Source: Saprospiraceae bacterium (GTDB taxonomy: Bacteria > Bacteroidota > Bacteroidia > Chitinophagales > Saprospiraceae). Taken from it: a stretch of 49,022 nt of DNA. This document shows, piece after piece, positions 1 to 49,022 of the stretch. Position numbers and translations under genes: made by a program. Below the pieces are notes generated by a model, which saw nothing but the letters and a program-made list of their open reading frames with translations, searched no databases and was not told the DNA's origin. Location of the stretch: NCBI GenBank assembly GCA_029263015.1, contig JAJCYI010000062.1:1-49022 (forward strand), written 5' to 3'. The first letter of the stretch is position 1; every line of letters starts with the position of its first letter.

Positions 1-26
1 GAGCTTATGGCGGTTTCTGTCCTTTG

Positions 27-182
27 ATTGTCCCGTTAGGGACGGAACATGGGTAGCAATGCCAAACCAACGGTATTTTTCGTGCCGTAGGTACGTAACA
101 TTTTCCACGTTGCGTACCTACGGCACGACGAAAAACCCCTGCAAATGCTTGGCTACCCATGTCCCGTCCCTAACGGGACAAT
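27..182. repeat. 156-bp foldback (inverted repeat) element
   Basis: The outer arms 27-57 and 152-182 are 31-nt inverted repeats with one mismatch, starting ATTGTCCCGTTAGGGACGG. An inner inverted repeat pairs CGTGCCGTAGGTACG (about 80-94) with CGTACCTACGGCACG (about 114-128). The whole stretch can fold into one long hairpin. No coding sequence is visible in it. It looks like a dispersed palindromic element, as is common between genes in this phylum, but copy number cannot be judged from one window. Confidence 0.75.
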
Positions 183-409
183 AAGATTGCTATCCAGAAC
201 TCACGTTGTATTAGTGACTTATGAATAGTGATTAGGGGATCAGTGATTGATGGCCAGTGATCAATGAATGGCAAATGAATGAAATTAATAACCTTAAGTA
301 GTCAAATTACTATTGTCCGACTACTTACTTGAAACCTATTCTTACATTTGCCGCTTCAATATAAAAATAGCCTCAATACGACTAATCAGAAGTCACTAAT
401 TACTAAACA
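183..409. other. Gene-free stretch before pheS with degenerate repeats
   Basis: This stretch holds short degenerate direct repeats of the AGTGAT/AATGAAT type (about 209-285). ATTAGTGACTT near 211 has an inverted counterpart, AAGTCACTAAT, near 391. No ORF was recognised. The promoter-like motif at 343-350 is listed separately. Confidence 0.4.
343..350 (+). promoter_or_regulatory. Candidate Bacteroidota -7 promoter motif for pheS
   Basis: TACATTTG matches the Bacteroidota -7 consensus TAnnTTTG and lies 59 nt before the pheS ATG. The same octamer occurs before the serine protease and the M23 peptidase. No convincing -33 TTTG box at the usual spacing was found. Confidence 0.5.
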
Positions 410-1432
410 ATGTTTGCAAAAGTAAATCAAGTCATAGAAGAAATAGGCGCAGCTGATCCAAAGTCAATGGAAGAGCTGGAGCTATTCCGTATAAAATACT
501 TAGGCTCTAAAAATACGATTAAGCCTTTGTTCGGCGAAATTAGAAATGTTCCGAACGAACAAAAAAAAGAATATGGACAATTGGTGAATCAGGCCAAAAT
601 AACTGCTGAAAATAAATTTGCGGAACTGAAGGAAACGCTTGAGTCCGCAGCTGATGAGGCAAGTGCCCAAACCCTTGACCTGACCATGCCGGGCGAACCG
701 GTGGCATTGGGCAGCCGCCACCCCATCGCAACTACGCTCAACCGCATCGTGACTATTTTTCAGCGAATGGGCTTTGCAGTGGTGGAAGGGCCGGAGATCG
801 AAGATGACTGGCACAACTTCACAGCCATGAATACACCGGAAGATCACCCGGCCCGCGACATGCAGGATACTTTTTACCTAAAAAATAATACTGAACTTTT
901 ACTGCGCACCCACACTTCTCCCGTGCAAGCCAGGGTGATGGAAACACAAAAACCACCCATCCGCATTATTGCGCCGGGGCGGGTTTACCGTAACGAAACT
1001 ATTAGTGCACGTTCGCATGCCCAGTTTCATCAAGTGGAAGGTTTGTATGTGGATGAAGGCGTCAGTTTCGCAGATATGAAACAAACCCTGATGTATTTTG
1101 CCCAGGAAATGTTCGGTACTCCTAAAATCAGGTTGCGTCCAAGTTACTTTCCGTTCACCGAACCAAGTGCCGAGATGGATGTATGGATCGGTATGGACAA
1201 CGAAAAAAACTACCGCCTCTCCAAAGGAACTGGCTGGCTGGAAATCCTCGGCTGCGGCATGGTCGATCCGAATGTCCTTACCAACTGTGGTATCGATCCT
1301 GAAAAATATTCGGGCTTCGCTTTTGGGATGGGGATCGAGCGGCAGGCCATGCGGCTGTATGATATTCACGACATCCGGCTGTTTTTTGAGAATGATGTGC
1401 GGTTTTTGAAACAGTTTAGCTCGGTGATTTAA
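410..1432 (+). CDS. pheS: Phenylalanine--tRNA ligase alpha subunit
   Basis: This is the catalytic alpha subunit of cytosolic phenylalanyl-tRNA synthetase, which works as an alpha2beta2 enzyme with PheT to charge tRNA-Phe. The 340-residue length is normal for the family. Residues about 1-90 form the charged, helical tRNA-binding arm. The class II catalytic core follows, with RTHTSPVQAR, HQVEGLYVDE, RPSYFPFTEPSAEMDV, GCGMVDPNVL and the closing motif 3 segment FAFGMGIERQAMRLY. The ATG at 410 gives the expected N-terminus. pheT is not adjacent in this window, so the subunits are encoded apart here. A terminator follows directly and suggests a single-gene unit. Confidence 0.97.
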   Translation: MFAKVNQVIEEIGAADPKSMEELELFRIKYLGSKNTIKPLFGEIRNVPNEQKKEYGQLVNQAKITAENKFAELKETLESAADEASAQTLDLTMPGEPVALGSRHPIATTLNRIVTIFQRMGFAVVEGPEIEDDWHNFTAMNTPEDHPARDMQDTFYLKNNTELLLRTHTSPVQARVMETQKPPIRIIAPGRVYRNETISARSHAQFHQVEGLYVDEGVSFADMKQTLMYFAQEMFGTPKIRLRPSYFPFTEPSAEMDVWIGMDNEKNYRLSKGTGWLEILGCGMVDPNVLTNCGIDPEKYSGFAFGMGIERQAMRLYDIHDIRLFFENDVRFLKQFSSVI

Positions 1433-1467
1433 ATGCAATTATTATTGTTTTATAAAACGTTGAAAAT

Positions 1468-1496
1468 CAGCCATTATTAATGGCTGGTCTTTTTTA
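1468..1496 (+). terminator. Rho-independent terminator after pheS
   Basis: CAGCCATT (1468-1475) pairs with AATGGCTG (1479-1486) across a 3-nt loop and is followed by a T-rich run. It lies 35 nt after the pheS stop codon. Confidence 0.8.
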
Positions 1497-1600
1497 TAAC
1501 GGGCGAAATGTAGAGTGAAAAAGGTACATTTCGCCCGTTATGATTTTTGTAGTGGGCGAAATGCATGTATATTTACCTACTTTCCGCCCGTTATAAAAAA
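1489..1600. repeat. Four-copy alternating inverted-repeat array before AAA ATPase 1
   Basis: Four copies of a motif close to AACGGGCGAAATG occur in alternating orientation: forward 1496-1512, inverse 1525-1541, forward about 1554-1567, inverse about 1581-1594. Copies 1 and 2 form perfect 17-bp inverted arms around a 12-nt spacer. Copies 1 and 4 also share a flanking T-rich block, since TTTTTTATAACGGGCG starts at 1489 and its complement ends at 1600. The array ends 6 nt before the likely ATG (1607) of the ATPase, so it covers the promoter and 5' leader. A repeat array with different sequence but the same layout precedes the paralogous ATPase at 18841. Confidence 0.8.
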
Positions 1601-1606
1601 AACGTC

Positions 1607-3040
1607 ATGGATAAAAAACTGATAGGCCGCCAAAAGGAACAAGAGATTTTAAAAGAAGCTTTACATTCGAGAGAGGCTGAAATGGTAGCTGTTATCGGTC
1701 GGAGAAGGGTAGGGAAGACTTTCTTGATAAAGGAAGTTTACAATCAGCAAATCCTGTTTGAAATAACTGGGCTTCAAGACACTTCCTTGAAAAAACAACT
1801 CCAGCATTTCAGTTTTACCCTGAGCCAATATGCAAAAAATGAAATGCCAATGAAGGATCCCACCAATTGGCTTGAGGCATTTCAACTCTTGGTACTCTAT
1901 CTCGATAAGAAAGGAAAAAAGGAAAAAAGCATTGTTTTTTTTGATGAACTTCCTTGGTTGGCTTCTCGCAGGTCAGACTTTCTCACAGGTCTTGGTTTTT
2001 TCTGGAACAGCTGGGCTGTCAATAAAAATGTGGTGGTGGTCATCTGTGGTTCGGCTGCTTCTTGGATGATAGATAAAGTGGTTAATAATAAAGGCGGGCT
2101 ACATAATAGGATTACCAAACGCATTTTTTTACAACCATTTACATTAGCAGAAACCGAAGCATTTTTAAAAAATAAAAAAATAGGATTTAAGCGGCATCAA
2201 ATTATCGAAATATATATGGCGCTGGGCGGCATCCCACATTATTTAAAAGAAATAAAGTCCGGAAAAAGTCCGGTGCAAAATATTGACGATATATGTTTTT
2301 CAAAAGAAGGAATGTTAAGGGATGAATTTTCGAGGCTTTATCCGTCCTTATTTTCCAATGCTGATAGACATATTTCTGTTATTCGTGCCTTGGGTACTTC
2401 ACATCAAGGCTTGACAAGGCCAACTATTGTACAAAAAGCAAAAATATCGGAAGGAGGAAGCGCATCGAAAGTTTTACAGGAGTTGGAACAGTCAGGATTT
2501 ATTACTTCTTATGTTCCTTTTGGGAAAAAGAAAAAAGATACATTATACCGTTTAACGGATGAATATTCTCTTTTTTATTTACGATTTATTGAAAAAGAAG
2601 CAGATGGCGGGAGCGGTACATGGAAGCATATTAGCCAAACCCAAGCGTATAAAATATGGAGTGGCTATGCTTACGAAAATATTTGTTTGAAGCATATTCC
2701 TCAAATTAAAAAAGCGCTGGATATTGCCGGTGTTTATTCCAAATCTTCCACTTTTATTAAACGAGGAAATGCCGATGAAAAAGGAGCTCAAATAGATTTG
2801 CTTCTGGATCGAAATGACAATGTGATCAATATTTTTGAAATCAAATATTATAATACGGAATTTACGATTAACGAACAATACGCAAATAAACTAAGAGAGA
2901 AAATGCGAATTTTTCAGGAGGCTACTAAAACTAAAAAATATTTATTGCTTACCATGATAACGATATTTGGATTAAAAGGGAATAAGCATAGTTTGGGATT
3001 GGTGGAGCAGGTGTTGGGGTTGGAGGATTTGTTTGGGTGA
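1607..3040 (+). CDS. AAA ATPase with C-terminal DUF234-type nuclease-like domain (copy 1)
   Basis: This is a predicted cytoplasmic P-loop ATPase of the archaeal-type ATPase/DUF234 class (477 aa from this start). Walker A is GRRRVGKT (residues 31-38) and Walker B is IVFFDELPW (D113, E114). A sensor-like stretch ICGSAASWM precedes GGLHNRITKRI. A winged-helix-like part follows (about 270-330). The C-terminal domain has D about 396 and EIK about 411-413, the pattern of a PD-(D/E)XK nuclease fold. The frame is open from 1565, but homology with the paralogue begins at the internal ATG 1607, so that start was chosen. A four-copy inverted-repeat array lies immediately upstream. The family is known; its function is not. 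Sequence-specific binding to its own array is inference. Confidence 0.85.
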   Translation: MDKKLIGRQKEQEILKEALHSREAEMVAVIGRRRVGKTFLIKEVYNQQILFEITGLQDTSLKKQLQHFSFTLSQYAKNEMPMKDPTNWLEAFQLLVLYLDKKGKKEKSIVFFDELPWLASRRSDFLTGLGFFWNSWAVNKNVVVVICGSAASWMIDKVVNNKGGLHNRITKRIFLQPFTLAETEAFLKNKKIGFKRHQIIEIYMALGGIPHYLKEIKSGKSPVQNIDDICFSKEGMLRDEFSRLYPSLFSNADRHISVIRALGTSHQGLTRPTIVQKAKISEGGSASKVLQELEQSGFITSYVPFGKKKKDTLYRLTDEYSLFYLRFIEKEADGGSGTWKHISQTQAYKIWSGYAYENICLKHIPQIKKALDIAGVYSKSSTFIKRGNADEKGAQIDLLLDRNDNVINIFEIKYYNTEFTINEQYANKLREKMRIFQEATKTKKYLLLTMITIFGLKGNKHSLGLVEQVLGLEDLFG

Positions 3041-3511
3041 GGGGCATGAGTTATTTTTTCGTACCGTTAAAATTTTAAAAATAGTATATGAAAGCATTGA
3101 TAATTGGAAATGGATTCGATTTAAATCTTGGTTTACCTACCAGTTATAATGATTTTGTTGATAGCGCAGAATTTAAAAGGCTTTTATTAAAAGAAAATAA
3201 ATTAGCAGAACATTTATCTGAAATCAAAAAAGAGAAGCGATGGGTAGACATAGAACATGAATTCATTGACTATTCAAGAACTGGTAATAACGCTAGTTTT
3301 TATAGTGAATATATCTCATTAAAAAAGGCTTTAATTCAATATTTAAAAAATATAGATTATTCGAAAATAGATGAAAAATCTAAAGCATACTCATTATTAT
3401 CAAACAACCTTAAAGCTTCAGGTGCAAATGTTATTCTAAATTTTAATTATACAGATGCCGTTGAAAGTATAGTTAGAAGATATAGTAATAAACTTACTCA
3501 AGTTATCTATA

Positions 3512-3519
3512 TTCATGGT
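3512..3519. repeat. Left target-site duplication of the IS
   Basis: TTCATGGT directly precedes the left end of the IS and is repeated exactly at 4946-4953 after the right end. An 8-bp duplication is usual for IS256-family elements. Confidence 0.9.
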
Positions 3520-4945
3520 GAGATAGTTTCATTTTTAGTTGAAATTTTTCATCCATAATTAAATTGGCGAAAAAATTCAAGAGGCCTTTTTCTGTTTTCG
3601 TTGCTCGACCTCCCTCTTTAGGGCGGCTATCATTTGGGGAAGCTTTTTGTACTTGTCGACCTTCCTCATCCTTTTTTCCATATCCATTATCCCGCAAACA
3701 ACCCATCTATACCGCATGTCGGAACTCGACCAGTTTTTGACCCGGCCAATATATTTGCCCAGGCAACTGTTCAGGTTTTCGATGCAGTTGGTTGTTTTGA
3801 ACGACCTCCCGAAATTTATTATCAGCCCCAACCGGTGCAGGGTCAATGTCTCTTCCAGCCCTTCCTGTAAAGATTTTGCCGCCGCCCGGTTGACGACGAT
3901 CAGCTCGTCATGGATTTCTTTGAGGTTTTCTTTGGCTTCCTTATAGGTGTCTCGGCCATATGCCTTTTGCAGTTTTGCCCGGTACTTTTCTTTGTTCTCT
4001 TCGTTGAGGTACCCAACCACGTTTTCACGTTTGTGCCACTGACATCTCTGGATGACAGCGGCGTCCCCAAAAACATCTTCCGCCGCTTTCCTTATGCCCT
4101 TTGCACCGTCGATAACGCACAAAAGGCCATCGTCATATTTTAGGCCACGATCGACCAGTTCCCGTAAAAGCCCCCCGATGCTGTTGGCATTTTCAGTGTT
4201 TGTCTGGACGATGCCCAAGGGTATTTTTTCGCCCTCGCCGCTTACCCCGAGGACTATGACCATCTGGTCCCCGGCCATGTATTTGCCATCGATGAACAGG
4301 GCAACAAACTTGTGGGCATCCCGTTTCCGTTGTTCAAAATCAACCAGTGCCGCACGGCTACGCTCCTGGAACTGTCGGCTCACACTGGCTGCGCTGTGGC
4401 CAAAGCTGTCGTTCAGGCGGTCTATCACCTCCCCGTAATCACGTGTGCTGATACCGTGCAGCACCTGTTCCATCAACGACCTGTCCTGTTCGGGCAGCTC
4501 TTTGAGTTTTTCATAGGATTCCAGCGGGACGTGCTGCCCTCTTTGCCGGTCAAAAACACGGGGCACGTCCATCTTGATCTTTTGGCCACCGACCCTGATG
4601 CTCCCCGGGTTGAAGCCCCATCTTTGATACCTGTCCCCATTGGGGCCGTTGCGTTTGTATTTTTCACCAGCCAGTTCACACACCGACCCTTCCAAAATTG
4701 AGTTCAGTACAATCCTGACAATCTCGAAATGTTGCTGGGCTATGCTTAACTGGGTGTCTATTGGCTGAGAAAACAACCAGTCCATTTTTTGGCGGTTGAT
4801 GCTGTTTGACTTAATTTTACTCATGGTTCTTGTTTTTTGTTTGTTGTTTTTTTGCAATCACAAATTAACAATTTCCAAGAACCTCTTTTTCTTTTCACCA
4901 GCCTTTTTACTGATCCCGAATTTCAACTAAGAATGTAACATCCTC
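3520..4945 (-). mobile_element. Complete IS256-family insertion sequence (1426 bp)
   Basis: Terminal inverted repeats are 3520-3546 and 4919-4945 (27 bp, 22 identical), sharing the core TTAGTTGAAATT. The element is flanked by the 8-bp direct repeat TTCATGGT. It carries a single transposase gene on the minus strand. The interior is clearly richer in G+C than the AT-rich abiH gene around it, consistent with recent arrival from elsewhere. Confidence 0.93.
3577..4857 (-). CDS. IS256 (Mutator)-family transposase
   Basis: This is the DDE transposase that moves the surrounding element (426 aa, usual size). The catalytic acidic residues lie in LFIDGKYM (first Asp), LCVIDGAKGIRK (second Asp) and TNCIENLNS (Glu). 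RCQWHKRENV carries the C-x2-H signature of this family between the second Asp and the Glu. An alternative start is the ATG at 4824 (MSKIKSNS), 11 codons in; neither start has a clear ribosome-binding site. The frame is intact, so the element could still be active. It is transcribed against abiH. Confidence 0.95.
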   Translation of the reverse strand: MQKNNKQKTRTMSKIKSNSINRQKMDWLFSQPIDTQLSIAQQHFEIVRIVLNSILEGSVCELAGEKYKRNGPNGDRYQRWGFNPGSIRVGGQKIKMDVPRVFDRQRGQHVPLESYEKLKELPEQDRSLMEQVLHGISTRDYGEVIDRLNDSFGHSAASVSRQFQERSRAALVDFEQRKRDAHKFVALFIDGKYMAGDQMVIVLGVSGEGEKIPLGIVQTNTENANSIGGLLRELVDRGLKYDDGLLCVIDGAKGIRKAAEDVFGDAAVIQRCQWHKRENVVGYLNEENKEKYRAKLQKAYGRDTYKEAKENLKEIHDELIVVNRAAAKSLQEGLEETLTLHRLGLIINFGRSFKTTNCIENLNSCLGKYIGRVKNWSSSDMRYRWVVCGIMDMEKRMRKVDKYKKLPQMIAALKREVEQRKQKKAS

Positions 4946-4953
4946 TTCATGGT
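4946..4953. repeat. Right target-site duplication of the IS
   Basis: TTCATGGT is the exact copy of 3512-3519. The abiH reading frame resumes at 4954. Confidence 0.9.
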
Positions 4954-5334
4954 TCAACACATAGTAATGAGATTGTATTTGGTGTACACGATAGTGCGAA
5001 CATTCTAAAAGAGCATAGATTTTTAAAAAAATCGCACAATCTTCTTCCACCTGTACATGTTGCCCATTCTCTTGATACGGCCAGTGAAATAATCGTATTT
5101 GGCCATTCATTAGGGAATACAGACCATTCATATTTCAATGATTTTTTTCAATCAAATTGTATATATTCTCGAAATAGGCGCAAGCAATTCACTTTGTATT
5201 ATTATGGGACCCAAGGATGGAATAACATATATGATGAATTGGAAGTGTTAACACAAAATAAATTTACATCATTTCGTCAAGCGACCATATTCAAATGCAT
5301 AGACTCCAGTAAATAATCATTAATAAAAACACCC

Positions 5335-6807
5335 ATGCCACGTCACAGCTACAAAAAAGAATTATCCATAAATTTGAAACACACTTCCCACTCCCAAGTC
5401 CTTCAAGCAATAAAAACAGATCAAACCACCTGCGAGCAAATCGTCAATCATTACCTCACTAAAATCGAGGAGTCCCGCCATCTCAATATTTACATAGAAG
5501 TATTTGAGGAAGAAGCAAAAAAGCGGGCAATAGAATTAGATCAGAAACTTCAAAATGATCCTGATTCAATTGGGAAATTATTCGGGGTAGTCATTTCAAT
5601 AAAAGATGTCATTTGCTATGAGGACCACAAAGTGACAGCAGGTTCTAAAATATTAAACGGGTTCACCTCCCTTTTTTCTGCAACGGCAGTGGAACGGCTG
5701 CTCGCAGAAGATGCCATCATCATTGGTAGGGTGAACTGCGATGAATTTGCAATGGGCAGCACCAATGAAACTTCTTGTTACGGCCCCACCCGCAATGCCG
5801 CTGACCCGTCGAAAGTGCCAGGTGGATCATCGGGGGCATCTGCTGTTTCGGTACAGGCTGGCACTTGTTTGGTATCGTTGGGAAGCGATACAGGGGGGTC
5901 TGTTCGGCAGCCAGCTGCGTTCTGTGGCATGGTGGGGATGAAGCCAACCTATGGGCGAATTTCGCGGTATGGGCTTTTGGCTTATGCTTCCAGTTTTGAC
6001 CAGATCGGTATTTTATCAAATAGTGTGGAAGATGCAGCATTGATGTTGGAAGTGATGGCAGGGGCAGACGACTTTGATGCGACTTGCAGTGACAGGCCAG
6101 TGGAGTCAAATGCCAACACCACTTTCGTTTCCCCCCTAGCGGGGGGTAGGGGGGCTAAAATCGCTTATTATGACTCCGCCCTCAACCATCCGGGCATGGA
6201 CGAAGGCATTAAAAAATCTACCTTCAATTTTATTGAAAAGCTAAAAGATAGAGGCCACACAGTCGAGCCTGTCGAATTTGAACACCTCGATTACATCATC
6301 CCAGCTTACTATGTTTTGACCACTGCCGAGGCGTCCTCCAACCTCTCCCGATACGATGGCATCCGTTTTGGCCATCGAACTGCCGAGGCAGATAATATTC
6401 ATGAGGTGTACAAAAAATCGAGGACAGAAGGTTTTGGAGCAGAAGTAAAACGCCGCATCATGCTCGGTACGTTTGTGTTGAGTGCGGGCTTTTATGATGC
6501 ATATTACACCAAGGCACAGCAGGTGCGTCGATTGATCCAAGACCGCACCAGGGAGATTTTACAGGAATACGACTTCATACTAGCCCCTACTTCTCCCACT
6601 CCAGCATGGGATATTGGTAAAATGCGGGACGACCCTGTGGCTATGTATCTCGCCGATATTTTCACCGTTCAGGCAAACATGGCAGGCATTCCAGCCATTT
6701 CGTTGCCTATTGGAAATAATGTGGATGGCCTTCCCATCGGCATCCAGTTCATGGCCGATAAATTTGAAGAGAAGAAGTTGCTGGAGTTTGCAGCAATGTT
6801 AAAGTAG
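5335..6807 (+). CDS. gatA: Asp-tRNA(Asn)/Glu-tRNA(Gln) amidotransferase subunit A
   Basis: This is the glutaminase/amidase subunit of GatCAB, which turns misacylated Glu-tRNA-Gln or Asp-tRNA-Asn into Gln-tRNA or Asn-tRNA in the cytoplasm. The amidase-signature triad is present: Lys90 in VVISIKDV, Ser165 in PGGSSGAS and Ser189 in SDTGGSVRQPA. The spacing equals that of known GatA proteins. At 490 aa the length is normal. It begins 18 nt after the end of the broken abiH and is the first core gene after the island. A G-rich palindrome at 6131-6155 is read in frame as part of PLAGGRGAKI near residue 270. gatB and gatC are not nearby. Confidence 0.95.
   Translation: MPRHSYKKELSINLKHTSHSQVLQAIKTDQTTCEQIVNHYLTKIEESRHLNIYIEVFEEEAKKRAIELDQKLQNDPDSIGKLFGVVISIKDVICYEDHKVTAGSKILNGFTSLFSATAVERLLAEDAIIIGRVNCDEFAMGSTNETSCYGPTRNAADPSKVPGGSSGASAVSVQAGTCLVSLGSDTGGSVRQPAAFCGMVGMKPTYGRISRYGLLAYASSFDQIGILSNSVEDAALMLEVMAGADDFDATCSDRPVESNANTTFVSPLAGGRGAKIAYYDSALNHPGMDEGIKKSTFNFIEKLKDRGHTVEPVEFEHLDYIIPAYYVLTTAEASSNLSRYDGIRFGHRTAEADNIHEVYKKSRTEGFGAEVKRRIMLGTFVLSAGFYDAYYTKAQQVRRLIQDRTREILQEYDFILAPTSPTPAWDIGKMRDDPVAMYLADIFTVQANMAGIPAISLPIGNNVDGLPIGIQFMADKFEEKKLLEFAAMLK
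6131..6155. repeat. G/C-run palindrome inserted within gatA
   Basis: CCCCCC, TAGC, GGGGGG (6131-6146) form a short palindrome, followed by TAGGGGGGC. The composition is unlike the rest of gatA. It is read through in frame without a stop. It resembles short palindromic repeats that spread in bacterial genomes and sometimes lie in surface loops of proteins. Confidence 0.5.
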
Positions 6808-7089
6808 GGCCTCTTTTCATTACGTATTAAAATTTTTATTAATTTTACCGCCGTAAATTATTACCGCCTTTAGTATTGATGAAATACTAAAGAAACAAGG
6901 CAAGACAAAAACTAAGGAACTATGTAGAAATAGGTTTACAAATTTTGAGTAGTTAATTTTAGTCTTAGTTTTTGTTTTAAAAACAGGAATTATGTTGATA
7001 TAGTGACTGTTTTTAAAGTAAAAAATAAGGGCAAAAGAAACAGTCAAAATTGTAAATTTATTTTTTCATAGTTCCTAAGAAACACCATA
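6808..7089. other. AT-rich intergenic region with inverted repeats
   Basis: These 282 bp lack a convincing ORF. ACAAAAACTAAG (about 6905-6916) pairs with CTTAGTTTTTGT (about 6963-6974), and TAAAAACAG pairs with CTGTTTTTA just downstream (about 6976-7017). TTACCGCCGTAAATTATTACCGCC lies near 6845. The region probably holds the promoter and leader of the transglycosylase gene; no motif is decisive. Confidence 0.35.
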
Positions 7090-8517
7090 ATGGAACAATC
7101 TGCGTCTCGCATTTTTTTCACCCTATTCTTTACTTTCCTTTTCCTGTTCACGCAAGCTGGTGAATTTTATGACCGGGAGGAAATACAGTCCCGGCTCGAA
7201 TCAATGGATTGCATCGTCAAGCCCCGCTATACCACTTCAGTTGAAAGTTACATCAAGGGTTATTTTGGTAACGATGCTTACAAAGCAAAATTAGTATTGG
7301 GCCGCACGGTCACCTACTTCCCCATTTTTGAAAAGTACCTTGATAAATATAACATGCCTGATGACCTGAAATATCTGGCCATCGTTGAATCCGCACTCGA
7401 TCCAAAGGCTGTTTCAAGGGTTGGAGCAACTGGGCTATGGCAGTTCATGAAAGAAACAGGCATCAGTTACGGCCTGAAAATAAATAGCCGAATTGATGAA
7501 CGCTCTTGCCCGACCCGTTCCACCATTGCTGCATTGGAATATCTCGCAAAAGCATACAAGCGATTCGGAAGTTGGGAACTTGCCATTGCCTCCTACAACT
7601 GTGGCGCTGGCAATGTGAGGAGAGCCATGAAACGTGCTGGTGGCAGCAACGATTATTGGAAAATCAGTCGCTATCTGCCACGGGAAACCAGAAATTTTGT
7701 ACCTGCTTTTATCGGTGCCGCTTATATGGCAAAGTTCTATCACCTGCATGGAGTTGCACCTATATATAGTGACCTCGACCTTCAACTGACCGAAGGTGAA
7801 TTGGTGTATGAAGAAATACATTTTGAAACAATTGCTGCCGTTGCAGGCCTACCGATGGAGGTGGTCAAGCAACTGAACCCTGCGTACAAAAGGGGTTATG
7901 TGCCTGCAAATGTGAATGGACATTGGGTCATACTGCCCCGCCGTACCATGCAAGCATTAAAAGATTATATCCAGTTACTACGTCCCGACAATGGTTCGAC
8001 TAGTGAATTGCCACCATTGCCCGAACTCGTTAACATTGCTGATTATGCTCCTGTCGATTATTATTATGAAACCCTTTACACGACACTGAATGGCGATCGA
8101 TTTAGTGAACTTGGAGAAATATTCCAATGCGCTGGCCACAATCTCAGAACCTGGAACGGCCTCGTGTCCAATGACTTATCGCAGGTGCAGGAACTGGTGG
8201 TCTGGTTTCCCAAAAAAATAAGTCGTTACCTTCCATTCAACGAAAAAGTGGACGTTTTGTCAATCGAGACTTATGCGCCAAGAAGGTTTGAACGGGTTCG
8301 CCCTCACACGCCCAAGATTAAACCAATAAAAGCAATCAAACTGATGCCAGTCAAAGCGCTTGAGCAAATAGAACTGCCATTTGCGGCCATGTCTATTGCA
8401 AAGGCCGAATTGAAATTAGCTACTGAGCAAAATGAAATAAAACCTGAACCCCCCAAAACGAAGTCCCAAATGAACAAAAAGCGATTTTTCAAAAGAAAAA
8501 ATAAAAACTCAAAATAG
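7090..8517 (+). CDS. Lytic murein transglycosylase (MltD-like, SLT domain)
   Basis: This is a predicted exported enzyme that cleaves the MurNAc-GlcNAc bond in peptidoglycan, forming 1,6-anhydro ends. Residues about 1-24 form a signal peptide with a run of Phe and Leu. The SLT domain follows: YLAIVESALDPKAVSRVGA contains the catalytic Glu (about residue 100), then TGLWQFMKETG and ELAIASYNCGAGNVRRAMK. Two degenerate LysM-like segments follow (about 235-285 and 320-375), which would bind glycan. The tail is basic and Lys/Pro-rich (about 390-475). The domain order matches MltD. A strong terminator follows, so it is probably monocistronic. Confidence 0.88.
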   Translation: MEQSASRIFFTLFFTFLFLFTQAGEFYDREEIQSRLESMDCIVKPRYTTSVESYIKGYFGNDAYKAKLVLGRTVTYFPIFEKYLDKYNMPDDLKYLAIVESALDPKAVSRVGATGLWQFMKETGISYGLKINSRIDERSCPTRSTIAALEYLAKAYKRFGSWELAIASYNCGAGNVRRAMKRAGGSNDYWKISRYLPRETRNFVPAFIGAAYMAKFYHLHGVAPIYSDLDLQLTEGELVYEEIHFETIAAVAGLPMEVVKQLNPAYKRGYVPANVNGHWVILPRRTMQALKDYIQLLRPDNGSTSELPPLPELVNIADYAPVDYYYETLYTTLNGDRFSELGEIFQCAGHNLRTWNGLVSNDLSQVQELVVWFPKKISRYLPFNEKVDVLSIETYAPRRFERVRPHTPKIKPIKAIKLMPVKALEQIELPFAAMSIAKAELKLATEQNEIKPEPPKTKSQMNKKRFFKRKNKNSK

Positions 8518-8564
8518 CATTTCGATCAACAAAAACAACTTCTATTGAACAGTACACATTAGCG

Positions 8565-8604
8565 ATCCCGAATTTTTGCACTGCTAAAAATTCGGGATTT
8601 TTTA
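8565..8604 (+). terminator. Strong Rho-independent terminator after the transglycosylase
   Basis: ATCCCGAATTTTT (8565-8577) and AAAAATTCGGGAT (8586-8598) form a perfect 13-bp stem with an 8-nt loop, followed by TTTTTATT. Confidence 0.9.
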
Positions 8605-8706
8605 TTGAACACCTTTGTTCCCTATCCCCTACCATTTTGCCATCCAAGATTCTTTTCCGATTATTAAGCCCGAATTAGAAACAACATCAATCAAATCCTT
8701 CTTATC

Positions 8707-10074
8707 ATGTCAAATCCATTTCATAAAAAAACCAACCGCCGTCAATTTGTAAAAACTTCCAGTCTGGCTACTGCTGGTACGCTGTTGATTCCTTCCATGT
8801 TGGCCGCAAAGGCTCACATTGACGGGGATGATGCCATCAAAATTGCCCTTATTGGCTGCGGAGGCCGTGGCACAGGTGCTGCCATGCAGGCACTCCTTAC
8901 CAAGGAAAATGTAAAATTGGTGGCGATGGCTGATGCCTTCCGCGACCAGTTGGACAACTGCTACAATACTATTACCGCCGACGACATTTCCGATTGGTCG
9001 GGATCGGAGGAAAATTTGAAAGATCGGATTGATGTGCCAGAAGAGCACAAATTCGCTGGTTTTGACGCGTACAAAAAAGCCATTCCGTTAGCTGATGTGG
9101 TTATTTTGACAACGCCGCCGGGTTTCCGGCCTATTCATTTTGAGGAAGCTGTTCGGCAAGGGAAACATATTTTTATGGAAAAGCCCGTAGCTACTGATGC
9201 CGCTGGCATCCGCCGGGTTTTGGCATCCGCCGAAGATGCAAAAAAGAAAAAGCTCAATGTGGTGGTTGGCTTGCAACGCCACTACCAGACCAAATACCGA
9301 AAATGGGTGGAAATGATACAGGCTGGAGCCATTGGCGATGTTGTTACTTCCCATGTTTATTGGAACAATGATGGTGTGTGGGTCCGCTCTCGGGAAGAAT
9401 ATTCCAAAAGAGCAGGGAGGCCCTTGACCGAAATGGAATATCAAATGAGAAACTGGTATTATTTCACCTGGCTTTGTGGCGACCATATTTGTGAACAGCA
9501 CATTCACAACCTTGACGTGAGCAACTGGGTTAAAAATACCCATCCAGTTCGGGCGCATGGCATGGGTGGTAGGCAAGTCCGCATTGGCAAGGATTTCGGT
9601 GAAATATTCGACCACCATTTCATCGAGTACGAATATGCTGATGGCAGTCGGATGTACAGCCAATGCCGCCACCAACCTGGCACCATGAGCCGGGTGACTG
9701 AATCTTTTCAGGGAACGAATGGCGAAGCACCAAAACCAGGTGTGTTATTGACGCGGAGTGGCCACCAAATTTTCAAGCATGATGGACGAAAAGACGCAAA
9801 CCCCTATCAGGTGGAGCACGATGAACTGTTCGAGGCCATTGCAAAAGGAGAGTTCAAATTTACCGACGCCGAAAACGGCGCTATTGCTACTATGACTGCT
9901 ATCCTTGGCCGCATGGCCACTTACTCTGGCAAAATGGTGAAGTGGGACGAAGCTATCAATTCCAATGTGAGCCTGATACCTGATGGCTTTACTTGGGACA
10001 CCACGCCGCCGATTGTGCCAGGTCTTGATGGCATGTACCCCTGTGCAATACCTGGAAAGACGAAAGTGATCTGA
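8707..10074 (+). CDS. Gfo/Idh/MocA family oxidoreductase with Tat signal
   Basis: This is an NAD(P)-dependent dehydrogenase-like protein that probably acts on a sugar or polyol in the periplasm; the substrate is unknown. The N-terminus has a twin-arginine motif in TNRRQFVKTSS followed by a short hydrophobic stretch, so export in folded form is likely. The Rossmann fold starts with IALIGCGGRGTG (about 44-56). The family hallmark EKPVATD (about 158-164) is present. The C-terminal half has HICEQHIHNLDVSNW, placing conserved His residues in the active-site region. Secreted members of this family are common in Bacteroidota next to glycan-degrading genes, but no such genes are adjacent here. Confidence 0.9.
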   Translation: MSNPFHKKTNRRQFVKTSSLATAGTLLIPSMLAAKAHIDGDDAIKIALIGCGGRGTGAAMQALLTKENVKLVAMADAFRDQLDNCYNTITADDISDWSGSEENLKDRIDVPEEHKFAGFDAYKKAIPLADVVILTTPPGFRPIHFEEAVRQGKHIFMEKPVATDAAGIRRVLASAEDAKKKKLNVVVGLQRHYQTKYRKWVEMIQAGAIGDVVTSHVYWNNDGVWVRSREEYSKRAGRPLTEMEYQMRNWYYFTWLCGDHICEQHIHNLDVSNWVKNTHPVRAHGMGGRQVRIGKDFGEIFDHHFIEYEYADGSRMYSQCRHQPGTMSRVTESFQGTNGEAPKPGVLLTRSGHQIFKHDGRKDANPYQVEHDELFEAIAKGEFKFTDAENGAIATMTAILGRMATYSGKMVKWDEAINSNVSLIPDGFTWDTTPPIVPGLDGMYPCAIPGKTKVI

Positions 10075-10085
10075 TCGGAGAATGC

Positions 10086-10149
10086 GAGTTCTTGGTTCTT
10101 GGTTTGGGGGTTCATTTTTCGAAAACGCAGAACCAGAAACCAAGAACTC
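10086..10149. repeat. Imperfect inverted repeat between oxidoreductase and ApbE fusion
   Basis: GAGTTCTTGGTT (from 10086) pairs with AACCAAGAACTC (ending 10149). The arms continue imperfectly inward (TTCTTGGTTT with AACCAGAAACC). It lies inside the upstream extension of the ApbE reading frame and argues against the start at 10082. It may serve as a terminator or be a dispersed palindrome. Confidence 0.6.
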
Positions 10150-10171
10150 CAAACCAAACAACCATCTTACC

Positions 10172-11821
10172 ATGAAAAACTATCTCCCCATTCTACTCTT
10201 CTCCTTTCTTTTTATCCAAACTGCCACAAGCCAAGAAGGTGTTATTTATTTGGAAAACCCCTCGTTTGAGGGGACGCCTACGATTGGGGAACTGGGTTCT
10301 GAATTACCAAGCGGATGGACGAATTGTGGTTTTCAGAATGAAACGCCACCAGATGTCCATTTAGTTGAAGGAAACCCGTTTGGAGTGGAAACCTTGCCTA
10401 TTCATGGGAACACATACTTAGGCTTGGTTGTCAGGGAAAATGATACTTGGGAAAGAGTTTCGCAAAAATTAAGTTCTTCACTACAGGCGGGTGTAAAATA
10501 TGTTTTCAATATTTACATGGCTCGATCAGTATTTTACATGAGTCCTACCCCAACAAGCAATGGGCAAATGTTTAATTACACATCACCATGTAAGTTGCGA
10601 ATATGGGGCGGCGATGATTACTGCCAAAGACAAGAGTTACTTGCGAAAAGCAGTTTGGTAGTTAATGAAAAATGGTTGGAGTACCAATTGACATTAAAGC
10701 CATCTCATCAATATGAATCCATCACATTGGAAGCATTTTATGATACGCCGACCCTGTTCCCCTACAATGGCAATATTCTACTCGACCATGCATCTAACAT
10801 TATCCCTATTGATTCTTTTCAAATTGACAGCAGCAGGGTTGTTGAGGAGGATAGATTAAACTCAGGTGAGGGTTATTCTGAGGAGGAGTACATTGAATTC
10901 ATTAGGGACGATGAAAAAGGTAATATAATAATAGGTTCTGACCTCACCCGATTCGAATTCACTGAACAGCACATGGGCACGGAGTTCAAGATCGTGATGT
11001 ATGCTGAAAACGACTCGCTTGCGGCAAGTGTTGCTGGTGAAGCATTCGAGAGGATAGCTGAGTTGGAACAAATATTCAGTGATTATCAAGAAGATAGCGA
11101 GGTGAGCCTGCTTTCTGCCTTGTCAGGTACAGGAAGAGGGACTGAAGTAAGTGAAGACCTCCAGGAAGTATTGGTGTTGGCTCGGAAAATAGCAAAAGAA
11201 TCAAAAGGGACTTTTGACTTCACGGTAGGTGCTTTGACCAAACTCTGGCGGCGGGCTTTCCGGCAAAAAGAGGTTCCGTCTCAAAATGAAATCGAGAAAG
11301 CATTGAGTATGGTAGGGTATAAAAAGGTTTCAGTGAAAAAAAACAGGGTAATCCGAATTTTACAACCAGGCCTCCGTCTCGACTTTGGGGGTATTGCCAA
11401 AGGGTATGCGGTGGACGAAGTATTGAAGCTACTGAAAAAACGGGGTGTCCCCATCGCTTTGGTTGAAGGTGGCGGTGATATAGCAGCAGGAAATCCGCCG
11501 CCCGGCAAAGCAAGTTGGAAGGTTGAACGGGCCTTTTACGAAGAAAAAGAATTGAGAACAGAATTTATTAATATTGCCAACCAAGCCATCGCCACTTCTG
11601 GCGATAGCTATAAATATTTGGAAGAGGACGGCAAACGATATTCACACATTATTGACCCTCGGACAGGGTATGGCATCACGAGCAAGGAGATTGTATCTGT
11701 AGTTGCCCCAACCTGTGCAGAGGCTGATGCCTGGGCCACCGCATTAAGCGTAGAAGTGCTTGCGGGTGCATATTTAAAGCTAAAGAAAAATGGCTTTAAA
11801 ATCTATTTTTCAACATATTGA
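10172..11821 (+). CDS. ApbE-like FAD:protein FMN transferase fused to an N-terminal extracellular module
   Basis: This is a predicted exported flavinyltransferase that attaches FMN to Thr/Ser of target proteins. The ATG at 10172 gives a clear signal peptide (MKNYLPILLFSFLFIQTATS). Residues about 22-215 form a jelly-roll-like module (NPSFEGTP, GWTNCGF, GNTYLGLVVRENDTWE, QKLSSSLQAG, YMARS) of a kind also found in Bacteroidota OmpA-type surface proteins. Residues about 255-549 are ApbE: MGTEFKIV, FDFTVGALTKLW, LRLDFGGIAKGYAVD, LVEGGGDIAAG, AIATSGDSY, SHIIDPRTGYG and EADAWATALSV. No lipobox was seen, whereas many ApbE proteins are lipoproteins. The fusion is unusual. The frame opens at 10082 but that part is palindromic DNA. 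Confidence 0.87.
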   Translation: MKNYLPILLFSFLFIQTATSQEGVIYLENPSFEGTPTIGELGSELPSGWTNCGFQNETPPDVHLVEGNPFGVETLPIHGNTYLGLVVRENDTWERVSQKLSSSLQAGVKYVFNIYMARSVFYMSPTPTSNGQMFNYTSPCKLRIWGGDDYCQRQELLAKSSLVVNEKWLEYQLTLKPSHQYESITLEAFYDTPTLFPYNGNILLDHASNIIPIDSFQIDSSRVVEEDRLNSGEGYSEEEYIEFIRDDEKGNIIIGSDLTRFEFTEQHMGTEFKIVMYAENDSLAASVAGEAFERIAELEQIFSDYQEDSEVSLLSALSGTGRGTEVSEDLQEVLVLARKIAKESKGTFDFTVGALTKLWRRAFRQKEVPSQNEIEKALSMVGYKKVSVKKNRVIRILQPGLRLDFGGIAKGYAVDEVLKLLKKRGVPIALVEGGGDIAAGNPPPGKASWKVERAFYEEKELRTEFINIANQAIATSGDSYKYLEEDGKRYSHIIDPRTGYGITSKEIVSVVAPTCAEADAWATALSVEVLAGAYLKLKKNGFKIYFSTY

Positions 11822-11913
11822 AAAGGAAAAGAAAGTATAGAAATACTGAAATTTTGCTGTCATTCCCGAGTCATAAGTAATTTTTCCGGATACTTTTCAT
11901 TTACCAAATAACT

Positions 11914-11921
11914 TACATTTG
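11914..11921 (+). promoter_or_regulatory. Candidate -7 promoter motif for the serine protease
   Basis: TACATTTG matches TAnnTTTG and lies 33 nt before the ATG at 11955. It implies a short leader and supports that start over the TTG at 11919, which overlaps the motif. Confidence 0.55.
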
Positions 11922-11954
11922 TCCCAACAATACATTCAACAAAACTATCCTTCA

Positions 11955-14900
11955 ATGAAACAAGTCTTAACCTTAATGGTGCTGACCTTGGCCAGCCACC
12001 TACTTTCCGCTCAAAACGATCAGAGGATCGCCCAAACAAAAACCTCCATTTCCGAAATAGAACAAGTGGTCATGCCAGCCCAGGACAACAATGCCCTGTT
12101 GGCTACTGAAATGCAACGACGGGGCCCGGGCATTGCGCCTCGGTTTGCTGTTAACCTCGAAACGGACATTTCCCCACTGACCCACGGCAATTGGGAATCG
12201 CTGCCCAATGGCAAAGCGGTATGGCGGCTGCGTATATTTTCCGAAGGGGCAAAATCACTGAACCTTGGTTTCACCAAATATAATATGCCAAGTGGTGGCA
12301 GCCTCATCCTTTATTCACCTGATCAACAGCGCGTTATGGGGCCTTTTACGCCTGCTGATAATGAGGAACATGAGCAATTGTGGACGCCCGTTTTGGATGG
12401 TGACGAATTGGTCATTGAGGTTCAGGTGCCCATAGAAAACCAGCAACAGTTGGAGTTGGAATTAAAATATGTCAACCACGATTTTATTGGCTTTTCAGAA
12501 ATGGCTTCCGGCTCTTGCAACCTCGACGTGATCTGTGGCCTTGCAGATGGCTGGGGGATCGTGGAGGCTTACCGGGACATTATTCAGTCAGTGGCAGTGA
12601 TTGGGACTGGAGGCGGAACATTCTGTACTGGCTTTTTGGTCAATAACGCCCGTCAGGATTGCACGCCTTATTTCATGACGGCCAATCACTGTGGGATTAA
12701 TAATGGAAATGCAGCATCATTAGTCACTTATTGGAATTTTTTCAACAGCACCTGCCGTCAGCCCAACTCACCTCAAAGCGGTGGCAATGGCAATGGTAGT
12801 TTAACCGATTTCAATACTGGTTCCATCTTTCGAGCAGGATGGGGCAATTCTGATTTTACGCTGGTCGAACTGGACGACCCTGTGTCCCCGACTGCCGATG
12901 CATTTTTTGCAGGATGGAGCGCGGAGGACTTTGCACCTACCGACACTGTGATTGCGATCCACCACCCAAGCACGGATGAGAAAAGGATCAGCTTTGAGTA
13001 CGAACCAACATTTGTCAGTAACTACCTCGGAGCAGCGCCCATAGCAAATGGTAACCACATCACGGTGGAAGATTGGGACATTGGCACTACTGAGGGAGGT
13101 TCTTCTGGCTCACCTTTGTTCAATAGGTTGGGCAGGGTAGTAGGTCAACTGCACGGTGGCTTTGCTGCCTGTGGCAATAACGATCTTGATTCCTACGGCT
13201 GGTTCCATTCTTCCTGGGAAGGCGGCGGATCGGTAACGACGAGGCTACGGGATTGGCTTGACCCTGATGATACGGGAGTTATTGTTTTGGATGGCCGGGC
13301 CGATATGCAGTGCCAATTCACAGTGGTAGCAACGCCACCTGCAATAGAACTTTGTGTGCCCGATGAGGCACAATTTGCAATTGATGTGAGCGTCAATTTT
13401 CAGTCAGATGTAAGTTTGACAGTAAACGGACTTCCAATGGAACTGACGGCAACATTTGCCGATAACCCCGTCATGCCTGACAGTAGTACTATCCTGACGA
13501 TCGGGAATACAAGTGCTTTACCTTCTGGTAGTTATCAATTTACAGTGATTGGTACGGACGGCACAGAATCAAGCTTTTCCACCCTGACCCTCGCCATTTC
13601 CAATGGGGTTCCTGATGCCCCGAATATGACTAATCCTGCTGATGGCGAAACAGGGATTGGTCTCATGCCTGTTTTTACTTGGAATGGCAATCCGAATGCC
13701 AGCTACTCCATTGAAATAGCAACCGATCTAGATTTTACCGATATAATAATGAGTGGCGCAGGGTTGAGCTTGGCAGAATTTCAGGCAACCATGGCATTGC
13801 TCACCTCTGAAGAATATTTTTGGCGGGTGAAAGGGGAAAACGTTTGCGGTGAAGGTGATTGGTCAAATGTGCGCTCATTCACTACCGCTGCCATCATTTG
13901 TGGTCCAACCATTTCCACCGATGTCCCCAAACCAATAAGTGCAAGCGGCACGCCTACCGTAACTTCTACACTCGAAATAACTTCGGGGGGCTTGATTGAC
14001 GATGTAAATGTGAACAACATAGAAATAGCACATACCTGGGTGAGTGACGTGCGTATCGAACTGACTTCTCCCGCCGGCACCACTATTCAATTGATGGATA
14101 ATGTTGGGGGGGGCAATTGCCAGAGTAATAATGCGCTCCTAAATTTCGATGACCAAGCTGCCAACACTTATGCAGATTTGGATGCCATGTGCAATCAAAT
14201 ACCCCCTGCATTGGAAGGTGCTTTTCAGCCCAACGAGGCCCTGTCTGCATTTGTTGGGGAGCAGGCAACGGGTACTTGGACTTTAAGAGTTTTTGATGAT
14301 GTCAATCAGGATGGTGGATCATTGAATAATTGGGCCTTGGGTATTTGCACGATCATTCCAAATGATTTTTCTGTCACGCCTTCGGCAAATGAAATAGTCG
14401 CCTGCATGCTTGACACGGCATCGTTCAGTTTGTTATTGGGCGGGGCTTTTGACGGCACGAACGGTGTAAGCCTCTCGGCAAATAATCTCCCTCCAGGCGC
14501 GGTTGCTGTTTTTGACCCCAATCCTGCTGCACCTGCATCTGAAGTGAGTGTTAATGTTTTTGGTGCGGCATCAGCAGGTGTTTTTGACATTGAAATATTG
14601 GCCGATGATGGCACGGATACAGGCACGACACAAGTGGAATGGACGCTCAATGCTGCTCCTGATGCCCCTGTGGGTGTGTTCCCCGCACCCGATGGAATGG
14701 ACATACCAATCAACCTTGCTGTTTTATGGACGGATGCGCCTGATGCGACTTCTTACAATTTGCTGATCGCAACAGATCCAGACATGAACAGTGTGTTTTT
14801 CTCAGGTTTTTCTCCCGTCAATTCCATGACGGTCAGCGGCCTCGAATATTGTACAACTTATTACTGGCAAGTGATCGCATCGGGCGACTGCGGCGAATCA

Positions 14901-15779
14901 GGTGTTGCGGATACCTATTCTTTTATCACCGAGACAGCCCTCATTTTTGAGGTTGGCGACGACCTAGAGTCCTGCAACATCGGCGAAGTCACTTCCAGTG
15001 TGGCCGTGGACGGGTGTTATGAGAGCACAGGTGTACAGCTTTCTGCCAGCGGGCTTCCAGCTGGCATGTCGGTCAACTTCCCGGTCAACCCTGTTTTCTC
15101 AGGCAATGTTGCCGATGTCGAACTGACACTCGACAATGTAGCCGTTGGGAGTTACACCATTACCATTGAAGGTTCAGACGGGGTGAACGCCGTTTCGGCG
15201 GAATTCACTTTGCAGGTGATCGGCCCCGCCACCGAGGCAGAAATGACTGCCCCGGCCGATGCCGCCGTGGATGTCAGTGTGGCACCTACCTTCACCTGGA
15301 ACGCAGTAGCCGGGGCGACAGGCTACCTTTTTGAACTGGCGACGGACGACGGATTTACTGACCTTGTTTACAATGTAATGCTTGCGGGGGCTACTTATAC
15401 CCTGCCTAGCGACCTTGACCCACTCACCATTTATTACTGGCGGGTAACGGCCATCAACGATTGCGGCAGCACAACCGCCGCCCCGTTCAGTTTCGAGACG
15501 ATGTTCGTGGATGCGGTCGTGGAGGTCAATGGATTCCAGGTCGAAGTTTTGCCAAACCCGACTAGCGGTATTTTGAATATCAGAAGTTCAGGCCAACTAC
15601 AGGGAGAAATACTGGTTGACCTATATTCAATTAATGGCATCCATTTAATGGAAAAGAAACTGGTGCCAGGCATTCCTGCTGTTAGGCTCGATCTTATGGA
15701 TTATCCTGCTGGGGTGTACCTGTTGAGGTTGAAGTCGGGGGACGCTGTTGTTACGGAGCGGATTATTTTAGAGAAATAG
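11955..15779 (+). CDS. Secreted trypsin-like (lysyl endopeptidase-type) serine protease with P domain and T9SS sorting domain
   Basis: This is a large exported protease (1274 aa). The signal peptide is MKQVLTLMVLTLASHLLSA. A prodomain of about 170 residues precedes the S1-type catalytic domain: FMTANHCG (catalytic His about 245), DFTLVELDDP (Asp) and TEGGSSGSPLF (Ser about 382), with the TANHC pattern of lysyl endopeptidases. Then come fibronectin III-like modules (PADGETGIGLMPVFTW, PAPDGMDIPINLAVLW, PADAAVDVSVAPTFTW). A proprotein-convertase P-like domain (about 655-795) contains HTWVSDVRIELTSPAGT and GTWTLRVFDD. The end is a T9SS type A domain (VLPNPTSGILNI ... GVYLLRLKSG). Export through the Sec pathway and T9SS to the surface or medium is inferred. 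ATG 11955 is used because the signal peptide starts there. Confidence 0.93.
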   Translation: MKQVLTLMVLTLASHLLSAQNDQRIAQTKTSISEIEQVVMPAQDNNALLATEMQRRGPGIAPRFAVNLETDISPLTHGNWESLPNGKAVWRLRIFSEGAKSLNLGFTKYNMPSGGSLILYSPDQQRVMGPFTPADNEEHEQLWTPVLDGDELVIEVQVPIENQQQLELELKYVNHDFIGFSEMASGSCNLDVICGLADGWGIVEAYRDIIQSVAVIGTGGGTFCTGFLVNNARQDCTPYFMTANHCGINNGNAASLVTYWNFFNSTCRQPNSPQSGGNGNGSLTDFNTGSIFRAGWGNSDFTLVELDDPVSPTADAFFAGWSAEDFAPTDTVIAIHHPSTDEKRISFEYEPTFVSNYLGAAPIANGNHITVEDWDIGTTEGGSSGSPLFNRLGRVVGQLHGGFAACGNNDLDSYGWFHSSWEGGGSVTTRLRDWLDPDDTGVIVLDGRADMQCQFTVVATPPAIELCVPDEAQFAIDVSVNFQSDVSLTVNGLPMELTATFADNPVMPDSSTILTIGNTSALPSGSYQFTVIGTDGTESSFSTLTLAISNGVPDAPNMTNPADGETGIGLMPVFTWNGNPNASYSIEIATDLDFTDIIMSGAGLSLAEFQATMALLTSEEYFWRVKGENVCGEGDWSNVRSFTTAAIICGPTISTDVPKPISASGTPTVTSTLEITSGGLIDDVNVNNIEIAHTWVSDVRIELTSPAGTTIQLMDNVGGGNCQSNNALLNFDDQAANTYADLDAMCNQIPPALEGAFQPNEALSAFVGEQATGTWTLRVFDDVNQDGGSLNNWALGICTIIPNDFSVTPSANEIVACMLDTASFSLLLGGAFDGTNGVSLSANNLPPGAVAVFDPNPAAPASEVSVNVFGAASAGVFDIEILADDGTDTGTTQVEWTLNAAPDAPVGVFPAPDGMDIPINLAVLWTDAPDATSYNLLIATDPDMNSVFFSGFSPVNSMTVSGLEYCTTYYWQVIASGDCGESGVADTYSFITETALIFEVGDDLESCNIGEVTSSVAVDGCYESTGVQLSASGLPAGMSVNFPVNPVFSGNVADVELTLDNVAVGSYTITIEGSDGVNAVSAEFTLQVIGPATEAEMTAPADAAVDVSVAPTFTWNAVAGATGYLFELATDDGFTDLVYNVMLAGATYTLPSDLDPLTIYYWRVTAINDCGSTTAAPFSFETMFVDAVVEVNGFQVEVLPNPTSGILNIRSSGQLQGEILVDLYSINGIHLMEKKLVPGIPAVRLDLMDYPAGVYLLRLKSGDAVVTERIILEK

Positions 15780-15781
15780 TT

Positions 15782-15850
15782 TTAAACGCAGAGGTGCAAA
15801 GACGCTGAGAGGAACAATACTTCTCAGCGTCTTTGCACCTCTGCGTTTAA
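15782..15850. terminator. Long perfect palindrome between convergent genes
   Basis: Perfect 29-bp inverted arms (15782-15810 and 15822-15850) containing GCAGAGGTGCAAAGACGC enclose an 11-nt loop. It fills the gap between the protease gene (+) and the membrane protein gene (-), so it probably terminates both. The CGCAGAG-type sequence resembles dispersed palindromes found in many bacterial genomes. Confidence 0.75.
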
Positions 15851-15853
15851 TTC

Positions 15854-16333
15854 TTATTCAAACATATTGTCATAGTCGTTGTCTTTCTTCTTCCCTTGTT
15901 TTTGTCCCATTCGTTCGAGGCGGGGCAATTCGAGGATTTCATCTTTTTTGGATTTGCTGCTGATTTCTTCAAAATCCACAAAACCCCCTTCCTGTTTTTG
16001 CTCAAATTCCTGCGTGACTTCTTTTACTTTTTTCTTAAAAAGTGCTTTTGCAAATAAAAATGGAAAGACCACCATGTAACCGATAATGGTGAAAATAATG
16101 GCTCCGACGCCAAATATTGGATTGGACTTAACCGACTTAATCAGCCATTTTCCATAATTTATCACAACTGATTTGTCAATAATAAAAGCAATGACCAGCA
16201 GGGCAGGGGCGACCCATTGCAGCACCCAAAATATGCCGGACATGATAAAAAAGATACCTACAAAAAAAGCAACCAGCAGCACTATGCCGAGGATGCCATC
16301 TACTTTGAACTGGGAAGAAATGCGGTTGGTCAT
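15854..16333 (-). CDS. Small membrane protein of unknown function
   Basis: The product (159 aa) is not recognised. It has two adjacent hydrophobic segments near the N-terminus (GILGIVLLVAFFVGIFFIM and FWVLQWVAPALLVIAFII, about residues 13-52) and a third (IFGVGAIIFTIIGYMVVFPF, about 73-92). The C-terminal half (about 95-159) is highly charged, Lys/Glu-rich and probably cytoplasmic. Codon use looks like that of the neighbours, and the frame ends cleanly at the palindrome shared with the protease gene. The start ATG at 16333 gives a short polar N-terminus before the first membrane segment. Confidence 0.7.
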   Translation of the reverse strand: MTNRISSQFKVDGILGIVLLVAFFVGIFFIMSGIFWVLQWVAPALLVIAFIIDKSVVINYGKWLIKSVKSNPIFGVGAIIFTIIGYMVVFPFLFAKALFKKKVKEVTQEFEQKQEGGFVDFEEISSKSKKDEILELPRLERMGQKQGKKKDNDYDNMFE

Positions 16334-16380
16334 GGTAATAGTTGTGTACTTGTCTATAATTTTTGTTCGTCAATTAACAA

Positions 16381-16545
16381 TAAGTGAAGAGGTATAAATA
16401 AGTTATTCCAAGATACGCCTCTATTTTTTCTTTTAAATGGACTTCAAAAATCAAGCATAGCCCAAGCTACGGTTGACTTTTTTAAGTTCTTTTAAAAGGA
16501 ATAAAGAGCAAGAAGATTGGGGTAAGTTATTTATACTTCTTCACT
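16381..16545. repeat. About 165-bp foldback element with possible 5-bp flanking duplication
   Basis: The left half, starting TAAGTGAAGAGGTATAAATAA, is matched over about 75 nt (roughly 75-80% identity) by the reverse complement of the right half, ending TTATTTATACTTCTTCACT. The centre is near 16463. AACAA occurs directly on both sides (16376-16380 and 16546-16550) and could be a target duplication, though it is low-complexity sequence. A separate 9-bp inverted repeat (AACAACTTG 16546-16554, CAAGTTGTT 16566-16574) follows. No ORF is present, so it looks like a MITE or a long hairpin RNA region. Confidence 0.6.
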
Positions 16546-16574
16546 AACAACTTGCTGGCTTCTAACAAGTTGTT

Positions 16575-16698
16575 CAAAAGTACCAGATTTTGACGGTAAG
16601 CAGAATTTTTTCGGTGGACGACAGACAGTGGACGATGGACGGAAAGCTGTCGTGTACGCTATATTTTGGAATAATATTTCAATTGCCCGCAAAGCACC
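16575..16698. other. Non-coding stretch with short inverted repeats
   Basis: ACGACAG (about 16619) pairs with CTGTCGT (about 16648), and degenerate GTGGACGATGGACGG-type repeats are present. No gene was seen. It lies at the 3' side of the Nudix gene. Confidence 0.3.
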
Positions 16699-17346
16699 CT
16701 ACCGTTCGCTGCTCGCCGTCTGTCGTTTCCCGTCCAAAACCTCCATCAGCTCACTTATCATCATGGCTGTGGCGCCCCACAAAACTTTACTTTCAACATC
16801 ATAATATGGGACTTTTTTCAATGACAAATGCTTGTTGACGCGGATGTCAGTCACGCGCTTGGTTGCTTCGTTTCGAAAATGTGAAAGTGGCACTTCGAGT
16901 ACCTGACTGACTTCCTCTTCCTGAATGGAATAAGTAGGCTGGCAATCCAAAAAGCCCACATAAGGATGCACTTGGAAATTGCTCACCGGAATGTACAGCT
17001 CGCTCAACTTGCCCAGTATTTTTATTTCTTTTTGTAAAATGCCGACCTCTTCTTCCGTTTCCCTCAGAGCTGTTTTCAGCATTGTGCCGTCGTGGGGTTC
17101 TGCTTTCCCTCCGGGGAAACTGATCTGACCACCATGCCGGTCTCTATCATTGGGATTGCGCTGAATGAGCACTATGTGCCAAGCCCCGTTTTTTGGAAAA
17201 AGCGTGGCGAGAACACCTGCTTGCCGAGCATCTTCAGGAGCAGCCATGTACAGGCGACGGGAAGTAGGTGCCATTTTGAGTTGAGCTTCGCGGCCTGGGA
17301 GGTTTTGTTGGAGGTTTTGTTGAAGTTTGTTTATGAAGTCAGACAT
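16699..17346 (-). CDS. Nudix hydrolase, CoA pyrophosphatase-like
   Basis: This is a predicted cytoplasmic nucleoside-diphosphate-linked hydrolase (215 aa). The Nudix box is complete: GGKAEPHDG, then TALRETEEEVGI (GX5EX7REUXEEXGU). The preceding HGGQISFPGG matches the signature of the NudL/CoA-pyrophosphatase group, which splits CoA into 3',5'-ADP and phosphopantetheine. The ATG at 17346 gives MSDFINKLQQNLQ. The C-terminus includes YYDVESKVLWGATAMM, also typical of this group. It shares strand and direction with the upstream ATPase but is separated by 79 nt. Substrate assignment is by motif only. Confidence 0.88.
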   Translation of the reverse strand: MSDFINKLQQNLQQNLPGREAQLKMAPTSRRLYMAAPEDARQAGVLATLFPKNGAWHIVLIQRNPNDRDRHGGQISFPGGKAEPHDGTMLKTALRETEEEVGILQKEIKILGKLSELYIPVSNFQVHPYVGFLDCQPTYSIQEEEVSQVLEVPLSHFRNEATKRVTDIRVNKHLSLKKVPYYDVESKVLWGATAMMISELMEVLDGKRQTASSER

Positions 17347-17425
17347 AGTTTTAAAATGGAATCAATAAGATATAGCGGTAAACGGGTGAGCGGTAAAATG
17401 GTTGAGGGGTGTGTAAATTAGGCGT

Positions 17426-18841
17426 CTATTGAAATAATACGTTCATATCCAAACTGTTCCGAACTATGTCCGAATATTTATTTTGCGCCATTCCATAGGT
17501 GGTGATGAGAGTCAGAAACAAAACCTTTTTCGTTTGGGTTGTTTGCTTGAAATTGTCCATTTTATTCCTCAGGTTTTCGGAATATCTTTTATCAATTGAA
17601 AAAGGACTAACAGAAAATTTCATTTCGCAAAGATTGATGACCTGGTCTTTGCGGTCAATCACTAAATCAATTTGAGCCTCCGGCGACTGCCATGCTGAAA
17701 TGGAAGTCTGAACGCCACTGATGCCCAAAGCTTTTTTGATTTGAAAAACGTGGTGCAGGCATACCATTTCAAATGCATATCCGCTCCAGGTAAAAAAAAC
17801 AGGAGCTTCAATGGCGTTCAGCCAAAACTCTTCGTCATCCTCGTCGGCATTTTTTATAAACCTCAGATAGAATAGAGAATACAAATCAACGAGTTGGTAC
17901 AGCGATTTTTTTTGTTTTTTTCCAAACGATTTATATCGCCGGATAAAGTTACTTTCTTCCAGTTCTTTTAAGATACGGGTCAGTCCTCCGCCATCTGATG
18001 TTTTGGAAAATTTAACGATTTCATTTCTGGTCAGGCCTTTTCCTTTTGTCGCCAACGCCTCAATAATGGCTATATGGCGTTCGTGTTTTTTAAAAAGAGA
18101 AGCATATAAACTATCATATTCCAACCGGAAAGGGGCATCCTGCCGAAAGCACAGATCATTGATGTTTTGCATGGCACTTTTTTCGGGGTCAATAAAATCC
18201 AGATAATAAGGGATGCCCCCGAAAGCCATGTATATGAGCAGGGTCTGATAGCGGTTGTAAACAGCATTTTTCTGCTGTAAAAAAACCTCCGTTTCTTCTA
18301 GTGAAAAAGGGGCTAACTTGATACGATCAGTGATTCGGTTGTGCAGCCCGCCCTTGTTTTTGATTAAATGGTTGAGCATCCAGGAAGCCGCCGAACCACA
18401 GACAATTAAAACGACATCATCACGAGCACTTGCCCAACTGTTCCAGAAATGTTCCAAACCAGAGAGGAACTTGGAGTTGTGGGTATCCAGCCAGGGCAGT
18501 TCGTCGAGGAATATGACCTTTTTATTTCCATCTGGCAGCTTTTCTAAGTATTCTGACAACTGGCGGAATGCCACAAACCAATCTGTTGCGGCCTGCGGCT
18601 CCCAACGGACAGCAGCGGCATGCTTCACCAAGGCTGCATGAAACTGGCCAAGCTGGTGCTTCATGGAAACATTCGCCAATCCGGTCAATTGGAACGAAAA
18701 GTCATTTTTGAATGCTTTTCTGACCAAAAATGTCTTACCAACCCGCCGCCGGCCGTAAACCGCCACGAACTCCGATTTGCGGGACATTAAGTGGGATTCC
18801 AGTTTTTTCAATTCTCCTTTTCTGCCGATCAGTGGATTCAT
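17426..18841 (-). CDS. AAA ATPase with C-terminal DUF234-type nuclease-like domain (copy 2)
   Basis: This 471-aa protein is a clear paralogue of the 1607-3040 product: LIGRKGE and GRRRVGKT (Walker A, residues 30-37), VIFLDELPWL (Walker B), CGSAASWML, KGGLHNRITDRI and LYSLFYLRFIK all correspond. The C-terminal nuclease-like site is AQIDLVIDRKDQVI followed by CEMK. The frame opens at 18871 with TTG, but the ATG at 18841 matches the paralogue's start. A four-copy alternating repeat array begins 9 nt upstream of this ATG. Like copy 1 it stands among housekeeping genes. The function is unknown; DNA binding and self-regulation are inferred from the array. Confidence 0.87.
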   Translation of the reverse strand: MNPLIGRKGELKKLESHLMSRKSEFVAVYGRRRVGKTFLVRKAFKNDFSFQLTGLANVSMKHQLGQFHAALVKHAAAVRWEPQAATDWFVAFRQLSEYLEKLPDGNKKVIFLDELPWLDTHNSKFLSGLEHFWNSWASARDDVVLIVCGSAASWMLNHLIKNKGGLHNRITDRIKLAPFSLEETEVFLQQKNAVYNRYQTLLIYMAFGGIPYYLDFIDPEKSAMQNINDLCFRQDAPFRLEYDSLYASLFKKHERHIAIIEALATKGKGLTRNEIVKFSKTSDGGGLTRILKELEESNFIRRYKSFGKKQKKSLYQLVDLYSLFYLRFIKNADEDDEEFWLNAIEAPVFFTWSGYAFEMVCLHHVFQIKKALGISGVQTSISAWQSPEAQIDLVIDRKDQVINLCEMKFSVSPFSIDKRYSENLRNKMDNFKQTTQTKKVLFLTLITTYGMAQNKYSDIVRNSLDMNVLFQ

Positions 18842-18850
18842 CCGATATTT

Positions 18851-18951
18851 ATTTTGGCTGAAAGTAGTCAAAAATAAGGACTTTTAGCCAAAATGAACTT
18901 CCATTTTGGCTAAAAGCAAGATCAAATAGATAGTTACAGCCAAAATGAAAG
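18851..18951. repeat. Four-copy alternating inverted-repeat array before AAA ATPase 2
   Basis: Four copies of a motif close to AGCCAAAATG occur in alternating orientation at 18851-18864, 18881-18895, 18902-18916 and 18937-18951. The middle two form perfect 15-bp arms (CTTTTAGCCAAAATG and its complement) with a 6-nt spacer. In gene direction the order is inverse, forward, inverse, forward, and the last copy lies 9 nt before the ATG. The motif sequence is unrelated to the array at 1489-1600, yet copy number, alternation, the AAATG-inward central pair and the position match. Confidence 0.8.
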
Positions 18952-18990
18952 CCATAGCTGTTCAATAATTGCATTATAACTGGCCGATAA

Positions 18991-19191
18991 ATTCAGACGA
19001 AAACGGAGCATCTTCCGCCATCTGTCCAAGATCAGAAAACAATTTTTTATGGTTTTGAAAGGCTATTTGGATTGGAACTGCTCAGTACCGTCGATTTTGT
19101 AAAAATCAATTGCCCAACTTGCTCACCTGAAGAAATAAGGGAACGTATCCAAAATTGGACTGACCGGAGGAAGGAACTGATTCCTGCTTAG
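18991..19191 (+). pseudogene. Possible remnant of a protein-coding gene (C-terminal fragment)
   Basis: One frame is open from 18991 to TAG at 19189-19191 without a start codon. It reads naturally as protein, with TIFYGFERLFGLELLSTVD, VKINCPTCSPEEIRERI and NWTDRRKELIPA. The family is not recognised. It follows the repeat array of ATPase 2 and converges on aspS. It could be the decayed 3' end of a gene whose front was lost when the ATPase unit arrived, or chance. No other gene is visible in 18952-19284. Confidence 0.35.
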
Positions 19192-19222
19192 GGGAAGAGG
19201 ACAGACCGGCTTGGTGATACAT

Positions 19223-19258
19223 CAAAAAAAATACCCGTCACGCATAAGCGGACGGGCA
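19223..19258 (-). terminator. Rho-independent terminator after aspS
   Basis: Read on the minus strand, GCCCGTC pairs with GACGGGT and is followed by ATTTTTTTT. It lies about 27 nt after the aspS stop. Confidence 0.8.
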
Positions 19259-19284
19259 TTCATGCAAAAAACTATATTTTAAAA

Positions 19285-21060
19285 TCAAACTTCATCCTCC
19301 GCCGTACTCCTCAAATACAACTCCTCGTACTGCCCCTCATCAATCACCGACGGCGCATCAATCATCACATCCCTGCCCATATTATTTTTTGGAAAAGCGA
19401 TGAAATCACGAATGCTCGTTTGCCCGCGCATAACGGCACATATGCGGTCGAAGCCGAATGCGATGCCACCATGTGGCGGGGCACCATATTCAAAAGCGCC
19501 GAGCAGGAAGCCGAACTGCGCTTCGGCCTCTTCTGGCGTAAAGCCGAGCAGTTTAAAATTCTTTTCCTGCAATGCCCGGTCGTGGATACGAATGGAACCA
19601 CCGCCGATTTCCACGCCGTTTATCACAAGGTCATAAGCGTTGGCTTTCAGGTTTTTCATTGTTTCGTGGTCGCCGCCCAGCATTTTTTCTTCATCCTCAG
19701 GCAATGGCGAGGTGAAGGGGTGGTGCATGGCGTGGAAGCGCCCGGCTTCTTCGTCCCATTCGAGCAATGGAAATTCGACGACCCACAGCGGTTTGAAATC
19801 GCCAGGTTTCATTAAACCCATGCGGCGACCCATTTCGAGGCGAAGTTCGTTGAGTTGTTTGCGGGTTTTCTCGGCTTCGCCGCTCAAGATGAGTAGGAGG
19901 TCGCCAGGTTTGGCGTTCATTTTTTCTGCCCACTCTTTAATATCTTCATCGCTGAAAAATTTGCCAACGGTAGATTTAAACGTGCCATCCGCATTCACTT
20001 TCACCCAAACAAGACCTTTAGCACCAATCTGTGGGCGCTGCATCCATTCGGTCAGGTTTTTCAAATCTTTGTTGGAGTACCCATTTGCCTGTCCTTCTGC
20101 ACAAATCCCGACGACCAATTCAGCATTGTCGAACACAACAAAGCCTTTGTTTTTTGCGAGGTCGTTCAGTTCGCAAAACTCCATCCCGAATCGGGTGTCA
20201 GGTTTGTCAGAACCATAGCGGCGCATGGCATCGTCGTATTGCATCAGCGGGAAGTCCGCCAATTCGATGTTGCAGACTGTTTTGAACAAATACTTGGTCA
20301 GGCCCTCAAAATTGCGCAGCACTTCGTCGCGGGTCACAAATGCCATTTCGCAATCTATCTGCGTGAACTCTGGCTGACGGTCAGCACGCAAATCCTCGTC
20401 GCGGAAGCATTTTACAATCTGGAAATATTTATCCATCCCGGCAACCATCAATAACTGTTTGAAGGTTTGTGGCGACTGTGGCAGCGCATAAAATTGACCT
20501 GGGTTCATGCGGCTTGGCACCACAAAATCACGTGCGCCTTCAGGAGTACTTTTGATGAGGTTCGGTGTTTCCACTTCAATAAAACCTTCGCCTGCGAGGT
20601 ACTTCCTACTCTCGATGGCTACGTGGCTGCGGAAGATCAAACTCTGCTGCACAGGTGAACGCCGGATGTCGAGGTAGCGGTACTTCATGCGCAGGTCCTC
20701 CCCGCCATCGGTTTCATCTTCTATGGTAAATGGGGGCACTCTGGAGGCGTTGAGGATGTCCAACCCCTTTACCAATATCTCAATACTTCCGGTGGGTATC
20801 TTATCGTTTTTAGAAGCCCTTTCGATAACCTCCCCTTTAATCCTTATGACAAACTCTCTCCCAAGGGTACGGGCTTTTTCAAAAAGTTCTTTTGAAGTAT
20901 TTTCTTCGTTAAATGCAAGTTGGGTAATGCCATATCTGTCCCTCAAATTAAGAAACATCATATAGCCCAGGTCATTCGTGTTTTGAACCCAGCCAGATAA
21001 AGTTATTTCTTGTCCAACATGCTGCATGCGCAGCTCTCCGCAATTGTGTGTACGATACAT
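19285..21060 (-). CDS. aspS: Aspartate--tRNA ligase
   Basis: This cytoplasmic class IIb synthetase charges tRNA-Asp. At 591 aa it has the bacterial length, with the GAD insertion domain. The N-terminal OB fold ([27 protein letters not shown]) binds the anticodon. [20 protein letters not shown] and [20 protein letters not shown] (motif 2) form the active site, and [16 protein letters not shown] is motif 3. The ATG at 21060 matches the usual N-terminus. If the organism uses GatCAB to amidate Asp-tRNA-Asn, this enzyme would be its partner; the sequence alone does not decide this. The leader contains the repeat region at 21072-21160. Confidence 0.97.
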
Positions 21061-21071
21061 GATATGTGAGT

Positions 21072-21160
21072 TTTTGAGAGTTTAAGTTTCTGAGTTATTG
21101 AGAGTAGAAATTACTCAAGTTCTCAAGAACTTAAGCGCTCAGAAACTCAATAACTCAAAA
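21072..21160. repeat. Inverted GAGTTNTTGAG-type repeats between aspS and the M23 peptidase gene
   Basis: TTTTGAGAGTTTAAGTTTCTGAG-type sequence at 21072-21094 is imperfectly complementary to 21138-21160. A perfect AAGTTCT/AGAACTT hairpin lies between the arms at about 21117-21132. The region lies between divergent genes and so within the aspS leader or promoter. Such degenerate heptad-like repeats also occur before pheS. Confidence 0.5.
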
Positions 21161-21312
21161 CTTCCAAAAAGGTCGCAAAAGTAGGAGGTTCTACGACAAA
21201 AGAAATAGGCAGTTTGAAAATTTGGGACGTTTTTTGAAAACAGTAGAATCTATCCCTCGCTATAATTCTAATTTCCCCTCTTTTAGATATTATAATAATT
21301 GGTTATGAATGT

Positions 21313-21320
21313 TACATTTG
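21313..21320 (+). promoter_or_regulatory. Candidate -7 promoter motif for the M23 peptidase
   Basis: TACATTTG fits TAnnTTTG and lies 75 nt before the ATG at 21396. It overlaps the upstream extension of the frame and argues for the later start. Confidence 0.45.
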
Positions 21321-21395
21321 CTCACCCTACCGGATGTAGCCACCCATACCATTCCATGTATTTTCCAAAAGGTTAAAACAAAAAGACGCGAGGTC

Positions 21396-23132
21396 ATGAT
21401 TAGGATAATGCTGCTTTCAACACTTCTTCTATTTATTTTGGGGTTCAAATCACCTGAACCACCGGACGATGAAAAATATCCGGTGGACTACTTCCATGCA
21501 CCTGTTGCACATACGCTCTTGTTGTCAGGCACATTTGGGGAGTTGCGCCCCAACCACTTTCATGCAGGGATTGACATCAAGTCCAGCAAAGGGGTGGCCG
21601 GCGATCCTGTCTATGCTTCTGCCGATGGCTACATTTCAAGGATAAAAATAGGGGAGAGTGGGTACGGAAATGTCCTGTACATCAACCACCCAAATGGATA
21701 TACAACTGTGTATGCACACCTCGATCACTTCACCGAGGCTTTAAAAACATATGCAAAAACACAACAATATGCGAGGGAGTCTTTTGAAGTTGACCTGACG
21801 CCGGGGTATGGCGATTTTCCTGTTTTACAAGGCGATCAAGTGGGCGTAATGGGGAACTCCGGTTCTTCCAATGGTGCCCATTTGCATTTTGAAGTACGAA
21901 AAACCAGTACTGAAAAACCCTTTAACCCATTGCTTTTTGGGTTCAAAGTGACTGATAATGTGCCACCCAAAATGCATACATTGAAAGCGTATTACCTCAA
22001 TGACAAACTGCAAGAACAAGGCACCAAAGAATTCAATTTGGTCAAGGTGCGTAACGGTAAGTATCGGATCAAAGGCGACACTTTGTCCCTCTCGGCATGG
22101 CGCGCAGGTTTTGCCCTTAAAGTATATGACCACTTTGACAGGGTGAGCAACTGGAACGGCATTTACGCTTTGAAAATGTATCGGGACGATTTATTGGTTT
22201 ATGATTTTGACATGGAGTCTTTTTCTTTTGATGAAACTTTATACATCAATGCACACTGCGATTATGAGGAGCGGGTGACCAAAAAAAGCTACTTTAACAG
22301 GTGCTTCAACATGCCTGGCAATGAACTCTCCATTTACAACCAAAAAGTGAATGATGGGGTCATCGAATTGTACCAAGGCAAGCCAAGCCATATCAAAATG
22401 ATAGCTTCCGACGTAGCTGGCAATGAGACCGTTCTGGAATTTTGGGTGAGGAGGGGGAAAACGCCCGCCACTCCTGTTTCTGGCAATACCTTCAATTATA
22501 TCTTACCATATGACGAAGGAAACCTAATTCGGACGGAGGGTCTATACCTGCATTTGTCGCAAGGTACATTGTACGAAAACCTTTACATGAATTATGGAGT
22601 CACTTCTGATCAATCAGATGGTTGTTTTTCGCAGGTCCACAATTTGCATAATTACCGCACTCCCGTTCATAAATATTTTAACATCGGAATACGGCCTACC
22701 AAATCCATCCCTGCCGAGCTAAAGCCCAAAGTGTTTGTGGCCTATTGCCAGGGCGGCGACGTCTGGAATTGTGGCGGCCAATGGAAGGAGGGATTGCTGC
22801 GTGCCAAGGTCAGGGCATTTGGAGATTATTGCATCTTGGTGGACGAAAAACCACCGGTCGTTACGCCTGCTGCTTTTAGCTACAATATGAAAGGGTATAA
22901 TAAAATGAAGTTTAAAGTGATGGATAATGTCGCCACCATTGGGCATGTCCGGGCCATCAGCTACAACGCCTATATAGATGGTAAATGGATACTCATGGAG
23001 TACGATAAGAAGAGCAGAATGCTGATTTATGTGTTTGACGAGCGGGTCGGTCCAGGCGACCATGTGCTGAAACTGACCGTGAAAGACGCGGTTGGGAATG
23101 AAACGATTATTGAAGAAAATTTTATGCGATAG
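21396..23132 (+). CDS. M23 family metallopeptidase (LytM-like), secreted
   Basis: This is a predicted cell-envelope endopeptidase acting on peptidoglycan crosslinks (578 aa). The signal segment is MIRIMLLSTLLLFILGF. The Zn site of the LytM/M23 fold is present: HFHAGIDI (H-x(3)-D type) and HLHFEV, with GYGNVLYINHPNGYTTVYAHL between them. The catalytic domain lies near the N-terminus (about 45-190). About 390 further residues of beta-rich sequence follow, with no recognised domain. The reading frame opens at 21309 (TTG), but ATG 21396 gives a proper signal peptide. A 13-bp inverted repeat follows the stop codon and precedes the peroxiredoxin gene. Confidence 0.9.
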   Translation: MIRIMLLSTLLLFILGFKSPEPPDDEKYPVDYFHAPVAHTLLLSGTFGELRPNHFHAGIDIKSSKGVAGDPVYASADGYISRIKIGESGYGNVLYINHPNGYTTVYAHLDHFTEALKTYAKTQQYARESFEVDLTPGYGDFPVLQGDQVGVMGNSGSSNGAHLHFEVRKTSTEKPFNPLLFGFKVTDNVPPKMHTLKAYYLNDKLQEQGTKEFNLVKVRNGKYRIKGDTLSLSAWRAGFALKVYDHFDRVSNWNGIYALKMYRDDLLVYDFDMESFSFDETLYINAHCDYEERVTKKSYFNRCFNMPGNELSIYNQKVNDGVIELYQGKPSHIKMIASDVAGNETVLEFWVRRGKTPATPVSGNTFNYILPYDEGNLIRTEGLYLHLSQGTLYENLYMNYGVTSDQSDGCFSQVHNLHNYRTPVHKYFNIGIRPTKSIPAELKPKVFVAYCQGGDVWNCGGQWKEGLLRAKVRAFGDYCILVDEKPPVVTPAAFSYNMKGYNKMKFKVMDNVATIGHVRAISYNAYIDGKWILMEYDKKSRMLIYVFDERVGPGDHVLKLTVKDAVGNETIIEENFMR

Positions 23133-23147
23133 GGTCAACTCTTTAGG

Positions 23148-23199
23148 GTAGTTGCTGTTTCGGATTTGTTCAAACATTTCAAAACAAAACAGCAACTAC
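23148..23199. promoter_or_regulatory. 13-bp inverted repeat just before the bcp start codon
   Basis: GTAGTTGCTGTTT (23148-23160) and AAACAGCAACTAC (23187-23199) are perfect complements with a 26-nt loop. The right arm ends 2 nt before the ATG at 23202. It may end M23 transcription or form a leader hairpin hiding the bcp start. No T-tract follows the stem. Confidence 0.6.
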
Positions 23200-23201
23200 T
23201 A

Positions 23202-23663
23202 ATGACTCATTTAAAAGAAGGCGATGTAGCCCCCGAGCTGCATGGCACCGATGAAAACGGAAACGCTATTTCACTGAAAGACTTCGCAGGCAAAAAACTC
23301 ATCCTCTACTTTTACCCAGCTGATAACACACCGACCTGTACCGTTGAATCCTGCAACCTTCGGGATAATTATAGCGACTTCAAGAAGGCGGGGTATGCCA
23401 TCCTTGGTATCAGTCCTGACAGTGCAAAAAAACATCAAAATTTCATCAACAAACATGACCTACCTTTTCCATTATTGGTAGACGATGATAAAAAGACCAT
23501 TAAGGCTTATGGCGTTTGGGGCATGAAAAAGACTTTCGGGAAAGAATACATGGGCCTGATCCGAACCACTTTTGTCATTAGCGAAAATGGCACCATCGAA
23601 AAGGTGATTGGGAAGGTGGAATCAAAACGCCATGCCGAGCAAATCCTCGAAACGAAAGTCTGA
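23202..23663 (+). CDS. bcp: Thioredoxin-dependent peroxiredoxin, Bcp/PrxQ type (copy 1)
   Basis: This cytoplasmic thiol peroxidase (153 aa) reduces H2O2 and organic hydroperoxides. The peroxidatic Cys46 and resolving Cys51 lie in PTCTVESC, the five-residue spacing of the PrxQ/BCP group. FYPADNTPTC and LRDNYSDF are family motifs. ATG 23202 gives MTHLKEGDVAPEL; the TTG at 23166 lies in the hairpin loop and is not supported. A second Bcp gene occurs at 31006-31464 with PGCTAEAC. Confidence 0.93.
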   Translation: MTHLKEGDVAPELHGTDENGNAISLKDFAGKKLILYFYPADNTPTCTVESCNLRDNYSDFKKAGYAILGISPDSAKKHQNFINKHDLPFPLLVDDDKKTIKAYGVWGMKKTFGKEYMGLIRTTFVISENGTIEKVIGKVESKRHAEQILETKV

Positions 23664-23723
23664 CTTGTTAGTCATCTAAGACATTTTCAAAAAATGATCT
23701 AAGTTTGGCATTTTAAATGGCTC

Positions 23724-23780
23724 CATGGTTTCATTGTTGTAGTGAAACCATGAAACCATGAAACCATGAATCAATGAAAC
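23724..23780. repeat. Hairpin and tandem ATGAAACC repeats at the start of the nucleotidyltransferase gene
   Basis: CATGGTTTCA (23724-23733) pairs with TGAAACCATG (23743-23752). The unit ATGAAACC recurs in tandem to about 23766, and the gene's own first codons ATGAAACCC at 23774 look like another copy. The array offers several out-of-frame ATGs just upstream of the true start. Confidence 0.6.
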
Positions 23781-24673
23781 CCACACTTTTAATTCTTGCC
23801 GCAGGCATGGGTAGCCGCTATGGTGGACTCAAACAATTGGACGAAGTAGGGCAGGCTGGAGAGACCATTATGGACTACTCTATTTATGATGCGCTGAAGG
23901 CCGGATTTGGCAAGGTTGTTTTTGTGATCCGCCGTGATTTTGAGGAGGCGTTTAGAGAAAAAATAGCCAAGCGGTGGGAAGGGAAAGCCAATATGGCATT
24001 TGCTTTCCAAGATATGGACGCTTATGTGCCAACCCTGTCCGGACAAGTGGAAAGGGAAAAACCATGGGGAACCGGTCATGCTATCCTTGTGGCCAAAGAG
24101 GTGGTCAACGAACCTTTTGTGGCCATCAATGCCGACGATTATTATGGTTATTCAGGCTTCAAAAAAATGGCTGATTTTCTGACTTCAGATTGCAGGCCCG
24201 ATCATTTCAGCATGGTAGGTTATGTTCTGAAAAATACCCTTTCGGAAAATGGCTCAGTTTCACGGGGCATCTGTTCGATGGACGAAAACTATGTGCTGAA
24301 AACGGTGACTGAATGCAAAGGCATCGGCGATTCAGGCGATGGTGTTTTTTATGACGGTGAAAACGGCAAGACGACATTGGACGACCAATCATTGGTGTCC
24401 ATGAACCTCTGGGGTTTTCATCCTCATCTTTTTGAATTGCTGCAAAATGAGTTTAACGCATTTGTGGCGGCCAATACTTCCAATCCAAAGACAGAGTTTT
24501 ACATTTCCACTTTTGCCAATAAATTGATCAATGACGGCACATGCTCCTTTGTTGTTTTGCCAAACGATGAAAAATGGTATGGCGTGACATATCGGGAAGA
24601 CAAGGAAGTGGTACAGAAGGCTTTTCGGGAAATGACGGCGGCGGAAAAATACCCCTCACCGCTTTGGGAATAA
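23774..24673 (+). CDS. Sugar nucleotidyltransferase (NTP transferase family)
   Basis: This is a predicted cytoplasmic enzyme (299 aa) that transfers a nucleotidyl group to a sugar 1-phosphate. The glycosyltransferase-A-like core begins LLILAAGMGSRYGGLKQLD (G-x-G-x-R-x4-K variant). NADDYYGYSGF carries the metal-binding Asp pair, and KPWGTGHAILVAKE shapes the base pocket. The next gene, 37 nt downstream on the same strand, is a NahK-like kinase that would make sugar 1-phosphate, so the pair probably forms a sugar salvage route. The actual sugar and nucleotide cannot be read from the sequence. Confidence 0.88.
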   Translation: MKPTLLILAAGMGSRYGGLKQLDEVGQAGETIMDYSIYDALKAGFGKVVFVIRRDFEEAFREKIAKRWEGKANMAFAFQDMDAYVPTLSGQVEREKPWGTGHAILVAKEVVNEPFVAINADDYYGYSGFKKMADFLTSDCRPDHFSMVGYVLKNTLSENGSVSRGICSMDENYVLKTVTECKGIGDSGDGVFYDGENGKTTLDDQSLVSMNLWGFHPHLFELLQNEFNAFVAANTSNPKTEFYISTFANKLINDGTCSFVVLPNDEKWYGVTYREDKEVVQKAFREMTAAEKYPSPLWE

Positions 24674-24710
24674 TTGAAAGCTTTTTCAATACCAATATTA
24701 GCTTTCTGAA

Positions 24711-25745
24711 ATGGAAAACATACTCCGCCATTTTGTTGATTTTGATAAAATGATGATGGCCTCACCATACGGTAGTGGCCACATCAACGATACTTATAAA
24801 GTTAGCATTGAGCAAGGTACTGCTGTGAAGTCATACCTTTTGCAGCGTTTCAATCACCAGGTTTTTAGGCAACCGGGAGCTGTAATGGAAAATATCCGGT
24901 TGGTTGCCAATCACCTTTCCCAGCAAGAATATCCATTCGATATTTTGAAGCCATACCCAACCCGGTCTGGCCAAATGTTACATATAGATAAAGTTGGCAA
25001 TTATTGGCGGCTCTTTGATTTTTTTGAAAATACGATTACTTATGACAAGGTGGAAAATCCATCGCAAGCGTTTGAAGCAGCAAAGGCATTCGGTGCATTT
25101 GCAAAAATGCTGAACGGCATCGACATTTCATCTTTGAAAACAACGATTCCTGATTTCCACAATGGTGAAAAAAGGATGAAGGATTTCATGGCGGCGTTAA
25201 AAATAGCACCTCCTGAAAGATTGGCTGTAGCAACAAGTGAAATTACAGAAGTACTGAGCAATAGGGCTATTTTCAAAAAAATAAATCGCCTCGGATTGCC
25301 TCTCCGTGCTACCCACCATGATACTAAAATCAATAATGTACTGTTTGACAAAATTTCAAATAAAGCTACTTGTGTAATAGACCTTGACACGGTGATGCCT
25401 GGGATAGTCCTTTCTGATTTTGGTGACATGGTACGCACCTTTACCAATGCCGTAGATGAAGACGAGGTTGATGTTTCAAAAATAGAAATGCGTGCCGAGG
25501 TGTTTGAAGCCCTTTCGGAAGGGTTTCTCTCAGAAATGAGCGACCAGCTGACCATCAGCGAAAAAGATCATCTTTATTTGGGGGGGAGTTGGCTTACACT
25601 GATGCAAGCGGTGCGTTTTTTGGGTGACTATTTGTTAGGAGATGTTTACTATAAAACAAAATATCCAGCACACAATCTGGTCAGGGCCAAAAACCAGTTG
25701 GCAATGTTCCGTTCAATTGGCAACAAGCTGCCAATCCAAAAGTGA
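24711..25745 (+). CDS. Phosphotransferase (APH fold), N-acetylhexosamine 1-kinase-like
   Basis: This is a predicted cytoplasmic kinase (344 aa) of the aminoglycoside-phosphotransferase fold. PYGSGHINDTYKV near the N-terminus is the opening motif of NahK-type anomeric kinases. The catalytic loop is HHDTKINNVLFD (about 203-214; D about 205, N about 210), and the DFG-equivalent is VIDLDTV (about 225-231). It directly follows the nucleotidyltransferase. NahK enzymes make GlcNAc/GalNAc 1-phosphate, which a nucleotidyltransferase can convert to UDP-sugar. The pairing is strong context; substrate remains inference. Confidence 0.85.
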   Translation: MENILRHFVDFDKMMMASPYGSGHINDTYKVSIEQGTAVKSYLLQRFNHQVFRQPGAVMENIRLVANHLSQQEYPFDILKPYPTRSGQMLHIDKVGNYWRLFDFFENTITYDKVENPSQAFEAAKAFGAFAKMLNGIDISSLKTTIPDFHNGEKRMKDFMAALKIAPPERLAVATSEITEVLSNRAIFKKINRLGLPLRATHHDTKINNVLFDKISNKATCVIDLDTVMPGIVLSDFGDMVRTFTNAVDEDEVDVSKIEMRAEVFEALSEGFLSEMSDQLTISEKDHLYLGGSWLTLMQAVRFLGDYLLGDVYYKTKYPAHNLVRAKNQLAMFRSIGNKLPIQK

Positions 25746-25838
25746 TGGACGCGTTTCTTCCTCTATTTCGTTTTTATTCCCGTTCTGGTTATTCCCGTTA
25801 AATGTGTGTTAAATGACCAATACCCCATTTGGAAATGT

Positions 25839-25846
25839 TAAATTTG
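25839..25846 (+). promoter_or_regulatory. Candidate -7 promoter motif for the two-component operon
   Basis: TAAATTTG fits TAnnTTTG and lies 67 nt before the kinase ATG at 25914. No good -33 box was found. Confidence 0.4.
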
Positions 25847-25913
25847 TAATGTTTTAGGAGGAAGGCAAATTGCAAATCCGTGTAACCTCCCTTGAAGATT
25901 CCATCATTTCATT

Positions 25914-27437
25914 ATGAATAAAAAAGTCATCTGGTTGATTATTGGGTTGATGAGTGCTGCACTCATTGGGGTTGCAGGGATGCAGCTTAAATGGGTCTTT
26001 GATACTTTGAACGCAAATGAAGCTCAATTTGACAACAAGGTGTTCGAAGCATTGAATGCGGTTGCCGAAAAACTGGAATACCAAGAGAGTTTGGAAGTGA
26101 TGCGAAATGTGGACAACGGGTGGTTCCGGGAATTCTATGAAGATGAATTTAACGCACAAGTGGAAGATGTTGGGATACAGATGGCACTTGATGTGTCCCA
26201 CCCTCATCCCGACGATGTTAGCCATGTTCACTTGAGTAAAAGACAATGGCTGGAACTGTTTATTTCCTCCAACTCCTGCAATTGTTCCGAGTGTACCCGG
26301 GAGCGCGCCCAAAATTTTACGAAATGGATAAGTTTAAACCAAGAGCAGGACTTTGTGCCCATCGTTGACCGTGTTCAACTCGAAAAACTGGACGCTTATT
26401 TGAAACAGGAATTTCTGGACAGGGGCATTAAGATTCCCTACCGTTATGGAGTCTTTGACAACGATAGAAAAAGTTTTGTCATCGCAGATAGGCGCTATGC
26501 CGTGGAGGACAAGCTGGAACAGACTACGCTTGGTGGCTATAAAAACCTCTACAATTCCAATTTTCGGGTTAGCCTTTTTCAGGACGACATCAAATCACCA
26601 GGTTTGTTAATGGTTGTTTTCCCGATGAAAAATAGTTTTATCTGGAAAACAGTCATGAAAACTTTGATCGGTTCGATCGTTTTTATGTCGATCATCCTTT
26701 TCTGTTTTGCCTACACCATATCTGTTATTTTCAAACAAAAGAAACTATCGGAGATGAAGAACGACTTCATCAACAATATGACCCACGAGTTCAAAACGCC
26801 CATTGCTACTATCTCGCTCGCATCTGACAGCATCGGAAGCCCTCGCATCATTAACCAGCCAGACAAGATCAAACGGTTCACCAACATCATCCGGCAAGAG
26901 AACAAGCGGATGAACAACCAGGTAGAAAAAGTGCTGCAAATGGCCCGCATTGACCGACAGGATTTCACCCTGAACATTGCTGATGTGAACCTGCACGAGA
27001 TCATCAACAATGCGGTTGAGTACATTTCCCTGCAAGTTGAAAAAAAGCATGGGACCGTCCGTGCAGACCTCCGTGCCGAACGACATATCTTGAAAGGCGA
27101 CATGACGCACATTTCAAATATTGTCAACAACTTATTGGATAACGCCAACAAGTATTCACCCGAAAAACCTGAAATATCTGTCACTACACGCAATGTATCT
27201 GGGGGGCTTGAAGTTATGGTAGCCGACAAGGGCATCGGGATGAGCAAAGAATCCAAGAAACATATATTTGAAAAATTTTATCGTGTACATACTGGGAATT
27301 TGCACGACGTAAAAGGATTTGGCCTTGGCCTGAGTTACGTGAAATCATTAATGGATGCGCACAAAGGAAAAGTAGAAGTGAAGAGTGAAATAGGAAAAGG
27401 GAGTAGCTTTATTTTGTTTTTCCCAGCGACCCCTTGA
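25914..27437 (+). CDS. Sensor histidine kinase (RprX-like)
   Basis: This is a membrane-bound two-component sensor (507 aa). The first membrane helix is VIWLIIGLMSAALIGVAGM (about 4-22). A periplasmic domain of about 215 residues follows, and the second helix (about 245-268) is LIGSIVFMSIILFCFAYTI. The H box NDFINNMTHEFKTPIA (His about 291) is the typical Bacteroidota form. Then come the N box (NIVNNLLDNANKYSPE), G1 (VADKGIGMS), F (FEKFYRVHTG) and G2 (GFGLGLSYVKSLMDAH). The periplasmic domain has a Cys cluster, SNSCNCSECTRE (about residue 120), which could sense redox state or metal. The stop overlaps the open frame of the response regulator gene, so the two are cotranscribed. Confidence 0.95.
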   Translation: MNKKVIWLIIGLMSAALIGVAGMQLKWVFDTLNANEAQFDNKVFEALNAVAEKLEYQESLEVMRNVDNGWFREFYEDEFNAQVEDVGIQMALDVSHPHPDDVSHVHLSKRQWLELFISSNSCNCSECTRERAQNFTKWISLNQEQDFVPIVDRVQLEKLDAYLKQEFLDRGIKIPYRYGVFDNDRKSFVIADRRYAVEDKLEQTTLGGYKNLYNSNFRVSLFQDDIKSPGLLMVVFPMKNSFIWKTVMKTLIGSIVFMSIILFCFAYTISVIFKQKKLSEMKNDFINNMTHEFKTPIATISLASDSIGSPRIINQPDKIKRFTNIIRQENKRMNNQVEKVLQMARIDRQDFTLNIADVNLHEIINNAVEYISLQVEKKHGTVRADLRAERHILKGDMTHISNIVNNLLDNANKYSPEKPEISVTTRNVSGGLEVMVADKGIGMSKESKKHIFEKFYRVHTGNLHDVKGFGLGLSYVKSLMDAHKGKVEVKSEIGKGSSFILFFPATP

Positions 27438-27466
27438 AAAATCAATTCAATTCAAAACCCAATAAT

Positions 27467-28195
27467 ATGACCTCTACAACAAGTGGAAAAATCTTATTAG
27501 TCGAAGACGATCAGAATTTTGGAGATGTGTTACGTTCGTATTTGGAAATGAACGACTATGACGTCACTCTCGCTGACGATGGAATTAAAGGGCTGGAAAG
27601 TTACCACAACGGTAATTTCGACCTCTGCATTTTAGACGTGATGATGCCCCGTAAAGATGGTTTCACTGTCGCCAAAGAGATCAGGGAGAAGGATACCGAC
27701 ATGCCTATTATTTTCCTGACAGCAAAAACCCTTAAAGAAGATGTACTGCAAGGCTTCAAGATAGGTGCTGACGATTATATCACCAAACCTTTCAATTCCG
27801 AGGAACTGTTGTTCCGCATACAGGCCATTCTAAAGCGCACTATGCAGAAAGAAGATCCAAAAGAAGAGGTAAAAGAATTCTTTGTCAGCAAATACCATTT
27901 TAACTACCCACTCCGTATTCTTACTTTTAACAAAGAGGAAGAAAATGAAGAAAAATATAAGTTGTCGCCAAAAGAAGCACAACTGCTCCGTTTATTTGCT
28001 TTAAAGGTAAATGATGTGCTGACCCGTTCAGAAGCACTCACCAAAATATGGGGCGAAGACAATTACTTCACTGCCCGCAGCATGGATGTTTTTGTGACCA
28101 AGCTCCGCAAATATCTCAGCCACGACGAGAACCTTGAAATCGTCAATATCCATGGCAATGGTTTCCAATTGCTGGAAAAAGACAAGGCAGTGTAA
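27467..28195 (+). CDS. OmpR-family response regulator (RprY-like)
   Basis: This is the cytoplasmic DNA-binding partner of the preceding kinase (242 aa). In the receiver domain D14/D15 are in LLVEDDQNFGD, the phospho-acceptor Asp57 is in LCILDVMMP, and the Lys is in DDYITKPF. The C-terminal winged helix (about 150-240) includes LSPKEAQLLRLFA, ALTKIWGEDNYFTARSMDVF and KLRKYL. The frame opens at 27434 with TTG overlapping the kinase stop, but ATG 27467 begins the receiver domain properly. A perfect palindrome follows the stop. Confidence 0.95.
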   Translation: MTSTTSGKILLVEDDQNFGDVLRSYLEMNDYDVTLADDGIKGLESYHNGNFDLCILDVMMPRKDGFTVAKEIREKDTDMPIIFLTAKTLKEDVLQGFKIGADDYITKPFNSEELLFRIQAILKRTMQKEDPKEEVKEFFVSKYHFNYPLRILTFNKEEENEEKYKLSPKEAQLLRLFALKVNDVLTRSEALTKIWGEDNYFTARSMDVFVTKLRKYLSHDENLEIVNIHGNGFQLLEKDKAV

Positions 28196-28198
28196 AAT

Positions 28199-28232
28199 AA
28201 ATGGCTGGGTGGTTTAAACCACCCAGGCATTT
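28199..28232. terminator. Palindrome after the response regulator
   Basis: CTGGGTGGTTTAAACCACCCAG (28205-28226, shown as 11-bp half sites) is a perfect palindrome flanked by AAATG/CATTT. It probably ends the two-component operon, although no T-run follows. A symmetrical operator is the alternative. Confidence 0.55.
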
Positions 28233-28257
28233 ATCCACCTGACCATTTTCTTTTTTC

Positions 28258-29103
28258 ATGATAAAATATTACTCCGTCAACGGCAAGATAGTCACCAAAG
28301 AAGAAGCCTCGCTGGGTATCAACGACCTATCAATTTTAAGGGGCTATGGAATTTTCGATTATTTTTTGATAAAACAAGGCCGGCCACTATTTTTTGATGA
28401 TTACCTCGATCGGATGCAGCATTCAGCAAAATCTATCGGGTTGCCCCTCCCGTTTTCAAGACAAGAATTGAAGCAACAAATTTACGATCTCATAAAAGCG
28501 AATGATCTCGAAGAAGCAGGCATGAAGCTTATTTTGACAGGCGGTTATTCAGAAGATGGATATACTCCGACCACTCCAAATATGTTGATCCTCGTAGCGA
28601 CTTTGCCATCATACCCTCTGACCCATTATACCGAAGGCATAAAACTAATGCTCCATGAGTATCACCGCACCTTTCCAACGGTCAAGTCCATCAACTATTT
28701 AATGGGGGTGAACCTGATTCCTCAGATGAAAGCTGTTGGAGCCGAAGATGTTCTTTTTCATTTCGAGGGTCATATACACGAAACTACCCGGGCTAATTTT
28801 TTTATCGTGAAAAATGACGACACTATCGTTACTGCTGGAGAAGGTATTTTGGAAGGGATCACCCGAAAAAAAACATTGGAGCTAGCCCGCAAATGTTACC
28901 CCGTGGAAGAACGTAACTTAAAGATCGATGAATTGCAGACTGCAAAAGAAGCTTTTATCAGCAGCAGCACAATCCAAGTGATGCCGGTCGTGCAAGTAAG
29001 TGAGACCACCATCGGTAATGGTAAACCAGGACGGGTAAGCCAGCATTTACGTCAGTTATTCCGTGAGCTTGAAAAGGAATATCTGTCTGCCCTGCTGGTT
29101 TGA
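28258..29103 (+). CDS. Class IV PLP-dependent aminotransferase
   Basis: This is a cytoplasmic pyridoxal-phosphate enzyme (281 aa) of the branched-chain aminotransferase / D-amino acid aminotransferase / aminodeoxychorismate lyase fold. The PLP Lys is in TVKSINYLMG. Further family motifs are HIHETTRANFFIVK and GEGILEGITRKKTLELA. The N-terminus has SILRGYGIFDYF, where the arginine-glycine turn is usual. Which of the three activities it has cannot be decided by eye. No biosynthetic genes adjoin it; the upstream palindrome and a 62-nt gap separate it from the response regulator. Confidence 0.88.
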   Translation: MIKYYSVNGKIVTKEEASLGINDLSILRGYGIFDYFLIKQGRPLFFDDYLDRMQHSAKSIGLPLPFSRQELKQQIYDLIKANDLEEAGMKLILTGGYSEDGYTPTTPNMLILVATLPSYPLTHYTEGIKLMLHEYHRTFPTVKSINYLMGVNLIPQMKAVGAEDVLFHFEGHIHETTRANFFIVKNDDTIVTAGEGILEGITRKKTLELARKCYPVEERNLKIDELQTAKEAFISSSTIQVMPVVQVSETTIGNGKPGRVSQHLRQLFRELEKEYLSALLV

Positions 29104-29368
29104 TTTGCTTTACATAGGGGCAAAGCAGCCCAGTCGCATCATCATATTGTAGAAGGGGCGATCATTTGGAGGAACTTTTGCCTTATCAGAATAATCAAAC
29201 TATATGAAGCTGTTTCGAACCTCATCTTAAGGTTTGATTAAAATCCTCCCCGCCCTGTGAAGATGGGCAATGCGAACCCTCCTTCCACCTGACTCCCGCA
29301 TTTGTTTTTTAACATTATTGACATACCGATTCCTAATGATGTTTTCGTTTCAACTAAAATAATAATTT
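29104..29368. other. Intergenic region without recognised features
   Basis: These 265 bp hold no convincing ORF, RNA gene or strong hairpin. It presumably contains the promoter of the VWA lipoprotein gene; no clear TAnnTTTG motif was found. Confidence 0.3.
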
Positions 29369-30355
29369 ATGAAAGCTATTTCCATTTCCACTCAACTCTT
29401 GATAGCCCTATTTCTCATCGCAGCCGTTGGTTGCAACAAGGATGACGATTTTTTACCATCCGACCTTTCCGATTTTTATCGCTTGAAATCCTACGAAGTT
29501 GGTGTGCTGCCAGAATCACGCACGGTTCAAGTGCTTTTTCAGGCAACAGATTATTATGAAAAAGGCATTTCCACGCTTACCGAAGACGACTTTATTGTGA
29601 CTGAAAACAACGGTAATATTGATTCGGAAGCCGATCTCCGCGTTGGCAAGAGCACGATCCCATTTTCACTGCGCACAGTATTGCTGTTGGACATCACAAG
29701 GAGTGTGGAAGGCTTGGTGCCACAGATTAAAGATGCGGCAAAAACCCTCATCCAGCAAAAACTCGCAGAGCAGGAAATTGCTATTTATACATTTGATGCC
29801 CAAACCGTGGAAGTGCAGGTTTTTACAACTGATGAACAGGCTTTGATGAATGCGATTGATGGTATTCCTGAAACAGGGTTGGTAAACTCAACAAATTTAT
29901 ACGGTGGGGTGATTGACGTGGCAGACCTGTGGGAAGATAATTATGCTATTGATGGCATTGTGGATGGAAGCCTCATCATTTTTACTGATGGCCGCCACAA
30001 TGCTTCGCAGTCCGTCACGCTCACGGATGCCTTGAATGCACTGGGAGGTAAAAGAGCTTATGTTGCTGCCCTCAATAGCCCCGATCTTGATGAAGGGGCA
30101 CTCCAGTCACTGGCCAAAGTGAGCGAAAGGTATTTCAAAGCAGACGATATCGCAGGCTTGGAGCAAATGTTTATTGATATCCAAAGTGAGATACAGTCGC
30201 TTGCGACCAGCATCTATTTCCTTTATTACCAAAGTCCGATCACCGACCCGACCCCATTTGAAAATGATCTAAAAATTGAAATAAAAAACAACGTCAACGT
30301 TGGTGCCGACAGCCGGATCATCGAAGTTTTCAATAGCGAAGGATTTGGCAATTAA
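29369..30355 (+). CDS. VWA-domain lipoprotein
   Basis: This is a predicted envelope-anchored protein (328 aa). The signal peptide ends in a lipobox, LIAAVGCNK (Cys about 22), followed by DDD, an acidic stretch that may influence sorting to the outer membrane. The von Willebrand A domain (about 105-280) has a MIDAS-like site: LLLDITRS (DxTxS in place of DxSxS), a Thr in STNLYGG, and IIFTDGRHN. Such domains bind metal and mediate protein contacts. The ligand is unknown. The gene is convergent with the small lipoprotein gene, with a hairpin between. Confidence 0.82.
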   Translation: MKAISISTQLLIALFLIAAVGCNKDDDFLPSDLSDFYRLKSYEVGVLPESRTVQVLFQATDYYEKGISTLTEDDFIVTENNGNIDSEADLRVGKSTIPFSLRTVLLLDITRSVEGLVPQIKDAAKTLIQQKLAEQEIAIYTFDAQTVEVQVFTTDEQALMNAIDGIPETGLVNSTNLYGGVIDVADLWEDNYAIDGIVDGSLIIFTDGRHNASQSVTLTDALNALGGKRAYVAALNSPDLDEGALQSLAKVSERYFKADDIAGLEQMFIDIQSEIQSLATSIYFLYYQSPITDPTPFENDLKIEIKNNVNVGADSRIIEVFNSEGFGN

Positions 30356-30395
30356 GTAGTCGGACATATTTATGTTAAGATAATTGTGTCCTGTT

Positions 30396-30433
30396 TATAT
30401 GTCCTTGGCTGCTCATAAAGCCAAGGGCATATA
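30396..30433. terminator. Hairpin between convergent genes
   Basis: TATATGTCCTTGGCT (30396-30410) and AGCCAAGGGCATATA (30419-30433) form a 15-bp stem with one G-T pair and an 8-nt loop. It is positioned to stop both the VWA gene and the small lipoprotein gene. Confidence 0.65.
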
Positions 30434-30463
30434 CACCACATATGGGAAGAGGAAACAAATGAT

Positions 30464-30886
30464 TTACTCTTCTTCGACACCCACATTCGGGCCCATCACG
30501 GCCATAATATCGGGACAGGTTTTTTCAAGTGCTGCTGTTGCTTTTGCTTCATTCTCTTTCCCCTCCACAATCCCGTACTTTTCTTCAAGACTTGTAACGC
30601 AAGTTTCTCCATCTGCCTGAACTTTCATGGCTTGGTCGCGCATTGCTTCAATTTCATTGTTTTTCCCCTCTCCTGCTAATTGCATTACTTTTTCCTGAAA
30701 CTCGAACATTGGCCTCATGCAAGCGCAAAATTCATTGGCCATTTCATCGTAATCAATATCTCTTGCAGCTTGTGGTTCAACTTCGGCAGTTTCAGTTTCG
30801 GCTTCAGTAACTTTTGATTCGGAACTGCCACATCCGAATTGCAGCCAAGTTGCTGCCAATAACAAAAAGAATAAATAATTTTTCAT
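30464..30886 (-). CDS. Small putative lipoprotein of unknown function
   Basis: The product (140 aa) is not recognised. The N-terminus MKNYLFFLLLAATWLQFGCG is a lipoprotein signal with the lipobox Cys at about residue 19. A Glu/Thr-rich linker (SSESKVTEAETETAEVE) follows. The body is helical and has four Cys residues outside the lipobox (CAC near 54-56, one in GETC, one in KTCPD), suggesting disulfides. The end is acidic (VEEE). The gene stands alone between the VWA gene and a bcp gene. Confidence 0.75.
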   Translation of the reverse strand: MKNYLFFLLLAATWLQFGCGSSESKVTEAETETAEVEPQAARDIDYDEMANEFCACMRPMFEFQEKVMQLAGEGKNNEIEAMRDQAMKVQADGETCVTSLEEKYGIVEGKENEAKATAALEKTCPDIMAVMGPNVGVEEE

Positions 30887-31005
30887 TGAATTTATTTTAG
30901 TAAGGAACGAGCCAAAATCTTAAAGATTAGTTATACATTGGTATTGTTGCCTCGTTCCTAAAAAGATCGGCAAAGGTGTGAATAAATTTCTTGTTCCCAG
31001 TAAAA

Positions 31006-31464
31006 TCAACGCTTCAAAAGTTCCAATGCCTCTTTCACATGTTTGCTGGCTTGCAATTGAGATTCAAAAACATGTTTCACTTTTCCGTTTTTATCGATGA
31101 CATAAGTGACCCGTCCTGGCAAAAAACCGAACATACTACCAGGTACACCCAGTAGCTTGCGCACTTCATTCTTTTCATCGCTCAACAATACAAAAGGCAA
31201 ATCATATCTTTTGGCAAACGACATATGAGAGGAAGGACTGTCAGCGCTTACCCCGACGACCTCAGCTTCGAGACCGCGCAACTCGGCATATGCATCTCGG
31301 AAACTACATGCTTCAGCTGTGCAGCCTGGGGTGTCGTCTTTTGGATAAAAATAAAGAATGAACGGTTTTCCAAAATACTGGTCAATGGAAATCAGGTCGC
31401 CATTCTGACTGGTCAGCGAAAATACTGGAAGCTGGGCGCCTATTTTTATAGGTTTGTTTTTCAT
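31006..31464 (-). CDS. bcp: Thioredoxin-dependent peroxiredoxin, Bcp/PrxQ type (copy 2)
   Basis: This is a second thiol peroxidase of the BCP class (152 aa). Cys48 and Cys53 lie in TPGCTAEACSFRD, the standard form of this motif, and FYPKDDTPGC and GVSADSPSSH agree. It differs clearly from the copy at 23202-23663 (PTCTVESC), so the two are old paralogues and not a recent duplication. The start ATG at 31464 lies 5 nt from a 155-bp foldback element, which must therefore contain or replace part of its promoter or leader. Confidence 0.94.
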   Translation of the reverse strand: MKNKPIKIGAQLPVFSLTSQNGDLISIDQYFGKPFILYFYPKDDTPGCTAEACSFRDAYAELRGLEAEVVGVSADSPSSHMSFAKRYDLPFVLLSDEKNEVRKLLGVPGSMFGFLPGRVTYVIDKNGKVKHVFESQLQASKHVKEALELLKR

Positions 31465-31469
31465 AATTT

Positions 31470-31624
31470 AGAGCATGTCTAGTTTTTATTTGAACTGAGA
31501 ATCAATGATTTAGGATGATGGCATAGAATTAATGAGAAAATTTATCGGGATAAATGACCGAGTTAATTCGAAGTCAACGCCTAAAGCGTTGGTTCTCAGG
31601 AAAAAGAAAAACTAGACATGCTCT
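31470..31624. repeat. 155-bp foldback element upstream of bcp copy 2
   Basis: The ends are perfect 18-bp inverted repeats (31470-31487, AGAGCATGTCTAGTTTTT, and 31607-31624). The outer 45 nt of each half match with 8 differences, and similarity continues to the centre, where ATTTATC and GATAAAT meet near 31547. The full element can fold into one long hairpin. It lies between the lipid kinase gene and bcp, both on the minus strand. No ORF is present. It resembles a MITE; no clear target duplication was found. Confidence 0.75.
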
Positions 31625-31645
31625 TATTTTAAGTGATCCTAAAAA

Positions 31646-32584
31646 TCACGATACAACAATTTTTAATGCCTTCGGCAAAATGCGAATTTCGGCAGGGGCT
31701 TCTCCAAGGAATTCGCCATCTGCCTCTGCCAAAACAGTATCACCCTGGAGTGGTTTGACGATAACCTGATTTGTTTGAAATAAATGCACCTTTGGGTGCC
31801 AGCCTATCTTGCCCAAATAAAATAGTGGTGAAATAAGCAGCACCATGATAGGGTTTATTTTATGGACAATGCTCAGAGCCAATAGACCATCGTCGGGCAC
31901 AGCGTGAGGTGCCAATTGCATCCCTCCTCCAGAATATTTGCAAATCCCGATATTGACGGTAAGCAACTGTCCTTCTCTTTTTTGTCCGTTAAATTCCACA
32001 CTCAGCCGTGGTGTTTTATATTTGAACAACCAACGAGCTGTCATTTCCAAATAAATTAGCGCCTTGAAAAACAGCGCCTTTTGCCCTTCCATTTTTTTTG
32101 CTAAGTAGCCATCGTAAGAGAGTCCTACAACGTTTATGAAATAACGGCTTTGAGGTTTTCCATCTTTTTGGAAACCAATAAAACCAACGTCTTGAAATGT
32201 AGTTTTTTCTTTTTTGAAACAGGAGAGCCAAGATCGAATTTTTTTTGGAATTTGATGCGTTTTTACCCAATCGTTGCCTGTGCCAATGGGCAACAAACAA
32301 AAGGTTACATTCTGTGGTGGACAGGTTTTCTGCTGGAAAAGGCCGTTCACCACTTCGTGGGCAGTACCATCGCCACCGACCGCGACGAGGTGGCGGAATC
32401 CATTTCCGATGGCCTGTTCGGCCAATATTGCGGCATGCATTTTTCTCTTAGTAAAAACGACATCAAAAGCAATGTTTTTCGCAATGAGTGATTTTGATAT
32501 TTTGTCCCAACGCTCCGCAACCCCACCCCCACTTGCAGCTGGGTTGACAATGAAACGCCATTTGGTATTTGTATTTTTACGCAA
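31646..32584 (-). CDS. Diacylglycerol kinase-family (YegS-like) lipid kinase
   Basis: This is a predicted cytoplasmic or membrane-associated lipid kinase (312 aa from this start). WRFIVNPAASGGG opens the family, and VAVGGDGTAHEVVNGLF carries the nucleotide-binding GGDGT motif. LLPIGTGNDWVK and AEADGEFLGEAPAEIRILP are also typical. The frame extends upstream to 32752, but that part overlaps the divergent phosphatase gene and does not look like the family. The TTG at 32584 gives the usual length and is preferred; there is no nearby ATG. Confidence 0.87.
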   Translation of the reverse strand: MRKNTNTKWRFIVNPAASGGGVAERWDKISKSLIAKNIAFDVVFTKRKMHAAILAEQAIGNGFRHLVAVGGDGTAHEVVNGLFQQKTCPPQNVTFCLLPIGTGNDWVKTHQIPKKIRSWLSCFKKEKTTFQDVGFIGFQKDGKPQSRYFINVVGLSYDGYLAKKMEGQKALFFKALIYLEMTARWLFKYKTPRLSVEFNGQKREGQLLTVNIGICKYSGGGMQLAPHAVPDDGLLALSIVHKINPIMVLLISPLFYLGKIGWHPKVHLFQTNQVIVKPLQGDTVLAEADGEFLGEAPAEIRILPKALKIVVS

Positions 32585-32599
32585 GCTGTAATTACTTTG
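32568..32599 (+). promoter_or_regulatory. Candidate promoter of the tyrosine phosphatase gene
   Basis: TTTG at 32568-32571 and TTACTTTG at 32592-32599 (one mismatch to TAnnTTTG) are 20 bp apart, close to the Bacteroidota -33/-7 layout. The ATG follows 29 nt later. The site overlaps the start of the divergent lipid kinase gene. Confidence 0.35.
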
Positions 32600-32628
32600 A
32601 ACGATTACCCATATTAATATCCACAACG

Positions 32629-33093
32629 ATGAATATATTAATGGTCTGCCTCGGCAATATATGTAGATCCCCATTGGCCGAAGGCATTTTGAAAAAAAAG
32701 ATTGAAGAAAATAACCTGGATTGGTCTGTTGATTCTGCGGGAACAAGTTCATGGCACCTGGGTGAACGACCCGATCGACGATCTATTTCCACCGCCAGTA
32801 AATATGGGGTTGACATTTCCGGCCAGCGTGCCCGCCAGTTCGTGCCCGCCGACCTCGACCGCTTCGACCTCGTGCTGGCCATGGACAGTTCCAATTATGG
32901 CGACATGCTGCAACATGCTATTTCAAAAGAACAAGAAGGGAAAATCCATCTCATTATGAATTTCCTGAACCCTGGCCGCAATGAAAATGTGCCGGACCCG
33001 TATTGGGACGACAATGGTTTTGATAAGGTATTTCAAATGCTGGATGATGCATGCGGGAGAATTTTGGAGAAGGGTGGGGGAGCCAACAGTTAA
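32629..33093 (+). CDS. Low-molecular-weight protein tyrosine phosphatase
   Basis: This is a predicted cytoplasmic phosphatase (154 aa). The P-loop is at the N-terminus, CLGNICRSP (Cys7, Arg13; C-x5-R). The general acid Asp is in NVPDPYWDD (DP-x-W/Y pattern). VDSAGTSSWH is a further family motif. The ATG at 32629 places the P-loop at the normal position, so the upstream frame to 32569 is not used. Bacterial members often act on tyrosine kinases of polysaccharide export, but none is nearby. Confidence 0.94.
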   Translation: MNILMVCLGNICRSPLAEGILKKKIEENNLDWSVDSAGTSSWHLGERPDRRSISTASKYGVDISGQRARQFVPADLDRFDLVLAMDSSNYGDMLQHAISKEQEGKIHLIMNFLNPGRNENVPDPYWDDNGFDKVFQMLDDACGRILEKGGGANS

Positions 33094-33228
33094 GCTGGGT
33101 GCTGCACCGTTCCAAAGGCTTCTTCCTTCCAAATAATATTTGCCAGTAAAAAATCATTTCCGTTCCTTTGTCAAATTGAACACTTTATTTTTTCCGCATT
33201 CCTAAGTGAAGCCATTACCTAAAACCCA

Positions 33229-34951
33229 ATGTCAACAATCCTAAGACTAAGCCTTCCCGTTATCATTCTTTTAGCATCAGGAATCCTGAAGGCCCAGTCT
33301 GGAATATTGAAAATACACCCAGACAGTAAGTGGGTTTTGGGAAATGCCCTTGACAAAGTGGGCTTTGTGGAGAAGCGATATTCCCTTTTCGATGGATTTG
33401 GAAGATGTTGCTTCGCAGTCATTTCAACCCCATGACGAGGGGGAAGGGTTGTTTGGAAATGGCAATTCGACCATCTGGTTCAAGTTTCAAATAGAAAACC
33501 TGTCCAGAAATAATTCATTAAAACTATTCCTAATAACTGATAATGGGGTACACAATGCCAACCTTCATTTCTTTGAAAACAATAGATGGAATATTTTGAT
33601 GGCAGGAGGACAAACGGATTACAATCAACTTGCATTCAAAGAAAATTTTTGGGCTATCCCAATTAATATTGAAGCTGGCAGCACGCAAGTTTTTTATTTT
33701 GAATTATATATTCAGCCCGGTTATCAAGCCCCAAGCCATTCAATTTTATTAGTATCTCCTGCATCAGAAGCTATACAAAGAACTAATATTAGAAAAGGAA
33801 TAGCAGGTATTCAAAATTTCAACAGCTTTTTTTTAGGCTGCATTTTAATCTTTGCCCTGCTGACTTTTATTTATTATGCAGCGAACAAGGACAAAGCATA
33901 TCTCTACTACAGCCTATACCTCGTCTGCCTGTTCATTTTTTATATAAAGAATTTCGAAATTGAAAACCGGTCCCTCATACCATTTTCGTTTTTTGCAAAA
34001 TGGCACTCCAATATCGAGACACTTTCCACTTATGCGAGTTTCGCTTTTTATACCCAGTTTATCCGTTATTTTTTAGATATACCAGATGTATCAAAACGCC
34101 TCAACAAATTGCTTAACTACGTCGTGTGGTTTTTTACCGCAATGCTGCCACTCGACCTGGTTGTTCAGATGACGCTTGGTTCAAGAACCAGCTTGTACTT
34201 GAGCAGGTATTTGTATATTCCTTTCACGCTTTTTTCCATTTACATCCTTTTTCATTTGTGGAAAAACAAGTTGTCGCCTTATGCCCGATTTATCATTATT
34301 GGCACCCTCCTTTTGTTATTGGGAATTATACCTTTCAGACTGGCACAGACGCTCGATATAGAATTTGCAGTTGCTGTCTGGGGATCTTTGCGGGTGTTTT
34401 ATATGCCTTGGGGCGGCGAGCTATATTGGTACCACACCAAGACGGGCCTTCTTTTGGAAATGGTCTGTTTTATGCTTGGCTTGGCTTGGAAAACCAAAGA
34501 AGAACGGATCGAACTGATCCAATTGGCCAGTCGGTTGAAAATGTTGGAAAACAACCATAGCAACTCCACCCAATCAAAAAAAGAGGTCCCGCCCAAAACC
34601 CACGAACTGCAAATAGCCCAAGCAGATAGTTTCTTGAAAAAGGTAGAAAATATCATTGAAGGGAATTACACCAGCGATCAATATTCCCCTTACCAGCTTG
34701 CCGCCGACCTCAACTTCAGTTATTCGCATTGTGCCCACCTCATCAAAAAGAAAACGGGGCTTTCTATTTCCCTATATATCCAGCAGTTCCGTTTGCAACG
34801 GGCCAAAGAACTGCTGAAATCCACCGACCTGCCCATCAAGCAGGTTGCCTACCAATCGGGGTTCAACAACCCCGCCTATTTTTCCAGACTTTTTAAAGAA
34901 ACCGCCGGCACCTCCGCATCTGACTGGCGTAAAAACGGAAATTTTCAGTAA
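33229..34951 (+). pseudogene. 7TM-DISM receptor/AraC-type hybrid regulator with a frameshift
   Basis: The N-terminus (from ATG 33229, signal peptide MSTILRLSLPVIILLASGI) is in one frame, and the rest (SMDLEDVASQSF onward, to 34951) is in the next. Dropping one T of the TTTT run at 33386-33389 joins them into one protein of about 573 aa. It has a periplasmic DISM-type beta domain (WFKFQIENLS), seven membrane segments (about 200-420), a coiled linker, and a C-terminal AraC HTH domain (YQLAADLNFSYSHCAHLIKK, VAYQSGFNNPAYFSRLFKE). Such proteins would read an outside ligand and regulate DNA directly. The shorter frame from ATG 33344 (535 aa) lacks a signal peptide. Sequencing error, real mutation and phase variation are all possible. 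Confidence 0.75.
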
Positions 34952-35145
34952 AAAAGTAGTTGGGTGCATGTAATCAATAGATGAATGCAAGCCTCCGCCT
35001 CCGCTTTCCACCACCTTTGTCCCTGCCTTATATAATGGTTTTAATCAAATGTAGGGCGGTTCGCCCTTAACCCTTAAACAGGCCAAGCAGTCAGGAATCC
35101 GCTCTACATTCTGCAATGCTATCCACCCAATGAAAACAGTCGGAA
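34952..35145. other. Intergenic region with one small hairpin
   Basis: AGGGCG/CGCCCT with a 3-nt loop lies at about 35053-35067. Nothing else was recognised. Confidence 0.3.
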
Positions 35146-35490
35146 ATGCCTGATGGAATAAACAATGATGATGGGTTCATTGATTCGGTCATAAGGATGA
35201 TCGAAGCCAATTTATCCAACCACGATTTTACGGTAAGCGATTTGGCTGACCGAATCCCAATGCACCGCAGCAGCTTTACCAGAAAATTCAACAAATTGAC
35301 AGGAAAAAACCCCTTTGATCTGATAGAAAGTATGCGGATGGAAAAAGCTTCTGAATTGCTCAGGCAAAGTAACATGCCAATTACACAGGTAGCATTTGAA
35401 GTCGGCTTTACAGAACTCTCTAATTTTTCCAGAGCATATAAACGGCATTTTGGATATTCTCCTTCAAATGAGCGAAATGACCACGAATGA
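35146..35490 (+). CDS. Stand-alone AraC-type DNA-binding domain
   Basis: The 114-aa product is nearly only the double helix-turn-helix of AraC regulators: FTVSDLADRIPMHRSSFTRK (first HTH), KLTGKNPFDLIESMRMEKA, and ITQVAFEVGFTELSNFSRAY (second HTH), ending in GYSPSNER. The sequence is like the C-terminal output domain of hybrid two-component regulators. An in-frame TGA at 35131 closes the frame upstream, so it is either a mini-regulator or the tail of a lost larger gene. No ribosome-binding site stands out. It precedes the surface-protein cluster and could regulate it. Confidence 0.7.
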   Translation: MPDGINNDDGFIDSVIRMIEANLSNHDFTVSDLADRIPMHRSSFTRKFNKLTGKNPFDLIESMRMEKASELLRQSNMPITQVAFEVGFTELSNFSRAYKRHFGYSPSNERNDHE

Positions 35491-35743
35491 TGGATTAGAA
35501 CCTGATGCCCAAAATGATGGATTAGCGAATCGGCAACATATTGATAAATTAGGTAGCACATCTATTTTATACCTTGTCGCCTCATAGCGTCATCATTGAT
35601 TATTCATTCCTGCCAAGTCACGCTCACTGTTCTTTTGGTATTATTTAGATACAAGACCGAATACTGATATTCATCAAGCAGCTCATTCATCACCGTACCA
35701 GCAAGTTGACACAAGACACTAAACAAGGATAAATCCTTAAACT
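35491..35743. other. Leader region of the surface-protein cluster
   Basis: These 253 bp hold no convincing ORF. They presumably carry the promoter of the five-gene cluster that starts at 35744. No clear TAnnTTTG motif was found. Confidence 0.3.
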
Positions 35744-38700
35744 ATGACAAACCCAATCCAATACTTAACTTCTATTTTGCTGTTAACCTTATCATTTATT
35801 TCGAATGTAAGTGCTCAAGGTGACTTGATAGTAACGGATATTGATACAATCTCTGGTACTGAGACCTACGATAATGTGATTGTTGAATCAGGAGGGATAT
35901 TGATTATTGATAGCACTTTGAATGTGAATTTTAATATGACGGTGAAGGACGGTGGGAATGTGACGCATTTTCCACGACAATTAAGTGGATTATCCTTAAA
36001 TGTTACTGGGACATTAGATGTTCAAATGGGTGGGGTAATATCCGTAGCTGGCAGCGGCCTGAAAGGAGGTACTGGGGGTGGTTCAGCATTTGGTTCTCAT
36101 GGAGAAACTTTCAATACGGATGGCCAAATAGTAGCTGGCTCGAATAATGGCGCTGGTGGAAGTTATGGTGGTAGTGGCGGACATTATCCCAATGGAAATG
36201 GCATCCCTTCTGCTACATACGGATTGATTGAAGACCCTAAATGGCTTGGCTCGGGTGGTGCGACATGCTGTGGAGGGTTCAACCCAAGAGGAGGCGATGG
36301 CGGAGGCAGGGTTAATATTACTGCATCTAACCTAACTGTAAACGGAAATATTTACGCATACGGTACAAATGGGACAGCAGATCACAGTCGAGTAGGTGGA
36401 GGAGGTTCAGGAGGAAGTATAAAAATCCAGGCAGGCTCAATAGAAGGAGATGGACTTATTAATGCTAATGGAGGAAGGGGCTGGTGTTTTTTCTGTCCGG
36501 GCGATGCTAAGGCATCAGGTGGAGGCGGGAGAATCGCTATTTATTATGACTCAATGGTGTTTCCAGTAGATCATATTTATGCACGCACACATGGAACCAT
36601 ACCTGGAGTGCCTGAACATATCGGAGGAGCGGGTACGATATACTTAAAAAATAGCACCGAAGAAGGTCAGCTCATTATAGACAACGGAAGTGCTTCACAC
36701 TTTACACCGACAAGATTAGAAACAAATCTAACGAGTTTTAAATCATTAATAATTACTGGAAATTCCAATTTTAATATTCGTCCTGGGCTTCATTCAGAAG
36801 CTACTATTTCAGACTCAATAATTGTAAGCACAAATTGTACGGTTAAAATAGACAGTGGGTTTACACTTACCATACCTAACACAGATGGATTTGACATCAG
36901 ATGCTATTCAGGAGGTAAAGTCACATTAGATTCAGGAAGTGTCGTGAATGCGAATGCCTTTCTGATAGAGGGCGGGGCTTTGGAAACATGGACTGATCTT
37001 TCATTTCCAAACGCAGACGATCTGCTTTTATCTGATAATGGTCAAATATTAGTCAGAGGTAACACCAATTTTTCACTCGCAAAATTTGACACCGCTAATA
37101 TAAAATCTGGACTTTTTTCTCTTTCTGAAAATAGTCAACTTAACCTTCCAACGGATGAAATTATCATTGGAGCTGGAGTCTTATTTGAAAAAGATGGGAA
37201 ACTTGGTGCAGCAGATCAGGTAAACGAAATAGAAATCTTGCCAAGTGGACTAATAACCCACTCAATCAGATTATTGTCTGGATTGAATTTGAATGCTAAC
37301 AATATTAATGTTCATTTAGATGGTTCTATCAACGTAACAAGTAGAGGATTGAGAGGAGGCAGGAACAGTGGTAACCAAAGTCAAAGTGGTGAAACTTTTG
37401 ATCCAGATGGCAATATCATTGCAGGCAGTCCCGATGCTTGTTGTGCAGCAAGTTATGGAGGATCTGCACCAGGAGGAAGCGCTAATGCTCCTTATGGACT
37501 GATAGAAGACCCTACTTGGCTTGGCTCTGGAGGTGGTTCAGGTGGTGCATCTTATGCCGGTAATGGCGGTGGTCGAGTAACCATTAACTGTACAGGTTTA
37601 ACGGTAAATGGTAGTATTATAGCAAGTGGTCAAAATGGGCAGGATTTCAATTCTTCACTTGCTGGAGGCATGTCAACCGGAGGTTCTGGGGGTAGTATTA
37701 AGATTACGACAAACTCCATTACGGGTGATGGAACAATTGAATCAAAAGGTGGAAATGGAGTTAAAGGAACTTTTGGTAATGTGCCTGGTGCAGGAGGGGG
37801 CAGGATAGCCATCTTTTACGGCTCTTCCTCTTTTCCAAAAGATCATTATTTTGCTCAAGGGGGTACGCCAAGCGGAGTTAATGGTTTAAGCACCTACATA
37901 GGTAGTGCCGGAACAATTTATCTCGAAAGTGATCCTACCCAAAGAGAACTTATTATTCATAATGCAGATATAGAATCAATATTGGCCACCCCTCTGTTGA
38001 CTGATCACACACAGATGAAGTCAATTACTGTTCGTAACAAAGGAAGTTTTGATTATAGCAAAGAAATTGAATTGACTTCTTCGGGTGGTATTGAACTCTT
38101 AAGTTCAGGAGTAATAAATGTTCTTCCTGAAATCACACTTCAAATAGGCACCTGTGATACTTCGCACATAAAGTCAGGAACTGTCTTCCTCCAAGAAGGT
38201 AGTTTTCTCGAAGTAAACTCTAATCTGATTATGATTGGAGATGGTGTACAATTTATAAAAGATGGTTCTTTTAACAGAGAAGATAGTATCAGCAATTTAT
38301 CGATTTTGTCAGGTGGGATGCTTACACATTCTGAAAGGCATCTTCCAGGACTAAACTTAAATATCACAAACACTCTAAACATTGAAACAGGTGGCAAAAT
38401 TGATGTATCAAGGAGGGGCCTAAAAGGTGGCAAAAACGGTTCTCTATTCGGTATCGATGGAGAAACCTTTTCTGAAGATGGAAATAGTGTTATAGCTGGA
38501 TCAACATACGATATAGAATTTGGTGGAGGTGGAAGCTATGGAGGCCTGGGAGCTGTAGGATCATATGGTGGAGATCCAAATCCAATATATGGAGATCTGT
38601 ATTTTCCTGATTTCTTAGGGTCTGGCGGAGCATCAAATATTTCACTTGGTTTAGCAGGTAATGGAGGCGGTAAAATAAAAATCAATGCCCTAAATATTAC

Positions 38701-40165
38701 AAACAATGGTAATGTCCTCGCTGATGGAGGAGATGGGCTTTCAAGTGCAGCAGGAGGCTCTGGTGGCTCTATTCTAATATTCTCAGAATCAATTCAGGGT
38801 TCTGGCTTGATAAGCGCAAAAGGTGGATATGGTAGTTGTGATACTAATCCGAATTTATGCAGCGGTTCTGGAGGAGGTGGAAGAATAGCCGTCTATACGC
38901 TTGACCCTGCTTTCCCAAGCACAAATATTACAGCTGACCCCATTCCAAATATTGCAAATGCGGCCGAACCGGGTACTATTATTTATAAGCAATGTGACTT
39001 CAATGGTGTGGTTGGATTGGATACGATCCTTTTCCCTACTCCAAGCGCAATAGTCCCAATTGATTCATCTATCAATCCTCAAGTAGTCGTTCGCAATTAT
39101 TCTCCAAATACGGAGATAGTACCTGTACGCTTTACCATTGGCAATTTCTATGTCGATGAAAGTTATCTCAACCTGAAATCGGGAGAGCGGGACACCATTA
39201 CCTTCTACCCTTGGGAAGTGAAACAAAGCGGAATACATACTGCCCAATGTGAAGTGGTCATCAGTGACCCCAATTGTGATTTTGATAGAATAAAAACTGC
39301 TGAGGTGGTAATCAATTCAGGACAAGGCCCCATTATTACTTCCCGGTCCCCTTCTGTAGGGGGTGCATCTGGCAATGTGACGATGGAGGTGAAGGGAGAC
39401 AATTATAGAGAAGGCGTCACTGCATGGTTAGAGAAACCAGGAGGGGCAACTCTCCCCGCTCAATACATTGAGTGGAAAAGCGATACAAAGCTATTCGCTT
39501 CATTCAGCCTTTTGGGAGTTGATACAGGTTTTTATAATCTGACTGTTAGAAATCCTGATATGCAGACTGGCGAATTCCAGAATGCATTGCGTATTACACC
39601 TGGCTCATTTGGATGGGAAGGAGTGGTACAGGAAGATTGTTATGCTAGCGATTTTGATCCGGGGGACTTTTTAGATATTCAGTTTGAACATTTCCATGTT
39701 GCAAGAAGGAATGTACCTTTTAAAGTTGATATTGTTTATAAGAACATTAGTAATATAGACATCCCAGTTATAACCAAAAGGTTCAAAACTGATCGATCCT
39801 CTTTACTGGCTCAGCAAAGAGCTTCACTACCCATTTTTGTATGGGGTCGATGCGGTTGGAATTGGTGTGGAGGACCTTTAGATTGCTGTGATGGATTAAT
39901 TGCTTGTAACCTTGAAGTTCTCCTTTCAAGTATTAAACCAGGGAAATTTGCCATACCTTTTGAACAAATGGGATGCCCCCAATCCCCTGCTCAAGTCAGC
40001 ATAAATCTTCCAAAGAAAACAGAATTCATTCTTGAGTTTAAAGAAAAAGACGGCCCTTCTAATATCCTAAGGCCTGGTGCAGGTGGTGTCCATACTATAT
40101 GGCTATATCCGGGCCCAGAGTTATATGCCAACCTTCAACGAATCAAATTTTTATTAGTAGACTAA
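35744..40165 (+). CDS. Giant glycine-rich secreted protein with three long repeats
   Basis: This exported protein (1473 aa) has the signal peptide YLTSILLLTLSFISNVSAQ. Three related blocks (about residues 70-300, 500-730, 860-1080) each run: THFPRQLSGLSLNV / ITHSIRLLSGLNLN / THSERHLPGLNLNI, then LKGG or LRGG, GETF-x-DG, YGLIEDP-x-WLGSGG (changed in block 3), GNGGGRV-x-I, GGSGGSI-x-I and GGGGRIAIYY. The pattern implies a beta-helical or Gly-rich fold. A CARDB-like and an IPT/TIG-like domain (ITSRSPSVGGASGNVTMEV) follow, about 1100-1290. The Cys-rich end (WGRCGWNWCGGPLDCCDG) shows no T9SS sorting domain. It is 14 bp upstream of the RHS gene, so cotranscription is likely. Function unknown; adhesion or an RHS-associated surface role is inferred. 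Confidence 0.8.
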   Translation: MTNPIQYLTSILLLTLSFISNVSAQGDLIVTDIDTISGTETYDNVIVESGGILIIDSTLNVNFNMTVKDGGNVTHFPRQLSGLSLNVTGTLDVQMGGVISVAGSGLKGGTGGGSAFGSHGETFNTDGQIVAGSNNGAGGSYGGSGGHYPNGNGIPSATYGLIEDPKWLGSGGATCCGGFNPRGGDGGGRVNITASNLTVNGNIYAYGTNGTADHSRVGGGGSGGSIKIQAGSIEGDGLINANGGRGWCFFCPGDAKASGGGGRIAIYYDSMVFPVDHIYARTHGTIPGVPEHIGGAGTIYLKNSTEEGQLIIDNGSASHFTPTRLETNLTSFKSLIITGNSNFNIRPGLHSEATISDSIIVSTNCTVKIDSGFTLTIPNTDGFDIRCYSGGKVTLDSGSVVNANAFLIEGGALETWTDLSFPNADDLLLSDNGQILVRGNTNFSLAKFDTANIKSGLFSLSENSQLNLPTDEIIIGAGVLFEKDGKLGAADQVNEIEILPSGLITHSIRLLSGLNLNANNINVHLDGSINVTSRGLRGGRNSGNQSQSGETFDPDGNIIAGSPDACCAASYGGSAPGGSANAPYGLIEDPTWLGSGGGSGGASYAGNGGGRVTINCTGLTVNGSIIASGQNGQDFNSSLAGGMSTGGSGGSIKITTNSITGDGTIESKGGNGVKGTFGNVPGAGGGRIAIFYGSSSFPKDHYFAQGGTPSGVNGLSTYIGSAGTIYLESDPTQRELIIHNADIESILATPLLTDHTQMKSITVRNKGSFDYSKEIELTSSGGIELLSSGVINVLPEITLQIGTCDTSHIKSGTVFLQEGSFLEVNSNLIMIGDGVQFIKDGSFNREDSISNLSILSGGMLTHSERHLPGLNLNITNTLNIETGGKIDVSRRGLKGGKNGSLFGIDGETFSEDGNSVIAGSTYDIEFGGGGSYGGLGAVGSYGGDPNPIYGDLYFPDFLGSGGASNISLGLAGNGGGKIKINALNITNNGNVLADGGDGLSSAAGGSGGSILIFSESIQGSGLISAKGGYGSCDTNPNLCSGSGGGGRIAVYTLDPAFPSTNITADPIPNIANAAEPGTIIYKQCDFNGVVGLDTILFPTPSAIVPIDSSINPQVVVRNYSPNTEIVPVRFTIGNFYVDESYLNLKSGERDTITFYPWEVKQSGIHTAQCEVVISDPNCDFDRIKTAEVVINSGQGPIITSRSPSVGGASGNVTMEVKGDNYREGVTAWLEKPGGATLPAQYIEWKSDTKLFASFSLLGVDTGFYNLTVRNPDMQTGEFQNALRITPGSFGWEGVVQEDCYASDFDPGDFLDIQFEHFHVARRNVPFKVDIVYKNISNIDIPVITKRFKTDRSSLLAQQRASLPIFVWGRCGWNWCGGPLDCCDGLIACNLEVLLSSIKPGKFAIPFEQMGCPQSPAQVSINLPKKTEFILEFKEKDGPSNILRPGAGGVHTIWLYPGPELYANLQRIKFLLVD

Positions 40166-40179
40166 ATAACCTTTAGATC

Positions 40180-43100
40180 ATGAGGAGATTAATTTCCATT
40201 TTACTTTTAGTTGCAATTTTCGGTAGCCTAAAAGCACAAAACTCAACCCGGGCTTCCTTTTTTTTGCCAGCGGCTACTAATATGCAGGTGAATACTTACA
40301 CCGGCGAATTATATTATGAACGTGCCGGCCTCTATATACCCAGTCGAGGACTTGATTTTGAAATAACCTTTAATTATAACAGTTCGCAAGAGCAGGATTG
40401 GGGTTACGGAGCTGGCTGGTCCCATAACTACAATATCGTTATAGAAGCCAAATCTACTTCTAATTATGTGATAACCTGGGGTAACGGTAGCAAGAACGAA
40501 TACACTAAATCAGGTAATGACTTCACACCTCCTGTTGGTGTATATGATGAACTCACCGAGTACGAACCGAGCAAATTCCTGCTAACCACCAAATATGGAA
40601 TGAAATACTATTTCAATGAATTCAATAATAGGGTTAGCAAGATTGAAGACCGAAATGGCAATGCCTTATTGTTCACTTACAATACCCATGGCTTCACAAG
40701 TATAACTGGCCCCGCAGGTAGAGTGATTCAAATAGAATGGCAAAATGGCCGCATGAGCAAAATCATCGAAGATTTTGACGACCCCGTCCGCACCTGGCAG
40801 TTCTTATATAATAATGAAGACAATGTAGAACAAGTCATCAACCCATTGGATCATTCCATTTATTATTATTACGTACCTCAAAATCCAAAGCTGCTGGCCT
40901 TAGTGAGTGATGAAAACAATAATGAGACGACTATCAAATATCGCTTGGATGAATATGTCGAATCAGTATATACATGTTTAACGAAGCACGAATTTTCCTA
41001 CGAAAGAAATAGTTTATCTGGCAACACATATGTAAAGGAGTTTGTCGAAAACCAATACTTGACTACTAAATACAATTATGATGAACAGGGAAGAAATATA
41101 TATAGATCAGGAAATTGCTGCGGGAACGATGTTTCCTTTGTTTATAATAATGAAAATAATATCCAAGAGGTGACGGACGCCAATGGGAACACTCAATTAT
41201 TAGAGTATGACAATAGAGGAAATATTATAAAATCCACAAATGCGGCTGGCTGCTATACTGAAATGCAATATGATATTGTATTTAATCAGCTTGTATTTTT
41301 AAAGGACAAAAATGGAAATGAATTTAATTATAGTTATGATCTGGCAAATGGAAATTTAATAGAGGCGAATCTCCCACTTGGGATTAACATAACCAGCACA
41401 TACGATAGTTTTGGAAACTTTGAGAGCTTAAAAGATGGCAATGGCCATAATACTACTTACGACTATAACGCCAATGGATATTTAACACAAATAAATCATA
41501 CTCTAAATAATTATACAACACAATTTAATTACGATAACCGTGGAAGGTTGACCAATACAACCGATGCAAATAATCACACTTCTACTTTTGAATACGACTT
41601 ACTGGATCGACTTGAAAAAATAACTGACCCTCTTGGATTTTTTACAATAAATGAATTCGACGCAAAGGGCAACCTGATAAAAACCATAGACAAAAAAGGA
41701 AATTCCACCTTATTTATTCACGATAATCTTGATCGGGTTATTGAAGTCAGGGCACCACAAGATTTAAAATATCAATTCTCATTTGATGGTCGTGACAATT
41801 TATTGTCTTATACCGACCCATTAGGAGGGACAACTACATATAATTATAATACAAGGGATTTCATAGAAACACTTACTGACCCTTTGGGTTTCACGACGGC
41901 TTACGAACATGATGGCAATGGAAATCAAACATCAGTTACGGATGCAAAAGGGAATACTACTTCCTATGAATACGATCCATTAAATAGGCTTAGAAAAATA
42001 ATCACACCCCTGGGAAATGTTACAGAAATCAATTACGACTGTAATAATAATCCTGTCGAATTTAAAGATGCCAATGGTAAAACAACGGAGAACATTTACG
42101 ATGAATTAAATAGAATTAAAATTCGAAATGAACCACTAAGCGTAAGTACCAATTTTACTTATGATAAAAACAATAACCTCAAAATCATTGAAGATGCAAA
42201 TACCAATAAAACCACGTATGACTATGACGAGTTGAATCGTCAAACCAAAACCACCTACCCCGATGGTACGCAGACAATTCTGGAATTTGATGGTGTGGGA
42301 AACGTCACTTCTCGATTTGATGCATCTGGATATACAACTGAATACACTTATGATGAATTAAACAGGCTTATATTAAGGGATTATCCAGGAAGTAATGATG
42401 ATAGTTTTGATTATGACGAATTGGGCAACCTCGTAAGCGCAACCAATCAAAATGCGACTGTGGAAATGGTTTACGATGAAGTAAACCGTATGATCAGCGA
42501 AACCTTAAATGGAAAAACCACCCAATATATTTTCAACCCATCAGTTGGTAAAGTCACGTTGATTTATCCCAGTGGAAAGGTATTTGAAAGACGGTTTGAT
42601 AAGAGGGGGCAACTGAAATCTATACATGAAAATAATCAAACTATAGTTTCATTCCAATATGAGGAAATCAATAACCTGATTGCTGCTGTTAATTACTCTA
42701 ATAACACAAGTACCAATTACACTTATGACGATGAGTATAGAACGACAAATATTGCTCATGCTTTAAATACGCCCACTCAATATGGATATGAATATGATGC
42801 TTATGGTAATAAACAAAATGAACTTCGCACTCCTCAAAATAACCTCTCCAGAGAATTTGGTTATGATGATTTATACCGTTTAACTGAGTTTAGAAGTGGT
42901 GAATTAATCAATGGGAACATTGCATCTCCTGTTGACGAGATTAATTATAACTATGACAATTTAAATAATAGGCAAAATGTCATCTCTAATGGCATACTTT
43001 CTTCTTATACATCTAATTCTTTAAATCAGTATACCAATATTTCTGGCAGCACGCCATTTAATTTTTCTTATGATGACCGGGGTAATTTAATAAATGTAAA

Positions 43101-44229
43101 CAGCACCGAATATCAATTCGATTTTGAGAATCGATTAATCAGTGTAGGCAACGGAAATACCGCCGAATATAAATACGATGCACTGGGTAGGCGGGTTTAT
43201 AAAAAAGCCGGAAATGAAGAAAGATTCTTTTATTATTCGAATCTTGATTTAATTGAAGAAAGGGGTATCAATGATAATTTAATAGCTTCTTTTGTTTTTG
43301 GAAGAGGGCTTGACGATGTGCAATGGATGGAAAAGGATGGGGAGAAATACTTTTATCATAAAGATGCGCTTGGGTCTGTTTCCCTTATTTCTGATTTTGG
43401 TGGCAATACGGTTGAATATTATACTTATTCGCCATTTGGCAAAGCATCTATTTTTGATGGAAATAACAGTTTACAAATAACTTCCTCAATAGGCAATCCG
43501 TTTTATTTCACAGGACAGGTGTTGGATTTTGAGACGGGGTATTATTTTTATAAATACAGATATTATTCTCCCGAAACAGGTAAGTTTCTTCAAAGAGACC
43601 CCTTGGGATATACAGATGGCTTTGCCTTGTATGATTACACTTATAGTAATCCAGTTAACTGGGTAGATCCATTGGGTCTGGCTGGAGGTCCATGTGGGGA
43701 TGACTTTTTTGGTGAATTTTTGGATGATTTCCAGTCTGGCCTTGATGAGGCTGGAGATGATTATTTTTTCGGACTATTGGGAGGCCCGTTAGATATAGTC
43801 AATGGTTACACTTCATTATTTAGAGGAAATTATGAGGACGCTCAGTCTCAATTTGGGGATGCGTTAATTGATTTAGGATTAGTATATGTGGGCGGAAAAT
43901 TAGCAAGTAAAGCTTCCAAGTTATTACCAAAAGCCTTCAAAACACCAGTGGAAAACCCACAAATATTTAGATCGTTAGGGGCGGCTGGAAAAAAAGTATT
44001 CAATCCAAAAGATATTAAAATCTTAAGTGAAAGATACTTAAAGAAAAACTTAAAGAAAAACTTAAAGAAAATTGGGATAGATGATGTTCATGATTTCAAA
44101 AGAGGTTATGTAGACAAAAACCATATAAGCTTTTTTGATATAGCCAGACATACAAAAACCAATGAATTGGTGATTGTTAGAAAAAGTACAAAAGAAGTCG
44201 TTGAACGAACTTACATTACACTAAAATGA
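40180..44229 (+). CDS. RHS/YD-repeat polymorphic toxin
   Basis: This is a predicted secreted toxin (1349 aa). The signal peptide is MRRLISILLLVAIFGSLKAQ. An N-terminal domain (GELYYERAGLYIPSRGLDFE) precedes many YD repeats (for example TYDYDELNRQTKTTYPDGTQ; about 280-1080) that form the cocoon-like shell. The RHS core YYFYKYRYYSPETGKFLQRD ... NPVNWVDPLGL (about 1120-1168) marks the cleavage boundary. The variable C-terminal 180 residues have a hydrophobic part, then a basic stretch (LKKNLKKNLKKIG) and an end with DVHDFKRGYVDKNHISFFDI. By eye this resembles small Ntox-type toxin domains (possibly type 33), with low certainty. The stop overlaps the next gene's ATG (ATGA), the classic toxin/immunity arrangement. 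Confidence 0.92.
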   Translation: MRRLISILLLVAIFGSLKAQNSTRASFFLPAATNMQVNTYTGELYYERAGLYIPSRGLDFEITFNYNSSQEQDWGYGAGWSHNYNIVIEAKSTSNYVITWGNGSKNEYTKSGNDFTPPVGVYDELTEYEPSKFLLTTKYGMKYYFNEFNNRVSKIEDRNGNALLFTYNTHGFTSITGPAGRVIQIEWQNGRMSKIIEDFDDPVRTWQFLYNNEDNVEQVINPLDHSIYYYYVPQNPKLLALVSDENNNETTIKYRLDEYVESVYTCLTKHEFSYERNSLSGNTYVKEFVENQYLTTKYNYDEQGRNIYRSGNCCGNDVSFVYNNENNIQEVTDANGNTQLLEYDNRGNIIKSTNAAGCYTEMQYDIVFNQLVFLKDKNGNEFNYSYDLANGNLIEANLPLGINITSTYDSFGNFESLKDGNGHNTTYDYNANGYLTQINHTLNNYTTQFNYDNRGRLTNTTDANNHTSTFEYDLLDRLEKITDPLGFFTINEFDAKGNLIKTIDKKGNSTLFIHDNLDRVIEVRAPQDLKYQFSFDGRDNLLSYTDPLGGTTTYNYNTRDFIETLTDPLGFTTAYEHDGNGNQTSVTDAKGNTTSYEYDPLNRLRKIITPLGNVTEINYDCNNNPVEFKDANGKTTENIYDELNRIKIRNEPLSVSTNFTYDKNNNLKIIEDANTNKTTYDYDELNRQTKTTYPDGTQTILEFDGVGNVTSRFDASGYTTEYTYDELNRLILRDYPGSNDDSFDYDELGNLVSATNQNATVEMVYDEVNRMISETLNGKTTQYIFNPSVGKVTLIYPSGKVFERRFDKRGQLKSIHENNQTIVSFQYEEINNLIAAVNYSNNTSTNYTYDDEYRTTNIAHALNTPTQYGYEYDAYGNKQNELRTPQNNLSREFGYDDLYRLTEFRSGELINGNIASPVDEINYNYDNLNNRQNVISNGILSSYTSNSLNQYTNISGSTPFNFSYDDRGNLINVNSTEYQFDFENRLISVGNGNTAEYKYDALGRRVYKKAGNEERFFYYSNLDLIEERGINDNLIASFVFGRGLDDVQWMEKDGEKYFYHKDALGSVSLISDFGGNTVEYYTYSPFGKASIFDGNNSLQITSSIGNPFYFTGQVLDFETGYYFYKYRYYSPETGKFLQRDPLGYTDGFALYDYTYSNPVNWVDPLGLAGGPCGDDFFGEFLDDFQSGLDEAGDDYFFGLLGGPLDIVNGYTSLFRGNYEDAQSQFGDALIDLGLVYVGGKLASKASKLLPKAFKTPVENPQIFRSLGAAGKKVFNPKDIKILSERYLKKNLKKNLKKIGIDDVHDFKRGYVDKNHISFFDIARHTKTNELVIVRKSTKEVVERTYITLK
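44037..44072 (+). repeat. 12-bp tandem repeat inside the RHS toxin tip
   Basis: CTTAAAGAAAAA occurs three times in tandem (the third ends in T), encoding LKKN, LKKN, LKKI. It is prone to slippage and would change length in 4-residue steps without breaking the frame. Confidence 0.8.
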
Positions 44230-44630
44230 ATTATTTGTCAAAATCTTATGTGTCGTTGGAAATTTTTGGGGATAATTTTTCTCCAAATGATTTCACATCA
44301 ATAATTGGAGTAATTCCTACTGGATTTGGAGTAAAAGGTCAAAAAGGTAAATACATATCAAGCCTTAAAGAAAATTTTTGGCAATTTCAGTTAAGTAGGA
44401 CAAATACTCATGAAGGACTTCATGAGTCAATAAAAGAAATGATAAAAATATTTTCAAGCAAGGCTAATAATATTAAAAAATTTGTGAAATTAAATAACTT
44501 AAATGTCAAAATATTTGTGGTGATAGAATCTAAAAATGATGAAAACAATGGAGTAATTATAAATGCAAATTTTATAGAATTTTTAAAAAACATTGAAGGG
44601 TCTATAGAAGTGTGCATTTATAATGAATAA
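44226..44630 (+). CDS. DUF4279-type candidate immunity protein
   Basis: This is a small cytoplasmic protein (134 aa). YVSLEIFGDNFSPNDFTSIIG, GKYISSLKENFWQFQL and IFVVIESKNDENNGVIINAN fit the DUF4279 pattern, a domain often found as a cognate immunity protein beside polymorphic toxins. It overlaps the RHS stop codon by 4 nt, so it is translationally coupled. It would protect the producer by binding the RHS tip domain. It is distinctly AT-rich, like the toxin tip, consistent with toxin tip and immunity gene being exchanged as one module. Confidence 0.8.
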   Translation: MNYLSKSYVSLEIFGDNFSPNDFTSIIGVIPTGFGVKGQKGKYISSLKENFWQFQLSRTNTHEGLHESIKEMIKIFSSKANNIKKFVKLNNLNVKIFVVIESKNDENNGVIINANFIEFLKNIEGSIEVCIYNE

Positions 44631-44689
44631 ATTTCAAAACAAAAGCCCTGAAAATAACACTACTAAATTTCAATCAAGCCTATTTTAAA

Positions 44690-46903
44690 ATGAAAAGTAT
44701 AAATCTTAATCTAATTGTAGTTTGTATGCTATTCGCATTCCCACTTTTCTCCCAAAGCGATTGCGACCCCAATCCCTGCACCACCGGCTGCTGTACCCCT
44801 GACTGTGATAAGGAAAAGCCCCCCTGCGCGGGATGTGATCCAGATGACAAAGAAAGCGAAGCAGAGATGGCAGAAGCCCTTGACCCTAATGATATAATCG
44901 GACCAAATGGAGTCGGAGCAAAAGGGTGGATTAGAAAAAACCGCAAGTTGAGTTATATGGTTTTATACGAAAACCAGGATACGGCAACAGCCCCAGCACA
45001 ACGAGTGGAGATCAACGTAAAACTTGGTCAGCATGTGGATTATGATAAATTTGTTATCGGTGATTTTGGTGTCAGCTACCATTATATGGAGGTAAAAGAA
45101 GATAGCAACTATTATGAAAAATTGCTTGAATGGTCGGAAGCATTGGGTGTAAATATTTTAGTAAATGCAGGTATTGATCCATTCAATGAAGAGGCATATT
45201 GGACTTTACAAAGTTTGGACACCCTGACCGGGTTGCCACCACTTGACCCTTTTGCAGGCTTTCTGCCACCAAATGATTCCCTTATTCGTGACGGGGAAGG
45301 ATTTGTAACTTTTACTACGGCTCCTCATCCCAACAGTCAGACCTTCGATGAGATCGATGCATATGCAGCAATCATTTTTGATACCAATGACCCTATTAAT
45401 ACTTCGATGTCCTTGCTTACAATAGATGATGACCCACCAACCAGCACCATTGATACTGTTTTCTACAATCCCGATTCTGCCCGCTATCAAATCGTTATGA
45501 ATGGCAGTGATATTGGCTCTGGGCTCAAGAGCTATACACTGTTTGTTTCCAGAGACGGAGGAAAGTTCGAGCCTTTGCTGGAAAACTACACCTTGAATAA
45601 TGCCTATGTGCATTTAAGGGTAGGGACTGAATACCAGTTTATCACCCTGGCCAAGGACAGTGTGGATTTAATAGAACCAGACAAGCAGGTAGTGGATTAT
45701 ACTTTCACTCCCGAAAACCTCATGCTTAATATTGATTTGAAAGAGGGTTGGAATTTAATTTCCAGTTATTTCAAACCTGCCACACCTGATATGCTCGATG
45801 TAGTGTCACCTATTACCAATGAAGTTATCATGGTAAAAGATTACGAAGGCAAGGCTGCCATCCCGTCCTTATTCCTCAATAGTATTGGTGATTGGGCGGT
45901 AGCTGAGGGCTACCAATTAAAAGCCACTGAAAATACCATCCTGCCAATAGCGGGTGACCCGGTCATCCCTGAAAATACCATTGTGCCTATCAGAGAAGGT
46001 TGGCAGATATTGCCTTACCTGCGCAGTCAGCCCAAATCATTGGAAAGGGAATTAGACCCTATCAATTTCGCTGTCACCATCGTGAAAGACAATGACGGGA
46101 ATATCTATTTCCCACAGCTCGGCATTGACAATATTGTTGACTTGGAACCCACGAAGGGCTACTGGTTGAAATCCACCAGTGCAGGGTTTTTATATTATTC
46201 CGCTAACCTGCAAGATGACCCTACACAAATTACGGAAGATCAATCTGACTTTAGATCAGGTGAGCATTTTGATCTTGATGACCTGAATACTGGAAATAAT
46301 GCCTCACTGATTTTTCCTTTTGAAACATTAATGAATTTGCATCTAACTGAAGGTGATGAAATTGGTGTTTTTACCACAAATGGGACATTATGTGGAGCAG
46401 GCGTATTTGAAGAAGAAAATCTTGCATTCCCAATTTGGGGTGATGACCCCCAAACAACTGATGAAATTGAAGGGCTGGCCGAAGGAGAAACTTTTCAACT
46501 AAAACTCTGGGATTCAGAAACCGATGAAGAATTCGAATTATTATTCGAGTTGCAAGGAGGTGCGCCTTTGTATTTTTCAAACGGCATCTACATCGTCGAA
46601 TTCTTAGAAGCCGAAGTCACATCTGGCACCCGTGATATGAATCGAAGCATCTATTTTGAGTATTTCCCTAATCCATCTACTGGTAACGTCAACTTCAGTC
46701 TTGGCCTCTCTGAATCCACTGATGTAAAGCTGTCTATCCACTCAGTTGATGGTCGCTTTTCTTCCATTATTTCTGAGGAAGTGTTCAGTGCAGGACTTCA
46801 TCAATTTAGTCAGGACTTTTCCGACTTGGCGGGAGGCATGTATTTTATCAGAGTTGCGTCTGATAAAGGAATATGGGCGTATCGGTTGCTGATGCAGCGG
46901 TGA
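44690..46903 (+). CDS. T9SS-sorted surface protein with DPNDIIGPNG-type domain
   Basis: This exported protein (737 aa) has the signal peptide INLNLIVVCMLFAFPLFSQ. A Cys-rich linker (CDPNPCTTGCCTPDCD) leads to DPNDIIGPNGVGAKGWI ... LSYMVLYENQDTATAPAQRV, a domain also found in large extracellular proteins of Planctomycetes and Cyanobacteria. The middle has LKEGWNLISSYF and IREGWQILPYL repeats (about 350-490). A module with EGDEIGVFTTNGTLCGAG and FQLKLWDSETDEEF follows. The end is a T9SS type A sorting domain (EYFPNPSTGNVNF ... GGMYFIRVASDKG). It lies 59 nt after the immunity gene. The ligand is unknown. Confidence 0.85.
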   Translation: MKSINLNLIVVCMLFAFPLFSQSDCDPNPCTTGCCTPDCDKEKPPCAGCDPDDKESEAEMAEALDPNDIIGPNGVGAKGWIRKNRKLSYMVLYENQDTATAPAQRVEINVKLGQHVDYDKFVIGDFGVSYHYMEVKEDSNYYEKLLEWSEALGVNILVNAGIDPFNEEAYWTLQSLDTLTGLPPLDPFAGFLPPNDSLIRDGEGFVTFTTAPHPNSQTFDEIDAYAAIIFDTNDPINTSMSLLTIDDDPPTSTIDTVFYNPDSARYQIVMNGSDIGSGLKSYTLFVSRDGGKFEPLLENYTLNNAYVHLRVGTEYQFITLAKDSVDLIEPDKQVVDYTFTPENLMLNIDLKEGWNLISSYFKPATPDMLDVVSPITNEVIMVKDYEGKAAIPSLFLNSIGDWAVAEGYQLKATENTILPIAGDPVIPENTIVPIREGWQILPYLRSQPKSLERELDPINFAVTIVKDNDGNIYFPQLGIDNIVDLEPTKGYWLKSTSAGFLYYSANLQDDPTQITEDQSDFRSGEHFDLDDLNTGNNASLIFPFETLMNLHLTEGDEIGVFTTNGTLCGAGVFEEENLAFPIWGDDPQTTDEIEGLAEGETFQLKLWDSETDEEFELLFELQGGAPLYFSNGIYIVEFLEAEVTSGTRDMNRSIYFEYFPNPSTGNVNFSLGLSESTDVKLSIHSVDGRFSSIISEEVFSAGLHQFSQDFSDLAGGMYFIRVASDKGIWAYRLLMQR

Positions 46904-46949
46904 CAAATTCAAAAATTTCAAAACCCCCAATTCAATAAAAACAAAACTT

Positions 46950-48896
46950 ATGAACAAGCAATTACTCCTTTTCTTATTGAGTTCATTCATTTTCAGTTTA
47001 TCTAAAACTGATCTTTATTCACAAACTCCCACTATTTGTGATCCGATTGTGAACACAGGAATGAACCACACCATCATTTTTTCCAATTCGACAGTTACAT
47101 TGAATGGGGCAGATTTGCCAAATGGGAGTTTTATAATTGTTGTATTTGATGATGGTGGCACTTCCATATGTGGAGGATTCACAGAATGGAATGGGTCAAA
47201 CACCTCCATTGCAGCTTTTGGAGATGACAATACAACCAACGGAAAAGATGGGTTCTCAACTGGTGAGAGTTTTGAATTCAAAATTGAACTGCCCGATAGT
47301 TCAGTTATTGAAAATAGTGATATTACTGTTGCTTACAATCCCGTCAGTGGAATTTTTTCAAACCAAGGGAATTATGCGACCAATGGCATCAGTGGGATAC
47401 AAAGTCTTATTGCAACTACGGTTATTCCTCCTGACTGCCCCTCACTTGGTCTAAACATAGGAGACTCTTGTGACGATGGTGATGATTGTACAGAAAACGA
47501 TAGGATCCAACCTGATTGCTCCTGTGCGGGCACCTTCGCCGATGATGACAACGATGGCACTTGCAACGCTGAGGATCTATGCCCCGGCGGCCCAGAACCC
47601 GGCACTGCCTGCGACGACGGGGATGCATGCACGGAAAATGACATGATTCAGCTGGATTGCAACTGTGCAGGAACATTTGCCGACGATGACAACGATGGCA
47701 CTTGCAATGCTGAGGATGTATGCCCAGGAGGGCCTGAACCCGGCACTGCCTGCGACGACGGGGATGCAACGACCATCAATGACCAGATCAATGCCGACTG
47801 TCTTTGCAAAGGAACCCCCACCATTTGTACTGGAATCGGTGATGCTGATGGCGATGGCGTCTGTTCAGATGTTGATTGCAATGACAATGACCCACAGGCA
47901 ACCGGTTCGATCGGGGCTCCTTGCGACGATGGAGACCCGTGCACCATTAACGACAAAATACAGCCAGGATGCGGCTGTGCGGGAACTTTCCAGGATAGCG
48001 ACAACGACGGCACCTGCAATGCAGAAGATGTATGCCCCAATGGCCCGGAACCTGGAACAACTTGTAACGACGGTGACGACTGCACCGAAAACGATGTGGT
48101 ACAACCTGATTGCTCCTGTGCGGGAACTTTCGCCGACGATGACAACGATGGCACCTGCAATGCTGAGGATGTATGCCCAGGAGGGCCTGAACCGGGAACA
48201 GCTTGTGACGATGGAGATCCAAATACAATTGGAGAAACTGTTCAAAGCGATTGTAGCTGCGATGGTGGCACAGCCGTAGTTGACTGCCCCGCCCTTGGAC
48301 TTAATATCGGAATGGGCTGCGACGACGGCAATCCCAATACTACTGGCGACATTGTCACTTCGGACTGCGAATGCACAGGAACATTGCCCCCATGCTTCGG
48401 CATAGGCGATGCCGATGGAGATGATGTATGCGACGATGTGGACAACTGTCCCAACACGTTCAACCCCAATCAGGCAGATGATGATAATGACGGGACAGGC
48501 AATGCCTGTGAGACAGCACTTACGGTGACTTGCCCATCCAATATTTCAGTGACCGCACCAGTAGGCCAAAACAGCACAACGGTCAATTACGATGCACCCA
48601 TCCTCAGTTCCAACTGCACTACAGGCAGTTTGCAGGTAAACCTGACAGCAGGTTTGGTCAGCGGTGCTTCTTTTCCTTTGAGTGTGACCACTGTTTCTTT
48701 TGAAGCCACAAATGGGTGTGGCGATGCTTCTAGTTGTTCTTTCCAGATTATAGTAAGTCCTGGGACAGGCACGGTTGATTGTAATAATATAAATATTTCA
48801 GGAGGCAGTGATTTTATCATGGTTGATGGTCTGGCAGCCCCTATCAATGAAGTACAGGTCTTCACAGGGGATTGGGCTGTTAAGAGTATGTTTTAA
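46950..48896 (+). CDS. Secreted Asp/Cys-rich repeat protein with HYR domain, apparently truncated
   Basis: This exported protein (648 aa) has the signal segment QLLLFLLSSFIFSLSKTDLYS. The N-terminal module (GSFIIVVFDDGGTSICGGF, GDDNTTNGKDGFSTGESFEF) resembles one in the previous gene's product. From about residue 170 to 520 there are repeats of the type CDDGDACTENDMIQLDCNC / AGTFADDDNDGTCNAEDVCP, Ca-binding thrombospondin-3-like. An HYR-like domain follows (TVTCPSNISVTAPVGQ ... NGCGDASSCSFQIIVSPG). The protein then stops at VQVFTGDWAVKSMF in the middle of what looks like a further module, with no T9SS sorting domain. A downstream deletion, insertion or frameshift is likely. It starts 46 nt after the previous gene. 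Confidence 0.8.
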   Translation: MNKQLLLFLLSSFIFSLSKTDLYSQTPTICDPIVNTGMNHTIIFSNSTVTLNGADLPNGSFIIVVFDDGGTSICGGFTEWNGSNTSIAAFGDDNTTNGKDGFSTGESFEFKIELPDSSVIENSDITVAYNPVSGIFSNQGNYATNGISGIQSLIATTVIPPDCPSLGLNIGDSCDDGDDCTENDRIQPDCSCAGTFADDDNDGTCNAEDLCPGGPEPGTACDDGDACTENDMIQLDCNCAGTFADDDNDGTCNAEDVCPGGPEPGTACDDGDATTINDQINADCLCKGTPTICTGIGDADGDGVCSDVDCNDNDPQATGSIGAPCDDGDPCTINDKIQPGCGCAGTFQDSDNDGTCNAEDVCPNGPEPGTTCNDGDDCTENDVVQPDCSCAGTFADDDNDGTCNAEDVCPGGPEPGTACDDGDPNTIGETVQSDCSCDGGTAVVDCPALGLNIGMGCDDGNPNTTGDIVTSDCECTGTLPPCFGIGDADGDDVCDDVDNCPNTFNPNQADDDNDGTGNACETALTVTCPSNISVTAPVGQNSTTVNYDAPILSSNCTTGSLQVNLTAGLVSGASFPLSVTTVSFEATNGCGDASSCSFQIIVSPGTGTVDCNNINISGGSDFIMVDGLAAPINEVQVFTGDWAVKSMF

Positions 48897-48984
48897 ATTC
48901 CAAATGAGGAATTTTGAAAATTTGATAATCCTTTAAAAATGGGGATCGGCCATGTAATTTGTGTTTCCTAAATCATAAATTACG

Positions 48985-49022
48985 ATGGTAAAAGTCAAAC
49001 TGCCTTTTCGGCGTGTCCGGTT
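48985..49022 (+). CDS. Possible start of a gene running off the window
   Basis: ATG at 48985 opens MVKVKLPFRRVR, which continues to the window edge. GTAATTT/AAATTAC form an inverted repeat just upstream (about 48954-48983). Too short to identify; it could belong to an element that truncated the preceding gene. Confidence 0.25.
   Translation, partial: MVKVKLPFRRVR

Follow-up and report, generated by a model that had tools for sequence, protein, structure and literature searches.

What do four copies of one motif, set in alternating orientation in front of an ATPase gene, do for that gene? The question was raised by a 49,022-nucleotide stretch of a Saprospiraceae genome (contig JAJCYI010000062.1, positions 1 to 49,022), which is called the window throughout. 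A preliminary description had noted the copies and had offered autoregulation, a selfish or addiction-like unit, or a defence system as explanations. The start codon of the ATPase gene was taken as 1607, and the start at 1565 given by the ORF tool was set aside. Array and gene are composed as follows.

1494..1511, minus strand: array site 1, ACATTTCGCCCGTTATAA on the minus strand
1526..1543, plus strand: array site 2, ACATTTCGCCCGTTATGA
1547..1564, minus strand: array site 3, GCATTTCGCCCACTACAA on the minus strand
1579..1596, plus strand: array site 4, ACTTTCCGCCCGTTATAA, 10 nt from the ATG
1607..3040, plus strand: ATPase_2 / PDC-S27 gene, 477 aa
1697..1720, plus strand: Walker A region GRRRVGKT (residues 31-38), with G31, R32, R33, G36, K37 and T38 invariant in 147 proteins
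2360..2554, plus strand: winged-helix region (residues 252-316), from the AF2 model
2450..2470, plus strand: putative recognition residues E282, S285 and K288, from covariation
2534..2536, plus strand: wing residue K310, covarying with motif position 4
2642..2959, plus strand: PD-(D/E)XK-like C-terminal domain (residues 346-451; E357, Q395, D397, E411, K413)

The four 18-bp sites lie 5' of the gene and alternate in the order -/+/-/+ over 1494-1596, as described before; none of 60 dinucleotide shuffles reached the score of this array. The distance of 6 nt to the ATG given earlier was wrong, since 10 nt separate the end of the last 18-mer from the ATG at 1607. Sites 1 and 2 share a 17-nt stretch of perfect complementarity. 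Using a fixed 16-nt gap and up to 3 mismatches, the window dyad was found in the 6.95-Mb assembly at 1501-1536 and 1554-1589 and nowhere else. As the dyad is confined to its own gene, a dispersed repeat was rejected for the window motif, whose repeats are not spread away from the gene.

A second gene of the same kind is located on the opposite strand of the window.

17426..18841, minus strand: second PDC-S27 paralogue, 471 aa
18932..18949, plus strand: paralogue array site 1
18900..18917, minus strand: paralogue array site 2
18880..18897, plus strand: paralogue array site 3
18848..18865, minus strand: paralogue array site 4

Its four copies at 18848-18949 are spaced almost as in the first array, and the layout is nearly the same, as had been stated. 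To call the two motifs unrelated was too strong, because they have the flanking frame in common and differ in the core bases. Two weaker dyad matches of the second motif elsewhere in the genome (2 and 3 mismatches) were taken for chance. Two further full-length paralogues are encoded in this genome. One of them (L002) carries a standard array. The other (L003) has its four alternating sites at positions -272, -241, -221 and -189 relative to the ATG, with matrix scores of 11.0, 13.0, 12.2 and 8.9, compared to a 95% point of 8.8 for the best score in shuffled sequence. Here, the array is separated from the gene by a palindromic element of about 160 nt with many other genomic copies (65 matches in genome G000, both strands counted). 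We rejected the reading of the L003 array as two pairs of another motif, since the inverted repeat in question is the inserted repetitive element. All 4 full-length paralogues thus carry an array. Close to the second gene, within a NUDIX ORF (16699-17346), a perfect 12-nt tandem repeat was observed at 17298-17321 (GGAGGTTTTGTT twice).

Both window proteins matched the PADLOC profile PDLC04984 over their full length, with E-values of 9.7e-201 (residues 2-476) and, for the paralogue, 2.5e-201 (residues 1-470). For PF01637 (ATPase_2) 67.1 and 56.7 bits were obtained against a gathering threshold of 33.2 (best E 2.6e-18). PF03008 (DUF234) was matched by the second paralogue with 23.1 bits at a cutoff of 22.5, while the first yielded no match to it at E<=0.001; the WYL family was absent among the Pfam matches of the window proteins at E<=0.001. 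The Walker residues and Q395, D397, E411 and K413 were invariant in all 147 aligned proteins. An AF2 model of the window protein based on 147 sequences (mean pLDDT 93.8, pTM 0.91) placed helices at 252-262, 271-278 and 284-295 and strands at 299-302 and 313-316, which together form a winged helix. The helix 284-295 is the recognition helix of the model; residues 285 and 288 are on it, 282 just before it and 310 between the strands of the wing. Best Foldseek matches were the archaeal ATPases PABY2304 and SSO1545 (2qen, 2fna), followed by Orc/Cdc6 proteins (e.g., 2qby) and plant NLRs. We take the order of elements after residue 346 to match the PD-(D/E)XK core. Residues 346-451 fit a PD-(D/E)XK-like domain by their invariant residues, their order of helices and strands and the published description of the family, which in the accessible part of the source is given a PD-(D/E)XK domain (PMC12988326). 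The domains named in the preliminary description (Walker motifs, a winged helix and a PD-(D/E)XK-like C-terminus) were therefore recovered, and the PDC-S27 protein is presumably an active nuclease.

In order to define how general the array is, 60 genomes were searched, of which 24 contained a match, with up to 23 matches per genome, fragments included. Along with 69 further places and the best 80 of 584 named loci, 179 matches were obtained, corresponding to 166 distinct proteins, of which 156 were kept (>440 aa, at least 200 nt upstream). Four alternating 11-mers at any spacing reached a score of at least 40 in 89 of the 156 genes, but in none of the 156 shuffles or 152 downstream stretches. 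Using a fixed lattice of about 31/22/31 nt and a score of at least 56, 104 of the 156 genes were found, compared to none of 468 shuffles or 152 downstream stretches; 107 genes scored above the highest shuffle. Direct-repeat lags peaked at 51-54 nt, with a weaker peak at 103-108, and in some genes the lattice extended to 6 or 8 sites. The array is genuine and a general feature of the family. The expectation of upstream repeats in relatives held for the 104 genes, but not for all: 52 of the 156 stayed below the lattice threshold, some with stretched or interrupted arrays (e.g., L003), others with no visible array. By eye, no clear array was seen in 3 loci of the distant S27 branch (PDLC04985), and four viral relatives at 24-26% identity did not score above their shuffles.

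Most of the best 80 of 584 named loci carry a Bacteroidota label; a few come from MAGs assigned to Planctomycetes, Myxococcota or Alphaproteobacteria, which could be binning errors. Plasmids (6 records), phages (5 records) and viral contigs (16) carry family members as well. Eight of the 11 plasmid and phage members were analyzed. For the copies of Wolbachia phage WO and of a Butyrivibrio plasmid 0 of 60 shuffles reached the array score, for two records with the same upstream DNA it was 1 of 60, and in 4 of the 8 the score was not above the shuffles. One of the latter, on an Emticicia plasmid, has one clear dyad, which fits the residue-base code described below. From the viral contigs 11 of 16 members were analyzed: 3 were clearly above their shuffles (60, 69 and 72 versus maxima of 48, 44 and 46), 1 was marginal and 7 were not above them. 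In Wolbachia phage WO (MN180249, 4001-5464) a family member with its own four-site array is located among head and tail genes. A second survey, covering 395 genomes of the phylum, gave a match in 21, the window's own genome included. Thirteen small genomes of one genus (g103; L224-L227, L229-L237) contained one match each (E<=1e-60), with arrays of TTTGGC type; this single copy per genome is unlike the multi-copy pattern in the window's family.

TAnnTTTG is the -7 element of Bacteroidota, and boxes resembling it were found between sites 3 and 4 of both window arrays.

1568..1575, plus strand: -7-like box TATATTTA, 5 of the 6 fixed bases of TAnnTTTG, predicted promoter
18869..18876, minus strand: paralogue -7-like box TATTTTTG, 6 of 6 fixed bases

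For the family, the 83 of 108 registered-motif genes that have a forward site no more than 60 nt from the ATG were used, a set differing from the 83 genes of the covariation analysis. All six fixed bases were present in spacer 3-4 of 20 of these 83 genes, but in 0 of 83 control spacers one repeat upstream and in 2% of shuffled spacers. The box match was better in spacer 3-4 for 47 genes and better in spacer 1-2 for 4 (p 2e-10). The promoter is thus predicted to lie inside the array. Among the explanations offered at the outset, autoregulation is favoured by this position, and repression by occlusion would be its likely form, because the box sits within the array.

The complementarity of neighbouring sites might also be read at the level of RNA, with two leader hairpins acting as attenuator or RNA antitoxin. 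Sites 1-2 and 3-4 are able to pair, the 17 perfectly complementary nucleotides of window sites 1 and 2 being the clearest case, and arm mismatches were more often G-T than A-C (47 versus 33 and 46 versus 34). However, most arm mismatches are neither, and the G-T excess was equally large in the non-hairpin pair 2-3 (55 versus 26). Moreover, the direct partners 1-3 and 2-4 resemble each other more (0.842, 0.858) than the hairpin partners 1-2 and 3-4 (0.79, 0.82). The arm comparisons thus disfavour the hairpins. Together with the predicted promoter inside the array and the covariation of site bases with protein residues, they make a function as RNA very improbable.

This covariation was analyzed for 83 registered arrays (score of at least 39, period 50-56). 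Their sites share one family frame, ASWTT...ATATAA, around a gene-specific core. Weighted mutual information was calculated for 18 x 477 pairs in the 83 genes (effective number 65). The pair of motif position 6 and E282 ranked first (z 17.7), followed by motif 5 with E282, motif 9 with K288, motif 10 with S285 and motif 4 with K310. Six tested pairs all exceeded the maximum over the 477 columns in 300 permutations each, the pair of motif 9 and residue 285 narrowly (0.574 versus 0.548). A small set of rules was obtained. At residue 282, N is accompanied by A at motif 6 (26 of 29 cases), S or T by TGG (13 of 14), E by C at motif 6 (14 of 16) and D by C at motif 5 (17 of 18). R288 goes with C at motif 9 (25/28), K310 with T at motif 4 (52/55) and R310 with A (16/18). 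The rules were then applied to 25 held-out genes outside the 83 (lattice score of at least 54), registered with the family matrix. Among genes having a rule residue, 22 of 23 followed the rule for 282 and motif 6 (8.8 expected), 20 of 23 that for 282 and motif 5 (13.1 expected), 7 of 8 that for 288 (3.3 expected) and 20 of 20 that for 310 (11.4 expected). The search of 395 genomes added 21 new loci, one of them without upstream DNA; by eye, residue 282 fitted the expected base in 20 of 20, of which 13 are from one genus and some have two or three sites only.

To limit the influence of shared ancestry, each base was predicted only from genes of <50% identity (108 genes). Residue 282 then gave the correct motif 6 base in 84 genes, compared to 53 for the next best column and a baseline of 38, and residue 310 the correct motif 4 base in 101, compared to 85 and a baseline of 78. 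For motif 5 residue 282 led with 71 versus 65; 285 and 288 were top by one or tied. Using 54 disjoint sister pairs, joint changes of residue and base were found for 282/6 (p 0.002), 288/9 (p 0.0004), 285/9 (p 0.0002), 285/10 (p 0.01) and 310/4 (p 4e-5), and were not clear for 282 and motif 5 (p 0.057). Ranked against all columns in these pairs, 310 was first for motif 4, 285 and 288 were third and fourth for motif 9, and 282 was outside the top four for motif 6. The sister pairs support the proposed code, with this reservation for 282. Within genomes, 1 of 280 pairs had identical 8-mer cores, compared to 28 of 5498 pairs between genomes, which gives no indication of selection for difference; genome G031 has 18 registered arrays with 17 different 8-base cores.

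Covariation of this kind had been proposed as the test of a private recognition sequence for each protein. It was found at 282, 285, 288 and 310 and, in addition, the window dyad occurs at no other place in the assembly. Judged from these sequence comparisons, it is strongly supported that the winged helix would read its own array. The array could instead be the operator of another, host-encoded regulator. This is extremely unlikely, as the helix and wing residues of the neighbouring protein itself predict the site bases, and G031 with its 17 cores in 18 arrays would require as many regulators.

A further reading concerns the nuclease. The array might guide it, so that DNA carrying the protein's own sites is cut or spared, for rival exclusion or self-protection. 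The catalytic residues are invariant in 147 of 147 proteins and share one polypeptide with the winged helix whose residues covary with the sites. On the other hand, the only dyads of the window type in the assembly are those at the gene itself, where cutting would be suicidal. Viral contigs were searched for decoy arrays, and the exact window dyad had 0 matches in them. As the promoter geometry already accounts for the array, we consider guidance of the nuclease rather unlikely.

Seven close pairs of family members with 83-92% DNA identity are located at separate loci. In 5 of the 7 (the three pairs of L107/L109/L110, L037/L140 and L135/L137) the match starts in the array region and ends no more than 6 nt from the stop codon. 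L107, L109 and L110 are 86-89% identical from the array through the stop codon; for L037/L140 and L135/L137 the match takes in the nearer half of the array only. No flank match was found for these 5 pairs at E<=1e-3 in the available flanks (142 nt for the 3' flank of L107), so nothing outside array and ORF was conserved there. In the remaining two pairs the matches reach beyond array and ORF: L141/L146 are syntenic, and L073/L170 share 3' DNA. In several close pairs, array and ORF are thus a shared unit at different sites. The pattern would fit a mobile element that is moved by the protein itself (TnsC/TnsA-like or homing) and has the array as its end or recombination site, as would the shared segment of L107/L109/L110 with its unmatched flanks and the members on plasmids, phages and viral contigs. 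Inspection of the close pairs by eye, however, revealed neither an end sequence nor a common 3' sequence past the stop codon, and the array, which contains the -7-like box, holds a fixed position with respect to the ATG. An element end of this kind is therefore improbable.

Genome G010 is the closest relative by PheS and AspS. At its pheS site (L185) four sites are kept without an ATPase gene, the first dyad apparently inverted compared to the window, and the array is followed by an ORF which we presume to resemble an RNA ligase. At the aspS site of G010 the ATPase copy is broken. In the window itself, an N-terminal AbiH fragment (3088-3558) and a transposase of the Mutator family (3577-4857) are located just downstream of the ATPase gene. 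An inverted repeat with 36-nt arms (92%) at 27-182 encloses a second repeat with 20-nt arms at 80-128 and has a MITE-like look.

Of 231 neighbouring ORFs of at least 110 aa at 73 loci, 150 were scanned for a recurring partner, and none was found. Any one PADLOC family occurred in at most 2 of the 150 ORFs, any one Pfam family in at most 4; the neighbours were varied, with scattered defence genes, and a conserved second gene of the toxin-antitoxin type was absent among them. Over these 150 ORFs, PDC-S27 behaves as a single-gene system without a fixed partner. The earlier idea of a selfish or defence unit is compatible with the PADLOC match to PDC-S27 and with array and ORF shared between sites. 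A role in phage defence, for which the PADLOC label speaks, or as a selfish element may be supposed.

Taken together, the data argue for a one-gene self-regulating unit whose protein probably binds the array at its own promoter and, most likely, represses it. Two marks of an autoregulated operator are apparent: covariation and held-out prediction indicate that the protein's own DNA-binding domain reads the site, and the -7-like box consensus indicates that the site overlaps the promoter. In the proposed mechanism a protein made of an NB-ARC/Orc-like ATPase, a winged helix and a PD-(D/E)XK-like domain would bind, via the winged helix, to at least four alternating 18-bp sites 5' of its own gene. 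The bound array would most likely block RNA polymerase, because the -7-like box lies between sites 3 and 4, and expression would be kept low. Sites 1 and 2 may add cooperative binding. The variable bases would be read by residue 282 together with 285 and 288 and, in the wing, by residue 310, whereas the frame is common to the family. Physical contact of protein and array is what the code suggests; repression rather than activation appears the more plausible outcome, and autorepression would be the simplest consequence of a winged helix reading its own array. Residues and array would change together, giving each unit its own switch, so that many units could coexist and move as array plus ORF.

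A tentative extension, to which we give a rather low chance, would make the repressor the effector as well. As long as the array is occupied, the ATPase-nuclease would stay scarce and perhaps silent; it would be freed when the array is lost or titrated, by breakdown of the chromosome during phage attack or by incoming copies of the same sites. The modular code would let units, including those of phages and plasmids, coexist as separate switches. In any case, the arrays can be tested directly, as they provide most genes with a predicted operator, together with a predicted promoter and a small code (chiefly 282 and 310) for the bases that each protein would read. Natural protein-operator pairs are numerous and could be used as switches; they could also tell whether an NLR-like ATPase-nuclease is restrained by its own promoter.

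Finally, the unit was compared with known systems. Closest is the PADLOC candidate PDC-S27 itself, which is the same family (PDLC04984) and likewise a single gene. The accessible part of its publication presents it as an experimentally unvalidated candidate, a frequent one without known mechanism, and contains no mention of upstream arrays, a DNA code or autoregulation (PMC12988326). Among open-licence PMC papers, judged by titles and the openings of abstracts, no description of such arrays was found. In the text available in part for BrxR, a winged-helix repressor acts on inverted repeats by the promoter of a defence gene (PMC9122601). CapW, also considered from partial text, resembles the unit by its winged-helix repressor and inverted repeats at a defence-gene promoter. 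However, both are separate regulator genes with a WYL domain, while the PDC-S27 unit has ATPase-nuclease and DNA reader in one protein, and its sites form a lattice of at least four with a gene-specific core. C proteins of restriction-modification systems and autoregulating antitoxins also have their own operators before their own gene, often two dyads with fixed spacing. Unlike the PDC-S27 unit, they are small regulators apart from the nuclease and are not known to contain an ATPase. PABY2304, SSO1545 and Orc1/Cdc6 are the best structural matches of the window protein. Orc proteins recognise inverted sites close to the genes that encode them, but Orc1/Cdc6 are not known to have a nuclease domain, and the PDC-S27 array differs in holding a promoter-like box. 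In REPIN/RAYT systems palindromic sites are tied to one gene as well; RAYT motifs are scattered over the genome, whereas the window dyad is found at its own gene only. Against this background, the arrays of PDC-S27 and their residue code suggest that each protein may switch its own gene.
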